Assembly: GCA_903929755.1 (NCBI GenBank)
Contig: CAIYVZ010000022.1
Coordinates: forward strand, 1-64,000
Length of the DNA: 64,000 bases
Reading direction: 5' to 3'
Source: an uncultured Acidobacteriia bacterium
Lineage (GTDB): Bacteria > Acidobacteriota > Terriglobia > Bryobacterales > Bryobacteraceae
In this document: piece after piece, positions 1-64,000 of the stretch
How positions within the stretch are numbered: position 1 is the stretch's first letter
Layout of the letters: every line of letters begins with the position of its first letter
Made by a program: the position numbers and the translations under genes
The notes under the pieces: model-generated
Told to the model about the DNA's origin: nothing
Database searches by the model: none
What the model saw: the letters and a program-made list of their open reading frames with translations, nothing else

Positions 1-178
1 GCCACGTACTCAGTTGCTATCTGATGTGCTTCCGCCCGACTTCGACGCCGCTGCTTCTGTCGTCCTGATTCAGAGTAGTTCACCCTCCTACTTCAGCAGT
101 TAAACAGTCCCTTTCATAGATGGGGTTGCTCTAACGCTTACCTTCGTCCTGCGGCACGTCTTTGAGATCGCGGCGGAG

Positions 179-1684
179 TTGGTCAAGTCCGATGCCGATC
201 TTCTACGAACATTGTTGCGACGACACTATCGGCTCCAGTCAATTCCGCCGACATTCGTGGATCGCCTGGTCAACGTCCTTCACCAAAATGGACGCTTTGC
301 CGCCTGGCCGCTGATCGAACTGCTTACGGATCGCAGTCTGTTCTATACGTTTCTACAGGAGCGTTGGCCGAGGTTCCTTGGGCGTTTAGGCGAACAGGTG
401 GAGCACTGCGACAGCCCCGTAACTGTGGAGGGTCCGGAGGATCTTCCGTTCGATCATCCTGACATTCGGGTCTACATAGACAACCTTTTCGTGGAAGGCA
501 TGCTGCAACCTGTCGCGTGGACAGGAAGTCCTCAAGCCTGGGCTGCAGCCGGCGTGCGCCGCGATCCGCAACAGGACAAGGTTCATCGATTCAAGGCGCT
601 ACTCGATGTAGCTGAGCGCGAAATGCCGGTGGAGGAAGCCCGCTACGGCGACTGGCTTTCCTTCGCCAGAATATGGGCGGAAGTCAATCTCCTCTCATCA
701 GAGCTGAGTGCCGGTTCAACGCCGGAAATCGCCGCACGAATCTTCACCGTTCGATCTCAGGTAGATACCCGCTTTAGTCAATGGCTTCAGCGGCGCTTCG
801 GTAGCCTCTACAGCCTACCGGCGAGCCCACCGGTGATGGTGCACCACATTGCGCGTTTCCTCGCCGCGCAACTCCAGGGAGCAGGTAAGCTTGCCCTGGT
901 TGTGGTGGACGGTCTGGCGCTTGACCAGTGGCTGGTGATCCAGCACGAAATCAGCCAACAACGTCCGGCCTGGCGATTCGACGAAAACACGACCTTCGCC
1001 TGGGTGCCAACGATTACGAATGTCTCGCGGCAGTCGATTTTTGCCGGGAAGGCTCCGCTCTATTTCCCTTCCAGCATCTACTCGACGGGCAGGGAGGCGA
1101 GCCTCTGGCAGCAGTTCTGGGTTGATCATGGACTCGCCAGCCACGAGGTCGCATATTTGAAAGGGTTGGGTGACCCGTCGACGCTCGAATCGGTCGACGA
1201 GGCTTTGTTGGATTCCAAAATTAAAGTGCTCGGCGTTGTGGTAGATAAAGTCGACCGTATCATGCATGGCATGGAATTGGGTTCGGCAGGAATGCACAAC
1301 CAGGTGAGACAGTGGGCGGCTGAAGGCTTTCTGGCCGCGCTTCTGGACCGGCTCCTCTCGGGTGGCTTTGTTGTTTTTCTGACCGCTGACCACGGCAATG
1401 TGGAATCCGTTGGTTGCGGAAGGCCGAAAGAGGGCGTGACCGCCGACATTCGCGGGGAGCGCGCAAGAATCTACTCGGACCCCGTATTGCGGGCGAACGT
1501 TGCAGCCAGATTTCCAGCAGCGATTTCATGGAGGCCAATGGGGCTGCCGGATGACTTTCTGCCCCTTTTGTCAGCGGACCGCAGTGCGTTTGTTCCTGAG
1601 GGCTATCGGACCGTGGCTCACGGCGGCATAACGCTGGAAGAGACGATCGTTCCGTTTGTTCGGGTTGTGGGAGGAAAGTCTTGA
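179..1684 (+). CDS. pglZ: BREX system phosphatase PglZ (N-terminally short or interrupted)
   Basis: PglZ is the alkaline-phosphatase-superfamily component of BREX phage-defence systems. Seen here: a metal-site strand VVVDGLALDQW near residue 243 and a second motif TADHGN near residue 402, in the usual order. The 501 residues from the TTG at 179 are short for BREX PglZ, which is usually well over 600. The frame is open upstream to a TAA at 101-103, and the codons before the TTG read LRHVFEIAAEL, which matches the conserved PglZ core that precedes this point. Between 104 and 179 there is no ATG, GTG or TTG. The gene may therefore be interrupted by the TAA or begin left of the window. It overlaps the next gene by TTGA. 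PglZ identity is firm; intactness is not. Confidence 0.8.
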   Translation: MVKSDADLLRTLLRRHYRLQSIPPTFVDRLVNVLHQNGRFAAWPLIELLTDRSLFYTFLQERWPRFLGRLGEQVEHCDSPVTVEGPEDLPFDHPDIRVYIDNLFVEGMLQPVAWTGSPQAWAAAGVRRDPQQDKVHRFKALLDVAEREMPVEEARYGDWLSFARIWAEVNLLSSELSAGSTPEIAARIFTVRSQVDTRFSQWLQRRFGSLYSLPASPPVMVHHIARFLAAQLQGAGKLALVVVDGLALDQWLVIQHEISQQRPAWRFDENTTFAWVPTITNVSRQSIFAGKAPLYFPSSIYSTGREASLWQQFWVDHGLASHEVAYLKGLGDPSTLESVDEALLDSKIKVLGVVVDKVDRIMHGMELGSAGMHNQVRQWAAEGFLAALLDRLLSGGFVVFLTADHGNVESVGCGRPKEGVTADIRGERARIYSDPVLRANVAARFPAAISWRPMGLPDDFLPLLSADRSAFVPEGYRTVAHGGITLEETIVPFVRVVGGKS

Positions 1685-2448
1685 AAAACCGTTCCCGCAT
1701 GATCGGTTACAACCGGACCGTCAAACTCCGGTGGCTGGATGAGACGCTGGACCTCTTCTTGGCCGGCATGCCCGACGCCGACATTTACGAGGCGCTGAGT
1801 GAACGGCTGAAGGACGAGCTCTCCGTCGGCAGCACAGCCCAGCGAGGCAGCCGGGAGAAGACCATCACGCTCCTGATGAAGACTTGGGTCCGTGTTCCGC
1901 CGCCCGTCCAAGAGTTGCGGAAAGCAGGCATCCATCTCCTGCAGGGAGTGCGCCGCGCAGATAGGCTGCCGCTGCACTGGGGCATGACGATGGCTGTCTA
2001 TCCCTTCTGGCGCGTGGTGGCGGATGTGACGGGCCGATTATTCCGGCTGCAGGGAACTGCGGCTCCGATGCAGGTTCAGCGGCGCGTCAAGGAACTGCTG
2101 GGCGAAAGGGAAGCCGTCGCAAGATCGGCGCGGTACGTCCTGCGAGCTTTTGCGGATTGGGGAGTGATCGTCGACGCCTCTAAACAGGGAGAGTATTCTC
2201 CGGCCGATCCTTGCCAAATCGCGGACCCTGATTTGGCCGCATGGCTCTTAGAGGCGGCGGTTGTGTCAACACCGGAGGGAGTCACGGACTTTCGGAGCCT
2301 GGTCAATGGCCCCAGTTTGTTCCCCTTCAATATCGGCCGGATTGCACCAGAGCAGCTCTCCGCGTCGGGTCGGCTGGAAGTTGTCCGGCATGGCTTGGAA
2401 GAGACCGTCATTCGCCTCCGTAAAGTCGCCAACGGGCCGCGAGCCTGA
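1681..2448 (+). CDS. brxA: BREX protein BrxA (DUF1819-like)
   Basis: A 255-residue protein whose first 150 residues follow the BrxA pattern: a short helix, a segment ending in serines and lysine (about residues 45-60) and a helix-rich core with LLMKTWVRVP, all typical of the NusB-like DNA-binding BrxA family. The TTG start is supported by GGAGG at about 1670, six bases upstream, and by the TTGA overlap with the PglZ stop. In BREX type 3 the published order ends pglZ-brxA, which fits this position. Assignment rests on pattern and context, since BrxA is poorly conserved. The C-terminal 80 residues were not recognised. Confidence 0.62.
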   Translation: MKNRSRMIGYNRTVKLRWLDETLDLFLAGMPDADIYEALSERLKDELSVGSTAQRGSREKTITLLMKTWVRVPPPVQELRKAGIHLLQGVRRADRLPLHWGMTMAVYPFWRVVADVTGRLFRLQGTAAPMQVQRRVKELLGEREAVARSARYVLRAFADWGVIVDASKQGEYSPADPCQIADPDLAAWLLEAAVVSTPEGVTDFRSLVNGPSLFPFNIGRIAPEQLSASGRLEVVRHGLEETVIRLRKVANGPRA

Positions 2449-2482
2449 CGACGACATCATTCTTGCTCAAAGACGGATTTCA

Positions 2483-3268
2483 ATGATTGCCCAGACCCTC
2501 AGCCGGAGATGCCACTCAAAACTAAAGCGGATGAATGACCAGTTGGAAGTGCGCTACAGAAGTTTTCATGTCTCGGCTAAACTCCCGAAGGGTCTGTCGC
2601 GTCGAGCGTCGGCGCCTCTGCTCGTCTATCCACACGAACGCTGGGCGTCGTCTGGCTTGAGATTGCTCGTGGTTGGACAGGAAACGCTTCGGTGGCAATA
2701 TGAACCGCTTGAAAGCGGCGGTACCGGTTCGGCCATTAGGACATTTGGGGATTTCTCGGCTGCGGCGAATGGGGTCAGCGCGATGTGGGACTTGTATCGC
2801 TGGTACGGGCTCGGACGACGGTATCCGAAGCTGAACTCGCCATTCTGGCGAGGGTTCAGAGCTCTGGACTCGGCAGTAAACGCGGAGCCCGACTCTGCCC
2901 TGTGGACCAATTTGTTCAAAGTCAACGTGAACGGGTCCGTCATGGAAAACTGTTCGCGAGCCGAAATTGCAAAGCTCCACAAGGCGCAGCAGGGGTTGTT
3001 GCAACATGAAATCGCTGTCTTGAAACCTGACGCCGTGGTCTTTTTTACTGGACCACGATACGACTCGGCGATCAAGGCCGAGTTTGACGGCGTGGAATTT
3101 CAACTGATGGAGGGCCTACCGGGCCCGACTATGCCGCCATCCCGTCTGGCGTGGGTCCGCGCGCCGGGTCTGCCGGCGAAGACGGTGCGGAGCTATCATC
3201 CGGAGTATCTGCAGCGGTCCCGGCAGTGGAACGTGATCTCTCAGATCGCCGACTGGATTAGAAGCTGA
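2483..3268 (+). CDS. Hypothetical protein with uracil-DNA-glycosylase-like motifs, BREX-linked
   Basis: A 261-residue protein of unknown function. From the ATG at 2483, a hydrophobic strand runs into GQET (residues 65-68), recalling the GQDP motif of uracil-DNA glycosylases. Near the C terminus a strand ending FFTGPRYD and a SYHPEYLQRS segment recall the second half of that fold. These matches are weak and could reflect another Rossmann-like fold. The frame stays open further upstream over brxA, but those residues look like out-of-frame brxA. An alternative start is the ATG at 2531, giving 245 residues. It follows brxA by 34 nt on the same strand, so it is probably an accessory gene of the defence operon. 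Confidence 0.5.
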   Translation: MIAQTLSRRCHSKLKRMNDQLEVRYRSFHVSAKLPKGLSRRASAPLLVYPHERWASSGLRLLVVGQETLRWQYEPLESGGTGSAIRTFGDFSAAANGVSAMWDLYRWYGLGRRYPKLNSPFWRGFRALDSAVNAEPDSALWTNLFKVNVNGSVMENCSRAEIAKLHKAQQGLLQHEIAVLKPDAVVFFTGPRYDSAIKAEFDGVEFQLMEGLPGPTMPPSRLAWVRAPGLPAKTVRSYHPEYLQRSRQWNVISQIADWIRS

Positions 3269-3585
3269 GGTTTTGGTCGAGAGAAGCACTCGAGGAAGAG
3301 GTCCAGTCCAGTCCCTGTTTTGATAAGGGTTGATTGCGGTAGACCGTGTTAGACGGGGCCGTCAACAAACCCTTCCTGTCAACAGAGAAACCTGAGAGTT
3401 CGCAGGAAAAAATGCGGGGGTCCGAACGCAAGCCCAGGGGTTCGTCTCGCACCACGGGGAACCACGTTTCAAACCAGAGAGAGCTAGAATCGGGCAAGAA
3501 CTGCGGAATGTGGGGGATACGGGCGGGAGCGGGGAACCGCTGCTGTCAACAAAAACAGGGCGTTGGAGTTAGGAAGAAAAATGTA
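3269..3585. other. Intergenic boundary between the BREX operon and tRNA-Gln
   Basis: 317 bases with no convincing gene. The nonamer CTGTCAACA occurs at 3376-3384 and 3543-3551, with a related GTCAACA at 3361. No integrase, transposase end or clear terminator is visible. The stretch faces the 3' end of tRNA-Gln and could contain an old island junction. Confidence 0.4.
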
Positions 3586-3659
3586 TGGCTCCCCGACGTG
3601 GATTCGAACCACGGTTCACGGCTCCAAAGGCCGCTGTCCTACCGTTAGACGATCGGGGA
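3586..3659 (-). tRNA. tRNA-Gln (anticodon UUG)
   Basis: Read on the minus strand, a 7-bp acceptor stem TCCCCGA/TCGGGGA encloses standard arms. The anticodon stem GCGGC/GCCGT holds the loop CTTTGGA, giving anticodon TTG, and the T loop is GTTCGAATC. CCA is encoded (complement of 3586-3588). The gene points away from the selenocysteine tRNA, with its 3' end towards the BREX operon. Confidence 0.93.
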
Positions 3660-3734
3660 AAATAAGGAGTGAAAACTAACTCCCTTTAGTCTATCGTATG
3701 CCAGTCGAAATCGCGGTTTCAGGCTCTACACTGC

Positions 3735-3740
3735 TACAAT
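3735..3740 (+). promoter_or_regulatory. Possible -10 box upstream of tRNA-Sec
   Basis: TACAAT matches the sigma-70 -10 consensus at 5 of 6 bases and lies 20 bp before the mature 5' end of tRNA-Sec. No good -35 box is found at 16-18 bp spacing, so this is tentative. Confidence 0.3.
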
Positions 3741-3759
3741 CAGCAAGGCGGAGATGCAC

Positions 3760-3855
3760 GGAAGCCAATCCTGGCCGGTGCCGGGCCCGGACTTCAAACC
3801 CGGCGTGCGTCACGCGAGTGGCGCGGGTGGGTTCGACACCCACTGGCTTCCGCCA
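3760..3855 (+). tRNA. selC: Selenocysteine tRNA (anticodon UCA)
   Basis: A 96-nt tRNA including encoded CCA, with the long acceptor arm (GGAAGCC pairing with GGCTTCC), a long variable arm and the anticodon loop CTTCAAA with TCA, plus GGTTCGAC in the T arm. This is the classic bacterial tRNA-Sec layout and closely follows E. coli selC. The base pair closing the anticodon loop is A-C, as written. It implies that the organism makes selenoproteins, although selA, selB and selD are not in the window. Confidence 0.93.
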
Positions 3856-3968
3856 AACCTCCCCCGGCGTTCCCCCTGCGTCACCGCATCTCATACGGTG
3901 CACGCAAAAGTCCGTCCAATTCCTTGCGCTGCGTTAAATTAGAAATACGGACTCGCCGTGCACCGGAT

Positions 3969-5057
3969 ATGCCCCAGCTAAGGGCCGACGAACTTACTTA
4001 TTACGACGAACTGGGTATCCCCCGCAAGGCCTCGCCTGACGAGGTGCGGGACGCTTTTCGTGAGCTTGTCCGCCTCATCCACCCCGATCACCAAACCGAC
4101 GAGCAGCTGAAAGCCGTTGCCGAGCTGCAAATGCGGAAACTGAATCGCATTTACAGCGTCCTGTCCGATCCCCAGCGCCGCCGCGCCTATGACGATTCCC
4201 TGGACGAGGAACCGGGCCCCCCGCAGCCGCTGCTCAGCGAGAAACTCAGCAACTTCCGTTCGAGCCGCCTGGCGGGCCAACTTGCATGGTCAGGCGTCGT
4301 GATTGTCGCAGTTGCACTTCTGGCGTGGCTGGCAACGGACGGACCTCCCGTCGTCGCCACCGGGAATGGAGAAAAACCGGGAAGCACGGCACCCGGATCA
4401 AACGAAGCAGGCGCCAGAGTCCCCGACATCGCCACCGAACTCGCGCGAGCCAGAGCGGACCTGAAAATTGCCCTCTTCGAACGGGACGCCGCCATCCACG
4501 AACTGGGAAAACTGAGGGGCCAAGGGGGGGCGTCATCGTCCAGCGTGATTTCAGATGCCCGCAAACTCGAACCAGCCCAGCCCAACCCCATCGGCACCAT
4601 GACCGAGCTTCCCTCCGCGCCGTCCCCTCTGCCGACATCGAGTTTGACAGCAAACCTGCCGCCTCCCGGCCAGTTCGCACGCGTCCCGCCCAGGGCTTTG
4701 AGCGGTTTCTGGTTCTACCTTCGAATTCCTGAGGATAAGAAAACTCCGGCCCTCTACCCCCCCGAATTCATAGAAGCGACAATCTCGGAACAGAACGGGC
4801 AGGTAAAGGGACGCTACAGATCCCGGTATCGGATCGTCGATCGCGCCATCTCGCCGGATGTCAACTTTGAATTCGCCGGCAAACTTGCAGGTAACGTGGT
4901 GGCGGCGTCGTGGAAAGGTCCGGGCGGCGCACGTGGCGACCTCACCATCCGGCTGCTGAGCGAAAACTCCCTGCGAGTTGAATGGACGACCGACCAACTG
5001 GGCAGCACGCAGGGCCTGACCGCCGGAACCGCAGCGCTGACCCGGCGCCTCGACTAA
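3969..5057 (+). CDS. J-domain (DnaJ-type) protein with one membrane segment
   Basis: A J domain occupies residues 1-70 with the HPD tripeptide at 38-40, needed in this family to stimulate DnaK ATPase. It is followed by a basic linker, one hydrophobic segment (about 106-122, LAWSGVVIVAVALLAWLAT), a charged possible coiled coil near 155-180, a Pro/Ser/Thr-rich linker and a C-terminal domain of about 120 residues that I do not recognise. The ATG at 3969 is chosen because the J domain starts directly after it; a start at 3924 would only add unrelated basic residues and overlap the upstream gap. It probably recruits Hsp70 to the inner membrane face. No dnaK or grpE is nearby. Confidence 0.75.
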   Translation: MPQLRADELTYYDELGIPRKASPDEVRDAFRELVRLIHPDHQTDEQLKAVAELQMRKLNRIYSVLSDPQRRRAYDDSLDEEPGPPQPLLSEKLSNFRSSRLAGQLAWSGVVIVAVALLAWLATDGPPVVATGNGEKPGSTAPGSNEAGARVPDIATELARARADLKIALFERDAAIHELGKLRGQGGASSSSVISDARKLEPAQPNPIGTMTELPSAPSPLPTSSLTANLPPPGQFARVPPRALSGFWFYLRIPEDKKTPALYPPEFIEATISEQNGQVKGRYRSRYRIVDRAISPDVNFEFAGKLAGNVVAASWKGPGGARGDLTIRLLSENSLRVEWTTDQLGSTQGLTAGTAALTRRLD

Positions 5058-5077
5058 CCGAGTTAGGGAAAATCGTG

Positions 5078-8000
5078 TTAGTGAAAATCGTGCGAGACCG
5101 AGCCCACCTGAACCCCCAGCTGACCCGCTGGTTCCAGGCGCTCGAACAGCTTCGCCTGCACATGAATCACGCCGTCCACGTTCTGCACCTTTCCCTCAAT
5201 CAATAACCATTGTTCCGTCAGGATAGTGAGGCGGAACTGATCAAAGATCTCGGGCATTACCACCACGTTGAAGATTCCGGTCTCGTCTTCCAGGCTCAGA
5301 AACAGGATGCCCTTAGCCGTCCCTGGTCTCTGCCGGACCACCACGCCGCCCGCTACCCGAACAACGCGGCCATTGCGAACTTTATTCAGATCCCAGGCTC
5401 GAATCACCCCCAGCGACTTCATCCGTTCCCGCATGTAGAACATCGGGTGGTTGCCAACCGTCAGGCTGGTGCCAAGATAGTCGGCCGAGAGCCGCTCCCC
5501 GGTGGTCATCTGCTCCAGCGGGGCAGCGGGGGCATTCTCCGGGACACCTTCCAGCAAGGGCCCGGCAGGCCGCGCTGCCCGCCCCGCCTTCCACAGGGCA
5601 TCTCGCCGATGAGCGACATCCAGCCCCGCCAAAGCCCCTACCGCCGCCAACATTTCCAGTTCGTTGCGGCGCAGTGCGGGCACGCGAAGCGCCAGTTCAT
5701 CCACGCTCACGTAAGGTCGTCCCCGCGCAATGGCAACGCCGGATTCCGCCCGCAGACCACGCACGTACCGGAGCCCAAGCCGGAGTATGGGCTTTGAAAC
5801 CTGCCCAGGCTCCCCTTCGATAGTGCATTCCCATGCCGATGAATTCACGTTCGCGGGCAAGACCCGCAGGCCGTGCCGCTGCGCATCCTTCACCAGCACC
5901 GCGGGCGAGTAAAACCCCATCGGCTGGTTATTCAGCAGCGCGCAGGTAAACGCCGCCAGGTAGTGCTGCTTGAACCACGCGCTGGCATAAGCGAGCAGAG
6001 CAAAGCTGGCCGCGTGCGACTCCGGAAAACCATACAGCGCAAACGAGGTAATCGATTGCACGATCCGATCCTGCGGTTCACCGGTGATGCCATTGCGGGT
6101 CATTCCCGACCGCAGCCGTGCCTCCAGGTCCTTCATCCGCTGTTCAGACCGCTTGAAACCCATCGCACGGCGCAGTTCCTCAGCTTCCCCGCCGGTAAAA
6201 TTCGCCGCAATCATGGCCATCCGCAACAGCTGTTCCTGAAAAAGCGGCACGCCCAGGGTCCGCGCCAACACTGGCTCCAGCGACGGGTGCAGTGCATCGG
6301 CAGGCTCCTTCCCCGCCCTGCGCCGCAGATACGGGTGGACCATCTGACCCACAATGGGCCCAGGCCGGATCAGCGCCACCTCCACCACCAGGTCGTAGAA
6401 TTTCTCCGGCCGAAGCCGCGGCAGCGTCGCCTGTTGCGCCCGGCTTTCCACCTGAAACATGCCGATGGTATCGCCCTTCTGCAAGGTCTTGTACACGGCG
6501 GGATCGTCCGCCGGAAGCTGCCCCAGGTCGATTTCTTCGCGCCAATGGGTACGGATCAGCTTAACGCAGTCTTCGAGCACCGCCATCATGCCCAAACCGA
6601 GCAGATCCACTTTAATGAGGCCAAGATCGGCGCAGTCTTCCTTATCCCACTGAACCACCACCCGGCCCGGCATGGACGCAGGTTCCAGCGGCACCACCAG
6701 ATCCAGCTGGCCCTGGCAAACAATCATGCCCCCGGAATGCTGCCCCAGGTGCCGCGGCAGGTCCACCAACCCCTCTACAATCTCCAGAAACCGGCGCACG
6801 CGCAGGTTATTGAAATCCAGCCCCGCTTCCCGAAAGCGACGTTCCGGATCCTGATCCGGCTGGTGCCAGGCCCCCATCGACGTCAGGCTGGAGATCTTGT
6901 CCAGCGTCTTCACGTCGAAACCCAGAACTTTGCCGGCTTCTCGCGCAGCCAGCTTGCCCCGGTACGTGATTACATTGGCAGTCATGGCGGCGCCACGTTC
7001 GCCATAGCGCTGGTAGACATACTGAATCGCCCGTTCGCGCTGCTCGCCCGAGGGCAGATCAATATCGATATCGGGCCATTCGCCACGTTCTTCCGACAGG
7101 AAGCGTTCGAAAAGCAGGTCCATCCCGACCGGGTCCACCGCCGTGATTCCCAGCGAGTAACAGACCGCCGAGTTCGCCGCGGAGCCCCGGCCCTGACAAA
7201 GAATCCCCTGCTCTTTGCAGAACCGCACAATGTCCCAAACAATCAGAAAGTATCCGCCCAAGCCCAGCTTTTCAATCAGCTTCAGTTCGCGCTCAATCTG
7301 GTTTCTGGCCCGGTCATGATACGGCTGATAACGCCAGCGAGCCCCTTCATCCGTCCGCTTCCACAGAAACGAGGACACGGTTTCGCCCGGGGGCAAGGGA
7401 AACCGTGGAAACTCATAGCCCAGGTCTTTCAGCGTGAATTCCAGTTGCCGGGAGATGATCCCGGTGTTGGCAATCGCCTCGGGCAGATCGCGGAACAACT
7501 CCGCCATCTCAGCCGTAGACTTCAAATGCCGTTCCGAGTTCCGCGACAGTAAACGTCCGGCCTCCGCCAGCGTCGTCTTATGTTCCAGGCACGTGAAAAC
7601 GTCCAGGATTCGCCGATCTATCGGGCGCGCATGGCAAACGCCGTTCGTCGCCACCAGCGGCAGGTGAAACCGACGCGCCAAAGCCACTGCGGCTTGATTT
7701 CTGACTTCCTCAGGCCGGTCGAGGTGCCGCTGCAGTTCCACGAACACGTTCCCCGCGCCGAAGGTTCGGGTCAGCCCCTCCAGGACCTCCGCGCCCATCT
7801 TGTTACGAAGACCGCGCGCCAGCGGACCTTCCGTGCCGCCAGTCAAACAAATCAGACCATCAGAAAACTCCGCGAAGTCCGCGGCGGTCGCAGCAGGCCC
7901 CTGCCCTGGCTTCGGATTCTTCGTCCCCGGACGCAGCTTCATCCGTGTCACCAACCGGCACAGGTTCTGATACCCCGTGCGATTGCGAACCAGCAGCGTA

Positions 8001-8230
8001 TACCGGGAACCGCTGGCCGCCGTAATTTCCGCGCCGACGTGCGGCTGAAGCCCCGCCTTGTTCGCCGCTTTATAGAAGCGCGGAGCGCCGTAAACGCCGT
8101 CCACGTCTGTCAGCGCCATGGCAGCCTGTCCGTGCCCAGCGATTATCGCCGCATAGTCTTCAGGCGCGGTGGAACCACGCAAAAAGCTGAACGCGGAACG
8201 CGCATGCAATTCAATGTAAGGCTCAGGCAT
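5078..8230 (-). CDS. dnaE2: Error-prone DNA polymerase DnaE2 (ImuC)
   Basis: A 1050-residue C-family polymerase, the normal size for DnaE2 and shorter than replicative DnaE. The N-terminal PHP domain begins at YIELHARSAFSFLRGST. The palm carries the catalytic acidic PDIDIDLPSG motif, followed by fingers, a helix-hairpin-helix region and a C-terminal OB fold. DnaE2 performs mutagenic translesion synthesis in the SOS response, usually with ImuA and ImuB. Neither partner gene is adjacent here. It starts 5 nt after the stop of the upstream secreted-protein gene, so it is probably cotranscribed with that gene and the lipid kinase, an odd operon for a damage-induced polymerase. Confidence 0.93.
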   Translation of the reverse strand: MPEPYIELHARSAFSFLRGSTAPEDYAAIIAGHGQAAMALTDVDGVYGAPRFYKAANKAGLQPHVGAEITAASGSRYTLLVRNRTGYQNLCRLVTRMKLRPGTKNPKPGQGPAATAADFAEFSDGLICLTGGTEGPLARGLRNKMGAEVLEGLTRTFGAGNVFVELQRHLDRPEEVRNQAAVALARRFHLPLVATNGVCHARPIDRRILDVFTCLEHKTTLAEAGRLLSRNSERHLKSTAEMAELFRDLPEAIANTGIISRQLEFTLKDLGYEFPRFPLPPGETVSSFLWKRTDEGARWRYQPYHDRARNQIERELKLIEKLGLGGYFLIVWDIVRFCKEQGILCQGRGSAANSAVCYSLGITAVDPVGMDLLFERFLSEERGEWPDIDIDLPSGEQRERAIQYVYQRYGERGAAMTANVITYRGKLAAREAGKVLGFDVKTLDKISSLTSMGAWHQPDQDPERRFREAGLDFNNLRVRRFLEIVEGLVDLPRHLGQHSGGMIVCQGQLDLVVPLEPASMPGRVVVQWDKEDCADLGLIKVDLLGLGMMAVLEDCVKLIRTHWREEIDLGQLPADDPAVYKTLQKGDTIGMFQVESRAQQATLPRLRPEKFYDLVVEVALIRPGPIVGQMVHPYLRRRAGKEPADALHPSLEPVLARTLGVPLFQEQLLRMAMIAANFTGGEAEELRRAMGFKRSEQRMKDLEARLRSGMTRNGITGEPQDRIVQSITSFALYGFPESHAASFALLAYASAWFKQHYLAAFTCALLNNQPMGFYSPAVLVKDAQRHGLRVLPANVNSSAWECTIEGEPGQVSKPILRLGLRYVRGLRAESGVAIARGRPYVSVDELALRVPALRRNELEMLAAVGALAGLDVAHRRDALWKAGRAARPAGPLLEGVPENAPAAPLEQMTTGERLSADYLGTSLTVGNHPMFYMRERMKSLGVIRAWDLNKVRNGRVVRVAGGVVVRQRPGTAKGILFLSLEDETGIFNVVVMPEIFDQFRLTILTEQWLLIEGKVQNVDGVIHVQAKLFERLEPAGQLGVQVGSVSHDFH

Positions 8231-8235
8231 TCGGG

Positions 8236-9825
8236 CTACTGGACCGGCGCTTGCTTCTGTACCAGCTTCACGCGCGCCGTTTGGCCCACTTCAACCGTCA
8301 ACCGGGTTCCCTCGGCGAAACGGCGCATCCAGTCAGGATTGGCGAACTCTACCTGACTGAAATCGTCCCAGGCATAGATCATGTAATTGCCCGGCGCGAT
8401 GGAAGCGAAGCGAAAGTGGCCTGCGGCGTCGGCGCGGGCGTTGCGCGGCGCTTTGCCGTCCTCGAAGATCATCGCCCAACCCTCCGCCGGCTTTCCGTCC
8501 CGATCCTCAATCTGCCCCTCCACCGAGCCGCCCTCATCGCTGACCACCAGTTCCACCGTGCCTGAGGGCTGCGTGATGGAAGTGTCTTCGCGGGAGATGT
8601 CCCGGCCATTCAACATGGCCCGCTTGATGTAGAAATTGCCCGAGGTGTAGGCTTCCAGACGATAGACACCCGGAGTCATGTCGGCCAGCGTGAAACTGGT
8701 ACCATCCGGCGACCAGACCATCCGGCCGCCGCCCACTACCGGTTCCGCGGAACGCAGCGAGATGCCAAACTGATTTCGCTGCGGCGGCGTGCCATCCTTT
8801 GACTCCACACGGACTACCCCGTGCAGGCTAAAACCCTCGGAGAGCGGCACGGTGAGACCCTCCACATCGCCCCCGCCCACGTCGAGCGGAATTCGCGCGG
8901 TGTAGCGGCGGTTATCCTCCCAGTAATCGGTCGCGAGCAGATACGGCCCCGGCGTTACACCGGGAATATCAAAATTGCCATCCGGACGAACCGGAGCGCT
9001 GCGATTCGAGGCATTCCCTACCGCGCCGCGCCGGGTCAGTGACAGCGAGACGCCACGCGCCTTTGGCAGCCCGGTAACCACGCCGCGAACATGCACCGAG
9101 GGAATCAGCGGCAAGGCAAGGTTAATCCGTATATCACGCCCGGCGGCCAGTTCAAAAGTTGTGGTGGAACCGACTTCAAGCGGACCAGGAAAGCATTTGT
9201 CGCCGGTGATCGCGCCGTTCGTCAGAGCCAGAAGCCCTCCAGCCTGGTTCGGATGCGCACACACCACATATTTCCCCGCCGCCAGCCCGGAAATCCGGTA
9301 TTCCCCCAGGTCATTCGAGCCGCCCTGACCAGTCTGCTGAAAGGTCCGCCGCCCTTGTAAGACCCTGGAACTGAAGAGCGCCACTTGCGCGCCCGACACC
9401 GGATCACCCTGATCATCGGTCACAATTCCGGTAATCACCGCCTGGGGCGTGAGCGCAATCCGTACATCGTGGGCCGCGCCGCCTGGCTCCAACGTTACCG
9501 CTTTCCGCTGCGCCGCGAGGCCACCCGGGCCCGAAACATTCTCCAGAAAGCCGATCCGCCGGGCGAAAAATTGAATAGAACCACAGCTAATATGGTCCAT
9601 CCGGAAGCGCCCCCCGGAATCCGTCAGAACGGTACTTTGATTTGCCGTCGTCAGCAGCGAAACACGGGCTCTCGGCACCGGTTCTCCGCTCGTGGCATTC
9701 ACGACGGTGCCATCGGCCGAGCAGTCGTTCGACTGGGCGCGCGCAGGGGAATCGGGCAAGGTGGCAGGAACCTGTGCCAGCGCCGCCAGCATCCCACTTA
9801 GGCAAAACAGAACGGCAAACCGCAT
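8236..9825 (-). CDS. Secreted carboxypeptidase-regulatory-like protein
   Basis: A 529-residue protein with an N-terminal signal peptide (hydrophobic FAVLFCLSGMLAALAQ) followed by several beta-sandwich repeats of the carboxypeptidase-regulatory (CarboxypepD_reg) type. The repeat cores read like GEPVPRARVSL, GDPVSGAQVAL and GKPAEGWAMIF, each followed by a G-x-F/Y-R segment. Such proteins are abundant in acidobacteria, are exported, and probably bind surface or matrix partners. No catalytic residues are seen. Its start codon directly abuts the stop of the lipid kinase gene and its stop lies 5 nt before dnaE2. Confidence 0.75.
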   Translation of the reverse strand: MRFAVLFCLSGMLAALAQVPATLPDSPARAQSNDCSADGTVVNATSGEPVPRARVSLLTTANQSTVLTDSGGRFRMDHISCGSIQFFARRIGFLENVSGPGGLAAQRKAVTLEPGGAAHDVRIALTPQAVITGIVTDDQGDPVSGAQVALFSSRVLQGRRTFQQTGQGGSNDLGEYRISGLAAGKYVVCAHPNQAGGLLALTNGAITGDKCFPGPLEVGSTTTFELAAGRDIRINLALPLIPSVHVRGVVTGLPKARGVSLSLTRRGAVGNASNRSAPVRPDGNFDIPGVTPGPYLLATDYWEDNRRYTARIPLDVGGGDVEGLTVPLSEGFSLHGVVRVESKDGTPPQRNQFGISLRSAEPVVGGGRMVWSPDGTSFTLADMTPGVYRLEAYTSGNFYIKRAMLNGRDISREDTSITQPSGTVELVVSDEGGSVEGQIEDRDGKPAEGWAMIFEDGKAPRNARADAAGHFRFASIAPGNYMIYAWDDFSQVEFANPDWMRRFAEGTRLTVEVGQTARVKLVQKQAPVQ

Positions 9826-10659
9826 TTACCTTCCAGCGTAGCGCTTTGGAAGCAGAAGCGTCAGCGAATCCGGAACCACGGAAATGGTTGCCGGTATTGG
9901 CCCCAGTTCTTCCCCATCCGCCTGCATAAAAACCGGCTGGTTGGGGACCGGCAGCAGGCGAAGCGTCCTGGCCCGGCAAACGGTCACGCCCTTCGTGTTG
10001 TAGAGACTGTTGGTCAGCACAGCACCGATGGCTCGCAGATAGTCGTACCAGGCATGGCGTTCAAAAATAACCACTTCAAAGTCATCGTCGGTAATCCGAA
10101 TCTGCTTCGCGATCTCGAAATCGCCGCCATAATTGCGGACCCGCGTCACCAAAACAAAGCTGGCTTCGAATAACTTGCCATCAACCTCGGCGTGAAAGCG
10201 CTCCAACGAGCGTCCCATCTGGCGCAAACCCGCGTGCCAGTAGGCGAGCTTCCCCACTTTCGCCTTCAGCTTCAGGTCCAGTTCGCGCACAATACGCGCA
10301 TCCAGCCCGATACCCGCCATCAGCGCGAAGTGGCGGCGGGCAAGCCCCGGAACATCCAGCGCTCCCAGCGCAATCCGGGTCGGCACCGCGTCCAGAAGAA
10401 ATTTAGCGGCATGGTCGGGACGGTTCGGTAACCCGACCTCATTCGCCAGCACGTTAGCCGTACCCGCAGGGAGTGCCCCAAACACTGCGTCGGTGCCCGC
10501 GATTCCGTTAATGGCCTCGTTGATGGTGCCATCACCGCCAGCCGCCAGCACCAGGTTGCACCCATCCTGGATCGCCTGGCGTGTCAGGTCCCCCGCCTGG
10601 CCGGCAGCCTGCGTTGGATACAGCGTGACAACGCGTCCTGCCGCGCGGAATACTTCCAC
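9826..10659 (-). CDS. Diacylglycerol/lipid kinase family protein
   Basis: DagK/YegS-type lipid kinase: the glycine-rich nucleotide loop GGDGTINEAINGI and the PAGTANVLANEVGLP segment are diagnostic. These soluble enzymes phosphorylate diacylglycerol or related lipids with ATP at the membrane. The first usable start is GTG at 10659 (277 residues), but the same frame is open to a TGA at 10774-10776. The added codons read HRIGIVFNPCAGG, the conserved first strand of the family. No ATG, GTG or TTG exists in that stretch, so initiation at ATT (for example 10768-10770) or a start-codon mutation must be considered. True coding probably reaches about 10770. It is divergent from ligA. Confidence 0.8.
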   Translation of the reverse strand: MEVFRAAGRVVTLYPTQAAGQAGDLTRQAIQDGCNLVLAAGGDGTINEAINGIAGTDAVFGALPAGTANVLANEVGLPNRPDHAAKFLLDAVPTRIALGALDVPGLARRHFALMAGIGLDARIVRELDLKLKAKVGKLAYWHAGLRQMGRSLERFHAEVDGKLFEASFVLVTRVRNYGGDFEIAKQIRITDDDFEVVIFERHAWYDYLRAIGAVLTNSLYNTKGVTVCRARTLRLLPVPNQPVFMQADGEELGPIPATISVVPDSLTLLLPKRYAGR

Positions 10660-10809
10660 AGCCCGGTCCAGCCGACGGCGGTTGGACCCTTTCAGGCCGC
10701 CCGCGCAGGGATTGAAGACGATGCCAATTCGATGGAGGGGATGGGAGATAATTTTAGGGTCGCTCGAAATACCTCAATTATAGCGAAGCAGTTACAAAAG
10801 CCGGTTTAG

Positions 10810-14498
<3,689 letters not shown>

Positions 14499-14980
14499 GT
14501 CGCATTCTGCCGTAAGGGGTACAGTTTCGTACTCTCCCTGCCGATATGTGGAACAAGAGTTTGAGGTCCGGGCTCGCACGGGAATACCAGTTCACCTATC
14601 TCCACGCCGCCGCATCCCCTTTTTTTTACCCAGACACGACCCCGGAGACTTCCACCGCTGAACCCAGTCAATACACTCACAATTGGACCGTCTGGGCCCC
14701 CTCGCCCCCCCTGGTTCATGAATTTGGCCCAATATCGCAGTCCTGACAGGCGCGCCGGGCCTGATGGCAAAAGAATTTTCAGCTCCGAACCCGAATAACA
14801 ACAACATCTTGCATCCGGAATGTTGGATTTTGAGCGCGGGGATGTTACCATTGGAATCGCAGCAACCTGGTGGGAGTTCAGCAGTTGGTCGTTCGCAACA
14901 AGCGAACGTTCTTACGATGACTCCAGCCAGTCACGGCGGGATTTTCAAGACTTCCGCCGGTGATGTTTGTGTTTCAAGCC
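14499..14980. other. Intergenic region upstream of the tRNA-tuf block
   Basis: 482 bases without a credible gene. A small inverted repeat CGTTCGC-aacaa-GCGAACG lies at 14890-14908, about 70 bp before tRNA-Tyr. It could be an operator or a processing signal. The promoter for the tRNAs should lie here, but no hexamer pair stands out. Short open frames in this stretch look random. Confidence 0.4.
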
Positions 14981-15068
14981 GGACAGGTGGCCGAGCGGCT
15001 AATGGCAACAGACTGTAAATCTGTCGCTCTCCGGAGCTACGGAGGTTCGAATCCTCCCCTGTCCACCA
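14981..15068 (+). tRNA. tRNA-Tyr (anticodon GUA)
   Basis: An 88-nt class II tRNA with encoded CCA. The acceptor stem GGACAGG pairs with CCTGTCC; the anticodon stem CAGA/TCTG encloses CTGTAAA with GTA; a long variable arm precedes the T arm GGTTCGAATCC. It lies 45 nt upstream of tRNA-Thr. Confidence 0.95.
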
Positions 15069-15113
15069 ATTTTTAAAACCTTCTCCTGTACACTAAGAGT
15101 TGGGATCAAGAAA

Positions 15114-15189
<76 letters not shown>

Positions 15190-15198
15190 TTTTCTAAA

Positions 15199-15233
15199 GC
15201 GCACCGTGAGATTTTGTCGGTGCGCCGATTTTT
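15199..15233 (+). terminator. Rho-independent terminator between tRNA-Thr and tuf
   Basis: Eight-base arms GCGCACCG (15199-15206) and CGGTGCGC (15218-15225) with an 11-nt loop, followed by CGATTTTT. It would end the tRNA transcript, or attenuate it, before tuf. Confidence 0.7.
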
Positions 15234-15242
15234 GCATAACGT

Positions 15243-15260
15243 GGTTTTGAAATCAAAACC
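15243..15260. repeat. Perfect inverted repeat in the tuf leader
   Basis: GGTTTTGA-aa-TCAAAACC is a perfect 18-bp dyad 50 bp before the tuf start and just after the terminator. There is no run of T behind it, so it is not a terminator. Its symmetry suggests a protein-binding site or an mRNA hairpin controlling tuf. Confidence 0.5.
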
Positions 15261-15309
15261 GCCGGTTTCACAAGTATTGGGTTAAAAAAGTTTCGAGGAC
15301 GGAACCACA

Positions 15310-16497
<1,188 letters not shown>

Positions 16498-16536
16498 CGC
16501 TGCAACTTAAGCAAAAGCGAACTGGATTAAAAGAAC

Positions 16537-16860
16537 ATGGCACTGAAAGATCGCATACGTATCCGATTGAAAGCCTACGACCATCGGGTGCTCGATCAAT
16601 CGACGGGTGAGATTGTTGACACGGCAAAGCGGACGGGCGCCACAGTTGCAGGCCCCATCCCGCTGCCGACATCCATCTCGCGGACGACGGTTCTCCGTTC
16701 GCCCCACGTTGATAAGAAGTCGCGGGAACAGTTTGAAATTCGTACACACAAGCGTTTACTCGATATTCTCGAGCCGACGCAGCAAACGGTAGACGCGCTG
16801 ATGAAGCTCGATTTGCCCGCAGGTGTGGATGTGGAAATTAAGGCGTTCGGAAAAGGCTAG
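16537..16860 (+). CDS. rpsJ: 30S ribosomal protein S10
   Basis: 107 residues, first gene of the S10 cluster. The sequence [17 protein letters not shown] at the start and the [19 protein letters not shown] loop in the middle are the S10 hallmarks. Binds 16S rRNA in the 30S head and, as NusE, also takes part in antitermination. A 114-nt gap separates it from rplC. Confidence 0.98.
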
Positions 16861-16974
16861 GGCAGGGAAGTCTCCTGTCCGCGCGCTCCCCGGAGTTGCG
16901 CATCGTCTTACTCGGGTTACCCGGAATCGGGTCACTCAACGAACGTGAAGTATTGACCTCAAGGAAGTGAAGAG

Positions 16975-17619
16975 ATGAGTCCAGGAATACTTGGCAAGAA
17001 AATAGGCATGACGCAGGTCTTCCGGCCCGATGGGCAGGTTGTACCCGTGACGCTGCTCAAGGCCGGCCCCTGCATGGTCGTACAGCGCAAAACCCCTGCC
17101 ACCGATGGTTACGACGCAGTGCAGCTTGGTCTGCTCGAGTTCGTGAAACCCGCTCGGATCAACAAACCCCGTACGGGCCACCTGAAAAAGGCCGGTGTCG
17201 AGGGTGCGAAGTTCCTCCGCGAGTTCCGGCTTGACCAGGGCAACGCGGCCGGTTCCGCCGACCTCAAGGCTGGCGATCAGGTCTTGGTGAGCGATTTCAA
17301 GACCACTGACAAAGTAGATGTGATCGGCATTTCCAAGGGACGCGGCTTCGCCGGTGTCGTGAAACGCCACCACTTCCGCGGTGGTGAAGCCTCCCACGGT
17401 TCGATGTTCCACCGGGCTCCCGGTTCCATCGGCCAGTCAAGCTTTCCGTCGCGCGTTTTCCCCGGCACCCGTATGGGCGGCCACATGGGTAACGAACAGG
17501 TTACGGTTCGCAATCTGGAAATCATCGACATCGACACCGAAGACAATGTGCTCGTAGTTAAAGGCGCAGTGCCCGGTCCGAATGGCGGCTACGTCGTCGT
17601 GCGGAGGGCAAAGAGGTAA
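16975..17619 (+). CDS. rplC: 50S ribosomal protein L3
   Basis: 214 residues. The N terminus [13 protein letters not shown] and the C-terminal signature segment around [16 protein letters not shown] identify L3, which sits near the peptidyl transferase centre and helps start 50S assembly. The ATG at 16975 follows a purine-rich AAGGAAGTGAAG. A short ACCCG-gaat-CGGGT hairpin lies in the leader near 16925. Confidence 0.98.
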
Positions 17620-17621
17620 CC

Positions 17622-18299
17622 ATGCCCAAAGTTGAAGTAGTCGATCTCAATAACAAAAGAGTTGGCGAAGTTGAACTGGCGGATGCCGTTTTCAGCGCGC
17701 CGGTAAATGAAGCTTTGCTGTACGAAGCGGTCCGCCACTACCTTGCTGGTAAGCGCGCTGGTACGCACAAGGTTAAAACCCGTCACGAAGTGGCTGGTTC
17801 GGGTAAGAAGCTGTGGAAGCAGAAGGGAACTGGTCGGGCTCGCATGGGTTCGGTACGCAGTCCTCTGTGGCGTCACGGTGGTACGGTTCACGGACCGGTG
17901 CCGCGTGATTACTCCTACAAGTTGCCCCGGAAAATGCAGTTGGGCGCTTTGCGTTCGGCTCTAAGTGCGAAATTGGCGGATGGCGGCATTAAGGTAGTTT
18001 CAGGATTCGATCTCTCGACTCCCAAGACCAAGGCCTTTGCTTCCACCCTGAAGGGATTCGCCAACAACCGCAAGGTTCTCCTGGTGGATTCTGTAGACAA
18101 CCTGAATCTGGAACTCAGCGCCCGTAACATTGAAGGCGTCCAGCTGGTACGTAGCCACGAAGTTCATCCTTATCACCTGCTGGGCGCGACGCTGATTCTG
18201 GTGTCTCAGGCAGCGGCGACCAAACTGAGCGATGCTCTTGCGAAGTCAGTACCCGCATCCGCGAGCTCTTCTGGTAACAAAGCCGGAGGTGAAGCATAA
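17622..18299 (+). CDS. rplD: 50S ribosomal protein L4
   Basis: 225 residues. The extended loop that enters the 50S exit tunnel is visible around GSGKKLWKQKGTGRAR, and the C-terminal part reads as the globular domain. In enterobacteria L4 represses the S10 operon; the leader here shows no matching structure that I can confirm. Its stop overlaps the rplW start as TAATG. Confidence 0.97.
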   Translation: MPKVEVVDLNNKRVGEVELADAVFSAPVNEALLYEAVRHYLAGKRAGTHKVKTRHEVAGSGKKLWKQKGTGRARMGSVRSPLWRHGGTVHGPVPRDYSYKLPRKMQLGALRSALSAKLADGGIKVVSGFDLSTPKTKAFASTLKGFANNRKVLLVDSVDNLNLELSARNIEGVQLVRSHEVHPYHLLGATLILVSQAAATKLSDALAKSVPASASSSGNKAGGEA

Positions 18300-18586
18300 T
18301 GACAATTCATGACGTTTTGGTTAAGCCGCTCGTTACCGAGAAGGGCCTCATCAAGAAGGACGAAGAGCAGACGTTGACCTTTTCGGTCCACCGTGATGCC
18401 AACAAAGTCCAGATCCGCCAGGCCGTTGAGAAGCTCTTCAACGTGAAGGTGTCCGAGATTCGCACGGCGAATTTCGATGGCAAACTGCGTCGCCGCGGTC
18501 GTTTCGCGGCCTACAAGTCCGATTGGAAAAAGGCGTACGTACGGCTTGAAGCCGGGCAGAAAATGCCCGAATTCACCGAGATGTAA
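18299..18586 (+). CDS. rplW: 50S ribosomal protein L23
   Basis: 95 residues beginning MTIHDVLVKPLVTEKG, the typical L23 opening, with the rRNA-binding loop GKLRRRGRFA. L23 lies at the tunnel exit and docks trigger factor and SRP. Overlaps rplD by one base. Confidence 0.97.
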   Translation: MTIHDVLVKPLVTEKGLIKKDEEQTLTFSVHRDANKVQIRQAVEKLFNVKVSEIRTANFDGKLRRRGRFAAYKSDWKKAYVRLEAGQKMPEFTEM

Positions 18587-18604
18587 GGGCAGAGGCGAAG
18601 ACAG

Positions 18605-19429
18605 ATGGCAATTAAAAAATTCAGCCCGACAACGCCGAGCCGCCGTTACATGACGGTGGTGTCGCGCGAGGGTATTACCAAGCAGACGCCGGAGAAGTCG
18701 CTCGTAGAACCTCTCCGCAAGACTGGTGGCCGCAACAACACGGGCCGCATTACCTCCCGGTTCATCAGTGGTGGTCACAAGCAGGGTTATCGGATCATCG
18801 ACTTCAAGCGTGACAAAACGGGCGTGCCCGCCAAAGTCGCCTCGATTGAGTACGATCCGAACCGTTCGGCCCGTATCGCGCTCCTGAACTATGTGGATGG
18901 CGAGAAGCGCTACATTATCGCTCCGCATGGTCTCGAAGTCGGCACCATGGTTTCATCCGGTCCCGCCGCCGATATTCTGGTCGGTAATGCACTCCCGCTT
19001 AAGAACATTCCTGCCGGCACCATCGTTCATAACATCGAACTTCGGCCAGGTAAGGGTGCGCAGATGGCACGCTCGGCCGGAACGCAGGCACAACTCGTGT
19101 CGCGAGACGGTGGCGTGGCTCTTCTGAAGCTGCCCTCGGGTGAAGTTCGCCGTGTGGCTGTCGAATGCATGGCGACCGTCGGTACCGTAGGGAACAGCGA
19201 TCATGAAAACGTTTCGCTGGGTAAGGCTGGCCGCAGTCGCTGGCTGGGCCGGAGCCCCCACAACCGTGGCGTTTCCATGAACCCGGTGGATCACCCCCAT
19301 GGTGGTGGTGAAGGTAAGACCTCGGGAGGCCGTCACCCGGTTACCCCGTGGGGACAGCCGACGCGTGGCTTCAAAACCCGCAACAACAAGCGTACGGATA
19401 AGAATATTGTGAACCGGAGGTCCAAGTAA
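18605..19429 (+). CDS. rplB: 50S ribosomal protein L2
   Basis: 274 residues. L2 hallmarks include [13 protein letters not shown], the [20 protein letters not shown] segment and HPHGGGEGK, whose histidine lies near the peptidyl transferase centre. Helps join the subunits. It directly abuts rpsS. Confidence 0.98.
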
Positions 19430-19711
19430 ATGGGTCGTTCTGTAAAGAAGGGGCCTTTTGTAGACTCGCACCTGGAGCGTCGTATCGATGCTTTGAACGC
19501 TGCGGGTGACAAGAAGGTGATCCGGACCTGGTCGCGCCGTTCGACGATTCTCCCTGAATTCGTTGGACATACGGTTGCGGTTCACAACGGTAAGAAATTC
19601 ATTCCCGTCTATGTGACGGAAAACATGGTTGGCCACAAGTTGGGCGAGTTCTCACCGACCCGCACCTTCAAGGGCCATGCCGCCAAGACTGAGAAGTCGT
19701 CGAAGTCGTAA
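19430..19711 (+). CDS. rpsS: 30S ribosomal protein S19
   Basis: 93 residues with the S19 core [17 protein letters not shown] and the conserved [19 protein letters not shown] strand region. Forms a complex with S13 in the 30S head. Starts immediately after the rplB stop. Confidence 0.98.
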
Positions 19712-19736
19712 GCGTATGACTGCAGAAGGAACTGAG

Positions 19737-20090
19737 ATGGAAGTTAAAGCAGAAGCCAGACACGTCCGCATCTCCCCGCAGAAAGCGCGGCTCGTTGTGG
19801 ACATGATCCGTGGCGCGAAGGTCAATCAGGCCCGCATTACGCTGCGTTCGGTCAACAAGCGGATCGCTCCGGCGGTAGAGAAGGTTCTCAATTCGGCAAT
19901 CGCCAATGCGCAGAACCAGAACGAAGATGTTGATGTTGACGCTCTTTTTGTGTCGTCGGCATACGTGAATGAAGGTCCTCGCCAGAAACGTGTTCGTCCC
20001 GCTCCAATGGGCCGCGCGTATCGGTATCAGCGTCGGACTTCACACATCGTCGTCAAAGTGACCGAAAAAGTACAGGGCGGGAAGGCATAA
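19737..20090 (+). CDS. rplV: 50S ribosomal protein L22
   Basis: 117 residues from the ATG at 19737, which has AAGGA seven bases upstream and gives the normal L22 length and N terminus (EVKAEARHVRISPQKARL). An earlier in-frame ATG at 19716 would add seven residues and is less likely. The long beta hairpin lining the exit tunnel ends in GPRQKRVRPAPMGRAYR. Confidence 0.95.
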   Translation: MEVKAEARHVRISPQKARLVVDMIRGAKVNQARITLRSVNKRIAPAVEKVLNSAIANAQNQNEDVDVDALFVSSAYVNEGPRQKRVRPAPMGRAYRYQRRTSHIVVKVTEKVQGGKA

Positions 20091-20093
20091 CAA

Positions 20094-21011
20094 ATGGGTC
20101 AGAAAGTACATCCGTACGGCTTCCGGCTGGGCTTCAACAAGCCGTGGCGTTCACGTTGGTTCTCGAAAGGGAACTACGCGCAGCTGCTCCAGGAAGATCT
20201 CGAACTCAAGGAAGGTCTTCGCGAACAGCTGAAGTCTGCCGGCGTTAGCTCGATCGAAGTCGATCGTCCCGGCAACAAGCTTCGCGTGACTATTCGCACT
20301 TCGCGTCCCGGCATCATCATTGGACGTAAGGGCGCCGAGATTGAAAAACTGAAGACCGCTCTGGCCAAGAAGACCAAGCGCGAAGTGTTTATCGACATTC
20401 AGGAAGTGCACAAGCCGGAGCTCGACGCTCAGCTGGTGTCTGAGTCGATCGCACTGCAGCTTGAAAAGCGCGTTGCGTTCCGTCGTGCCATGCGTAAGGC
20501 CGTTGACTCGGCTCTTCGGTTCGGTTGCAAGGGCATTAAGGTTCGTGTCTCGGGCCGTCTGAATGGTGCAGAAATTGCCCGCAGTGAATGGTATCTGCAG
20601 GGTCAACTTCCACTCCACACTCTTCGTGCAGACATTGACTACGGTTTTTCCGAAGCTCATACGACCTACGGCATTATCGGTGTGAAGGCCTGGCTGTATA
20701 AGGGTGAAATCCTCGCCAACGGCAAGCGGACCGTTCCTGCTGACGGGGAACCCCGTCGCAACGAGCGCCCGCGTAGTGATCGTGACCGTGGTGGGAATGA
20801 CCGTGGTGGTGATCGTAACCGTGGTCCGCGTGCGGGTGGTGGTGATCGTGGTGGTGCACCGGCTTCGGTTGCTGCGCCAACTGGTGTCCTGCAACAGGCA
20901 CCTCCGGTCGCCGAGGCAGCCAAGGGTGGAGCTCCGGTTCTGCCCCCACTGATGCCGCCGGCACAGCCGTCGTGGAAAGAATCTAAGCCGGAAGAGGGCA
21001 GCGGAGAATAA
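20094..21011 (+). CDS. rpsC: 30S ribosomal protein S3 with long RG-rich C-terminal tail
   Basis: 305 residues, against about 210-240 in most bacteria. Residues 1-210 are standard S3: [10 protein letters not shown] at the start, a KH domain with the [11 protein letters not shown] loop, and the C-terminal domain around [16 protein letters not shown]. The extra 90 residues begin with alternating Arg, Asp and Gly ([14 protein letters not shown]) and end in an Ala/Pro-rich segment, clearly low complexity and probably disordered and RNA-contacting. The tail is in frame and ends at a normal stop, with an 80-nt gap before rplP. Confidence 0.96.
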
Positions 21012-21091
21012 GCCCTTGCGGGCGAATTCATCGTAGCGACCTTACTGCAGAAACGTTATTTGCAAAGATTGGACCGGGAGAAAACTGACTT

Positions 21092-21508
21092 ATGTTAATG
21101 CCCAAGAAAGTTAAGTACCGCAAGCAACAGCGCGGTCGCATGACGGGCAAGGCCTGGCGGGGATCGTCGATTGCGTTCGGCGAATTTGGCCTCAAGGCGA
21201 TGGAGTGCGGATGGATTACATCGCGCCAGATTGAAGCGGCACGTATCGCGATGACACGCTTTATCAAGCGTGGTGGCAAGGTTTGGATCCGGTTGTTTCC
21301 CGACAAGCCGATCACCAAGAAGCCCGCCGAAACCCGTATGGGTAAGGGTAAGGGCAATCCGGAAGAATGGGTAGCAGTTATCCGTCCCGGCAAGGTGCTT
21401 TTCGAGATGGAAGGCGTACCCGTTGAAATCGCGCGTGAAGCCATGCGGCTGGCCGCGCACAAGCTCCCGATGACGACTAAATTCGTCACTCGCGAAGTGG
21501 CGGAGTGA
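21092..21508 (+). CDS. rplP: 50S ribosomal protein L16
   Basis: 138 residues with the L16 core [20 protein letters not shown] and the conserved [12 protein letters not shown] segment. Binds near the tRNA A site of 50S. Start could be ATG 21092 or ATG 21098; the second gives the usual MPKK N terminus. Confidence 0.97.
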
Positions 21509-21515
21509 GCAACAG

Positions 21516-21716
21516 ATGAAAACAGATAAACTCCGGGGGCTTGACCCCGCTGAAATGCAGACGAAGCTGAAAGAGATCGATGAGCAGACGTTTCGGATCC
21601 GCTTCCAAATGTCCATGGGACAGGTGGATGGGTTGCGTCGGCTCCGCGAAATGCGTCGCGAACGCGCTCGGCTTCTGACGTATCTGCGTCAACGCGAACT
21701 GGAAGGGGCGAAGTAG
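21516..21716 (+). CDS. rpmC: 50S ribosomal protein L29
   Basis: 66 residues, two helices, with the L29 pattern [16 protein letters not shown] and [24 protein letters not shown]. Sits at the tunnel exit beside L23. Lies 7 nt after rplP. Confidence 0.95.
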
Positions 21717-21718
21717 CT

Positions 21719-22039
21719 ATGGCCGAAGTCACAGAGTCACAGAAACCACAGTCACAAAAGAACGAGAAGGTCGGACCCGTTGTTTCGACCAAAATGCAGA
21801 AAACGATCGTGGTTCAGGTTTCGCGTCGCGTTCCTCACCCGCTGTACAAGCGGATCGTTACGAAGCATAAGAAGTTTTACGCCCATGATGAAGAAGGTAC
21901 TGCTCGGCTCGGTGATATTGTCCGGATCGTGGAATGCCGTCCGATGAGCAAGCTGAAGAGGTGGAAGCTGGAAGAAATCATCCGGCGCTCCGCCCTGGTT
22001 GGTGCGGCAAAGCCGTCTGACCTTGACGTGAAAGTCTAA
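21719..22039 (+). CDS. rpsQ: 30S ribosomal protein S17
   Basis: 106 residues. The OB-fold core [24 protein letters not shown] and the [20 protein letters not shown] signature identify S17. A polar N-terminal extension of about 20 residues precedes the core. Starts 2 nt after rpmC. Confidence 0.97.
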
Positions 22040-22072
22040 AGTTTAGGATTTAAGGCAACAGGAGAACCCATC

Positions 22073-22441
22073 ATGATTGGGATGAGAACTATCCTCGAGG
22101 TAGCCGACAACAGTGGCGCACGCAGGCTCGCCTGCATCGGGCCCCGTGGCGGCGACCTTGGGTCGCGTGCGGGCTTGGGCGACATCGTTACGGCCTCGGT
22201 TAAAGAAGCGGCGCCGGATTCGAACATTAAGAAGGGCAAGGTAGTACGGTGCGTTATTGTCCGTATGCGAAAAGAGAGTCGGAGGCGGGATGGTACGTAC
22301 ATCCGCTTTGATTCCAATGCAGCCGTGCTGGTAAACGAAATGGGCGAACCGGTCGGTACCCGCGTATTTGGACCTGTCGCGCGTGAACTCCGCGACAAAA
22401 AGTTTATGAAGATTGTGTCGCTTGCTCCGGAGGTGATCTAG
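22073..22441 (+). CDS. rplN: 50S ribosomal protein L14
   Basis: 122 residues, the standard length. Contains [28 protein letters not shown] and IVSLAPEVI at the C terminus. L14 forms an inter-subunit bridge. Its stop directly abuts rplX. Confidence 0.98.
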
Positions 22442-22813
22442 ATGGGTCAGCTGCTAAAGAAAGACAAGCGTCCCCCGGTTAAGATTCAACTGAAGAAAAA
22501 CGACCAGGTTAAGGTTGTTGCCGGCAAGGACAAGGGTAAGACGGGGCGCGTTCTTAGTGTTGATTGCTCTTCCGGTCGTATTCTGGTTGAACAAGTAAAC
22601 ATCATAAAGAAGCACACCCGCAAGAATCCTGCAAAGCAGATTGCGGGCGGCGTGGCGGAGTCGGAAGCCTCCATCGCTGTTTCGAACGTGATGATCGTTT
22701 GCAGTAAGTGTGGCGCGGTTCGCATCAAGCATCACGTGGTGACCACGGACGCCGGTGTTACCAAGCGTCAGCGTGTTTGCCACAAGTGCGGTGGCGCACT
22801 GGACAAGAAATAA
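22442..22813 (+). CDS. rplX: 50S ribosomal protein L24 with a four-cysteine C-terminal motif
   Basis: 123 residues. The KOW motif VKVVAGKDKGKTGRVL marks L24, an early 50S assembly protein. The C-terminal half has CSKCG and CHKCG about 26 residues apart, a possible zinc ribbon, which fits the other zinc-type proteins in this cluster (S14, S4, L36). Confidence 0.96.
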   Translation: MGQLLKKDKRPPVKIQLKKNDQVKVVAGKDKGKTGRVLSVDCSSGRILVEQVNIIKKHTRKNPAKQIAGGVAESEASIAVSNVMIVCSKCGAVRIKHHVVTTDAGVTKRQRVCHKCGGALDKK

Positions 22814-22835
22814 GGCGTGAGGAAGCAATAACAGC

Positions 22836-23381
22836 ATGGCATCCAGACTCAGAGAACACTATCTCAAGAACGTGGTACCGGCCCTCAAGACCGAGTTCGG
22901 TTACACCAACGTGATGGCCATTCCGAAAATCGACAAAGTGTCGATCAACATCGGGATGGGCGAAGCAACTGGCAACGCGAAGCTAATGGATAGCGCGGTG
23001 AACGATTTGGGCGCGATTACAGGCCAGAAGCCAGTGATCACAAAAGCGACGAAATCAATCGCGGCCTTCAAGTTACGTGAAGGCATGGCAATTGGCACGA
23101 TGGTTACGCTGCGCGGCGACCGTATGTATGAGTTCCTCGACCGGCTGATGAATGTGGCTCTCGCGCGTGTTCGCGATTTCCGCGGTGTTTCGTCAAAGTC
23201 CTTCGATGGACGCGGCAATTACACCCTTGGCCTGAAGGATCAGTTGATCTTCCCCGAGATCGATTATTCAAAGGTTGACAAGACGAAGGGCATGAACATC
23301 AGCATCACGACCACTGCAAAGACGGACGCCGAAGGCAGGGCGTTGTTGAAGCAGATGGGGATGCCGTTCCGCCAGCAATAA
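22836..23381 (+). CDS. rplE: 50S ribosomal protein L5
   Basis: 181 residues with [18 protein letters not shown] near the start and [18 protein letters not shown] towards the end, both L5 signatures. Binds 5S rRNA in the central protuberance together with L18. Confidence 0.98.
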
Positions 23382-23400
23382 AGGGCCCGAGGAGAATTTC

Positions 23401-23610
23401 ATGGCAACACTCGCGAAAATCGCAAAAGATATTAAACTGGCCGTCGCGCAGAAAAACAAGACTCCGAAACTGCAGTGTCGTCATCGTAATCGCTGCTGGC
23501 GTTGCGGTCGTCCCCGTGGTTTCCTGCGTAAGTACGGTGTGTGCCGTCTTTGCTTCCGGCAGCTCGCTCTCAACGGCGAGATTCCGGGTGTGGTGAAGGC
23601 GAGCTGGTAG
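23401..23610 (+). CDS. rpsN: 30S ribosomal protein S14, zinc type
   Basis: 69 residues. Four cysteines in [12 protein letters not shown] and YGVCRLCFR form the zinc-binding type of S14, whose core is about 61 residues. The first 20 or so residues are charged and slightly longer than usual. Required for 30S head assembly. Confidence 0.95.
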
Positions 23611-23659
23611 AAGGAGGTAAGGGTCAGGCCAAAAGTAAGATCGAGGCTCCCGTACAAAT

Positions 23660-24055
23660 ATGACAAGTGATCCTATCGCAGATATGCTGACCCGGGTGCG
23701 CAACGCAATTACCGCGCGCCACCCGAAGGTAGACGTCCCGGCTTCAAAACTGAAGACGGAGATCGCCCGCATCCTCAAAGAGGAAGGTTACATCGCGAAC
23801 TACAAAGTTGCAGAGGAAGGCGTCAAGAAGGTCATTAAGATCTATCTGAAGTACGCTCCTGACAACTCGCCCGTCATCACGAAGATCGAGCGCGTCTCGC
23901 GTCCCGGTTGCCGTAATTACGCGGGTAAAGATGAGATTCCGCAGGTGCAGGGTGGCATCGGTATCAGTATCCTGACAACTCCGTCGGGTGTGATGACCGG
24001 CCGTAAGGCGCGTAAAGAAGGCGTCGGCGGCGAAGTTCTCTGTAAAGTTTGGTAG
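23660..24055 (+). CDS. rpsH: 30S ribosomal protein S8
   Basis: 131 residues beginning TSDPIADMLTRVRNA and ending with the 16S-binding GVMTGRKARKEGVGGEVLCKVW, both S8 signatures. In E. coli S8 represses the spc operon; this cannot be judged here. Confidence 0.98.
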   Translation: MTSDPIADMLTRVRNAITARHPKVDVPASKLKTEIARILKEEGYIANYKVAEEGVKKVIKIYLKYAPDNSPVITKIERVSRPGCRNYAGKDEIPQVQGGIGISILTTPSGVMTGRKARKEGVGGEVLCKVW

Positions 24056-24097
24056 AGATTTAGCAAGACCAGGTAAATTGAAGGGTCGAGACAACTA

Positions 24098-24643
24098 ATG
24101 TCCAGAGTAGGAAAAAAGCCGATACCGGTGCCTTCCAGTGTGAAGGTTGAAATCGGTACGGATCAATTGAAGGTGCAGGGACCGAAAGGCAAACTGGAAG
24201 TTCCAGTGCCAGCCGGGATACGCGTTCAGCAGAACGGCGCAATTCTCGATGTAATTCGGGATAGTGACGAATATGCCGCGCTGCACGGGTTAACGCGGGC
24301 ACTGGCTGCCAACGCTGTCAAGGGTGTATCTGACGGTTTTACGCGTGAACTCGACATCGTGGGCATTGGTTATCGCGCTGACGTTAAGGGCAAGCTGGCT
24401 ACTTTCGTGCTGGGGTATTCTCACCCGATCGAAGTAGTTTTGCCGGAGGGCGTCGATCTTCGGATCGACAAACAGACGCACCTCGTGTTGACGAGTCATG
24501 ACCGGCAGTTACTGGGTCAGGTCGCCGCCAATATGCGTGCACTCCGCAAACCCGATCCATATAAGAACAAGGGCGTTCGTTACACTGGCGAGATTCTGAA
24601 GAAGAAGGTCGGTAAGAGCGGCGCGACCGGAGGTAAGAAGTAA
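24098..24643 (+). CDS. rplF: 50S ribosomal protein L6
   Basis: 181 residues. The opening [17 protein letters not shown] and the C-terminal [22 protein letters not shown] are characteristic of L6, which lies near the factor-binding site of 50S. Confidence 0.98.
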
Positions 24644-24645
24644 CC

Positions 24646-25005
24646 ATGGCTGCGAAGCAGAACAGAGACGAAATACGCCTGCGCATTCACCGGCGTATTC
24701 GCAAAAAGCTGAGTGGCACCACGGAACGTCCGCGGCTGGCGGTCTTCCGCAGCGTGGCACACATCTATGCTCAGGTAATCGACGATTCAAAGGGTGTGAC
24801 GCTGGCATCGGCCAGCACCCTCGAAAAGGGTGTTACCGAAACGGGCGGCAACATTGCTGCGGCGAAGCTGATTGGACAGCGCGTCGCGGAGCGGGCCAGG
24901 GAACAAGGTATCGGTACCGTGGTCTTCGACCGTGGCGGATATCAGTACCACGGCCGTGTGAAGGCGCTGGCGGAAGCTGCGCGTGAAGCAGGACTGGAGT
25001 TCTAA
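24646..25005 (+). CDS. rplR: 50S ribosomal protein L18
   Basis: 119 residues with a basic N terminus and the L18 core [20 protein letters not shown] and [26 protein letters not shown]. Binds 5S rRNA. Overlaps rpsE by one base. Confidence 0.97.
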
Positions 25006-25517
25006 TGGCTATCGCAACGGTGAAGCGGGTTGACCCGCAGTCTCTCAATCTGAAGGAAAATGTGGTCGCAATCAATCGCGTGACCAAGGTCGTCAAGGGC
25101 GGTAAGAACATGAGCTTTTCCGCTCTTGTTGTCGTCGGTGACGCACAGGCTCGCGTGGTTGGTTTCGGTGTGGGTAAGGCGAAGGAAGTTCCCTCAGCCA
25201 TCCGCAAGGGGATTGAGGCCGCAAAGAAGAATCTGCGTCGCATCCACATGCTGGAGCACACGATTCCTCACCAGGTGTTGGGTAAGTTCGGTGCTGGCCT
25301 TGTCATGCTGAAGCCGGCGAAAGACGGTACCGGCGTTATCGCGGGTGGTCCTGTGCGCGCGGTGGTGCAGGCTTGTGGCATTCCCAATGTGCTGACGAAG
25401 TCTATCGGCAGTCGTAATCCGCATAACGTTGTTAAGGCGACGATCGATGCGCTCGAAAGGCTGCGGGATAAGGCAGCGGTTCGTGAGATGCGCGGTCTGG
25501 CTCCGGAGAAAGTCTAA
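25005..25517 (+). CDS. rpsE: 30S ribosomal protein S5
   Basis: 170 residues with [18 protein letters not shown] and [17 protein letters not shown], the S5 double-stranded-RNA-binding motif. Affects translational accuracy. Directly abuts rpmD. Confidence 0.98.
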
Positions 25518-25706
25518 ATGTCGGCCACTGGAACTATCAAAATTAAACTGATCCGCAGTGTGATCTGCACGCCGCAGAGCCACAAGAATATTGTGAAGAG
25601 CCTTGGCCTCCGCAAAATTAACCAGGTCGTGGAAAAGCCGGATAGCCCTTCGTTTCGGGGTTTTGTAAAGAAGGTACCTCACCTTCTGGCGCTGGTCAGC
25701 GAGTAA
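25518..25706 (+). CDS. rpmD: 50S ribosomal protein L30
   Basis: 62 residues with the L30 pattern [23 protein letters not shown] and a C-terminal basic/hydrophobic strand. Starts right after the rpsE stop. Confidence 0.94.
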
Positions 25707-25724
25707 GGCGAAGGGATAAATATC

Positions 25725-26174
25725 ATGAATCTCAGTTCACTCACTCCCCCCGTGGGGCAGAAACATCGCAAAAAACGCGTCGGTCGCGGTATGGGTTCGG
25801 GTACGGGTAAAACATCGGGTCGCGGTAGTAAGGGCGCCCGGTCGATTTCTGGTTACTCCATCATGCGCGGATTCGAAGGTGGCCAGATGCCCCTTCACCG
25901 TCGTCTGCCGAAACGCGGTTTTACCAACATCTTCAAGAAAGAATTTGCCATCGTCAATCTGCGCGATCTTGCTCGGATTGGTGGTGATAACTTCACTCCC
26001 GACAGTCTGATGGAACGTGGCCTGTTCAGTAAGCTTGGCGACGGTCTCAAGATTCTTGGTACGGGCGAAGTCACGCAGGCGATCACCGTTGAGGCTCATA
26101 TTTTCTCAAAGGCCGCTGCGGAAAAGATTCAGAAGGCTGGCGGCACCGTAAAGATTATCGGAGCAGCTGCTTAA
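25725..26174 (+). CDS. rplO: 50S ribosomal protein L15
   Basis: 149 residues with the Gly/Lys/Arg-rich N-terminal extension ([23 protein letters not shown]) and the [17 protein letters not shown] signature. A late 50S assembly protein. A 69-nt gap precedes secY. Confidence 0.97.
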
Positions 26175-26243
26175 GGTTGGGCCGCTGAACTCCCCTGGGA
26201 AGGACCAGCGGAGAGTGTACGGTGGCCACACGAGGGATAATGC

Positions 26244-27644
26244 ATGGGGAAACTCTTTGAAGCAATCGGCAATGTCTTCCGGATTCCAGATCTCCGGAGA
26301 CGTGTCCTGTTCACGTTTGCGCTGCTGGCCGTTTATCGGTTAGGTAGTTTTATTCCGACGCCGGGTATCAACGTGATCCGGTGGGAAGAGTTTTTCACCC
26401 GGACACAAGGGTCGATTTTCGGCTTCTTTGATCTTTTCGCCGGCGGCAACATTCGCCGACTTTCCGTGTTCGCTTTGGGCATTATGCCCTACATCACGTC
26501 TTCCATCATCTTGCAATTGTTGACGGTAGTGGTGCCGACTCTGGAAAAACTGCAGAAAGAAGGGGAGTTGGGGCGTCGCAAGATTACCCAATGGACCCGC
26601 TACCTGACAGTTGGCTTGGGTATTGCCCAGTCTTTCGGGATCGCGTATGGTCTGCAGTCGATGCAGGATAACGTCGTGATCAACCCCGGGTGGGGCTTCT
26701 ATGCATTGACTATCCTGTCCCTGACGACCGGTACCGCGTTTATCATGTGGCTCGGTGAACAGATCACGGAGCGGGGGATCGGCAATGGCATGTCGCTGAT
26801 CATTTTTACCGGCATCGTTGTTGGGTTGCCTTCGGCGATCGGGAACATCTACACGAACGTATTTATTACGCACGAGTGGAATGTTGTGGAGCTTGCCATT
26901 ATCTTGGTCATGATGGTGGCTGTTGTTGCCTTTATCATCCTCGTGGAAATGGGTGAACGCCGGATCCCGGTGCAGTACGCTAAGCGGGTCATTGGTCGCA
27001 GAGTCATGGGTGGCCAGTCGACGCATATGCCTCTGAAAGTGAACGCTGGCGGGGTGATTCCGGTCATCTTCGCATCCTCCATCCTCGCTTTCCCGCAAAC
27101 GATTGCTAACACGCCTTTCGTCAAAAACAATACTTGGCTCAGCAGCATCCTGCGGTCGATTCAACATGCTGAACCGTTGTACATCCTGTTTTTTATCGGC
27201 CTGATCGTCTTCTTCTGCTTCTTCTACGTGTCCATCATCTTCAATCCCAATGAGGCGGCGGACAATATGCGGAAGTACGGTGGCTTCATACCCGGTATTC
27301 GGCCCGGACGGAGCACGTCTGACTACATGAATACGATTCTGACAAGGATCACGTTCGTCGGTGCCATTTACCTTTCGATTCTTTGCCTTATCCCGGACAT
27401 CATGATTTCGGGAATCCATCTGCAGCATTTGCCTCTTGTTGGAGACGTGATAGATCGTTACTTTCCGCGTTTTATCCTGGAAGGGTTGAACGTGCAATTT
27501 TACTTCGGGGGAACCTCCCTGCTGATCGTGGTGGGTGTTGCGATGGACACTCTGAATCAGATCGAAGCCCAGTTGATCATGAGGCATTATGAAGGATTTA
27601 CGCCGCGCGCTGGCCGCATTCGCGGACGCCGCGGTTCGGTCTAG
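26244..27644 (+). CDS. secY: Protein translocase subunit SecY
   Basis: 466 residues with about ten membrane segments. SecY marks include FALLAVYRLGSFIPTPGIN at TM1, the plug region after it (FFDLFAGGNIRRLSVFALGIMPYI) and the cytosolic GVAMDTLNQIEAQL near the end. It is the pore of the Sec export channel. Slightly longer than E. coli SecY. The stop directly abuts adk. Confidence 0.97.
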   Translation: MGKLFEAIGNVFRIPDLRRRVLFTFALLAVYRLGSFIPTPGINVIRWEEFFTRTQGSIFGFFDLFAGGNIRRLSVFALGIMPYITSSIILQLLTVVVPTLEKLQKEGELGRRKITQWTRYLTVGLGIAQSFGIAYGLQSMQDNVVINPGWGFYALTILSLTTGTAFIMWLGEQITERGIGNGMSLIIFTGIVVGLPSAIGNIYTNVFITHEWNVVELAIILVMMVAVVAFIILVEMGERRIPVQYAKRVIGRRVMGGQSTHMPLKVNAGGVIPVIFASSILAFPQTIANTPFVKNNTWLSSILRSIQHAEPLYILFFIGLIVFFCFFYVSIIFNPNEAADNMRKYGGFIPGIRPGRSTSDYMNTILTRITFVGAIYLSILCLIPDIMISGIHLQHLPLVGDVIDRYFPRFILEGLNVQFYFGGTSLLIVVGVAMDTLNQIEAQLIMRHYEGFTPRAGRIRGRRGSV

Positions 27645-28367
27645 ATGGCCGGAGCTTCGATAATGCGGCGCGATGGCGCTGGTGCGGGTCCGCTGGCGGT
27701 GATTCTGTTTGGATCCCCTGGGTCGGGGAAGGGAACTCAGTCCAGGTTCCTTGTTGAGATGTTGGGGATCCCGCAGATTTCCACTGGTGACATGCTTCGT
27801 GATCATATGAGGCGTGGGACTGGTACCGGCGAAGCGATCGCGGATCGGATGCGGGCAGGTTCTCTTGTTCCTGACGAGATGGTGAACAGGTTGGTGTCCG
27901 AGAGGATCCAGCTGGATGACTGCCAGTCGGGATTTATCCTGGATGGCTACCCACGGACGATATCCCAGGCGGCCGCGATGGTGGACCTTCTGGCGGGCCT
28001 TGGTGGTGAAGAAGTAGTAATTCACCTCTCCGTGGATTACAATGTAATTATGTCCCGGATGGCGGGACGGCGGGTGTGTCTGAAGTGCGGTACACTTTAT
28101 AATGCTGTTACCCGTCCTCCTCGGATCGCTGGGGTTTGTGACAGCGATAACGCCGTTCTGGTGATTCGGGAAGATGATCGTGAAGAAGTGGTAAGTGAAC
28201 GCTTGAAGCAATATGAGGCGCAAACGAAGCCGCTCGTAGAGTTTTTTAGGGAATCGGGTAAACGGCTAGTGGAAGTGAACGCGAGTGTGGAACAGCCTGA
28301 GGTTATTTGTGGGCGGATTCGGGAAAGTCTTGGGTCGTTACCAGGCGCCGGGGTCTATTCCTCTTGA
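27645..28367 (+). CDS. adk: Adenylate kinase
   Basis: 240 residues, interconverting AMP, ADP and ATP. The P loop GSPGSGKGTQ is near residue 24 and the AMP-binding ISTGDMLRDHMRRGT follows. The LID carries CLKCG and, 19 residues on, CDSD, a Cys3-Asp zinc site as in Gram-positive enzymes. The N terminus has about 17 extra residues before the usual start. The stop overlaps the map start by TTGA. Confidence 0.96.
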   Translation: MAGASIMRRDGAGAGPLAVILFGSPGSGKGTQSRFLVEMLGIPQISTGDMLRDHMRRGTGTGEAIADRMRAGSLVPDEMVNRLVSERIQLDDCQSGFILDGYPRTISQAAAMVDLLAGLGGEEVVIHLSVDYNVIMSRMAGRRVCLKCGTLYNAVTRPPRIAGVCDSDNAVLVIREDDREEVVSERLKQYEAQTKPLVEFFRESGKRLVEVNASVEQPEVICGRIRESLGSLPGAGVYSS

Positions 28368-29134
28368 TCGTACGCAAAACACCGGCGGAACTCGATAAGA
28401 TGCGGAAGAGTGGGCTTCTGGTACATCAGATCCTGCACACTCTGGGTGATATGGTTGAGGTGGGTATCTCCACTTGGGACCTTGAAGTTGCCGCCGTCCG
28501 GATGATGGACGATGCGGGTGCGAAGCCGGCGTTCAAGGGTTACTACGTTCCTGCGGCGGGTGAGCGGTATCGATTTGTACTGTGTACCTCGATTAACGAG
28601 GAGATCGTACACGGGATGCCGAACCCAAAGAAGATATTGAAGTCTGGTGATATCGTATCGATAGATACGGGTGTCTCGCTGAACGGGTATTTTGGCGATT
28701 CTGCCTTAACGGTTCCCGTGGGCGAAGTGACTGAACAGGTTAAGCGTTTGCTTAAAGTGACCGAAGCGTCCCTGGAACTCGCGATCGATAAGGTGCGAGA
28801 GGGTAATCGGTTATTTGACATTTGTAGCACGGTGGAGGATCACGTTGTGGGCAACGGGTTCTCGATCGTGAGGGAATATGTGGGACATGGGATTGGGACG
28901 CAGCTTCATGAGGAGCCGCAGGTTCCCAATTATGTGGACCGCCGGAATGAGAACCCCCGGTTGCGTGAGGGGATGGTGCTTGCGATTGAGCCGATGGTGA
29001 ATGCCGGGAAACCGGACGCCAGAGTACTTAAGGACAAGTGGACTGCAGTGGCGAAGGACGGCTCGTACTCAGCCCACTTTGAGCACTGTATCGCGGTAAC
29101 GGCTAACGGCCCATGGGTCTTAACCCGACCGTAG
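28364..29134 (+). CDS. map: Methionine aminopeptidase, type I
   Basis: 256 residues from a TTG at 28364 that overlaps the adk stop, giving the expected short N terminus MIVRKTPAELDKMRKSG. An earlier in-frame start at 28307 would lie inside adk. The metal ligands are present: two Asp in IDTGVSLNGYFGDSA, His in GHGIG, Glu in AIEPM and a final Glu before HCIAVT. Removes initiator methionine. Confidence 0.95.
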   Translation: MIVRKTPAELDKMRKSGLLVHQILHTLGDMVEVGISTWDLEVAAVRMMDDAGAKPAFKGYYVPAAGERYRFVLCTSINEEIVHGMPNPKKILKSGDIVSIDTGVSLNGYFGDSALTVPVGEVTEQVKRLLKVTEASLELAIDKVREGNRLFDICSTVEDHVVGNGFSIVREYVGHGIGTQLHEEPQVPNYVDRRNENPRLREGMVLAIEPMVNAGKPDARVLKDKWTAVAKDGSYSAHFEHCIAVTANGPWVLTRP

Positions 29135-29156
29135 TTGTTTGGCTTCGTTTATTCGT

Positions 29157-29375
29157 ATGATGAAGATAGTCGAAGCGACCGTCACCGAAGAATTACCGGG
29201 CCTGCTTTACCGGCTGGTTTTAGAGAGTAATATGCAGGTTTTGGCTCATGGGTCGTTATCGGCTCCGGCTGGGACGGCTGTTCGGAATTGGGTCCGGCTG
29301 CTGCCGGGCGACCGGGTGGAAGTTGAGTTCGCCGAGCGCGATCTTACCCGGGGGCGGATAGTTCGGAAGTTATAA
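29157..29375 (+). CDS. infA: Translation initiation factor IF-1
   Basis: 72 residues from the ATG at 29157, the exact length typical of IF-1. The OB fold ends in LLPGDRVEVEFAERDLTRGRIV, a clear IF-1 signature. The middle, GSLSAPAGTAVRNWV, differs from the usual GKMRKNFI version, so this is a divergent IF-1. An in-frame TTG at 29139 is possible; neither start has a strong ribosome-binding site. Its place between map and rpmJ supports the call. Confidence 0.88.
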   Translation: MMKIVEATVTEELPGLLYRLVLESNMQVLAHGSLSAPAGTAVRNWVRLLPGDRVEVEFAERDLTRGRIVRKL

Positions 29376-29425
29376 GATTCAGGCTCGACGGGTGTTTTGC
29401 GAGCGGGCGAGGCAGGTAAGAGACA

Positions 29426-29539
29426 ATGAAAGTTCGGGCTTCAGTAAAAAAGATGTGCGACAAGTGCAAGTTGATCCACCGCGAAGGCGTGGTGCGTGTC
29501 ATTTGTGCGAACCCTAAGCACAAGCAGCGTCAGGGATAA
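29426..29539 (+). CDS. rpmJ: 50S ribosomal protein L36, zinc type
   Basis: 37 residues, [15 protein letters not shown] at the start and [11 protein letters not shown] at the end. Three cysteines and a histidine form the zinc site of the standard L36. An AGGCAGGTAAGAGA purine stretch precedes the start. Confidence 0.96.
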
Positions 29540-29554
29540 GGATCAAAGAGGAAT

Positions 29555-29941
29555 ATGGCACGTATTGCGGGTGTCGATCTGCCGCCGAAAAAGCGGGCTG
29601 AGATCGGATTAACTTATATCTACGGAATCGGCAGGACTCGCGCGAAGAGCCTGTTGTACCGTACTGGCATCGATTTCAACAAGAAGATTGGCGACCTGAC
29701 GGAAGATGAAGTCAGCGGCATCCGCCAGATCCTCGAAGATGAGGGCTCAGTGGAAGGCGATCTCCGTAAGGAAATATCGCTGAACATTAAGCGTCACATC
29801 GAGATGGGGTCGTATCGCGGTCTGCGTCATCGCCGTGGTCTGCCAACTCGTGGTCAGCGCACCCACACCAACTCACGGACCCGTAAGGGACCACGTAAGG
29901 GTACTGTGGCGAACAAGAAGAAAGCGACGGCGAAGACCTAA
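29555..29941 (+). CDS. rpsM: 30S ribosomal protein S13
   Basis: 128 residues. Opening [26 protein letters not shown] and the C-terminal [26 protein letters not shown] are S13 marks. Contacts the P-site tRNA and S19. Its stop overlaps the rpsK start by one base. Confidence 0.98.
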
Positions 29942-30348
29942 TGGCCAAGGCACCTGTAAAGTCCACCAAAAAGAAGCACGTAAAGAAGAAGGAAAAGCGC
30001 GTAGTACACGTGGGCATCGTCCACGTGCAGGCCACCTTCAACAACACCATCGTGACTATTTCCGATCCGGACGGCAACGTCGTTTCCTGGTCGAGTGCTG
30101 GTTCGCTGGGCTTCCGTGGCTCCCGCAAGGGCACCCCTTTCGCAGCTCAGCAGGCGGCTCTCACAGCTGCCAACAAGGCCGGCGAAGTGGGACTCCGTAC
30201 CGTGGAAGTGCGCGTTTCGGGACCTGGTTCCGGGCGTGAATCCGCAGTCCGGGCTCTTTCGACTGCTGGCCTTGATGTTCGCGCCATTCGTGATACGACG
30301 GCAATTCCGCACAACGGATGCCGTCCCCCCAAGAAACGTCGCGTTTGA
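29941..30348 (+). CDS. rpsK: 30S ribosomal protein S11
   Basis: 135 residues with a Lys-rich N terminus and the S11 core [24 protein letters not shown] and [12 protein letters not shown]. Lies on the 30S platform. A hairpin terminator follows 6 nt after its stop. Confidence 0.98.
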
Positions 30349-30354
30349 TTTTGG

Positions 30355-30395
30355 CACCGGCGCTCCCTTACAGGGGCGCCGGTGATTTGTTTTGT
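30355..30395 (+). terminator. Hairpin terminator between rpsK and rpsD
   Basis: CACCGGCGC pairs with GCGCCGGTG and the stem continues CCC/GGG around a TTACA loop (30355-30384), followed by ATTTGTTTT. A strong hairpin inside a cluster that is usually one transcript, so rpsD probably has its own promoter or the hairpin lowers its expression. Confidence 0.65.
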
Positions 30396-30456
30396 GTAGA
30401 GCGGGACTGAAGGCCTCCTCAGGTCGTAAACCGCACGTGAATTAGGAGAAAGTTAC

Positions 30457-31089
30457 TTGGCACGTTATAGAGGGCCTGTCTGCCGTTTGTGCAGACGCGA
30501 GGGCATGAAGTTGTTTTTGAAGGGCGAACGCTGCCACACCGAAAAGTGTGCCATTGAGCGTCGGAACTTCTTCCCCGGGCAGCATGGTAAAGATCGTAAG
30601 CCGAAGATGGTTGGCTACGGTATCCAGTTGCGAGAGAAGCAGAAGGTTCGCCGTATTTACGGTGTTCTGGAAGCTCAGTTCCGCAATACGTTTGAAAAAG
30701 CGACGAAGATGAAGGGCATCACGGGTGAAAACCTGCTGGCGTCTCTCGAACGTCGGCTGGACAGCGTCATCTACAGGATGGGTCTCGCGACCAGCCGGTC
30801 GCAGGCTCGGCAGATTGTTCGCCACGGTCACATTAACGTGAACGGCCACAAGTGCAACATTCCTTCAGCCATGGTGAAGCCTGGTGACGAGCTGGCAGTT
30901 CGTGATTCGAGCAAGGAAAATGCCGCAATTCTGGCGGCACGTGAAGCGACAGCTCACGCTCCGTCGCCGGGTTGGATGGAAGTCGATAAGGATAATCTCA
31001 AGGGCCGTATTTTGAGCATGCCGCGGCGCGATGAGTTGACGCAGATTCCGATCAATGAACAACTGATCGTCGAACTGTACTCGAAGTAA
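30457..31089 (+). CDS. rpsD: 30S ribosomal protein S4, zinc type
   Basis: 210 residues from a TTG start preceded by AGGAG. The N-terminal CRLCRREG and the pair C-TEK-C near residue 30 form the zinc-binding version of S4. The S4 RNA-binding domain is visible in [30 protein letters not shown]. Assembles the 30S body. Confidence 0.97.
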
Positions 31090-31102
31090 TTGTTCGCATG
31101 AC

Positions 31103-31141
31103 GGGGCGGTGGCCATGGGCTCCGCCCCCTCTGCGTTTTTA
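31103..31141 (+). terminator. Hairpin terminator between rpsD and rpoA
   Basis: GGGGCGG (31103-31109) pairs with CCGCCCC (31122-31128) around a 12-nt loop, followed by CTCTGCGTTTTT. With the hairpin after rpsK it splits the alpha cluster into parts. Confidence 0.6.
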
Positions 31142-31219
31142 GTAAATTAGTGGTGTTGTACAAAATCGGCCTGCGCGGATTGAGATAAAGCCTGGCCGCT
31201 ATTGGAGTGAAAGATAATT

Positions 31220-32245
31220 ATGTCGTTCAAGGGATTTCAGAAACCCAAACGCCTGGTCGCGAACACCGAGACTCTGACTGAGCGCTACGGTATGTTTACG
31301 GCCCAGCCCTTTCAGCGGGGCTTCGGCACCACAATTGGCAACTCGCTGCGTCGCGTTCTGCTTTCGAGCATTGAAGGCGCTGCTATCACTGCCGTTCGTA
31401 TCGACGGTGTGGATCATGAGTTCAGCCCTATCCCGGGCGTGGTGGAAGATGCGACCGATATCATCCTCAACCTGAAACAGATTCCCTTTAAGGTGATGAG
31501 TGAAGGTACCAAGGTTTGTCGGTTGGTTGTTGATAAGGCCGGCGAAGTGTTTTCCGGTCAGATTGAAACCGACGCTGATGTGGAAGTTCTGGATCGCCAC
31601 ATGCATATCGCTACCGTTTCTGAAGGCGGCAAACTCGATATCGAGATGCGGCTGAAGACGGGTCGCGGCTACGTGTCGGCCGATAAGAACTTCGATGAAG
31701 ATCTTGCCATCGGCTTTATCCCGATCGACTCGGTTCATTCTCCTGTACGTAAAGTGAATTTCTCGGTCGAGGCTGCCCGTCTCGGGCAGATGACTGACTA
31801 CGACAAGTTGACACTTGAAGTGTGGACGAATGGCGCGATCTCTCCGCAGGACGCAATTGGTCACGCCGCGAAGCTGTTGAAAGATCACATGACGATCTTC
31901 ATCAACTTCGAAGAAATTGCCGAAGTTTCGGATGAACCGGCAGAGCGCAGTATGGATCGCCTCGGTGAACAGCTCAATCGCAGCGTGGAAGAACTCGAGC
32001 TTTCGGTGCGGTCGTACAACTGCCTCAAGAACGCCGGTATCCAGACTATCAACGAACTCGTCCAGAAGACGGAATCGGAAATGTTGCGGACCAAGAATTT
32101 TGGCCGTAAATCTCTCAACGAAATTAAAGAAATCCTCGCCGGACTGGGACTTGGTCTCGGTATGAAGCCGGACTCGCATGGTCGTTTGGTCGCTCCGCCT
32201 CCGGGCTCGGGTGTGTCAGAAGCTATTGGCGACGACGATTTCTAA
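31220..32245 (+). CDS. rpoA: DNA-directed RNA polymerase alpha subunit
   Basis: 341 residues. The N-terminal dimerisation domain has [27 protein letters not shown], and the C-terminal DNA-binding domain has the [20 protein letters not shown] and LGLGLGMK helices. Initiates polymerase assembly and contacts UP elements and activators. A 130-nt leader with a terminator precedes it. Confidence 0.98.
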
Positions 32246-32279
32246 AAGCGGCATTCAGCTCACAGGACAGGCATAAGAC

Positions 32280-32732
32280 ATGCGACACAGATTTGGAAAT
32301 GCGAAACTCAAGCGGGACGTCGGGGCGCGTAACAGCCTCCTCAAGAACCTCACCACGAGTGTGGTTCTGGAGGAACGCGTCATCACCACCATCCCGAAGG
32401 CGAAGGCCGTCCAGCCTCTCGTTGAAAAGATGATCACGCTCGCCAAGAAGGACACACTTCATACACGGCGGCAGGCGGCGGCGTTCCTTACCACGCCCGC
32501 GTCGGTGAAGAAATTGTTTGATACGCTGGGTTCTCGGTTCGGCCAGCGTGCCGGCGGGTACACACGTATCACTCGGCTTGGACCACGTAAGGGCGATGGC
32601 GCGGAATTGGCGATGCTCGAGTTCGTCGGTTCCGAACTGGTGAAGCGTGCGGCCGAACGTGCCAAACGTCGTGAAGAACGGCTCAAGGCGCAGCAGGAAG
32701 GCGTCGATCCCGACTCCCCCGTCGACGAATAA
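32280..32732 (+). CDS. rplQ: 50S ribosomal protein L17
   Basis: 150 residues with the L17 opening MRHRFGNAKLKRDVGARNSLL and GGYTRITRLGPRKGDGAELAMLE. The C terminus is a charged extension of about 30 residues. Last gene of the ribosomal cluster. Confidence 0.97.
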   Translation: MRHRFGNAKLKRDVGARNSLLKNLTTSVVLEERVITTIPKAKAVQPLVEKMITLAKKDTLHTRRQAAAFLTTPASVKKLFDTLGSRFGQRAGGYTRITRLGPRKGDGAELAMLEFVGSELVKRAAERAKRREERLKAQQEGVDPDSPVDE

Positions 32733-32760
32733 ACCATTTAAACATAACGACTTGTAATAA

Positions 32761-32800
32761 AGCCGCGAACCAGTCTTAGTGACTGGTTCGCGGCTTTGTT
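32761..32800 (+). terminator. Strong terminator after rplQ
   Basis: Perfect 15-bp arms (32761-32775 and 32781-32795) around TTAGT, followed by TTGTTATTT and preceded by a short A-rich tract. It closes the ribosomal operon before motA. Confidence 0.9.
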
Positions 32801-32887
32801 ATTTCTGGTGAAGCGAAAAGTTTTTGGGGCCCGAGGGCGGCCCGACCCTCAAGGTTTTGCGAGTTTCAGCCGATTAGACTCCAGAAC

Positions 32888-33751
32888 ATGTTTCCCCTAA
32901 TTGGTCTCGTGGTGGTGTTCGGCTCCATTCTGGGAGGCTTCCTGATGGAGAAGGGGCCCCTTGCTGTTCTGGTCCAGCCTGCCGAGTTGATTATCATCGG
33001 TGGCGCTGCGATCGGTACGCTTCTGGTGGGAAATCCGCTGCCGATTGTGATTCGGATGTTTACGGGTTTGCTTGGTGTTTTGTCCGGGAGTAAATACACC
33101 AAGTCCTTTTATCTTGATTCGCTCAAGATGTTGAATGACATCTTCACTTTCGCACGCAAAAGTGGCATGGCCAAGCTGGAAGAGGATGTGGAGAATCCGG
33201 ACAAGAGTGCCGTGTTCTCGAAATATCCCAAGATCATCAAGGACCACCACATCCTGCATTTTGTCTGCGACACGCTGCGGACGGCGGTGTCGGGAGTGGT
33301 TCCTCCTCACGATCTGGATGCGATGATCGAGAACGATATCGACATACACCACCACGAGGCACTGCTGCCGGCTAAGGCTCTTTCGACCGTGTCGGATGCC
33401 TTACCTGGGCTCGGGATTGTGGCTGCGGTGCTTGGTGTCGTGATCACGATGGGGGCACTGGGTGGTCCGCCGGAAGAGATCGGGCATAAGGTAGCGGCCG
33501 CACTGGTGGGTACGTTTCTCGGGATCTTACTTTGTTACGGCGTTGGGTCGCCGTTGGCGTCGAATCTGGAGCAGATGGTGGATGCCGAAGGGCAGTTCTA
33601 CCAGATGTTGCGAGCTGGTCTGATGGCGTTTGCCCGCGGTATGGCTCCGATGATCGCTGTCGAGTTTGCGAGACGTGCAATTCCGCACGAGCTGCGTCCG
33701 TCGTTTAAGGACATGGAGGCCGCCTGCAAGGGTGCGCCGAAGGCGGCATAA
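32888..33751 (+). CDS. motA: Flagellar motor stator protein MotA
   Basis: 287 residues with four membrane segments and the MotA pattern: AELIIIGGAAIGTLLVGNP near the second segment and the long cytosolic loop with FARKSGMAKLEEDVENPDKS, then LGIVAAVLGVVITMG and FLGILLCYGVGSPLA segments in which proton-path prolines are expected. MotA and MotB form the proton channel that drives the flagellar rotor. Two bases separate it from motB. Confidence 0.95.
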   Translation: MFPLIGLVVVFGSILGGFLMEKGPLAVLVQPAELIIIGGAAIGTLLVGNPLPIVIRMFTGLLGVLSGSKYTKSFYLDSLKMLNDIFTFARKSGMAKLEEDVENPDKSAVFSKYPKIIKDHHILHFVCDTLRTAVSGVVPPHDLDAMIENDIDIHHHEALLPAKALSTVSDALPGLGIVAAVLGVVITMGALGGPPEEIGHKVAAALVGTFLGILLCYGVGSPLASNLEQMVDAEGQFYQMLRAGLMAFARGMAPMIAVEFARRAIPHELRPSFKDMEAACKGAPKAA

Positions 33752-33753
33752 GA

Positions 33754-34701
33754 ATGGCGCAACCTGCTCAGCAAATTATCATCATCAGGAGAAAGAAGGC
33801 TGGCCACGCGGCTCATCATGGTGGTGCGTGGAAGGTTGCTTATGCGGATTTCGTCACCGCGATGATGGCGCTCTTCATCGTATTGTGGCTGCTTAGTAGC
33901 AGCGAACAGGTGCAGAAGGCTGTGGGGGGGTATTTCACCGATCCGAACGGGCATGGAAAAGACGTGGGGAACGGTCTTCGCGGAGCAGGTAGTGAAAGTC
34001 TCCCGGTCCACAAAGACGATATGAAGAAGTTGAAGGAGAAGCTGGAACAGGCCGTCAAGGATACCGGTTCGCTGGACCGTATCAAGCAGAATATTGTGAT
34101 CACGGTGACGGGTGAAGGACTTCGGATTGAATTGATTGAGGATGAAAAGGGTACTTTCTTTGAATCGGGCAATGCGAATCCAACCGGCTACGGGAAGGAT
34201 CTGTTGAAGACGCTGGCTGAAGAGATTGGGAAACTGCCGAACAAGATCACGATGGAGGGGCACACGGATTCCACGCCTTTCGTGGGGCGGGGCGGGTATT
34301 CGAATTGGGAGTTGTCTGCGGACCGGGCAAATGCTGCGAGGCGCTGGATGCAGGAACAGGGTGTCCGGGCTGACCAGGTTACGCAGGTGCGCGGGTTTGC
34401 CGATCAGAGTCCGCGTGAGCTAAATGATCCTGGAAGTGCCGCGAACCGGCGTATCACGTTGATTATTCAGTATCAGAAGCAGGATAAGCCCGGTGGCGAT
34501 GTTGAGGTGGCCAAAGCGGAAGGTGGGGAAGCCAAGGGAGGCGCGGAGAAGGCTGAGCGGAAGGACGATAAGTCCGCCGAGCACAGCACGAGTGAGGATA
34601 AAAAGTCGGCCGAAAAAAAGGGTGATGAGAAGAAGGTTGATGAGAAGAAGGGTGATGAGAAGAAGGTTGACGAAAAGAAACCTTCCCCTGGGCACAAGTA
34701 G
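33754..34701 (+). CDS. motB: Flagellar motor protein MotB with Lys/Glu repeat tail
   Basis: 315 residues. One membrane segment (ADFVTAMMALFIVLWLL) carries the essential proton-binding Asp at residue 32, the same position as in E. coli. An OmpA-like peptidoglycan-binding domain contains GHTDSTPF and NWELSADRANAARRWM. The last 65 residues are highly charged; two 30-nt copies (34621-34650 and 34651-34680) encode GDEKKVDEKK. The tail would lie in the periplasm beyond the peptidoglycan-binding domain. No other flagellar gene is in view. Confidence 0.95.
   Translation: MAQPAQQIIIIRRKKAGHAAHHGGAWKVAYADFVTAMMALFIVLWLLSSSEQVQKAVGGYFTDPNGHGKDVGNGLRGAGSESLPVHKDDMKKLKEKLEQAVKDTGSLDRIKQNIVITVTGEGLRIELIEDEKGTFFESGNANPTGYGKDLLKTLAEEIGKLPNKITMEGHTDSTPFVGRGGYSNWELSADRANAARRWMQEQGVRADQVTQVRGFADQSPRELNDPGSAANRRITLIIQYQKQDKPGGDVEVAKAEGGEAKGGAEKAERKDDKSAEHSTSEDKKSAEKKGDEKKVDEKKGDEKKVDEKKPSPGHK
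34621..34680 (+). repeat. 30-nt tandem repeat in the motB 3' end
   Basis: Two adjacent 30-nt units encoding GDEKKVDEKK, the second with minor changes near its end. Itself built from GATGAGAAGAAG submotifs. A likely site of length variation. Confidence 0.8.
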
Positions 34702-34748
34702 GGATTATTCCCTGTGTCGTGTTCTCCGCCCACGGCTGCGGCAGCGAG

Positions 34749-35993
34749 TTAGTAGGGCACTTTAATAAAATGGTCGTCCCGGTGATTGGCCCAACGCTCA
34801 TTGGGCAGGATTGGCGACCAGCCAGGTCGGGACGGATCCTGGTCATAAGGGTAATCGCCCAACCGCTTATAGAGTTCTGAGTATTCCCGGAGTTTCTCAC
34901 GATTTAGCTTGACGCCCAGGCCGGGTCCCCCGGGCACGCGGATCATGCCGTCTTCGTACTTCATCAGGCCACCTTCGATGACATCGTCAGTCAGATGGTG
35001 GTAGTGCGCATCCGCGGCAAAAGACAGATTGGGTAAAACCGCGCCCAGGTGCAACATCGTGGCCAACTGGATTCCGAGTTCTCCGGAACTGTGCACGGCA
35101 ACGCCAAGTTGGAAGGTCTCGCAAATCGCCGCAGCTTTCACGCAAGGGCGAATTCCTCCCCAGAATGTTGTGTCCAGGAGAATCACATCCACTGCCGTAT
35201 TGAGTATATTTTGGGACAATTGCTCGAAGTTGACCACGACGGTATTCGTTGCCAAGGGTATGCGCACCATTTCTCGGGTCCGCCGCATGCCGTTCAGGCC
35301 AAACACGGGGTCTTCAAAATAGTCATTACGGATACCTTCTATCGCCTGGCCAAAACGAATCGCCTGTTCGGTGGACCAAACTCCGTTGGGATCGATCCGG
35401 TAGGAGTCGCCGGGGAGGGACGCAGCCAGCGCACGGTAGGCTTCCAGTTCATAGTCCGGATGGAATATTCCTGCCTTTAACTTGTGAGCATGAAAGCCGA
35501 ATTCCGCTTTCAGGCTGGTGGCTTCCGCCACCAGTTGGTCCACCGTTCGAACCTCTCCGCGGCCGGTTGCTGGATTTGGATAGCGGAAAAAGCAGTACGA
35601 GGCAAAGGGCACACGTTCTCGCAGTCTACCGCCGAGAATGTCGGAAACGGGCACACCCCACGCCTGGCCCAGAATGTCGAGGCAGGCGAATTCCAACGCC
35701 GCCAATACCTGAGTTCGATTGTTGTAGAGAGACGCTGTCGGATTCGCGATGAGAAACCGCATCTCTTCGAGGCGGGCAGGATCATGGCCGACTAAATAGC
35801 CCTTCATGGCACGGAACACGGCTTCTGCGGACTCGCCGCCACCACCCATCTCGCCCAAGCCGATCAGCCCGGTGTCGGTTTCGACCTCAACAATTGTGCG
35901 TACAAAACGTCCCCAGTGGCAGCCATTTGCATGCCGCAACGGAGCCTTTAGGGGCACAGTGACGGTGGTCGCGCGAATATCCCGAATCTTCAT
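34749..35993 (-). CDS. Glucarate dehydratase-like enolase-superfamily enzyme
   Basis: 414 residues with the enolase-superfamily N-terminal capping domain and a barrel. The glucarate dehydratase signature is suggested by the HKLKAG catalytic K-x-K strand (about residue 195), the metal-ligand Asp/Glu/Asn positions at RIDPNG, YFEDP and LATNTV, and the catalytic His in [11 protein letters not shown]. Glucarate dehydratases convert D-glucarate to 5-keto-4-deoxyglucarate. The exact sugar acid cannot be fixed from sequence. No sugar-acid transporter or regulator is adjacent; it is convergent with motB. Confidence 0.82.
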
Positions 35994-36022
35994 GATTTGG
36001 CTTCATATTACGACACTGGTTA

Positions 36023-36241
36023 TCACTCCAGCGTCTCTTTCAAAAAGGCAGTAGTTTCGTGGATCTGGACAGATTCTGTCGGGCTTAGGTCCCTTAACTT
36101 CAGAAGAACCTCGACGAACTGGGCAATCCCCGCACAGCTGGCAACGTCTCGGCCTATCGCGGGGTCGTTCGCCTGATAAACCACTCCGATGGCGCCGCGT
36201 CCGACTTCGCCGACAATTCTGTAGCGGCCAATGCGGTCCAT
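36023..36241 (-). pseudogene. Truncated Ser/Thr protein kinase N-terminal fragment
   Basis: 72 residues. The first 34, RIGRYRIVGEVGRGAIGVVYQANDP, are the beginning of a bacterial Hanks-type kinase with its glycine-rich ATP loop. Directly after GRDVA, where the VAIK lysine should follow, the sequence changes to an unrelated segment and stops. It cannot be an active kinase. It lies 10 nt downstream of the SRPBCC gene on the same strand, so it is probably transcribed from the light-regulated operon, as a relic. Confidence 0.6.
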
Positions 36242-36251
36242 ACACCGGAGC

Positions 36252-36725
36252 TTACCGTGCCGAGGTTACCCCGGCGGGGAACAACTCGCCAATCCTGGCC
36301 GCGCGATAGTCGAAAATCGCGGTCACGTCGCGCCGGACCATGAGCCAGTGGGCCAACTGGCCAAGTACGCCGCAGGGGAGCGCGTATTTCACCACGTCCT
36401 CCATCCAGGTTCCGCCGTCATGCTGGCGGAAGCGATGCGTGTGGTGCCAAAGCGCGTAAGGACCACTGGTTTGTGTATCGACGAAGCTTTTTGGGGAGTC
36501 CCAGCTCTCGATAGTGGTCTTCCATCGGACAGGAATTCCGTGGACCCGGATGGAATACTCGATCTTAGCCCCTGGTTTCATTTCGATCGGAGTTGGTGTC
36601 AGGATCTTGAAGTGGAGAAAAGCCGGTGTCAGGATTTGCAGATTCCGGGCGTCGGAAAACCAGTCAAAGATCTCGGTCAGGGGCCGGGGGATCAACGTCT
36701 TGCGCCGCAGTTCGTACACTTTCAT
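36252..36725 (-). CDS. SRPBCC family ligand-binding protein
   Basis: 157 residues with the START-like pattern: IPRPLTEIFDWFSDARNLQILTP near the start, a mid-region strand GIPVRWKTTIESW, and GGTWMEDVVKYALP towards the end. SRPBCC folds make a deep hydrophobic pocket, which suits a fatty-acid or lipid intermediate here. Fifth gene of the minus arm; its start overlaps the stop of the CFA-synthase-like gene by 4 nt. Function is inferred only. Confidence 0.75.
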   Translation of the reverse strand: MKVYELRRKTLIPRPLTEIFDWFSDARNLQILTPAFLHFKILTPTPIEMKPGAKIEYSIRVHGIPVRWKTTIESWDSPKSFVDTQTSGPYALWHHTHRFRQHDGGTWMEDVVKYALPCGVLGQLAHWLMVRRDVTAIFDYRAARIGELFPAGVTSAR

Positions 36726-37984
36726 TGTCGGGACCCGACCACTTCACGTGCGTATGTCCCGCCGACACTGACGCCGGGATCTCCGGGCATCCACCGCACA
36801 TTATTGTTCTTTGTCATGACCAGTTGGACATCGCCGATATGCCGTTCGCGGAATGCGGCCTCACAGTAGGCGAGATAGTAATCCCAGGTCCGCATGAAAC
36901 GGTCATCGAAACCCAGTTTCCGGACTTCGTCTTCCCGTTCACGGAAACGCTTACGCCACTCCGCCAGGGTCAGCGCGTAATGAATGCCAATATCTTCCAG
37001 ATGCAGTAGTGACATCTTTGTGGCACGCTGCAGAGAAGCCAGAATCTCTTTGACCGAAGCCAGTTCCGCGCCGGGGAAGATCCGCTTCTGGATCCAGTCA
37101 CTACCTTTTTGATATGCCGCGAATTTCTGTTCGTTCATGGTGATAGCCTGCATGGCCATGGCGCCATCGGGCTTCAATAAGCGGTTGCAGGCACTGAAGA
37201 ACTCGTCATAATGGTCCAGGCCAACCGCCTCAAACATCTCGACGCTCACGATGCGGTCATACTGGCCAGTCAGTTTTCGGTAGTCCTCAAAAAGCAGTTC
37301 AATGCGGCCACCGGCGCTTGATCGTGCAAATGCCTCCTGGGCTCCTTCAAACTGCTGGCGACTAATGGTGGTGGTGGTGACGCGGCATCCGTAGACTTCC
37401 GCGGCATGGAGCGCCATCGCGCCCCACCCGGTTCCGATTTCCAGCAGATGATCGCCCGGTTGCAAACCTAACTTGCGGCAAAGCCGGTCAATCTTCTCCA
37501 TCTGCGCGGCTTCGAGTGTAGTCTCTTCCCGTTCGTAGACCGCGGATGAATAGACCATGCGCGTATCGAGGAACAACCGGAAGAAATCGTTACTCAGGTC
37601 ATAGTGCTCATGGATATTTCGCCTGGAACCCTCCACCGTGTTGTCTCGTCGCAAGTGCGCCAGCCGGTTTAGTATCCGACTGACAAACGACGTCAGCCGA
37701 TTTCCCTGTTCCAGCGAATCCAGATTCCGGATCGCAAAGCGAACCACCGCGACGGGATCGGCGGAAGTCCAAAGCCCATCCACGTAAGCGTCGCCCGCGC
37801 CATCCTCGCCACCTGAGACCAGTTTCCAGTAGAAGCTTGGGTCCTGCACGGTGACCTCGGCTCGGAGGTCGCTTGACGGGTCGCCAAAGAGCTGGGAATC
37901 GGAGCCATCCGTCCAGCGAAGCGACCCGTGTCGCATCTGCTCCATATTCTTCAGAAAAGCGCTGCGCGCCAGATTCTTCTTCAT
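36722..37984 (-). CDS. Cyclopropane-fatty-acyl-phospholipid synthase family protein
   Basis: 420 residues from the ATG at 37984, which overlaps the DUF1365 stop by ATGA; further in-frame sequence upstream belongs to the DUF1365 gene. The SAM-binding motif LEIGTGWGAMALHAA and the family segments HYDLSNDFFRLFLD and MFEAVGLDHYDEFF are clear. CFA-type enzymes transfer a methylene or methyl group from SAM to unsaturated acyl chains in phospholipids. Other relatives make methyl-branched or furan fatty acid precursors. Fourth gene of the arm; product not determinable. Confidence 0.9.
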   Translation of the reverse strand: MKKNLARSAFLKNMEQMRHGSLRWTDGSDSQLFGDPSSDLRAEVTVQDPSFYWKLVSGGEDGAGDAYVDGLWTSADPVAVVRFAIRNLDSLEQGNRLTSFVSRILNRLAHLRRDNTVEGSRRNIHEHYDLSNDFFRLFLDTRMVYSSAVYEREETTLEAAQMEKIDRLCRKLGLQPGDHLLEIGTGWGAMALHAAEVYGCRVTTTTISRQQFEGAQEAFARSSAGGRIELLFEDYRKLTGQYDRIVSVEMFEAVGLDHYDEFFSACNRLLKPDGAMAMQAITMNEQKFAAYQKGSDWIQKRIFPGAELASVKEILASLQRATKMSLLHLEDIGIHYALTLAEWRKRFREREDEVRKLGFDDRFMRTWDYYLAYCEAAFRERHIGDVQLVMTKNNNVRWMPGDPGVSVGGTYAREVVGSRQ

Positions 37985-38748
37985 GGTGTTTGCTCTTTTC
38001 TGCCCGGATGAGTAAATACGGGGACTTTCTTTAGCCAAAGCCGCAGGGCTTCCCAATGGATGGCGACGACCACTTTCGCCGTCATGGCAGGATGGGCGAG
38101 CAGCGTGCGGAACAGCTCGCCCGATGTCCAGGGACTACGTTCCAGGGTCAGGGTGGCATCGAACAACGGGGCACCGCCATCGACGGTTTCCATGTGGGCT
38201 GTGAGCGTCTGGCCCGGTGCGGTCAGGGCAAACTCATACCCCAATTCCATGGGCATGAACGGCGAAACATGCATGGTCTTGGCGCACGAGAACCGGAGTC
38301 CGGTCCCGCTGGTGCGATTGCCCGCCCAGAGCCAGTAGTTCTTGTGCTCGCCAAAGGTGCTGTTCACCTCAGCCAGGATGACAGGCACGTTTCCTTGTTC
38401 GTCCAGGAAATAAAAAAACGAGATTGGGTTGAAGCAGTAGCCCAGATAGCGGAGATTCGTCAGCAGCATCACAGGCCCAACCGGGAGCGTAACGCCCTCG
38501 GCTTTCGCCGCCGCAGTAAGCCGTTCGCGCAAAGGAACACGCGGATCCCCGAAATGATCACGATCTTCGAAGCTTGCCCAGTTGAGTCGGTTATACCCGG
38601 AGAAAACAGACCTCGCCATGGTCTCCGGAATCCGGTCAACGTCAAGCATTGCCATAAAGACCGGATACTGAAACTCGTGCGCACGCGGCCTGAAGCGGCG
38701 GTGCCGGAGGGTGCCGCGATAGATTCCAGGCTCGGCGATCGCTACCAT
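37981..38748 (-). CDS. DUF1365 family protein
   Basis: 255 residues from the ATG at 38748, which overlaps the stop of the FAD oxidoreductase gene. Family marks are YRGTLRHRRFRPRAHEFQYPVFMAMLD at the start, NPISFFYFLDEQGN in the centre and KTMHVSPFMPM. DUF1365 proteins almost always sit beside an amine-oxidase-like FAD enzyme and a CFA-type enzyme; their role is unknown, presumably in acyl-chain modification. The start is chosen by overlap and family length. Confidence 0.88.
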   Translation of the reverse strand: MVAIAEPGIYRGTLRHRRFRPRAHEFQYPVFMAMLDVDRIPETMARSVFSGYNRLNWASFEDRDHFGDPRVPLRERLTAAAKAEGVTLPVGPVMLLTNLRYLGYCFNPISFFYFLDEQGNVPVILAEVNSTFGEHKNYWLWAGNRTSGTGLRFSCAKTMHVSPFMPMELGYEFALTAPGQTLTAHMETVDGGAPLFDATLTLERSPWTSGELFRTLLAHPAMTAKVVVAIHWEALRLWLKKVPVFTHPGRKEQTP

Positions 38749-39995
38749 CTGACTCCCATCTGGTCCGCGACTCTGACGGCTGAGCGCAGACCGTCTTCGT
38801 GGAACCCGTAGAACCACCAGGCCCCGCAATAATGGATCCGGTCGGTACCGCTGATGTCCGCCCAGCGCTGCGCTGCCTTCACCGCCGGGACATTGTAGAC
38901 CGGATGGTGATACTCCAGCCTCTCGATCACCTTGCCCGGTTTAACAGCTCCAGCGGAATTCAGACTTACACAATATTGGTCGCCGGCCGGAAGAGACTGC
39001 AGGCGATTCATGTCATAGGTCATAGTGGCCTTTGTTCCGTCGCCGATCCGGTAGTTCCAGGATGCACGCGCGGCCTTCCGCTGTGGCAGCAGCGTTTCGT
39101 CAGTGTGCAGGCAGACTTCGTTCCTCGAGGTCTGGAAATTCTGGAGGATACTCTGTTCCTGGGAAGTAGGGGTCTTCAGCAACGGGAGGATCTGATTTCC
39201 ATGGCAGGCGAAAACCACTTCGTCGAACAGCATGGCGGGTCTGGCCTGAAACTCCACTTCGACCTTGTTTTCTGTTCTGGACACAGCCCGAATGCCGGCA
39301 TTCAGAATGATCCGTTCGCGATAGGGCGCAGTTAGCGGCTTAAGGTATGTGTCACTGCCGCCGGTGACTGTTTTCCACTGGGGATGGGTATTGAGCCCCA
39401 GCATGCCGTGGTTCCGGAAGAAGGCGAGTAAGGTTTGGGCAGGAAAGCCGGCCAGTTCCTGCTGCGGCATGGACCAGACGGCGGATGACATCGGATAGAG
39501 GTATTGTGCGATAAAGTACTTGCTGTATTTGCCCCGCCGGAGGAACTCGCCCAATGTGACTTCCAGATCCGCGGGACCTTCCACGAACTTCGGAGCTTCG
39601 CGATTGAAGCGGATGATCTCCTGCAAGAGGCGGTAGTGTGCGGGCCGCAGCCAGTTCCTTCGCTGAGCAAAGAAGCCGGATAACCCGCGGCTTGAGTACT
39701 CGAACTTCCCGGCTTCCGAACTAACGCCGAACGACATGTCGCTGTTCTGCGTCGCCACTCCCAACTCCTGCATCAGGCGGCAGAACAGCGGATAGGTTTT
39801 CTCGTTGTGCACGATAAAGCCGGTATCGACGGGCAGAGTACCGCCGGAAGTGGGTACTTTTGCGGTGTTGGTGTGGCCGCCAATGCGATTCTCTCGTTCC
39901 AGCAACCAGACCTCGTACTTCCTGCTCAGGAAATACGCGGCGGCCATGCCCGAGATGCCGCCGCCGATCACCGCGATTTTCTTCTTCCCCGTCAC
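38742..39995 (-). CDS. FAD-dependent oxidoreductase (amine-oxidase-like)
   Basis: 417 residues with an N-terminal dinucleotide-binding motif IAVIGGGISGMAAAYFLS followed by LLERENRIGGHTNT, characteristic of the flavin amine oxidase and phytoene desaturase superfamily. A C-terminal FAD-contacting segment GAWWFYGFHEDGLRSA is present. In related clusters this enzyme oxidises methylated acyl chains of phospholipids; that role is by analogy. It overlaps the desaturase by ATGA and DUF1365 by seven bases. Confidence 0.9.
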   Translation of the reverse strand: MTGKKKIAVIGGGISGMAAAYFLSRKYEVWLLERENRIGGHTNTAKVPTSGGTLPVDTGFIVHNEKTYPLFCRLMQELGVATQNSDMSFGVSSEAGKFEYSSRGLSGFFAQRRNWLRPAHYRLLQEIIRFNREAPKFVEGPADLEVTLGEFLRRGKYSKYFIAQYLYPMSSAVWSMPQQELAGFPAQTLLAFFRNHGMLGLNTHPQWKTVTGGSDTYLKPLTAPYRERIILNAGIRAVSRTENKVEVEFQARPAMLFDEVVFACHGNQILPLLKTPTSQEQSILQNFQTSRNEVCLHTDETLLPQRKAARASWNYRIGDGTKATMTYDMNRLQSLPAGDQYCVSLNSAGAVKPGKVIERLEYHHPVYNVPAVKAAQRWADISGTDRIHYCGAWWFYGFHEDGLRSAVRVADQMGVRW

Positions 39996-40819
39996 TCCGA
40001 CTCCAGTTTTGGCACCGACTCCAGTTTGCGGAACGGGCGCAGATTTCGAGTCAGGCCCACCCAGCTAAAAGCCTTCAGCAAGTACCACGTGGTGTCTACT
40101 TCCCACCACCGCAGACCCTGCCGGCAACTCCCTGGCGAAAAATGATGATTGTTGTGCCAGCCTTCACCCATCGTAATTACCGCCAGGAGTGCATTATTTC
40201 GCGAATAATCCGGCGTGTCAAAGCGACGCCCTCCCCAGATGTGCCCCACTGAATTGATACTGAACGTGCCGTGGTACAGCACCACCGTGGAAGCCACATA
40301 TCCCCAGAAGAAGCCAGGCCAGCCGGTGAGCGCCAGAATAACTGCGGCAAATACCACGGTCGGTACCAGATGATATCGATTCAGCCACACCAGTTCCGGG
40401 AACTTCGTAAAGTCCGCCATCGCTCTTTCATCAAAACCATCGTGCTCATTGGACAGGACCCAGCCCACGTGGGACCACCAGAAACCCTGCTGCCAGGGCG
40501 AATGGATGTCCCGCTCCCGGTCCGATTCCCGGTGGTGGACCCGATGGTGCGCAGCCCACCACAAGGCGCCTTTTTGACCAGAGGTTTGTGCCAAAAACGC
40601 CATCAGGAACTGCGCCACCCGCCCCAGGCGGTAGCTTCGATGGCTGAAATATCGGTGATATCCCGCAGTGACGCCAAACATTCGCAGGAAGTAAGTGAAA
40701 GCCAGCAGTGCGGCACTCCCCCAGGTCCATGGCACAAACAAAACCCCAAGCGCCGCCACATGTAGCCCGGCAAACGCCAGAACTGCGCCCCACTGATATT
40801 CGGAATTGGCTTTCATCAT
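39992..40819 (-). CDS. Fatty acid desaturase (acyl-CoA delta-9 type)
   Basis: 275 residues with membrane segments and the three di-iron histidine boxes: HRYFSH (55-60), HRVHH (92-96) and HNNHH near residue 225. This is the pattern of the acyl-CoA delta-9 desaturase family, which introduces a cis double bond into saturated chains using oxygen. First gene of the minus arm, so it would make the unsaturated substrate needed by the two CFA-family enzymes. ATG at 40819 is followed by a second in-frame ATG. Confidence 0.93.
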   Translation of the reverse strand: MMKANSEYQWGAVLAFAGLHVAALGVLFVPWTWGSAALLAFTYFLRMFGVTAGYHRYFSHRSYRLGRVAQFLMAFLAQTSGQKGALWWAAHHRVHHRESDRERDIHSPWQQGFWWSHVGWVLSNEHDGFDERAMADFTKFPELVWLNRYHLVPTVVFAAVILALTGWPGFFWGYVASTVVLYHGTFSINSVGHIWGGRRFDTPDYSRNNALLAVITMGEGWHNNHHFSPGSCRQGLRWWEVDTTWYLLKAFSWVGLTRNLRPFRKLESVPKLESE

Positions 40820-40830
40820 CCCTTGCCTTT

Positions 40831-40859
40831 ACGTTACGGATCTTCTTGTGGATTGTCAA
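40831..40859 (-). promoter_or_regulatory. Predicted promoter of the desaturase operon
   Basis: Minus strand: -35 TTGACA (complement of 40854-40859), 17-bp spacer, then TAACGT as a weak -10 (3 of 6). It faces away from the regulator promoter, with the palindrome just upstream of the -35 box. Confidence 0.45.
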
Positions 40860-40862
40860 TCT

Positions 40863-40877
40863 TTTGTCCTGGACAAA
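40863..40877. promoter_or_regulatory. Perfect 15-bp palindrome, probable operator
   Basis: TTTGTCC-T-GGACAAA, perfect 7-bp arms, centred between the two divergent TTGACA boxes at 3 bp from one and 4 bp from the other. Placed so that a dimer or tetramer of the MerR-type regulator could block or bend both promoters. Binding is inferred. Confidence 0.65.
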
Positions 40878-40880
40878 TCA

Positions 40881-40909
40881 TTGACACAATCTATTCTTCC
40901 CGCTACCAT
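40881..40909 (+). promoter_or_regulatory. Predicted sigma-70 promoter of the regulator operon
   Basis: TTGACA (40881-40886), 17-bp spacer, TACCAT (40904-40909), 11 bp before the regulator start codon. Perfect -35 box, 4 of 6 for -10. The short leader leaves little room for a ribosome-binding site. Confidence 0.6.
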
Positions 40910-40920
40910 TTAATTGGGAA

Positions 40921-41820
40921 ATGGAACCGCATTACCCAATCCGGACGGCTGCGCGGCTCACCTCGCTTAGCGTGGATACGCTCCGGGCCTGGGAGCGACG
41001 CTACCAGGCAGTAACTCCGGAGCGAACCAATCGCGGTCGTCTTTACACCAAAGACAACATCGCGAAGCTGATCCTGCTCCGCAGACTGGTTGAACAGGGT
41101 TACACGATTGGTCAAATCGCCCCTCTCGGCCCTGCGGACCTGCAGGATCTGCTCGCTCCGGCGCCAATTTCAGAACCCACATCCTCTGCGGCTAATCTGC
41201 AAATCTGCCAACTGGCGCAGTGGTTCGCCGATTTCGACGACATACGGGCTAACGCTGAACTGAACAGGCTCGCCATTCTGACGCCTCCTCGTGATTTTGT
41301 TATGCAAACACTCTTCCCATTGATGCGGGAAGTTGGCGAGCGGTGGCACAAAGGCGAAATTGGAATTGCGGAAGAACATTTGGTCTCCGCTTCTATGCGT
41401 TTGCTGCTTGGTTCGCTGATCAGGCTTCACCCTCCGCGTCCGGACTCACCTCGCATGTTGCTGGCGACGCTCTCGGGCGATCAGCATGATTTTGGGATTA
41501 TTGCAGCCGCGATGATTGCCGCCACCCTTGGTTGGTCGCCACTCCTGCTGGGACCGAATCTTCCGGTTGGCGAAGTGGCTCGTGCAGTGGCCCGAACCAG
41601 GCCCGCAGCTGTGGTGATTGGGAACAGCGGCCGCAAGCTGGAAGCGCCGGCGCTCTGCGAACTTGCGGAGTTGCTGCCTCCCGCCGTGGCTATTTGGCTG
41701 GGCGGGCCCTTACCGGATCAATCGAAATCCATGCTGCCGACATCTATCGTACTAGCGGGTACCATGGAAACTTTCGAAAAATTGTGCGTTGAGGCTCTGC
41801 CCTGGAGCAGAAAAGTATGA
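40921..41820 (+). CDS. B12-binding MerR-family photoreceptor regulator (CarH/LitR type)
   Basis: 299 residues. The N-terminal MerR winged-helix contains IRTAARLTSLSVDTLRAWERRYQAV. The cobalamin part shows the CarH signature W-x9-EH, with W142 and E152-H153, and D-x-H-x-x-G with His189 and Gly192. These are the residues that in CarH hold adenosylcobalamin and the His ligand after photolysis. CarH tetramers repress in the dark and fall apart in light. Therefore this is most likely a light-controlled repressor of its own and the divergent operon. Starts plus-strand arm; overlaps the next gene by ATGA. Confidence 0.9.
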   Translation: MEPHYPIRTAARLTSLSVDTLRAWERRYQAVTPERTNRGRLYTKDNIAKLILLRRLVEQGYTIGQIAPLGPADLQDLLAPAPISEPTSSAANLQICQLAQWFADFDDIRANAELNRLAILTPPRDFVMQTLFPLMREVGERWHKGEIGIAEEHLVSASMRLLLGSLIRLHPPRPDSPRMLLATLSGDQHDFGIIAAAMIAATLGWSPLLLGPNLPVGEVARAVARTRPAAVVIGNSGRKLEAPALCELAELLPPAVAIWLGGPLPDQSKSMLPTSIVLAGTMETFEKLCVEALPWSRKV

Positions 41821-42152
41821 AGATTTTGCTGAAGCTGCTGGCGGCCGGGATCAGTGTGTTCATGCTGACAGTCACCGTTCGCACCAGTATGGAGGCTAGC
41901 CTGTGGTCGGCGTGGCCCGCATATGCGGCAAGCCCCTGGGCGATGGCCACGTTTTGGGATGCGTACTCCGGGTTTACCCTGTTCTGGGTTTGGATTGCCT
42001 TCCGCGAACGGAGTTGGGGTGTCCGTATTCTCTGGCTGGTTCTGGTGTACGCGCTGGGCAATATTGCCACGGCCGCTTACCTCTTCGTGGCATTGCACCA
42101 GCTCCGGCCGGAACAGCCCGCGTCCGATGTACTAGTCCGGCGGCCCCTATGA
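41817..42152 (+). CDS. Small membrane protein (DUF1475-like)
   Basis: 111 residues with about three hydrophobic segments. The pattern of W followed by PWAMATFWDAYSGF and then LGNIATAAYLFVALHQL resembles DUF1475, a family of unknown function. The ATG lies in the stop codon of the regulator and its own stop overlaps the DUF2062 start, so it is cotranslated. Its role in the lipid cluster is unknown. Confidence 0.6.
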   Translation: MKILLKLLAAGISVFMLTVTVRTSMEASLWSAWPAYAASPWAMATFWDAYSGFTLFWVWIAFRERSWGVRILWLVLVYALGNIATAAYLFVALHQLRPEQPASDVLVRRPL

Positions 42153-42610
42153 TCCGCCCTCTCCGCAAGGTTCTGGACTCCGTTATTGCGCTGCTTCGGC
42201 AAGGCACCAGCCCGGAGGAAATTGCTCGCGCCACCGCTCTGGCGGGAGTACTGGCGGTATTCCCGGTGCTGGGGTCCACCACCCTGCTGTGCGCCGGAGC
42301 GGCAGCCTGGTTTCGGCTGAACCTTCCCTTAATGCAGCTGGTGAACTTTCTTTTGTACCCGATACAGCTGGCGTTGCTGATTCCTTTCATGAGTGTCGGG
42401 ACCCGGTTGTTTGGTCTGCCGGCGCTACCGGGGCTTACCCAGCTTGTGAAGCTGGTGGCGACGGATCCGTTGGTGGCCATCCGGGTTTTCTGGCCAGCTA
42501 CGCTGAGCGGGATCGGTACCTGGCTGGTGCTCAGTCCGATTATTGCGGTCGTTATATACGCCACGATTCTCTTTCCGCTCCGGCGGTTCAGCCCTGGGGT
42601 GTCTTCATGA
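42149..42610 (+). CDS. DUF2062-like membrane protein
   Basis: 153 residues from the ATG at 42149, overlapping the upstream stop. The pattern GTSPEEIARATALAGVLAVFPVLGSTTLL, then RLNLPLMQLVNFLLYPIQ, is that of DUF2062 membrane proteins. Contains two or three predicted membrane segments. Function unknown; the family often lies near lipid or glycan enzymes. The longer frame reaching back to 41903 overlaps the previous gene and is not used. Confidence 0.65.
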   Translation: MIRPLRKVLDSVIALLRQGTSPEEIARATALAGVLAVFPVLGSTTLLCAGAAAWFRLNLPLMQLVNFLLYPIQLALLIPFMSVGTRLFGLPALPGLTQLVKLVATDPLVAIRVFWPATLSGIGTWLVLSPIIAVVIYATILFPLRRFSPGVSS

Positions 42611-43398
42611 GCGTTTTGGCTCTTCTCGGGTGGGGGACGGTGTTGACTGCTGTCCTGATGTTCGCGCTTTGGCTACTCCACTTTCCCATGCGGAACGCTG
42701 CGATTGTCGATTTTGGCTGGGCGGCGGGACTAGCGCTGCTCGGTGGATTCTATGCCGTTTTCGCGGGCGGGGACCCTGTGCGATCCGCTCTTATCGGGGG
42801 GATGTCGGTTATTTGGGGTCTGCGGCTCGCTTTTCACCTGCTGTTTGACCGGATCGTCGGGCACCCGGAAGAAGGCCGGTATCAGGAGCTCCGCCGCGTG
42901 TGGAAGACGAATTTGGGGGCAAAATTTCTGGCGTTCTACCTGTTTCAGGGCCTGCTGGACGTGGCCCTGTCGGCACCGTTTCTTCTGGCTGCGCGTAATT
43001 CGACGCCGGATCTTTCTCCTCTTGAAATATCTGCAGCAGTTCTATGGCTGGCTGCCGTTTTGGGGGAAAGTTGGGCGGATCGGCAACTGGCCGCATTCAA
43101 AGCTCGCCCCCTGAGCAAAGGCAAGACCTGCCGGGCAGGCCTGTGGCGCTACTCGCGACATCCCAACTACTTTTTTGAGTGGCTGATTTGGGTGGCCTTT
43201 GCGATGTTCGCACTGGCCTCGCCATACGGGTATCTCGGCCTGATTTCGCCAGCGCTAATCCTCTACTTCCTGCTTCGCGTAACCGGTATCCCGGCTACTG
43301 AAGCCCAGGCGCTCCGGAGCCGCGGGGACGAATACCGCGAATATCAACGCACTACCAGTGCTTTTATCCCCTGGTTTTCCAAGGCGGTTTCCAAATGA
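42607..43398 (+). CDS. DUF1295 (steroid-reductase-like) membrane protein
   Basis: 263 residues from the ATG at 42607, overlapping the DUF2062-like stop by ATGA. Several membrane segments and the C-terminal signature GLWRYSRHPNYFFEWLIW, typical of DUF1295 and related to steroid 5-alpha-reductase and isoprenylcysteine methyltransferase folds, which bind NADPH or SAM. A membrane reductase acting on acyl chains is plausible here. Proteins of this family are often found beside CFA-type enzymes. Confidence 0.8.
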   Translation: MSVLALLGWGTVLTAVLMFALWLLHFPMRNAAIVDFGWAAGLALLGGFYAVFAGGDPVRSALIGGMSVIWGLRLAFHLLFDRIVGHPEEGRYQELRRVWKTNLGAKFLAFYLFQGLLDVALSAPFLLAARNSTPDLSPLEISAAVLWLAAVLGESWADRQLAAFKARPLSKGKTCRAGLWRYSRHPNYFFEWLIWVAFAMFALASPYGYLGLISPALILYFLLRVTGIPATEAQALRSRGDEYREYQRTTSAFIPWFSKAVSK

Positions 43399-44441
43399 AC
43401 TGGTACGAACCCATTCTTGAGCGTGGCATTCTGCCAGACTGGATGCTCCGGCGAGCGATTCGCTATCTTTGCGGAACTCGCCTGAAGGACGAGATGGCGG
43501 GGGGCGCGTCCGCAATCCAGAATCGCCTTTCGGCGCTGGTGGCCGAACTCAGGCAGAGTCCGATTGCGCTAAACACGGCGGATGCGAACCGCCAGCATTA
43601 CGAAGTTCCCGCAGAGTTCTTCAAGCTGGCGCTGGGCCCGCATTTGAAGTACAGTTCGTGCTATTTCCCGGAGGGGGTGGAGACGCTCGCCGATTCCGAA
43701 AAGGCTATGCTCGAACTCACTTGTACTCGCGCGCGGTTGGCGGAGGGTCAGGATGTTCTGGAGCTTGGCTGCGGCTGGGGTTCGCTCTCGCTGTACATGG
43801 CGGAGCAATTTCCGAATTCGCGGATTACCGGCGTCTCGAATTCGGCTTCGCAGCGTGAGTACATCATGGAGCAGGCGAAAGCGCGCGGTCTGGGGAATCT
43901 GCGGATTGTTACGGCCGACATGAATGAATTCTCGCCTGGTGTTACCTGCCATTTCGACCGGGTTGTCTCGGTAGAAATGTTTGAGCATATGCGGAATTAT
44001 CAGGAACTGCTTCGCCGCATCTCCACCTGGCTGAAACCGGACGGGCTGCTTTTTGTGCATGTCTTTGCACATAAGACCGTTGCCTATCCCTTCGTCGCGC
44101 AGGGCTCCGGAGACTGGATGGCGGAGCATTTCTTCACGGGCGGGATTATGCCGAGCGCCGGTCTGATCCCGGTATTTCAGCGGGATATGTGGCTGGTGAG
44201 CCAGTGGGACATCAATGGCGGTCACTACCAGCGGACCTCCGAAGCGTGGCTTCTCAATACGGATCAACACAGGGAAGAGATCCTCGGTCTTTTCTCGAAG
44301 GTGTATGGAGAACGGGAAGCCTTGCGGTGGCTGGTTCGGTGGCGCGTTTTCTTTCTGGCGTGCGCCGAGTTATTCGGCTACAACGAAGGTACGGAGTGGA
44401 TTGTCTGCCACTACCTGTTTGAGAAACCCCGCGAGGCGTAA
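43395..44441 (+). CDS. SAM-dependent methyltransferase, CFA-synthase family (second copy)
   Basis: 348 residues. The SAM motif VLELGCGWGSLSLYMA, the acceptor-side segment NRQHYEVPAEFFKLALGPHLKYSSCYF and VVSVEMFEHMRNYQELL match the CFA-synthase superfamily. It differs from the 420-residue copy in the minus arm and lacks that protein's N-terminal region, so it may methylate rather than cyclopropanate. Last gene of the plus arm; overlaps the DUF1295 stop by 4 nt. Confidence 0.85.
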   Translation: MNWYEPILERGILPDWMLRRAIRYLCGTRLKDEMAGGASAIQNRLSALVAELRQSPIALNTADANRQHYEVPAEFFKLALGPHLKYSSCYFPEGVETLADSEKAMLELTCTRARLAEGQDVLELGCGWGSLSLYMAEQFPNSRITGVSNSASQREYIMEQAKARGLGNLRIVTADMNEFSPGVTCHFDRVVSVEMFEHMRNYQELLRRISTWLKPDGLLFVHVFAHKTVAYPFVAQGSGDWMAEHFFTGGIMPSAGLIPVFQRDMWLVSQWDINGGHYQRTSEAWLLNTDQHREEILGLFSKVYGEREALRWLVRWRVFFLACAELFGYNEGTEWIVCHYLFEKPREA

Positions 44442-44446
44442 CGCCC

Positions 44447-44695
44447 ATGCGCCGTTACGTTGAAGTTAGCCTCTTGCTTGAAGCCGGCATGAAGACCTGT
44501 CCTGGGCTGCCCGAGCCTGCGCGGACCGTGGCATTGGCCTGAGTTCTTTCGGGCCCTGGACGTGAAAGGGTCCGCTGTCCTTGTGCATACGGGTGGGGCG
44601 AAGCACTGGCGAACTGATGCGTACCTGCAGAGGAATCCGTTTCTGACGGCTGCTGCACCTTCCCTGTCCGGGCGTATGTGATCTATGATGAAACG
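44447..44695 (+). pseudogene. Decayed cyclase-family (kynurenine-formamidase-like) gene
   Basis: Two remnants of one family in different frames. From the ATG at 44447, VEVSLLLEAGMKTCPGLPEP matches the start of cyclase-family hydrolases. From 44544, in another frame, ALDVKGSAVLVHTGGAKHW and RTDAYLQRNPF match their later part. About 60 or more residues between are missing, a stop is at 44540 and a run of four T at 44640 shifts the frame at what should be PFLT. This is a relic with an internal deletion. Confidence 0.6.
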
Positions 44696-44703
44696 GAAGC
44701 GAA

Positions 44704-45135
44704 ATGAAAAAAGCCATCCTCATCCTCACCGCGTTGCTGTGTGCGCTCACTTGTGTTTCTGAAGCCCAGACTCCGGCTGCGAAACCACACAAAGTTGTCC
44801 TGCAGATGAATGTGGACGGGCCCGATTCCTGGAATCAACTGCTCGGTAACATCGGCAACATCCAGAAGGCCTTCGGCGCGGACAAGATTCAGATTGAAGT
44901 AGTTACTTACGGCAAAGGCCTCAGTCTGCTGCTGAAGACCAACGCCGCTTTCGAGGAACGCATGAAGAAGGCGTCTGAAACCGGGGTTGTCTTCGCGGCT
45001 TGTCAGAATTCCATGCGGCTTCGCAAGGTGACGACCGAGGACCTGCTCCCGTTCGCGGCCCAGGTGGATTCCGGGGTCGCGGAGCTGATTCGGAAGCAGG
45101 AAGCCGGCTGGTCGTACGTGCGGGTCGGCGAGTAA
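44704..45135 (+). CDS. Secreted DsrE-like protein
   Basis: 143 residues with a signal peptide (ILILTALLCALTCVSEAQ) and a DsrE/F-like alpha-beta core KVVLQMNVDGPDSWNQLLGNIGNI followed by IEVVTYGKGLSLL. Small DsrE-like proteins with signal peptides are common in this phylum; sulfur-relay function is not shown, but one Cys (FAACQNS) is present. Upstream is the pseudogene; downstream it is convergent with the DUF1501 gene. Confidence 0.75.
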   Translation: MKKAILILTALLCALTCVSEAQTPAAKPHKVVLQMNVDGPDSWNQLLGNIGNIQKAFGADKIQIEVVTYGKGLSLLLKTNAAFEERMKKASETGVVFAACQNSMRLRKVTTEDLLPFAAQVDSGVAELIRKQEAGWSYVRVGE

Positions 45136-45138
45136 GCG

Positions 45139-46719
45139 CTACGCCAAAATCCCCTTAACTACTTCGGCCTTTTCCACGCCAGTGAGGCGCACGTTCAAGC
45201 CCTGGTACCGATAGCTGAACTTCTCGTGGTCGATGCCGAACTGATGCAGGATGGTCGCCTGGAAATCACGGACATGGACCGGATCGCGCACGATGTTATA
45301 GCTGAAGTCGTCGGTTTCCCCGTGGACCACACCGCCCTTGATCCCGCCACCCGCCATCCATAAGCTGAAGCAGCGCGGATGATGATCGCGACCGTAGTCT
45401 GTGGGCGTTAACTTACCCTGCGAGTAAATGGTGCGGCCGAATTCGCCGGCCACGATGACGAGCGTGTCGTCCAGCATGCCGCGTTGTTTCAGATCCTGCA
45501 CCAGCGCCCACGCCGGCTGATCGATTTCTTTGCACTGCGCCGGTAAGACTTCCGGCAGGTTGCCGTGGACGTCCCACCCGCGGTGATAGACCTGCACGAA
45601 GCGCACACCGCGCTCAGACAACCGGCGCGCCATCACGCAGGTATGCGCAAAAGACCCGGGCTTCTCCTTCGCATCCTTGCCGTACATCTGCCAGGTGCTT
45701 TCCGGCTCTTTACTCAGGTCAGTGAGTTCCGGGACGGATGCCTGCATCCGGAACGCCATTTCGTACTGCGCGATGCGGGTCTTGGTTTCCGGATCGCCCA
45801 GCTTGTCGTAGGTCATCTGGTTCATCTCAGACAACCCATCCAGCATGGACCGCCGCACTTCCGTCGGCACGCCATCCGGGTTATTGATGAACAGCACCGG
45901 ATCACCCGCACTCCGCAGGCCGACGCCGGAGTACTTACCCGACAGGAAGCCCGCGCTCCACAACCGGGCCGAGATCGCCTGCACGTTCGCCTTCGGATGA
46001 TAGTGCTTGGCCTGCAGCACCACAAACGACGGCAGATTCTCATTCATGCTGCCCAGACCATAACTCAGCCAGGAACCGATACAGGGCCGCCCGGCAATCA
46101 TGAAGCCAGTTTGAAAGAAGGTAATAGCCGGTTCGTGGTTGATGGCATCCGTATTCATGGAGCGGATGATGGCGATATCATCCACCATCTTCGCCGTGTA
46201 AGGGAGTAACTCGGAAACCCAGGCACCGGACTTCCCATACTGGTCAAAGGTGAAGATGGAGGGCGCGATGGGGAAGCGACTCTGGCCGCTGGTCATAGTG
46301 GTGAGCCGCTGACCCTGCCGGATGGAATCAGGCAGATCCTTGTCGAACATGTCCTTCATCTTCGGCTTATAATCGTAGGTCTCCAGTTGGGGTGGCGCGC
46401 CGACCAGGTGCAGATAGATGACGCGCTTTGCCTTCGCCGGAAAGTGCGGCAGGCCACTCATGGTACCGAATGCCTTGTCCGGAGCAGGCCCGGCACCCAG
46501 CGCATTTCGTCCAGTCAGGGAGGCGAGCGCCAACGCGCCGATACCCTGCGCCCCACGAGAAAAGAAGCGTCGCCGAGTTTCTTCAGCCGCCATCCGGTGT
46601 GCGATGCCATCCAGAGGATGCCGCCCCGCCGCAAGCCGCTTCAACGACTCGCGGTCTGCCTGGTGAGCCAGTGCCGAGTAATGCCCTTCAGCGTCGGGAG
46701 CCAGTAAATTTCGCTTCAT
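45139..46719 (-). CDS. DUF1501 family exported protein
   Basis: 526 residues. A twin-arginine signal lies after an unusual 50-residue leader: [23 protein letters not shown]1501 segments include [19 protein letters not shown], a [12 protein letters not shown] segment and GEFGRTI near the end, with sulfatase-like metal site residues. It is encoded as the second gene after PSD1, with a 4-nt overlap. The pair is a conserved module in Planctomycetes, Acidobacteria and Verrucomicrobia; substrate unknown. Confidence 0.88.
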
Positions 46720-49700
46720 TTGTTCAGCACCTCATCCAGATTCAGCATCTGGTTCGTCAACATGGTGAGCGCGGCGTAATCCGCCTGCTTCAGGGATGGA
46801 TCGGCCTTGCGTTCGCCTTGCGCCAGGAACTTAGCCGCATCCGCTTCGTGGGACGCGTAATAGGTTCGGAAATTCGTAAAAGACTTCCTGGCGATGGTGC
46901 GTTCTTTAACTGCCAAAGGTCGGGACAGGACGCGCGTGGTGATGAAATCCAGCTGAGTTTCCAGATCCGCCGATGTCTGCATGGCACGGCCTGCAATTTC
47001 GCGTGCGGCCTCCACGAACTGGATGTCGTTCATGGTGACCAGCGCCTGCAGCGGGGTATCGGTCCGCTCTCGCCGCACCGTGCAACTTTCGCGGGTGGGA
47101 GCATTGAAGATTTCCATACTGGCCGGTGGCGCGCTGCGTTTCCAGAACGTGTACATGGTCCGGCGGTATAAGCCATTGCCCACGTCAGGCTTGTAATAGC
47201 GGGTGTTGGAACCGTCCATTGCAACGGCTTCCCAGACACCCTCCGGCTGATACGGGCGGACACTTGGACCGCCGATCTGCGGGGATAACAGCCCGGTCGC
47301 AGCCAGCGCATAATCCCGAACCATCTCGCCATCCAGCCGGAAGCGAACGCCACGGCTCAGCAAGCGATTCTCGGGGTCCTTCTCCAGTTTCAGCGGGGTT
47401 GTAGCCGCTATTTGACGGTAGGTTGCGGACAGGAGGATCTGTTTGTAGAACCGCTTCATATCCCAGCCGTTTTCGCGGAAATCGACGGCGAGCCAGTCGA
47501 GCAATTCTTTGTGCGTGGGCGGTTCACCCTGGCTGCCGAAATCTTCGGCAGTCTTTGTCAGGCCGATGCCGAAAATCTCCTGCCACATACGATTCGCGGC
47601 GAGCCGCGACGTGAGAGGGTGTTCCTCGGTGAAGAGCCACTGCGCCAGGCCGAGCCTGTTGCGAGGCATGGAGGATGTCATCGGGGGCAGAATCGAAGGA
47701 GTTCCGGCTTCCACTTCTTCGCGCCGCTGATCATACGCCCCGCGAAACAGGACCCAGGCATGCGGTTTTGCGTCGGCACGTTCTTCCATTACCAGCGAAA
47801 CCGCACCGCGCCGGGCGATGGTTTTTGCTTCCGTGTTTAGCGTGTTCTGCTCGGTAACCAGTTGCTTTACAGGGGCATACTCGCGGGCCAGATACCACTT
47901 GAGCAAAGCTTCGCGCGCGGCGGGCGCTGGTGTCGCGGTGGGCTCGGACTCCAGTGCCAGCGAGATGGCGGGCCATTCGCTGATGGTCCGGGCTTCACTC
48001 TCGCTCACTTCGCGGTTGAAGATTCGGAGATCGGCAATGGCGCCATCAGCCAGATTCTTGCCCAGGATGAGGGGCGTTTCCACGCCGATATCGCCATTCA
48101 GGTCCTGCACCACATTGCCGCGACCCTGCGTGGGAATCGCGCGGCCGTTGATGTACATCCCGAGGCCGGCTTGCCGCCGTGAGCCGTCGTAGGTGGCGAC
48201 AATCGTGTTCCACGTGCCCTGCTTCAGTTGCTCCAGATGCGCGGCGCGGACATCAATGCTGCGGCCCCCATCGCCGATCAGCCGGAGCGCGGCCACCCGC
48301 GCGCCAATCTCCAGTGACCAGCCGCGATTCTTTTCTTTCGGATTCGTATGCGCGGCAATCGTGTAACCTTGCTCGGCTTTCGGGAAGAAGAACGCGGCCG
48401 CGATGGTGAAGGGCTTGTCGGCGTCCAGCTTCGGAGCGTCCTTTACTTCCACGCCCTCATTCTTCTGGAAGTGCAGCGCTTTGCGGCCCGCGATGTTGGA
48501 ATCAATCAGGTTCGCCGATTTTGCGTCCGTGGCGGCAGCCAGAATGTCCACGGCCAGCAACTGCGCCTTCTCTTCAAGGGGGCTGTCCGCCTTCAGTTTT
48601 TGGCGCCGGGAGAGCCACTGTCCGAACTCAGCATCGGCATCTTTCGCAGCCTGCGCGAGGCTTGTCCGAATCGCCGCAAGCCGGGCCTGCGTCTTCGCCC
48701 AGGCATCTCGATCGTCGGGCTTCGGCACCACCACTACAGGTGGCGTATCCGGCACATTATCATCCATCACGCGCTGCGTCGTATTGCGGAAGAACGCGCC
48801 CAGCCCGTAGAAATCCTTCTGCGTGATGGGGTCGAACTTGTGGTTGTGGCACGTTGCGCAGCCGGTGGTCAGGCCAAGGTAGATGGCGCTGACCGTCTCT
48901 GCCCTGTCCTTGGCATAGATCTCGGCGTATTCGTCTTCAATCAGCCCGGCTTCGTTGGTGGTTACACCGCAGCGGATGAAGCCGGTGGCAATCTTCTGGT
49001 CCAGCGTGGAACCTGGCAGCAAGTCCCCCGCCAGTTGTTCGGTGCTGAAGCGGTCATAGGGCACATTTCGGTTGTACGCCTGAATGACCCAGTCGCGATA
49101 GGGCCAGATCTCACGATAGTTATCGACGTGGATGCCGTGGGTATCTCCATAACGTGCCGCGTCCAGCCAGTAGCGGCCGCGGTGTTCGCCGAAGTGTGGC
49201 GACGCCAGGTAGTGATCGACCATGTTCTCGTAGGCCTTTGGCGTCAGGTCTTTCACGAACAGGTCCAGTTCGGCGGGGGTGGGTGGTAGCCCGGTCAGAT
49301 CCAGAGCCACTCGCCGGATCAACGTTCTTTTATCCGCAGCTGCGGCGGGTTCGAGGCCCAGCGGTTCCAGCTTCGCCAGAATGAAGCGGTCAATAGGATT
49401 GCGCGCCCACAGCGTATTCTTTACCGCCGGTAACGGCGCTTTCACGGGTGCCGTATAGGCCCAGTGCTCCACGAACGGCGCGCCCTGCTCAATCCAGAGC
49501 TTCACTCTGGAAATCTGGGCTGACGTGAGCGACTTATGCGAGTAGGTGGGAGGCATCCGCCGGGCTTCGTTGGTCTCGGCAATGCGCTGGTACAGCTTAC
49601 TCTCAGCGGGTTTCCCCACGACAATTACGCCAGGGCCGAGCAGACTGTCTTTCAGGTCCAGGCGCAAGCCCGCCATACGTGTGCCCTGGTCGGGACCATG

Positions 49701-49814
49701 GCACTGGAAGCAGTTGTCAGAGAGGACAGGCCGGATCTCCCGCTGGAAATCTACCTTTTGTGCCTGCAGCAGACCAACGGCGGAGGCACACAACACAAGC
49801 CAGCTTAAACGCAT
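46716..49814 (-). CDS. PSD1 and planctomycete cytochrome C domain protein (DUF1549/DUF1553)
   Basis: 1032 residues from the ATG at 49814, with signal peptide [17 protein letters not shown]. Order: a haem-binding CFQCH with planctomycete cytochrome domain, DUF1549 with a second CATCH motif, a LamG-like sandwich in the middle, and DUF1553 at the C terminus. A longer frame reaching 49910 runs into the divergent rhodanese gene and is rejected. Periplasmic, perhaps redox-linked with DUF1501. Natural substrate unknown. Confidence 0.9.
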
Positions 49815-49864
49815 AAGTAGAGTTGATTTTATACTGTTTGTGCTGCCCGCGCTAGACTCGGAAA

Positions 49865-50704
49865 ATGACGACGCCTCTGGTGGAAGCCGCCTGGCTCCTG
49901 GAACACTCAAACGACAGTGATGTGCGGGTGGTGGATACGCGATTCACTCTCGGTAAACCCGATCAGGGGCGGGCGGTATTTGACGCGGGCCACATTCCAG
50001 GCGCGGTGTTTGTTGATCTGGAGCGCGATTTGAGTGCGCAGGTGCGTCCGGACCGCGTTGGCGGGCGGCACCCGATTCCGGCGGTTGAGCGTCTGCAGGC
50101 CGTCTTTGCGCGACTGGGGATATCCAACCGGCACCAAGTTGTCGCTTATGACGATCCCTCAACCGGTGCCGGGTTTTACGGGCCGCACTTGTGGTGGCTG
50201 CTGCGGTATCTGGGGCACGACCAGGTTTCTGTTCTCAATGGCGGACTGCCTGCCTGGCTCGCGGCGGGTGGCTCGCTGGAAACGGAACAGCGCGTCTACC
50301 CACCGGCTGCGTTCCATGCGCAACTTCGGCCCGAGATGATCGTGGATGCGAACGCTGTGCAGGCGAGGTCACAGGCCGCGGTTCTTCTGGACTCCCGCGC
50401 TCCGGAACGTTATTGGGGGGACGTGGAACCTCTTGACTGGAAAGCCGGCCACATCCCCGGCGCCATCAATGCGAACTGGGCGGAAGGGCTTCGCGACGGG
50501 TTCTGGAAATCGGCTGAAGCGCAGAAGGCACGTTTCCCTGAGACCGAGGAACTCATCGTGTATTGCGGCAGCGGCGTCAGTGCAGCAGGCAACCTGCTGG
50601 CAATGGAACTGGGCGGCATTACCCACGCGAAGCTCTATCCGGGCAGTTGGTCGGACTGGATCAGCGACGACACGCGTCCGGTTGAGACATCACTTCCGGA
50701 CTAA
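49865..50704 (+). CDS. Sulfurtransferase (thiosulfate/3-mercaptopyruvate type)
   Basis: 279 residues with two rhodanese domains. The first has RVVDTRFTLG and AGHIPGAVFVDLERDL; the second holds the active-site Cys234 in CGSGVSA, close to the CG(S/T)GVTA loop of 3-mercaptopyruvate sulfurtransferases. Moves sulfane sulfur to acceptors such as cyanide or thiols. Its 3' end overlaps the convergent LamG gene by 15 bp. Confidence 0.9.
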   Translation: MTTPLVEAAWLLEHSNDSDVRVVDTRFTLGKPDQGRAVFDAGHIPGAVFVDLERDLSAQVRPDRVGGRHPIPAVERLQAVFARLGISNRHQVVAYDDPSTGAGFYGPHLWWLLRYLGHDQVSVLNGGLPAWLAAGGSLETEQRVYPPAAFHAQLRPEMIVDANAVQARSQAAVLLDSRAPERYWGDVEPLDWKAGHIPGAINANWAEGLRDGFWKSAEAQKARFPETEELIVYCGSGVSAAGNLLAMELGGITHAKLYPGSWSDWISDDTRPVETSLPD

Positions 50705-51934
50705 AGGCGTTCGCGCGATCAATGCCAGCTTTTCCATCTGCTGCGCCGAGAGCGCGCGATTGAAAACCGCCACCCCTCCGATATAGCCCGTGAAGCCTAC
50801 GCTCCGAGAAGTGTGGATAACGCGCCCGATGGTGAACGGCCCGCCGTCTTCCGTTGTGGGCGGCACATACAAATCATGCGGGAACCAAAACGGATTCGTC
50901 CGCAGCGCCGCCAGTTCGCGGCTCACCACCGCCCCGCCCCGTAGCGTGACTCGCACCTTTGTGAACGCGAAGGTGTGCAATTCGACGCGCTCATGGCTGC
51001 TCTCGGCCAGAACCTGAACCGAGAGCGGCGTTGCCTCCGGGGGCCGATATTGCTCCTGCGTCCAACCTTTGGCCGCCCACTGGAAGAACGGATGCGCCGC
51101 CGGATTCTCCACCCACATCTCTGAAGCCTTGCCATCCAGATACGCCGTCACCGTGTTCTTCTCGTTATCGAACACCATTCCCATCAGGCTCCAGTACTGA
51201 TCCAGCTCCTGCTCCATTGCCCCGGCCGGCGCGGTGGGCAACAGTTCAGGCGTCACAGCCAGATTCCGCGCATACTTGTCGCCGAATGAAGCCCCGCCAT
51301 TCTCCGAGACATGCACCGCGGCCGCCCCGTTATTCGCAGCTAAACCGGCGAAGAGCGCATACTGCCGCCGCCCGCGCTCCACCTTTTGAACCGCGCTTGT
51401 CGCGTCGGTTTGAACCGCGCTTGTCGCGTCGGCTTGAACCGCGCTTGTCGCGTCGGCCAGGTCTGTGCCTTCGTGCCAAATTCCCGCAATCGCGTGATTC
51501 CCGCTCTCACGGATCACCCATGCAACCATCGACACGGACTGCCCGGGGCCCTTTACATCCAGGCCCGAATCCTGTAGCCGTTCGCGTGGCACCAGTAATA
51601 CAGGGCGCAGATCCTTGTCCGTCTCCTGCCGCAGCCGGATGGCCTCACCAAAAGGACCGCGGCCCAGCAAAGGAAAGTCCTGGTACGTAGCTCTCGGTCC
51701 GGCACCCCAGTAATCGCGGACATAGTTCACCGCATCCAGCCGGAAATCGTGCCGGTCCCCAGGCGCCTGCCACGCGGCGAAGCGGCCGGCGTCCCGCTTC
51801 ACGAAATCCCAAAGTGCCACGAAGCCCGGCAGCTGGCGAACGGCATCGACGCGCTGCTGGTAGTTCAGTAAATCCGAAGGCGGAGCCGCGAATCCGACAG
51901 CGGTCGCCAGCAAGCCCAACAGGAATCCCTTCAA
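50690..51934 (-). CDS. Secreted LamG-like protein with octapeptide repeats
   Basis: 414 residues with signal peptide KGFLLGLLATAVGFA. A concanavalin/LamG-like beta-sandwich is suggested by GYIGGVAVFNRALSAQQMEKL at the C terminus and DQYWSLMGMVFDNEKNTVTAYLDG in the middle. An in-frame tandem array of DATSAVQ(A/T/K), three copies, lies near residue 165. Ligand unknown. Starts 7 nt before the M16 peptidase stop reading on the same strand, so it follows that gene. Confidence 0.7.
   Translation of the reverse strand: MKGFLLGLLATAVGFAAPPSDLLNYQQRVDAVRQLPGFVALWDFVKRDAGRFAAWQAPGDRHDFRLDAVNYVRDYWGAGPRATYQDFPLLGRGPFGEAIRLRQETDKDLRPVLLVPRERLQDSGLDVKGPGQSVSMVAWVIRESGNHAIAGIWHEGTDLADATSAVQADATSAVQTDATSAVQKVERGRRQYALFAGLAANNGAAAVHVSENGGASFGDKYARNLAVTPELLPTAPAGAMEQELDQYWSLMGMVFDNEKNTVTAYLDGKASEMWVENPAAHPFFQWAAKGWTQEQYRPPEATPLSVQVLAESSHERVELHTFAFTKVRVTLRGGAVVSRELAALRTNPFWFPHDLYVPPTTEDGGPFTIGRVIHTSRSVGFTGYIGGVAVFNRALSAQQMEKLALIARTPLVRK
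51386..51457 (-). repeat. Three 24-nt tandem repeats in a LamG-protein gene
   Basis: Three adjacent near-identical 24-nt units starting at 51386, 51410 and 51434, each encoding DATSAVQ plus one variable residue (A, T or K) on the minus strand. Almost no silent differences between the units, so the expansion is recent. Confidence 0.85.
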
Positions 51935-51941
51935 CCTGCGC

Positions 51942-54680
51942 CTACTTCGCCGCAGGCTTCTTGAAATCTCCGGCCTTTACAATGCTGATCTGCGCCACAT
52001 CCAGATTGCGGCGCATCGCTGCCACCACATCGTCCGGCTTCAGGGCCGTCACTTTGGCTTCCAACTGCTCGTCGTACGCGAGCGTTCGGCCATCGTAATC
52101 GCGCGTGGCTAATACGCCCGCCAGCTGTCGGTCTTCAGCCCTCTGCAGAACCCGCGACTGCAGCCAGCCATCGCGATCCGCATCCAGTTCCTTTTGCGTG
52201 AAACCGTCCTTCAGGGCCTTCTCCAGTTCCTCTTTGAAGGCGGCCTCCACCTTCGCCATATTCTGTGGATTCGCGATCGCGTAGACCTGAAACTGGCCGT
52301 CCTTCTCGTCCGTCTTTGCCGAGAAGATGGAACTTACGCCATAGCTCAGGCCATCTTTCACGCGGATGCGGGCTGCCAGTCGCGAATTCAGGAAGCCGCC
52401 GCCCAGCATGTAATTCCCCAGCACCAGGGCAGGGTAATCGGCATCGTTGCTGCTCAGCGCCAGTCGCTTTCCCGCGAAGAACACGGCATTCGCCTTATCC
52501 GGCGTCTCAATCGCCACATTCACGGGAGCAATCTTCGCCGCGCCGTTCTTGAGACGTTCATACTTTGCCGGACTCTTCCAGGTGGTGAACATCTCGGCCA
52601 GCGCCTTCTTCACCTCCGCGGTATCGAAGTCTCCGACCACGGCAATCTCACCGTTCGACGCACCGTAAAAGCTCTTGTAGAAACCCTTTACGTCTTCCGG
52701 TTTCAGGGCCTTCAGCGCCTCAATCTGGTCATCGAACGACATAGTGCCGCGGACATCGCCCTTCGGGAACGGATACAGCGTGCGCTGCAACTGGATGGGT
52801 GCCAGCGCTTGCGGCTCACTCTTGTTCGCTTCGAGGCTGGTGATTCGAGCTTTGCGAATCTGCTCGAACTCGCTTTCGGGAAGCGTTGCTTCTTTCAGGA
52901 TCTCGCCAGCCAGTCGCAGTGCGGCCGGCAGATTCTCCCGCGTCGTTTCAATTGAGGCTGTCGCACCGGCAGCGTTTCCGCCGACATTCAATTGGGCCTT
53001 CAGTCTGCTCAACTCGTCCTGAATCTGCTGCCGGTTGTGCCTGGCTGTGCCACGCATCAACAACTGGCCGGTCAGCGCTCCAGAGACGTCCTTGTCTTTC
53101 AGCCCAGCCAGATCTCCGAAGTGGAGCTGAATGGTGGCGTTCACGTTGGCTCCGCGCGTCTTTTTGGTCAGCAGCGAAACCTTCAGACCCGGTGTCAATA
53201 CGTAGCGTTGTGTGCGCGATTCGATGTTCTTCGGGGACGGATCAAATACCTCACCGGCTGCCATAACAGCCTGGCCCTTGTAGTCCTTCAGCACGGCCGC
53301 GACGTCGGTCTTTTCGGGGATCTCCGCGCGGTCCGGCTTTGCGTCGGGAATAAACTCACCCAGCGTGCGGTTCGAATCTTTCAGATACGCGGCCGCTACA
53401 CGCTGTACATCCTGCGGCGTTACCTTCCCCAGGTTGTCCCGTTCGCGGAATAGTAGCCGCCAGTCGCCCTTGCCGATGTAATCGCTGAGCGCCAGCCCCA
53501 GGCCTTCGGAGTTCCGCAGCACCTGCTCCATCTGTTTGGTTAGTTTCGCCTGCGCGCGTTCCACTTCCTCTTTGCTGGGTGGTTCTTTCACTACGCTGGT
53601 AATTGTGTCGAGCAGGATCTTGCGGGCATCGTCGAGCGAATCCGATTTACCCAACATGGCAGCAAACAAGAGGACGCCCGGCTCGGTCAGTTCCAGTGGC
53701 TCGCCAAACACCGCTGCCGCCTTCTTGTTGTCCACCAGGGCCTTATACAAACGGCCTGAGGGATTATCGCCCAGCACGGCCGCCAGAACATCAATCGCTT
53801 CAATGTCGGCATTCGCCCCGTCCGGCATGTGATACATGGCCAGCAGAATCTGTTGATCTCCCACGCGACGGACCACAGTGGTTCGTTCGCCATCCTGCAC
53901 GGGCTCTACCGTGTAGGTCGGCGTTAACTTGCGGGAGGGCTTCGGAATTCCACTGAAGTAGCTGTTCACCAGTTCCAGCAGCTTGGGCTCGTCCACCTTG
54001 CCCGCCACGGTCAGCACCGCGTTGTCGGGCTGGTAGTATTTGTGGTAGAAATCCTGCAACTTCTCGATCGGCACGCGTTCCACATCGCTTTTATTCCCGA
54101 TGACGGGCCTGCCGTAAGGGTGTGCGCGATACGCTGCCGCCATGGTTCGCAGCACCATCACGTTCATGGGGCTGTTTTCGCCCATCTCAAATTCATTGCG
54201 AACCACGGTGAACTCTTTATCCAGATCTTCTTTGCGGATAAACGAATTCACCATCCGATCGGCTTCCAGATCGAGTGCCCACTTGAGATTCTCGTCCGTT
54301 GCCTGAAAGGTTTCGAAGTAGTTCGTCCGGTCCCAGGAGGTGGTTCCGTTGGGGCGTGCGCCGTGTTCGGTCAGTTCCTGCGGAATATTCGTGTGCTTCG
54401 GGCTGCCCTTGAACACCATGTGTTCCAGCAGATGGGCCATGCCGCCCTCGCCCGTTCCTTCATGGCGCGAGCCGACGATGAAGGTCATGTTCACCGTGAT
54501 AGTGGGCTTGGAGTTATCCGGGAATACCAGGACCCGCAGGCCATTGTCCAGCCTGTACTCCGTGATGCCCTCCACGGACGTGACCCTGGTCATGCCCTTG
54601 GGTAGTCCCTGCGCACCAGCGGGCGCGGTTAAACAGAGACCGGTGGCGAACAGTATGGCAGCGAAGAGCAGACGTTTCAT
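51942..54680 (-). CDS. M16 family zinc peptidase (pitrilysin-like)
   Basis: 912 residues from the ATG at 54680, chosen because a signal peptide (LLFAAILFATGLCLTAPAGAQ) starts there; the longer frame to 54998 has no such start. Inverted zinc motif HLLEH at residues 83-87 lies in the first M16 domain; a second M16-like half follows without it, as usual. Acts on short peptides in the periplasm. Lies upstream of the LamG gene on the same strand. Confidence 0.92.
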   Translation of the reverse strand: MKRLLFAAILFATGLCLTAPAGAQGLPKGMTRVTSVEGITEYRLDNGLRVLVFPDNSKPTITVNMTFIVGSRHEGTGEGGMAHLLEHMVFKGSPKHTNIPQELTEHGARPNGTTSWDRTNYFETFQATDENLKWALDLEADRMVNSFIRKEDLDKEFTVVRNEFEMGENSPMNVMVLRTMAAAYRAHPYGRPVIGNKSDVERVPIEKLQDFYHKYYQPDNAVLTVAGKVDEPKLLELVNSYFSGIPKPSRKLTPTYTVEPVQDGERTTVVRRVGDQQILLAMYHMPDGANADIEAIDVLAAVLGDNPSGRLYKALVDNKKAAAVFGEPLELTEPGVLLFAAMLGKSDSLDDARKILLDTITSVVKEPPSKEEVERAQAKLTKQMEQVLRNSEGLGLALSDYIGKGDWRLLFRERDNLGKVTPQDVQRVAAAYLKDSNRTLGEFIPDAKPDRAEIPEKTDVAAVLKDYKGQAVMAAGEVFDPSPKNIESRTQRYVLTPGLKVSLLTKKTRGANVNATIQLHFGDLAGLKDKDVSGALTGQLLMRGTARHNRQQIQDELSRLKAQLNVGGNAAGATASIETTRENLPAALRLAGEILKEATLPESEFEQIRKARITSLEANKSEPQALAPIQLQRTLYPFPKGDVRGTMSFDDQIEALKALKPEDVKGFYKSFYGASNGEIAVVGDFDTAEVKKALAEMFTTWKSPAKYERLKNGAAKIAPVNVAIETPDKANAVFFAGKRLALSSNDADYPALVLGNYMLGGGFLNSRLAARIRVKDGLSYGVSSIFSAKTDEKDGQFQVYAIANPQNMAKVEAAFKEELEKALKDGFTQKELDADRDGWLQSRVLQRAEDRQLAGVLATRDYDGRTLAYDEQLEAKVTALKPDDVVAAMRRNLDVAQISIVKAGDFKKPAAK

Positions 54681-54724
54681 CAGGCAGATTCTCCCACGCA
54701 AATTATAGCGGCTCTTCGTCGCGG

Positions 54725-56350
54725 CTACGGCAGCGCGAAAGTGAACACGGCAGATCCGGCTGCCATGGTTACCATTTGCTTGCCGTTCACCATGTAGGTC
54801 ATGGGGTTTGACGACATGGTGCCGCCCAGATTGATCCGCCACAACTCTTTGCCGTTCTCGGCGTCCAGAGCGAAGAAATACGCTTCGCCGTCTTCGCGGG
54901 CCGACCGGTTCAGCCACCCGCCGTTGGCGCCGAACAGGATATTGCTGCCCGTGGTCATCACGCCCGACCAGGGTTTCGTCTGTGTCCTGTGCTCCCACAC
55001 CAGGGCGCCCGTCTTGGGGTTCAGCGCACGAATCGCGCCGTAACCCTGGTCGTCCGACATATCGATATCGGGTACGCTGCCTACGTAGCGATTACCGGGC
55101 GTATACTTCGGCTCGCCTTTCAAATACCAGCCCTTGTTCTCCCAAACCGTGAGATAGAAGAGGCTGGTGAGAGGGCTATAGGAGGGCGAATACCAGTTTG
55201 TGGCGCCTTGTACGCCGGGCCAGATCACATTGCCTTCAACGGTAGGCGCGGTATTCGGCAGCCGCACCGGACGGCCCTTGGCGTCAATTTCCTTGGCCCA
55301 AGTCTGCTTGGCGAAGGGTTTTCCCAGCAGGAATTCGCCGGTCGCGCGGTCCAGCACGTAATAGAACCCGCCGCGGTGCGCCCAATAGATCAGCTTTCGC
55401 GGTTTTCCCTGCCAGTCGCCATCCACCAGGACCGGAACTTGTACCGCATCCCAGTCGTTCGCATCATGCGGGACAAACTGGTAATGCCATTTCAACTGTC
55501 CGGTATCCACGTCGAGCGCAATGGCCGAATCGGTGTACAGGTTGTCGCCCTCGCGAACATCGGCATTCCAGTCCGGCGAGGGATTTCCAACTCCCCAGAT
55601 GAGCAGATTCAGTTCCGGATCGAACGAACCCGTTACCCACGTGGGGCCGCCGCCCTGCTTCCAGGAATTGGCGTGCGGCCCGGAGGTGGGCCACGTCTCA
55701 TGGCCCTTCTCACCGGGACCGGGCACGGTGTTAAAACGCCACCGCCGCTTGCCCGTCTTAATGTCGTAAGCGTCCAGGAAGCCACGCACGCCGTACTCTC
55801 CGCCCGCCACGCCGGTGATCACCATGTCTTTAACGACGAGCGGGGCACCTGTTACGGAATAGCCGGTCTTCCGGTCGGCCACTTCCACGTCCCAAAGCAC
55901 TGCACCGGTTTTCGCATTGAGCGCAACCAGATGCGCATCCACCGTGCCTAAGAAAACGCGGTCACCCATCACGGCCACGCCGCGATTCACTGCATCACAG
56001 CAAACATTGTAGGCGGGCAGGCTTCTCTTGTAATGCCAGTAAGGCCGCCCCGTTGCCGCGTCCAGCGCGAACACGTTCGAAGGCGGCTCGGTCACGTACA
56101 TGATCCCGTCCACCACAATCGGCGTCGCTTCAATGCGGTGGCTGGTGGGCATCTGCTGCACCCAGGCCACTTTCAGGTTAGCCACGTTCTGCCGGTTGAT
56201 CTGGTCGAGCGAACTGTAACGCCAGCTTTGATACGACCCGGAGTAGGTCATCCAGTTGTTGGGTTCAGACGGCGCCTTCAGCAGACGCTCATAGGTGACC
56301 TGCCCAAACAGGGCCGTGGCTGCCAGGGTTCCAATGACAAGGCTCTTCAT
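54725..56350 (-). CDS. PQQ-dependent alcohol dehydrogenase-like protein
   Basis: 541 residues, an eight-bladed quinoprotein propeller with a signal peptide (MKSLVIGTLAATALFG). Blade motifs such as LNAKTGAVLWDVEVAD, LDVDTGQLKWHYQFV and LNPKTGALVWEHRTQ, and the vicinal cysteine pair in YNVCCDAVNRG that contacts PQQ in this family, are all present. Oxidises an alcohol in the periplasm, probably passing electrons to the cytochrome encoded upstream. Substrate is unknown. Starts overlapping the cytochrome stop. Confidence 0.88.
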   Translation of the reverse strand: MKSLVIGTLAATALFGQVTYERLLKAPSEPNNWMTYSGSYQSWRYSSLDQINRQNVANLKVAWVQQMPTSHRIEATPIVVDGIMYVTEPPSNVFALDAATGRPYWHYKRSLPAYNVCCDAVNRGVAVMGDRVFLGTVDAHLVALNAKTGAVLWDVEVADRKTGYSVTGAPLVVKDMVITGVAGGEYGVRGFLDAYDIKTGKRRWRFNTVPGPGEKGHETWPTSGPHANSWKQGGGPTWVTGSFDPELNLLIWGVGNPSPDWNADVREGDNLYTDSAIALDVDTGQLKWHYQFVPHDANDWDAVQVPVLVDGDWQGKPRKLIYWAHRGGFYYVLDRATGEFLLGKPFAKQTWAKEIDAKGRPVRLPNTAPTVEGNVIWPGVQGATNWYSPSYSPLTSLFYLTVWENKGWYLKGEPKYTPGNRYVGSVPDIDMSDDQGYGAIRALNPKTGALVWEHRTQTKPWSGVMTTGSNILFGANGGWLNRSAREDGEAYFFALDAENGKELWRINLGGTMSSNPMTYMVNGKQMVTMAAGSAVFTFALP

Positions 56351-57144
56351 TACTTCTTCTCTCCCGATTGTGCGAAGCGAGACCGCTCTAATGACGCTAA
56401 GAATGCTACCAGGTCGTCCAACTCAGACGCACCCAGCTTGTCCTGATATGCAGGCATAATCGAACTCCGATCAATGCCGAAATCGTTGAAGTCCGACCGA
56501 TTCACCGTCCGCAGGCCCTCGGCGAAATCCAGCATCTGGATTGCATATGTATCCTGGTTCAGAAGGAACCCGGAGTGGCTCTTGCCATCCTTTGTGATGA
56601 CCTTCGCGACCCAGTATGCGTTGCTCACGTTCTTACCCGGATCGGTAATTGACTCCCGCAGATGCGCCGCGGACCGCTGCGAGCCAATAATGGATAGGTC
56701 CGGTCCGCGCACGCCGCCTTCGCCTTTCACCAAATGACACCCGGAACAGCCCTTTGCACGGAACAGTTCCGCTCCGTGCGCCGCGTTGCCCGGCAGTTTC
56801 GTCCGGACCGGCGTCGCCGACAGCGACCGAACATAGGCCACAATTTGCCAAATCTGCACGCCATTGAAGAACTGGTCCGGCATTGCCGTGCCTTCAATGC
56901 CCTGCGAGATGTTTTTATAAAGATCAGCGTCGGTGTTGCCGTGATAGAAGACTCCGGTGGTGAGATTCGGCCCCGTGCCGCCCGCTCCGGCCACACCGTG
57001 GCAACTGGCACAATGCGAGCGGAAGATCTTTTCGCCCGCCGCTCGTCCGGCAGGCGTGGCTTGCGAATTTGCCGTCTGCGCAACGGCCAGGCTGGCTCCA
57101 GCCAGCATTACCAGCAGTGTTCTGATTCTCAAAGGCACCTCCAT
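56350..57144 (-). CDS. Dihaem c-type cytochrome
   Basis: 264 residues with a signal peptide (LLVMLAGASLAVAQ) and two CxxCH haem sites, CASCH and CSGCH, separated by about 90 residues. Likely periplasmic electron acceptor for the adjacent PQQ dehydrogenase, whose start codon shares one base with this gene's stop. The second half ends with MPAYQDKLGASELDDLVAFL, a cytochrome c helix. Confidence 0.9.
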   Translation of the reverse strand: MEVPLRIRTLLVMLAGASLAVAQTANSQATPAGRAAGEKIFRSHCASCHGVAGAGGTGPNLTTGVFYHGNTDADLYKNISQGIEGTAMPDQFFNGVQIWQIVAYVRSLSATPVRTKLPGNAAHGAELFRAKGCSGCHLVKGEGGVRGPDLSIIGSQRSAAHLRESITDPGKNVSNAYWVAKVITKDGKSHSGFLLNQDTYAIQMLDFAEGLRTVNRSDFNDFGIDRSSIMPAYQDKLGASELDDLVAFLASLERSRFAQSGEKK

Positions 57145-57218
57145 CGGGCACTGTGCAGTATATAACGAAGGTGTGCAACCGGGCGGAACTTTTTACGCCG
57201 TCGCGGTATTAGTTATAT

Positions 57219-59579
57219 ATGCGCTCTTTGGGGTTGATCATTACGTGTGCCTTGGCAGGTTTTGTGCCGATGGCAACGCCTCAGTCGCTGACTGCACCCG
57301 TCATCTACCCCCGTGGTGTGACCGACGCGGTCCGTCAGGATCCCGCCCCCGCCACCGTGGCGCGCGGCGCCGTGCTGCAGCTTTCCGGCTTCAATCTGGG
57401 CCCGGATCCGGTCCTCCGCGCCACCGATAGTCCACTCCCCACTACATTGGGCGACCCTGCCGTGCAGGTTTTGATTAACGGGGACCCGGTTGGCCTCTAC
57501 TCGATTTCAGCCGGTACCATTCTGGCGCAGGTTCCGGAGACCGCGATACTGGGAGTGGCGACGGTTGCGGTTTCCGTCGGCGGCGTGAAGAGTGAAGCCC
57601 GCACCTTTACGGTCGCCGCGCTTCAGCCGGGTATCGTGACCGCTGACGGGTCTGGCTTTGGCTCGGCGAAGGGTGATTTCTCAAAGTCCCCGGTGGTTGT
57701 AATTGGCACCGGTTTTGGGGTGGCGAATCCGCGCCCGGGAACAGTGACCGCTTACGTCGGTGGTGCTCCGGCCAAGGTCACCACGCAGGTGTCGAAGGCT
57801 ATTCCAGGCCAGTTCACCACGCAGATTGAAGTTCCGGGCTCGGCACGGCCCGGTGATCTGCTGAATATGAAGGTCAACGCGCGTCCCGCGAACCTGGTCA
57901 CGCTCCAGCCCCTCGCCACGCCTTCGGTTCAGTACCTGCCGCTGCCGGACGGTTCGCCCGACCTTGTGGGGCTTTCGAATCCGGATGTGGACGGTCTCTA
58001 TGTCCTGGCCACTGCCGCGAAGGATTCTAAAGGTTGTTTTCCGGCGTTCGCTTTCAACTTCACCTCGTTGAAAGCCTCCACCGGTAACCCCTGTCTGGTC
58101 GCTGCGGCCAATAATGCGACCTCCCCGTTTGTCGCGGCGACGGGAACCGAATTTGTCGGCGCTTTGGTGGGCCCTTCCGTCGGTGTGGCGCCCGCGGGAA
58201 TCGCTACGCAAGTGCTGCTTGTCCAGCCGGGTAAGGAAGATCATGTGGTGGACCTCACGGGGGCCGCCTCGAATTTGGGCGCCGCCGCCAGCGGAGTTTT
58301 CACAGCTGCCATTCCTGCCGCGACGACTGGTGGGACAGCGACTATCGACACGATTACGGCTGCTACTGGCGCGGTAAAGAACGGCGCCCCGGTCACCGGT
58401 GCCGGTGGTGGCGGAAATGGCGGCGGTCAGGTTGCCGCGATTAGTGTAGATGGCCTGTCAAAGCTGCTCACCAGCAGGATTACCCTCCCAGGCGGTGTTG
58501 GAGCTGTGGTTGTAGGGGATTCCGCTACCGCCCCGACTCAGTTCGAATTCGCCATCCTGAAGGCAAATGGCGACAAAGTTTCGGCGACGGCCTTCCCGTC
58601 CGGCTTCGTTCCGCTGCTTGCTCCCGCTGCCACGCAGCAGGTGGCGCCTGGCGGCGGAACTCCCGCCGCGCCCGCCGCTGCAATCCCAACTGGCATGGCG
58701 TTTTATCTGCCGTCTCAGAAGCAGGTCTATGTGGCGGCGAAGAAGCCAGATGATTCCGCCCATGCTCTGATCGCGTTTCCCCTGGATGGCTCCGACGCCA
58801 CAGTGCAAGCCCTGCCCTCAGGCTGGTTCCTCGCCTCTTGCAGCAATACATTTCGAACCTACAACATTGTCCTGACCGGAGCCCTTGCTCTCTTCGGCTC
58901 CAATTCTGCCGAAAATACCTTCAAGTCATCGTGCCCGGCCTCTGGCTTCGTCACCATAGAGACCGACTCCGCGGTAATCAACGCCGTTGCGGCCGGGCAG
59001 AACGTGGACATGGTTTACGGTAATTCGGTTGGCAGCGTCAACGATTTCATCTACGCGACCAACCTCTCTGCCACCACGCGGACATCCTCCACCGTTTATG
59101 TCTTCGACGGGGCCAACCGCTCTGCCTCGAGGCTGGATCTCCCTTCCGGAGTGAGCGCCATCCAGAACCCAACCGCGATACCCGCTCTCAGCGCCTTGAT
59201 TGCGACGGCGCAGAAGCGTGCGGCAGGTGACGATGGTTTTGTAGTTTTCGATCTGGAAGCCGGGACGTCGCGTCACCTCGCCCTCCCCGACGGGTTCGGC
59301 TCCATCGCGCTGGCAGGTTTCTTTCCTGCTACCCACAAAGTGGTGGCCAGGGGCATCTCGACGGACCGGAAAACTTCCAACCTGATCGTCTACGATCTGG
59401 AAGGTAAAGACGCCAGCGTTGTCCCGAATCCAGATGGCGTCGCCTCATTAGGCAGCCGTCCCGGAACTCCCGTTACGGCTCGGCAACTGGTTACCAGCAC
59501 GAACGCCAATACGGTCTCTGCTATTGGCTATAACGCGGACGGCAAACAGGTCGGCGTGGTGTCGGTTCGAATCCCTTAG
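57219..59579 (+). CDS. Secreted protein with TIGR03437 (Solibacter) Ig-like domain
   Basis: 786 residues with signal peptide LITCALAGFVPMATPQSLT. The N-terminal half carries IPT/TIG-like repeats and the TIGR03437 segment around SISAGTILAQVPET and the region near residue 165 (GFGVANPRPG). The second half is a low-complexity Ala/Gly/Thr-rich sequence with propeller-like pieces. Such proteins are markers of Solibacter-type acidobacteria. Role unknown, possibly a surface adhesin. Divergent from the cytochrome gene. Confidence 0.72.
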   Translation: MRSLGLIITCALAGFVPMATPQSLTAPVIYPRGVTDAVRQDPAPATVARGAVLQLSGFNLGPDPVLRATDSPLPTTLGDPAVQVLINGDPVGLYSISAGTILAQVPETAILGVATVAVSVGGVKSEARTFTVAALQPGIVTADGSGFGSAKGDFSKSPVVVIGTGFGVANPRPGTVTAYVGGAPAKVTTQVSKAIPGQFTTQIEVPGSARPGDLLNMKVNARPANLVTLQPLATPSVQYLPLPDGSPDLVGLSNPDVDGLYVLATAAKDSKGCFPAFAFNFTSLKASTGNPCLVAAANNATSPFVAATGTEFVGALVGPSVGVAPAGIATQVLLVQPGKEDHVVDLTGAASNLGAAASGVFTAAIPAATTGGTATIDTITAATGAVKNGAPVTGAGGGGNGGGQVAAISVDGLSKLLTSRITLPGGVGAVVVGDSATAPTQFEFAILKANGDKVSATAFPSGFVPLLAPAATQQVAPGGGTPAAPAAAIPTGMAFYLPSQKQVYVAAKKPDDSAHALIAFPLDGSDATVQALPSGWFLASCSNTFRTYNIVLTGALALFGSNSAENTFKSSCPASGFVTIETDSAVINAVAAGQNVDMVYGNSVGSVNDFIYATNLSATTRTSSTVYVFDGANRSASRLDLPSGVSAIQNPTAIPALSALIATAQKRAAGDDGFVVFDLEAGTSRHLALPDGFGSIALAGFFPATHKVVARGISTDRKTSNLIVYDLEGKDASVVPNPDGVASLGSRPGTPVTARQLVTSTNANTVSAIGYNADGKQVGVVSVRIP

Positions 59580-59645
59580 GCCGCGTTCATTTCATCAAGA
59601 ACCTGTCCACCCGGCTCCCTCGCGGCGAGCGGCACAATGGCACGG

Positions 59646-60338
59646 TTATTTCCTCAGGGTGGCTCGGTCCTGTTCCAGTGCGGCTTTGGCCGCTTCCGGT
59701 TTTCCGGCTTTCGTCAGGGCCTCGGCGCGGGCCTTTTTCGGCGCCATGTCGGAAGGCCGCAGCTTGGAGGCCTTCAGGTACGCGAGTGCGGCGTCATCAA
59801 ACTTGCCCGCTTCAAACGCCGCTCGGCCATACAGCATCGCTGCCGGATAGATCTCGGACGGGATGCGGGTGAGCACTCGTTCCCGCTCCCGAAGTGCTTT
59901 GCCGAGCGGTTCCACTGCGTCCGAAGCCTTCTTCGAATACAGCAGCGCGACGCCTTTTGACCAGTAGTCGTCGACCTTTTCAAGCAAGGTTGCCGCGTTG
60001 TTCAGCGCCACCTCATCTCGGGCCGGGGGGCCGGGTGCGAGAAGGTGCCGTACCAGGAAAGCAGTTACGGCTTTTGGAATCAGCAGTGCCTTTTCGTCGT
60101 CCGCCGGGATGACCAGGACGTTCACCGCGCCCGGACCTTCCAGGTCCTTCGCCCTCCCATCGTACGGCCAGACCAGCGTGTAAGGAACTTTTGATTTCCC
60201 GCCGACCTTCAGTTCCATCCAGCCATCGGCATCGGGTGCGCCGGTTTCGATTGTGACACCGGAAGGTTTCTTGCCGCGGGCGTCCGTAATATCGAACTGT
60301 GGTCCCGCGGCCAGCAGGAAGAGCAGTGGCCAGATCAT
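59646..60338 (-). CDS. Secreted protein with TPR-like C-terminal repeats
   Basis: 230 residues with a short signal (IWPLLFLLAAG). The first half is beta-rich and contains a DGRAKDLEGPGAVNVLVI strand; the second has helical repeats such as PAAMLYGRAAFEAGKFDDAALAYLKASKL, typical of tetratricopeptide repeats. Overlaps the permease stop by ATGA, so it is coupled to the ABC transporter genes. Function unknown. Confidence 0.6.
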   Translation of the reverse strand: MIWPLLFLLAAGPQFDITDARGKKPSGVTIETGAPDADGWMELKVGGKSKVPYTLVWPYDGRAKDLEGPGAVNVLVIPADDEKALLIPKAVTAFLVRHLLAPGPPARDEVALNNAATLLEKVDDYWSKGVALLYSKKASDAVEPLGKALRERERVLTRIPSEIYPAAMLYGRAAFEAGKFDDAALAYLKASKLRPSDMAPKKARAEALTKAGKPEAAKAALEQDRATLRK

Positions 60339-62896
60339 TCGTCTCTCAAAATTTCCAGCGGTTTCTGGCCCAGCGTGCGGTAACTGGCGGCCCAGCCGGT
60401 GCCGATTGCCAGCAGCGCTGTTCCGCCCACGGAAACCGCCATCGGCATCCAGTCAGCTGAGCCCTCAGCCCGCAGCAGTTTATTCAGGACCAGCCAGGCA
60501 AATCCGCCCGCCAGAATCCCGCCCATCAGCCCTGCGACTGTACCAATTACCAGAAACTCTACTGAGAAGATACGTGCGATCCTCGCCCGGGTGGCACCCA
60601 GCGTCTTGAGGATGATCACCTCACGGATGCGCCGGAACCGGGTGCCAGCCACGCTGGAGGCCAGAATCACAGCCCCGGCCAGGATGGAGAAGAATGAGAT
60701 GAAACGGACCACAACCGAGATCTGGTCCACGATCCCCTGAATCGTGTCGAGAACCTCGGCCATGTTGACGACTGTGACCGTGGGGAACTGTTCATAGAGC
60801 GCCTTCTGCAGGGCTGGTACTGCGGCAACTTTCGCCCGGACACCGCCGTAGTAAATGGCGGGCAAGCCATCCAGAGCACCCGGCGTGAAGAAGAATTCAA
60901 CTCTGGCCGTGAGTCGCACGGACTCGCTCTTATGCAGGGCCACTACGCGGGACGTGATGGTCCGCAGCGGGGTGTTCCAGACGATGACCGAGCCCACTTT
61001 GATATTCAGGACTTTGCCGACCGATTCCGAGACGGAGATGAGGGGTTCGGTGGGGTGCGTACCGGCTGGCCACCATTCGCCTGCCAGCACGGCAGTGAAC
61101 CGTGGCTTTTCGGGTGCCGTGGAAACGGTTACGGTGCGGGAGAAGCGTCGTGCCATGCCCTGCAGCTTTTCCCGCTGTAATACGACTCCGTCAATGGACT
61201 GGATCTGCGCGGACACGGCTGCCAGCATTTCCGGCGTGCCTTCAATGCCGGTTTGCTTCGTCAGCATGCTGTAGACATCATCCTTATTGGCTGCCGTAAT
61301 GTCGAGGAGGTAGACGTTCGGCATCCCCGGCGGGGCAGTTTGCACGATATCTTTCAGCAGGCCGCGCTGCACGATCCAAACCGTGACGGTAAACATGACG
61401 CCGACGCCGAGCGCCATTACTGCGGCGCCCGCATGGTTGCCCGGGCGGTAAAGATTCGCAATACCCTGGCGAATAACCGGACCGGCGGCGCGTGGAAGGT
61501 TGCGGCTGACAAGGCGCAGACCCCGCAGCAGCAGCCAGGCGACTCCGGCAAGGGCGAGCATGGCAACTGCAATGCCAAAGGCAAAGTAACGACCGGTTTG
61601 CGCGTTGTCACTGAGCCAGGCTGCCAACAGGCCGACGAACACCAGGATCAGAACGGCGGCAATGCCGGGAGCTGTCGCCTTCTGGAGTCGCTGTTTGATC
61701 GTGAGCGCCGGGCCTGCCATTTCGCGGCGGAAAATGACGGCGGGCCTGATATCGCGAATGCCGACCAGGGGCGGAATAGTGAACAGCAGTACGGTGAGAA
61801 CGCCGACCATCAGCCCCTGAAGCGCGGACAGGGGATCAAAGCGCGGCACCGAAGTCAGATGGAAGTATTTCTCCAGGAAGACCGGGAAAACCAACTGGAC
61901 CAGGCTGCCGACTGCAATGCCGATGGCGCTCCCCGCCAGCCCCAGGCCCAGCGTTTGTATGATGTAGATCCGCAGAATCTGTGACGACTTGGCCCCCAGG
62001 CACTTCATCACCGCGATGGAGTCCATTTTTTGCTGGAGGTGCGCCTGGATCGCGGTCGCTACCCCAAGGGCTCCGATTACGAGGGCTACCAGGCTGACCA
62101 GTGAGAGAAACGTTGTCGATTGCCGTAGTCCCTGCTCAATCAGAGGGTGGGCTTCGCTGTAATCGGCGATCATGGCCTCTTTGAAGACGCCCTTTAATTC
62201 GTTGCGGACCTGGAGGATCGGGATGGTGGCGGGGACTTTGAAAAGGAAGCGCTCCGCGGCTCTGCTACCAGGCACGATGAGGCCGGTTCGCTCCAGCCCG
62301 GCGCGGGAGATCATCACGCGCGGCCCCACGTTCAGGCTTCCGGTCATGCGGTCCGGTTCGTTGGTAATCTCGGCGGCGATCCGGAACGGCTGGCCACCGA
62401 TCCGCACGGTATCGCCAAGTTTCGCGTTCATGCGGAGCAGAACACCATCGGCGACGACCACGGCATCGGGCTGGAGGGCGGTCTTCAGCGTTTGAGGCGG
62501 ATTCAGTCTCACTTCGCCGTAGAACGGGTAAACCTCTGGATCTACGGCCTTTACCGAGATCAACATGGGAATGCTCTCGCCCGTTGGGGCGGCCATCGTC
62601 AGGGTTTCGGTGATCTGTGTCCGTCGAATGCCACGGCCAGCCAGGCGGTCCATGGTCTGTGTCTGGGGCGGGGAAGGGAGCTGGAAAGTCCGGACGGTCA
62701 GGTCGGCGGCCATGAAACCGCGAGCGTCGCGGGTGAGGAGGGTGTGGAAGGCGCGGGAGAAGCCGCGGACACCTGTGAGCGCTCCAACACCGGCGGCCAC
62801 TGCGAGGATCACAAAGATGAATCTTCCCGAAGACGCGCGGGTTTCGCGCCAGGCGATGCGCGCTGCGGTCTTTGTGGGGCTTGGTTTTCGGGTCAT
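60335..62896 (-). CDS. ABC transporter permease, FtsX-like (YbbP type)
   Basis: 853 residues with about ten membrane segments in an FtsX arrangement: one segment near the start followed by a large periplasmic domain, a middle group including LVALVIGALGVATAIQAHLQQKMDSI, and a C-terminal group ending in LLAIGTGWAASYRTLG. The family exports or releases lipids, lipoproteins or peptides. Start overlaps the ATPase stop by ATGA. Confidence 0.9.
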   Translation of the reverse strand: MTRKPSPTKTAARIAWRETRASSGRFIFVILAVAAGVGALTGVRGFSRAFHTLLTRDARGFMAADLTVRTFQLPSPPQTQTMDRLAGRGIRRTQITETLTMAAPTGESIPMLISVKAVDPEVYPFYGEVRLNPPQTLKTALQPDAVVVADGVLLRMNAKLGDTVRIGGQPFRIAAEITNEPDRMTGSLNVGPRVMISRAGLERTGLIVPGSRAAERFLFKVPATIPILQVRNELKGVFKEAMIADYSEAHPLIEQGLRQSTTFLSLVSLVALVIGALGVATAIQAHLQQKMDSIAVMKCLGAKSSQILRIYIIQTLGLGLAGSAIGIAVGSLVQLVFPVFLEKYFHLTSVPRFDPLSALQGLMVGVLTVLLFTIPPLVGIRDIRPAVIFRREMAGPALTIKQRLQKATAPGIAAVLILVFVGLLAAWLSDNAQTGRYFAFGIAVAMLALAGVAWLLLRGLRLVSRNLPRAAGPVIRQGIANLYRPGNHAGAAVMALGVGVMFTVTVWIVQRGLLKDIVQTAPPGMPNVYLLDITAANKDDVYSMLTKQTGIEGTPEMLAAVSAQIQSIDGVVLQREKLQGMARRFSRTVTVSTAPEKPRFTAVLAGEWWPAGTHPTEPLISVSESVGKVLNIKVGSVIVWNTPLRTITSRVVALHKSESVRLTARVEFFFTPGALDGLPAIYYGGVRAKVAAVPALQKALYEQFPTVTVVNMAEVLDTIQGIVDQISVVVRFISFFSILAGAVILASSVAGTRFRRIREVIILKTLGATRARIARIFSVEFLVIGTVAGLMGGILAGGFAWLVLNKLLRAEGSADWMPMAVSVGGTALLAIGTGWAASYRTLGQKPLEILRDE

Positions 62897-63585
62897 GCAG
62901 CCTTCATGACGTCAGAAGCGATCATGCCGTCCCGGAGCGTGATCACCCGGTCGGCATGCCCCGCCAGAGCAGGGTCGTGGGTCACCATGACGAGTGTTGC
63001 GCCCTCCATCCGGTTCAGTTCGAGGAGCAGTTCCAAAACCTGTTGGCCTGTACGGCCATCCAGATTGCCTGTGGGTTCATCCGCCAGCAGGATGGGTGGC
63101 TTGGTGATGAAGGCTCGGGCCAGGGCCACGCGCTGCTGTTCCCCGCCTGAAAGCTGGACGGGATAGTGGTCCATGCGGTCGCCCAGGCCTACGCGGGTCA
63201 GTAGTTCGCGGGCGCGCCCTTCTGTCTCGGGGCCTGTCCCTGCCAACTCGGCAGGCAACAGCACATTTTCTTCCGCGGTAAGTGTCGGAATAAGTTGGAA
63301 AGACTGAAATACGAACCCAATTTTCCGGCCCCGAACTTCCGCCATTTGGTCTTCAGTCAGGCCGGTGATGTCCACGCCATCCAGCAGAATCTGGCCGGAA
63401 GTTGCGTTGTCGAGACCAGCCAAGAGCCCCAGCAAGGTGCTCTTGCCGCTGCCGGAAGGGCCCATGATGGCGGCGAACTGCCCTTTGGGGATAGCGATAT
63501 TCACCCCCCGCAGGATCTCCACGGCGTGAGTGGGGGTGGCGATGGTGCGGGTCAATTGAATGACTTCGATGATCGGGCGCGAAAT
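62893..63585 (-). CDS. ABC transporter ATP-binding protein (YbbA/LolD type)
   Basis: Walker A GPSGSGKST, Q-loop, signature LSGGEQQR and Walker B ILLADEP are all present. A TTG at 63555 gives 220 residues but lacks the first beta strand; the same frame continues upstream as IIEVIQLTRTI, which is the expected N terminus. An ATT at 63583-63585 has GGAG seven bases upstream, ideal spacing for a ribosome-binding site. I use ATT as the start (230 residues); a TTG start at 63555 is the conservative alternative. Partner is the overlapping FtsX-type permease. Confidence 0.85.
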   Translation of the reverse strand: MSRPIIEVIQLTRTIATPTHAVEILRGVNIAIPKGQFAAIMGPSGSGKSTLLGLLAGLDNATSGQILLDGVDITGLTEDQMAEVRGRKIGFVFQSFQLIPTLTAEENVLLPAELAGTGPETEGRARELLTRVGLGDRMDHYPVQLSGGEQQRVALARAFITKPPILLADEPTGNLDGRTGQQVLELLLELNRMEGATLVMVTHDPALAGHADRVITLRDGMIASDVMKAA

Positions 63586-63615
63586 GGGCGGGCTCCTCTA
63601 ATACGTGGGTCTGTC

Positions 63616-64000
63616 ATGATTATGGCAGTGTCCCAAAGTCTGTCCTTATCCAGGTTGATGCTTACTGCCCTTGCGGCGGTGTCTTTCGTTGGTTGCGGCA
63701 GCCGGAACGAGGCTCCAAAGCCGGCTCCGGTAGCGGTTCAGGCTCCCGCGCCGTTGTCGATTATCGACAATCGCCCCGTCATCGTCTGCTTTGGAGACAG
63801 CCTGTCCGCAGGGTTCGGGCTGGAGCCAGGTAAGAGCTATCCCGATGTTTTACAACAGCTTATCGACGCTTCAGGGTTTAAGTATCACGTTGTTAATCTT
63901 GGGGTTAGTGGCGATACTACAACTGACGGAGTGGAGCGCCTGCCAAGCGTATTAGCGGCAAGACCGGCGATTGTGGTCCTCGAATTTGGCGGGAACGATG
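63616..64000 (+). CDS. GDSL-type lipoprotein esterase, tesA-like (truncated by window edge)
   Basis: Open from the ATG at 63616 to the right edge (128 residues seen). A lipobox FVGC follows a hydrophobic signal, so it is a lipoprotein. Block I GDSLSAGFGLEPGKSYP and block III GGND are GDSL/SGNH esterase marks (TesA/arylesterase family). The ABC genes are divergent, 30 bp away if they start at 63585. This tesA-ybbA-ybbP neighbourhood is the same as in E. coli, which supports the call. Confidence 0.88.
   Translation, partial: MIMAVSQSLSLSRLMLTALAAVSFVGCGSRNEAPKPAPVAVQAPAPLSIIDNRPVIVCFGDSLSAGFGLEPGKSYPDVLQQLIDASGFKYHVVNLGVSGDTTTDGVERLPSVLAARPAIVVLEFGGND

Follow-up and report, generated by a model that had tools for sequence, protein, structure and literature searches.

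Furan fatty acids (FuFA) are made in Rhodobacter sphaeroides and Rhodopseudomonas palustris by a pathway that, in the account given in PMC7380195, uses cis-vaccenate as substrate and is encoded at separate loci; the R. sphaeroides genes are induced by singlet oxygen and raised in a chrR mutant, and methylation of the furan acid has been demonstrated for FufM of R. palustris. FuFA enzymes of this kind are known, as is control of their genes by SigE-ChrR and by class II LitR proteins. The Pseudomonas class II LitR proteins (PplR1/PmlR) are described in PMC9758184 as having one B12 domain and as effectors of a LOV photoreceptor, and CarH of Thermus thermophilus and Bacillus megaterium, according to PMC8156234, targets mainly carotenoid genes.

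We report a ten-gene cluster in a 64,000-nucleotide stretch of DNA (the whole analysed stretch is hereafter the window) that looks like a FuFA pathway, with UfaM, UfaD, UfaO and FufM types together with a DUF1295 protein, an SRPBCC protein and, compared with the cis-vaccenate-based pathway, a desaturase of its own. Here these genes share one divergon with a class I type CarH gene, and the sequence comparisons make it likely that they form a light-gated FuFA regulon under CarH and one shared operator. An earlier note on this DNA had proposed acyl-chain modification under a B12-type light sensor, which the enzyme types and the CarH motifs support.

Gene layout and enzyme types

The cluster consists of two divergent five-gene operons separated by a gap of 101 bp, and the outer gene ends of the arms lie at exactly 36252 and 44441, the bounds that the earlier note had also given. 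Its description of ten genes in two divergent, fully overlapping arms was confirmed; all were found, and neighbouring genes overlap at all eight junctions inside the arms, by 4 bp at seven of them and by 7 bp at one. None of the ten genes has internal stops. The flanks are unrelated, the left one carrying MotA/MotB and an enolase-superfamily gene and the right one DsrE-like and DUF1501 genes.

The reverse-strand arm begins with an acyl desaturase (39992-40819; FA_desaturase PF00487, 5.5e-19), which has three histidine boxes (HRYFSH, HHRVHH and HNNHH) and matches the stearoyl-CoA desaturase structures 4zyo/4ymk (E 4e-32 to 5e-32). In a search for unsaturation routes covering PF07977 and FA_desaturase genes in this one genome, FabA was not found (the sole FabA-family, PF07977, gene is FabZ), and the desaturase may therefore be the supplier of the monounsaturated substrate. 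It is followed, on the same strand, by a UfaD-type FAD oxidoreductase (38742-39995; Amino_oxidase/NAD_binding_8), the predicted methylated-chain desaturase; a UfaO-type DUF1365 protein (37981-38748; PF07103, 2.7e-76; start revised to ATG 38748), the predicted furan-forming oxygenase; a UfaM-type SAM methylase (36722-37984; PF02353, 1.8e-87); and an SRPBCC (START-like) protein (36252-36725), a possible hydrophobic carrier whose gene overlaps ufaM by 4 bp and whose match to PF03364 is sub-threshold (22.2 bits, cut-off 23.4). Behind the regulator gene, the forward-strand arm encodes a small DUF1475 membrane protein (41817-42152; PF07343, 3e-11; 4-bp overlap on either side), a DUF2062 membrane protein (42149-42610; PF09835, 1.7e-9; start revised to ATG 42149), a steroid 5-alpha-reductase-like DUF1295 membrane protein (42607-43398; PF06966, 4e-63; Steroid_dh, 1.7e-7) and a FufM-type SAM methylase (43395-44441), the second CFA-family enzyme and predicted to add the second ring methyl. 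The family calls of the earlier note were borne out, with one addition: DUF1365, to which it had given no role, is of the UfaO oxygenase type.

Each of the four FuFA enzyme types is represented and groups with Rhodopseudomonas genes of the experimentally tested kind (pathway in PMC7380195), and the ufa genes are clustered in the window in the same ufaD-ufaO-ufaM order as in Rhodopseudomonas. The UfaD type is 39-40% identical to UfaD genes in four Rhodopseudomonas genomes and the UfaO type 36-39% identical to Rhodopseudomonas UfaO; we count it against the pathway reading that the UfaM, UfaD and UfaO identities to their Rhodopseudomonas counterparts are just 36-40%. The FufM type has a single strong match, at 49-54% identity, in four of five Rhodopseudomonas genomes, has lower identity to the RPA3082-like paralogue (32-34%) and to E. 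coli CFA and UfaM types (24-29%), and in the tree forms a starred clade of its own with the Rhodopseudomonas FufM type, apart from UfaM. In the whole genome there are two strong CFA-type matches, both in the cluster (the next best covers part of the model and scores 44.7 bits). Among loci picked by a match to DUF1365 or FufM, ufaD-ufaO and also ufaO-ufaM are neighbours in all 36 family-f1 loci holding them, and DUF1295 adjoins fufM in 51 of 56 loci examined; these three adjacencies occur more often than by chance. DUF1295 is probably a partner of the FufM step.

A structure search with UfaO returned no solved structure, only three polyketide-cyclase chains at E 0.12-0.15, and its single-sequence AlphaFold2 model was unusable (pLDDT 42); no UfaO relatives were confirmed in viral contigs. 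In-frame stops were flagged in four fufM matches; the three inspected (L205, L208 and L207) were ordinary terminal stops, and the fourth is G088.

Regulator, palindrome and their distribution

The regulator (40921-41820, forward strand) combines MerR HTH, B12-binding_2 and B12-binding domains (PF13411 and PF02607 above cut-off; PF02310 at E 6e-6 and 26.5 bits, below its cut-off of 32.1) and aligns with the CarH structures 3whp/5c8d over residues 5-247 (E 2e-24). It has a Wx9EH motif (WHKGEIGIAEEH), a [DE]xHxxG motif (DQHDFG) and the complete CarH light signature as given in PMC11796333 (GxxW, EH, GxxH and GxxxP), i.e. GERW 139, EH 152, GDQH 186 and GPNLP 211. The match to the NCBIfam CarH model NF052513 (112 bits, E 2.5e-32) is below the curated cut-off of 400. 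An adenosyltransferase gene is present in the genome. The protein should be a light sensor of the CarH / class I LitR type, and the second-domain match and the cobalt-ligand motif speak against a class II LitR identity (single 4-helix B12 domain). The earlier note had held that a regulator lacking B12 binding would speak against its proposal; at the sequence level this objection fails, because the motifs are present.

Between the arms sits a 34-bp palindrome (40853-40887), a putative CarH operator with four half-sites, TTGTCAA-N3-TTTGTC-N3-GACAAA-N3-TTGACA, which matches all 25 fixed positions of the pattern. It had no occurrence in 100 shuffles of the window, and a search of this bacterium's 6.86-Mb assembly with the half pattern, at up to 3 mismatches, gave no further site. 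The -35 boxes of the two predicted promoters coincide with its outer half-sites. The carH-arm promoter (40881-40909, forward) has -35 TTGACA (40881-40886), a 17-bp spacer and -10 TACCAT (40904-40909); the desaturase-arm promoter (40831-40859, reverse) has -35 TTGACA (40859-40854), a 17-bp spacer and a weak -10 TAACGT (40836-40831) with three of six matches. When -10 positions were scanned over 22 divergons, the carH arm gave a clear peak at 17-bp spacing, and on the desaturase arm the top mean also fell at 17 bp, marginally (2.86 vs 2.68 at 15). Compared by eye with the CarH(Tt) consensus nAnnTnnACAn, the half-sites agree in the 11-bp spacing, the T, the ACA and the -35 overlap, but differ at the second position. 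The operators of T. thermophilus and B. megaterium CarH likewise have 11-bp spacing of like half-sites and lie over the -35 box (PMC8156234); known CarH operators are, however, described there as three or four all-tandem repeats, whereas here two plus two inverted half-sites form a palindrome common to two divergent promoters. This shared palindromic operator, which the earlier note did not have, is the stronger argument for co-regulation of both arms.

We surveyed 200 genomes of the same order. The exact palindrome occurs in 12 of them, beside carH in all 12, and at up to one mismatch it stands beside carH in 18 of 20 genomes. Palindrome-like matches with one mismatch in G076 and G137, where the stretches fetched held no carH or FuFA gene, were taken as chance. 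In 14 further genomes the best match has two mismatches and is at carH in only four, and nine of the 26 genomes with carH lack any match at up to one mismatch. The palindrome score is at least 21/25 in 20 of the 22 carH divergons and at best 13-18 in 39 loci without a carH match above 100 bits. CarH orthologues were found in 26 genomes and FufM in 24 of these (51 of the 200 overall), a co-occurrence with a hypergeometric probability of 8e-15, relatedness not being corrected for. Of the family's 34 full FuFA clusters, 14 are without carH at the locus (in one such genome, G105, a second ufa locus does have it), and light control is therefore not essential to the pathway. Moreover, four carH clusters are without the desaturase and three desaturase clusters without carH, so the pairing of these two genes is loose.

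Alternative readings and proposed mechanism

The earlier note had named cyclopropane, methyl-branched and furan acids as candidate products; the UfaO, UfaD, UfaM and FufM types pick out the furan. A cyclopropane or simple methyl-branched pathway, with cyclopropane or 10-methyl chains as products of the CFA-family enzymes and lipid housekeeping as the role of the remaining genes, would fit the matches of both methylases to Pfam CMAS and, below cut-off, to NCBIfam CFA models, as well as the 35% identity of the UfaM type to E. coli CFA. We nevertheless regard it as very improbable. At E. coli CFA positions 139/239/266/268/317 the UfaM type has S/E/Q/I/Y, and at the four that we take to be the bicarbonate ligands of E. 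coli CFA (Cys139, Glu239, His266 and Tyr317) it has S, E, Q and Y; with two ligands gone, cyclopropane is unlikely. It also has EAVG where E. coli CFA has EHVG. Cys139 to S, His266 to Q and EAVG are common to the UfaM-type genes compared and are not in E. coli CFA or the RPA3082-like paralogue of R. palustris, and in the tree the enzyme joins Rhodopseudomonas UfaM in a starred clade of 53 rows. A canonical cyclopropane synthase role for the UfaM type was rejected on the ligand residues, the tree and the gene neighbours, and the constant adjacency of the UfaD and UfaO types likewise argues against this reading.

It is unlikely, too, that the pathway passes or bypasses the furan, the fifth enzyme being no furan methylase and DUF1295 reducing the diene or ring to give another branched lipid. 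The nearest solved structures of the fifth enzyme are coclaurine N-methyltransferase (CNMT) types, plant alkaloid enzymes (E 2e-79), DUF1295 has reductase-like kin and accompanies fufM in most loci, and the passages of PMC7380195 consulted gave no role for the fufM-adjacent gene; the identity and shared clade with Rhodopseudomonas FufM, and the furan methylation described for R. palustris FufM (PMC7380195), nevertheless weigh the other way. As to control, the regulator of a FuFA pathway might sense cobalamin status or another cue, or act in a light-blind, CarA-like mode. We consider this quite unlikely, even though the curated CarH cut-off was missed, the B12-independent relative CarA is described as working on the same operator as CarH (PMC8156234), and a signature residue is altered in three of the carH genes from the 22 divergons (W to Y in L187, W to F in L191 and DxHxxA in L043). 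Against it stand the full light signature (PMC11796333) with Wx9EH, and a relative without a FufM match that has carH and the same palindrome, facing a photolyase gene, but none of the FuFA genes within the 17 kb fetched around carH.

For the light-gated FuFA regulon we infer operator binding, light response, chemistry and product along the following lines. In the dark, adenosylcobalamin-loaded CarH would occupy the palindrome, and a single bound tetramer would silence both operons, carH included, because the outer half-sites double as their -35 boxes. On illumination the cobalt-carbon bond would be broken, so that CarH would leave the DNA and both arms would switch on together. The desaturase would then put a cis double bond into a phospholipid acyl chain, UfaM add a methyl group to the unsaturated chain, UfaD convert the methylated chain to a conjugated methyl diene, UfaO close the furan ring with an oxygen taken from O2 and FufM attach the second methyl, with DUF1295 probably serving the FufM step and SRPBCC, DUF1475 and DUF2062 as presumed accessory proteins. 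The route would end in a mono- or dimethyl furan fatty acid that protects against light-driven oxidative (singlet-oxygen) damage. More tentatively, and with some doubt on our part, the cluster may be a self-sufficient, B12-light-gated pathway from saturated membrane chains to dimethyl furan lipids in five enzyme steps under a single operator, with DUF1295 contributing a sixth step, so far overlooked, that is linked to FufM; since no FabA was found, a dedicated desaturase would set the double bond and the pathway would lead to a furan acid not described before (e.g. of the C17-C18 7M5/7D5 type from 16:1 delta-9) made only in the light.

Comparison with known systems

If the proposed regulon holds, B12-based light sensing would extend from carotenoids to membrane chemistry, the compact gene set and short operator could serve in producing furan lipids or in control by green light, and DUF1295 is placed beside FufM as a candidate pathway step. 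The DUF1295 gene directly precedes fufM in all four Rhodopseudomonas fufM loci fetched as well, and PMC7380195 lists R. palustris strains with a deletion of RPA0923, the DUF1295 gene beside fufM there. The earlier note had suggested that a desaturase and a second CFA enzyme in one set may be new; this does not stand, as FufM is described in R. palustris (PMC7380195) and a plasmid of Acinetobacter sp. WY4 has desaturase-ufaD-ufaO-ufaM-DUF1295-fufM in one run. That run, in contrast to ours, has a histidine kinase/response regulator alongside, no CarH match and no palindrome (best 17/25).

The same gene types with DUF1295-fufM pairs also occur in plasmid-borne clusters of Mesorhizobium and Shinella linked to SigE-ChrR (the 15 kb fetched from Shinella lack ufaM) and in a sigma/anti-sigma-linked Burkholderia cluster. 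These have sigma/anti-sigma genes where CarH stands here, and no desaturase in the stretches fetched; Mesorhizobium sigE and chrR queries gave no phmmer match anywhere in the window. The Chlamydomonas SAK1 singlet-oxygen regulon (PMC4067076) similarly includes co-induced CFA-type, CNMT-type, DUF1365 and DUF1295 genes, but belongs to a eukaryote and has a different regulator. In Pseudomonas (PMC9758184), a LitR/CarH-family repressor region holds ufaM and a FAD oxidoreductase and the operator overlaps the -35 box, as here; that operator is TGTACA-N12-TGTACA, whereas the half-site here is TTGTC, and our regulator has both B12 domains with the ligand motifs. With T. thermophilus and B. megaterium CarH (PMC8156234) it shares the domain plan, Wx9EH and the B12 motifs, its predicted targets being FuFA instead of carotenoid genes. 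From a search of the open-access literature, class I CarH control of FuFA genes through one shared operator appears to be new.

A divergent gene cluster around a CarH-type regulator

The ten genes at 36252-44441 of the window are organized as two divergent operons separated by a gap of 101 bp. After revision of four starts (ufaO 38748, ufaM 37984, DUF2062 42149 and DUF1295 42607) all eight within-arm junctions overlap, by 4 bp in seven cases and by 7 bp in the other, and the earlier note's description of fully overlapping operons with these boundaries thus holds. The flanking genes are unrelated to the cluster. We also noted an adjacent, apparently unrelated gene pair (DUF1501 and PSCyt1/DUF1549/DUF1553; 45139-49910) and a selenocysteine tRNA gene predicted by ARAGORN at 3760-3855.

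The regulator has MerR, B12-binding_2 and B12-binding domains, the last below its Pfam cut-off, and it scores 112 bits against the NCBIfam CarH cut-off of 400, while its best relative among solved structures is CarH. It carries both Wx9EH and DxHxxG, motifs of the kind described as defining for CarH in PMC8156234, and GxxW, EH, GxxH and GxxxP, which constitute the light signature according to PMC11796333. An adenosyltransferase gene was also found. At the sequence level these motifs support the assignment to the CarH/LitR type. Among carH orthologues adjoining furan fatty acid (FuFA) genes some have an altered signature residue (W to Y at locus L187, W to F at L191 and DxHxxA at L043); since L191 and L043 nevertheless retain a near-perfect copy of the palindrome discussed below, light sensing in these orthologues may be fading or altered.

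A palindromic putative operator between the arms

The inter-arm gap contains a palindrome at 40853-40886 (TTGTCAA-TCT-TTTGTC-CTG-GACAAA-TCA-TTGACA), in which two TTGTC half-sites spaced by 11 bp are opposed by two inverted copies. The predicted -35 boxes of both arms coincide with its outer half-sites: a 17-bp spacer gives the highest mean match to TATAAT across 22 carH divergons, clearly so for the carH arm (3.36 of 6, against 2.36 for the second-best spacer) and marginally for the desaturase arm (2.86 against 2.68). The leaders preceding the first genes (starts 40819 and 40921) extend only approximately 5 bases from the predicted promoters, which suggests that the transcripts of both arms would be near-leaderless.

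Scored over 25 fixed positions, the palindrome reaches 18-25 in all 22 carH divergons and at least 21 in 20 of these, while shuffled controls (200 per divergon) peak at 15-18. We also scored 63 fetched loci. Whole-length maxima are 13-18 in the 39 that lack a carH hit above 100 bits; the other 24 have one, and the palindrome is missing in three of them (two from another family of the same order, f3, scoring 14 and 15, and one where carH is cut at the contig end, 15). This comparison is not independent because the palindrome core was defined from carH divergons. Whole-genome searches provide a fairer test. In the window's own genome the only two hits at up to three mismatches are both exact and both represent the 40853-40886 site, compared with three chance hits for the reversed control pattern. 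In 200 genomes of the order, up to two mismatches gave 55 hits in 34 genomes versus 16 in 14 for the reversed control. The palindrome lies beside carH in 12/12 genomes with an exact match and in 18/20 with at most one mismatch, or 11/12 and 17/20 under the carH search cut-off, since a masked run interrupts the carH of one genome (G211), which then scores too low to pass. Where the best match has two mismatches (14 genomes) four are beside carH and the remainder are at chance level. Even when one mismatch is allowed, nine of the 26 genomes with carH have no match.

In one relative (G067) the palindrome is situated between carH and a divergent DNA photolyase gene (locus L259, 6398-9559). The genome search gave no FufM match, and no FuFA gene was found within the 17 kb fetched around this carH. 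The operator family is hence not restricted to furan genes, and the same palindrome facing a photolyase gene provides independent support for a role in light response.

Distribution and other regulators

The gene set is unevenly distributed, with DUF1365 present in 18 of 61 relatives. In the 200-genome sample FufM is present in 51, this CarH in 26 and both in 24 (P 8e-15, overstated because the genomes are related), and within the family carH is found at 20 of 34 full FuFA clusters. At four carH-less loci (L199, L205, L206 and L208) the start codons of the two arms are, by eye, approximately 10 bases apart, leaving no room for a promoter between them. All eight f3 loci lack the palindrome and are single-direction operons; in six, a more distant CarH-like gene lies downstream of fufM. 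L029-L034 carry desaturase-ufa-DUF2878-DUF1295-fufM as one operon, and the motifs of their CarH-like gene are intact. Plasmid-borne FuFA sets adjoin sigma and ChrR/anti-sigma genes (Shinella, Burkholderia, Mesorhizobium), TetR and photolyase genes (Cupriavidus), a two-component system (Acinetobacter, with desaturase) or a photolyase gene (Legionella lytica, without fufM).

Predicted furan enzymes and comparison with known systems

The window desaturase resembles stearoyl-CoA desaturases and has three histidine boxes. In its own genome (98% complete) no FabA was found, the sole FabA-family gene being FabZ (TIGR01750, 196.9 bits; cut-off 155), and there are three FA_desaturase genes; with FabA absent, unsaturated chains most likely originate from desaturases, and the window enzyme may supply the UfaM substrate. 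The desaturase is present in 16 of the 20 carH-bearing full clusters of the family and absent from four.

Positions 139, 239, 266, 268 and 317 of E. coli CFA, which have roles in bicarbonate binding, are C, E, H, I and Y in MG1655. This combination, with EHVG, is shared by an RPA3082-like paralogue, while all 15 UfaM-type sequences aligned have [S/C/A] E Q I Y with EAVG. In a methylase tree (111 rows, quick method, SH-aLRT) the window FufM falls in the FufM clade. The window UfaM and Rhodopseudomonas UfaM share a starred clade of 53 rows, outside which lie E. coli CFA and the RPA3082-like row, both long branches, the latter labelled 'ufaM' solely because ufaM was its best query. Of 13 CMAS matches in the own genome the top two score 295 and 142 bits and the third 44.7, i.e. 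no other strong CFA-type gene was detected there. In UfaO (37984-38748) H16, R18, G103, N107, T131, Y138, K157, V161-S162-P163-F164, I230 and A234 are fully conserved in a 54-row alignment (T131 is not listed as invariant in a separate 10-row alignment) and are candidate active-site or structural residues of the predicted oxygenase.

As shown by Lemke et al. 2020 (PMC7380195), R. sphaeroides and R. palustris use UfaM (CFA family), UfaD, UfaO (DUF1365) and FufM to produce mono- and dimethyl furan fatty acids. We compared five named Rhodopseudomonas genomes, which represent R. palustris and close relatives and not strain CGA009 itself. UfaO matches are present in all five and strong FufM matches in four (none stronger than 4e-16 in R. 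rhenobacensis). Relative to the four genomes used for gene neighbourhoods, identities of the window proteins are 39-40% (UfaD), 36-39% (UfaO), 36-38% (UfaM), 33-36% (DUF1295) and 49-54% (FufM). The orders ufaD-ufaO-ufaM and DUF1295-fufM in these relatives are compatible with RPA2571-2569 and RPA0923-0924, and we infer that RPA0923 is a DUF1295 protein.

The same gene families are present in Chlamydomonas (PMC4067076) and Arabidopsis (PMC10940516). According to PMC9758184, light-inducible genes of Pseudomonas, ufaM among them, are controlled by a class II LitR that is presumed not to bind B12, and PMC5241685 reports that blue light induces a CFA-annotated gene in Vibrio cholerae, where the light response overall requires ChrR and a MerR protein. 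Since we found no paper joining a class I CarH to FuFA genes in searches of an open-access library, the predicted CarH control and the full gene assembly appear to be new relative to known FuFA systems, while the FuFA chemistry, as predicted from gene content, is already known in kind.
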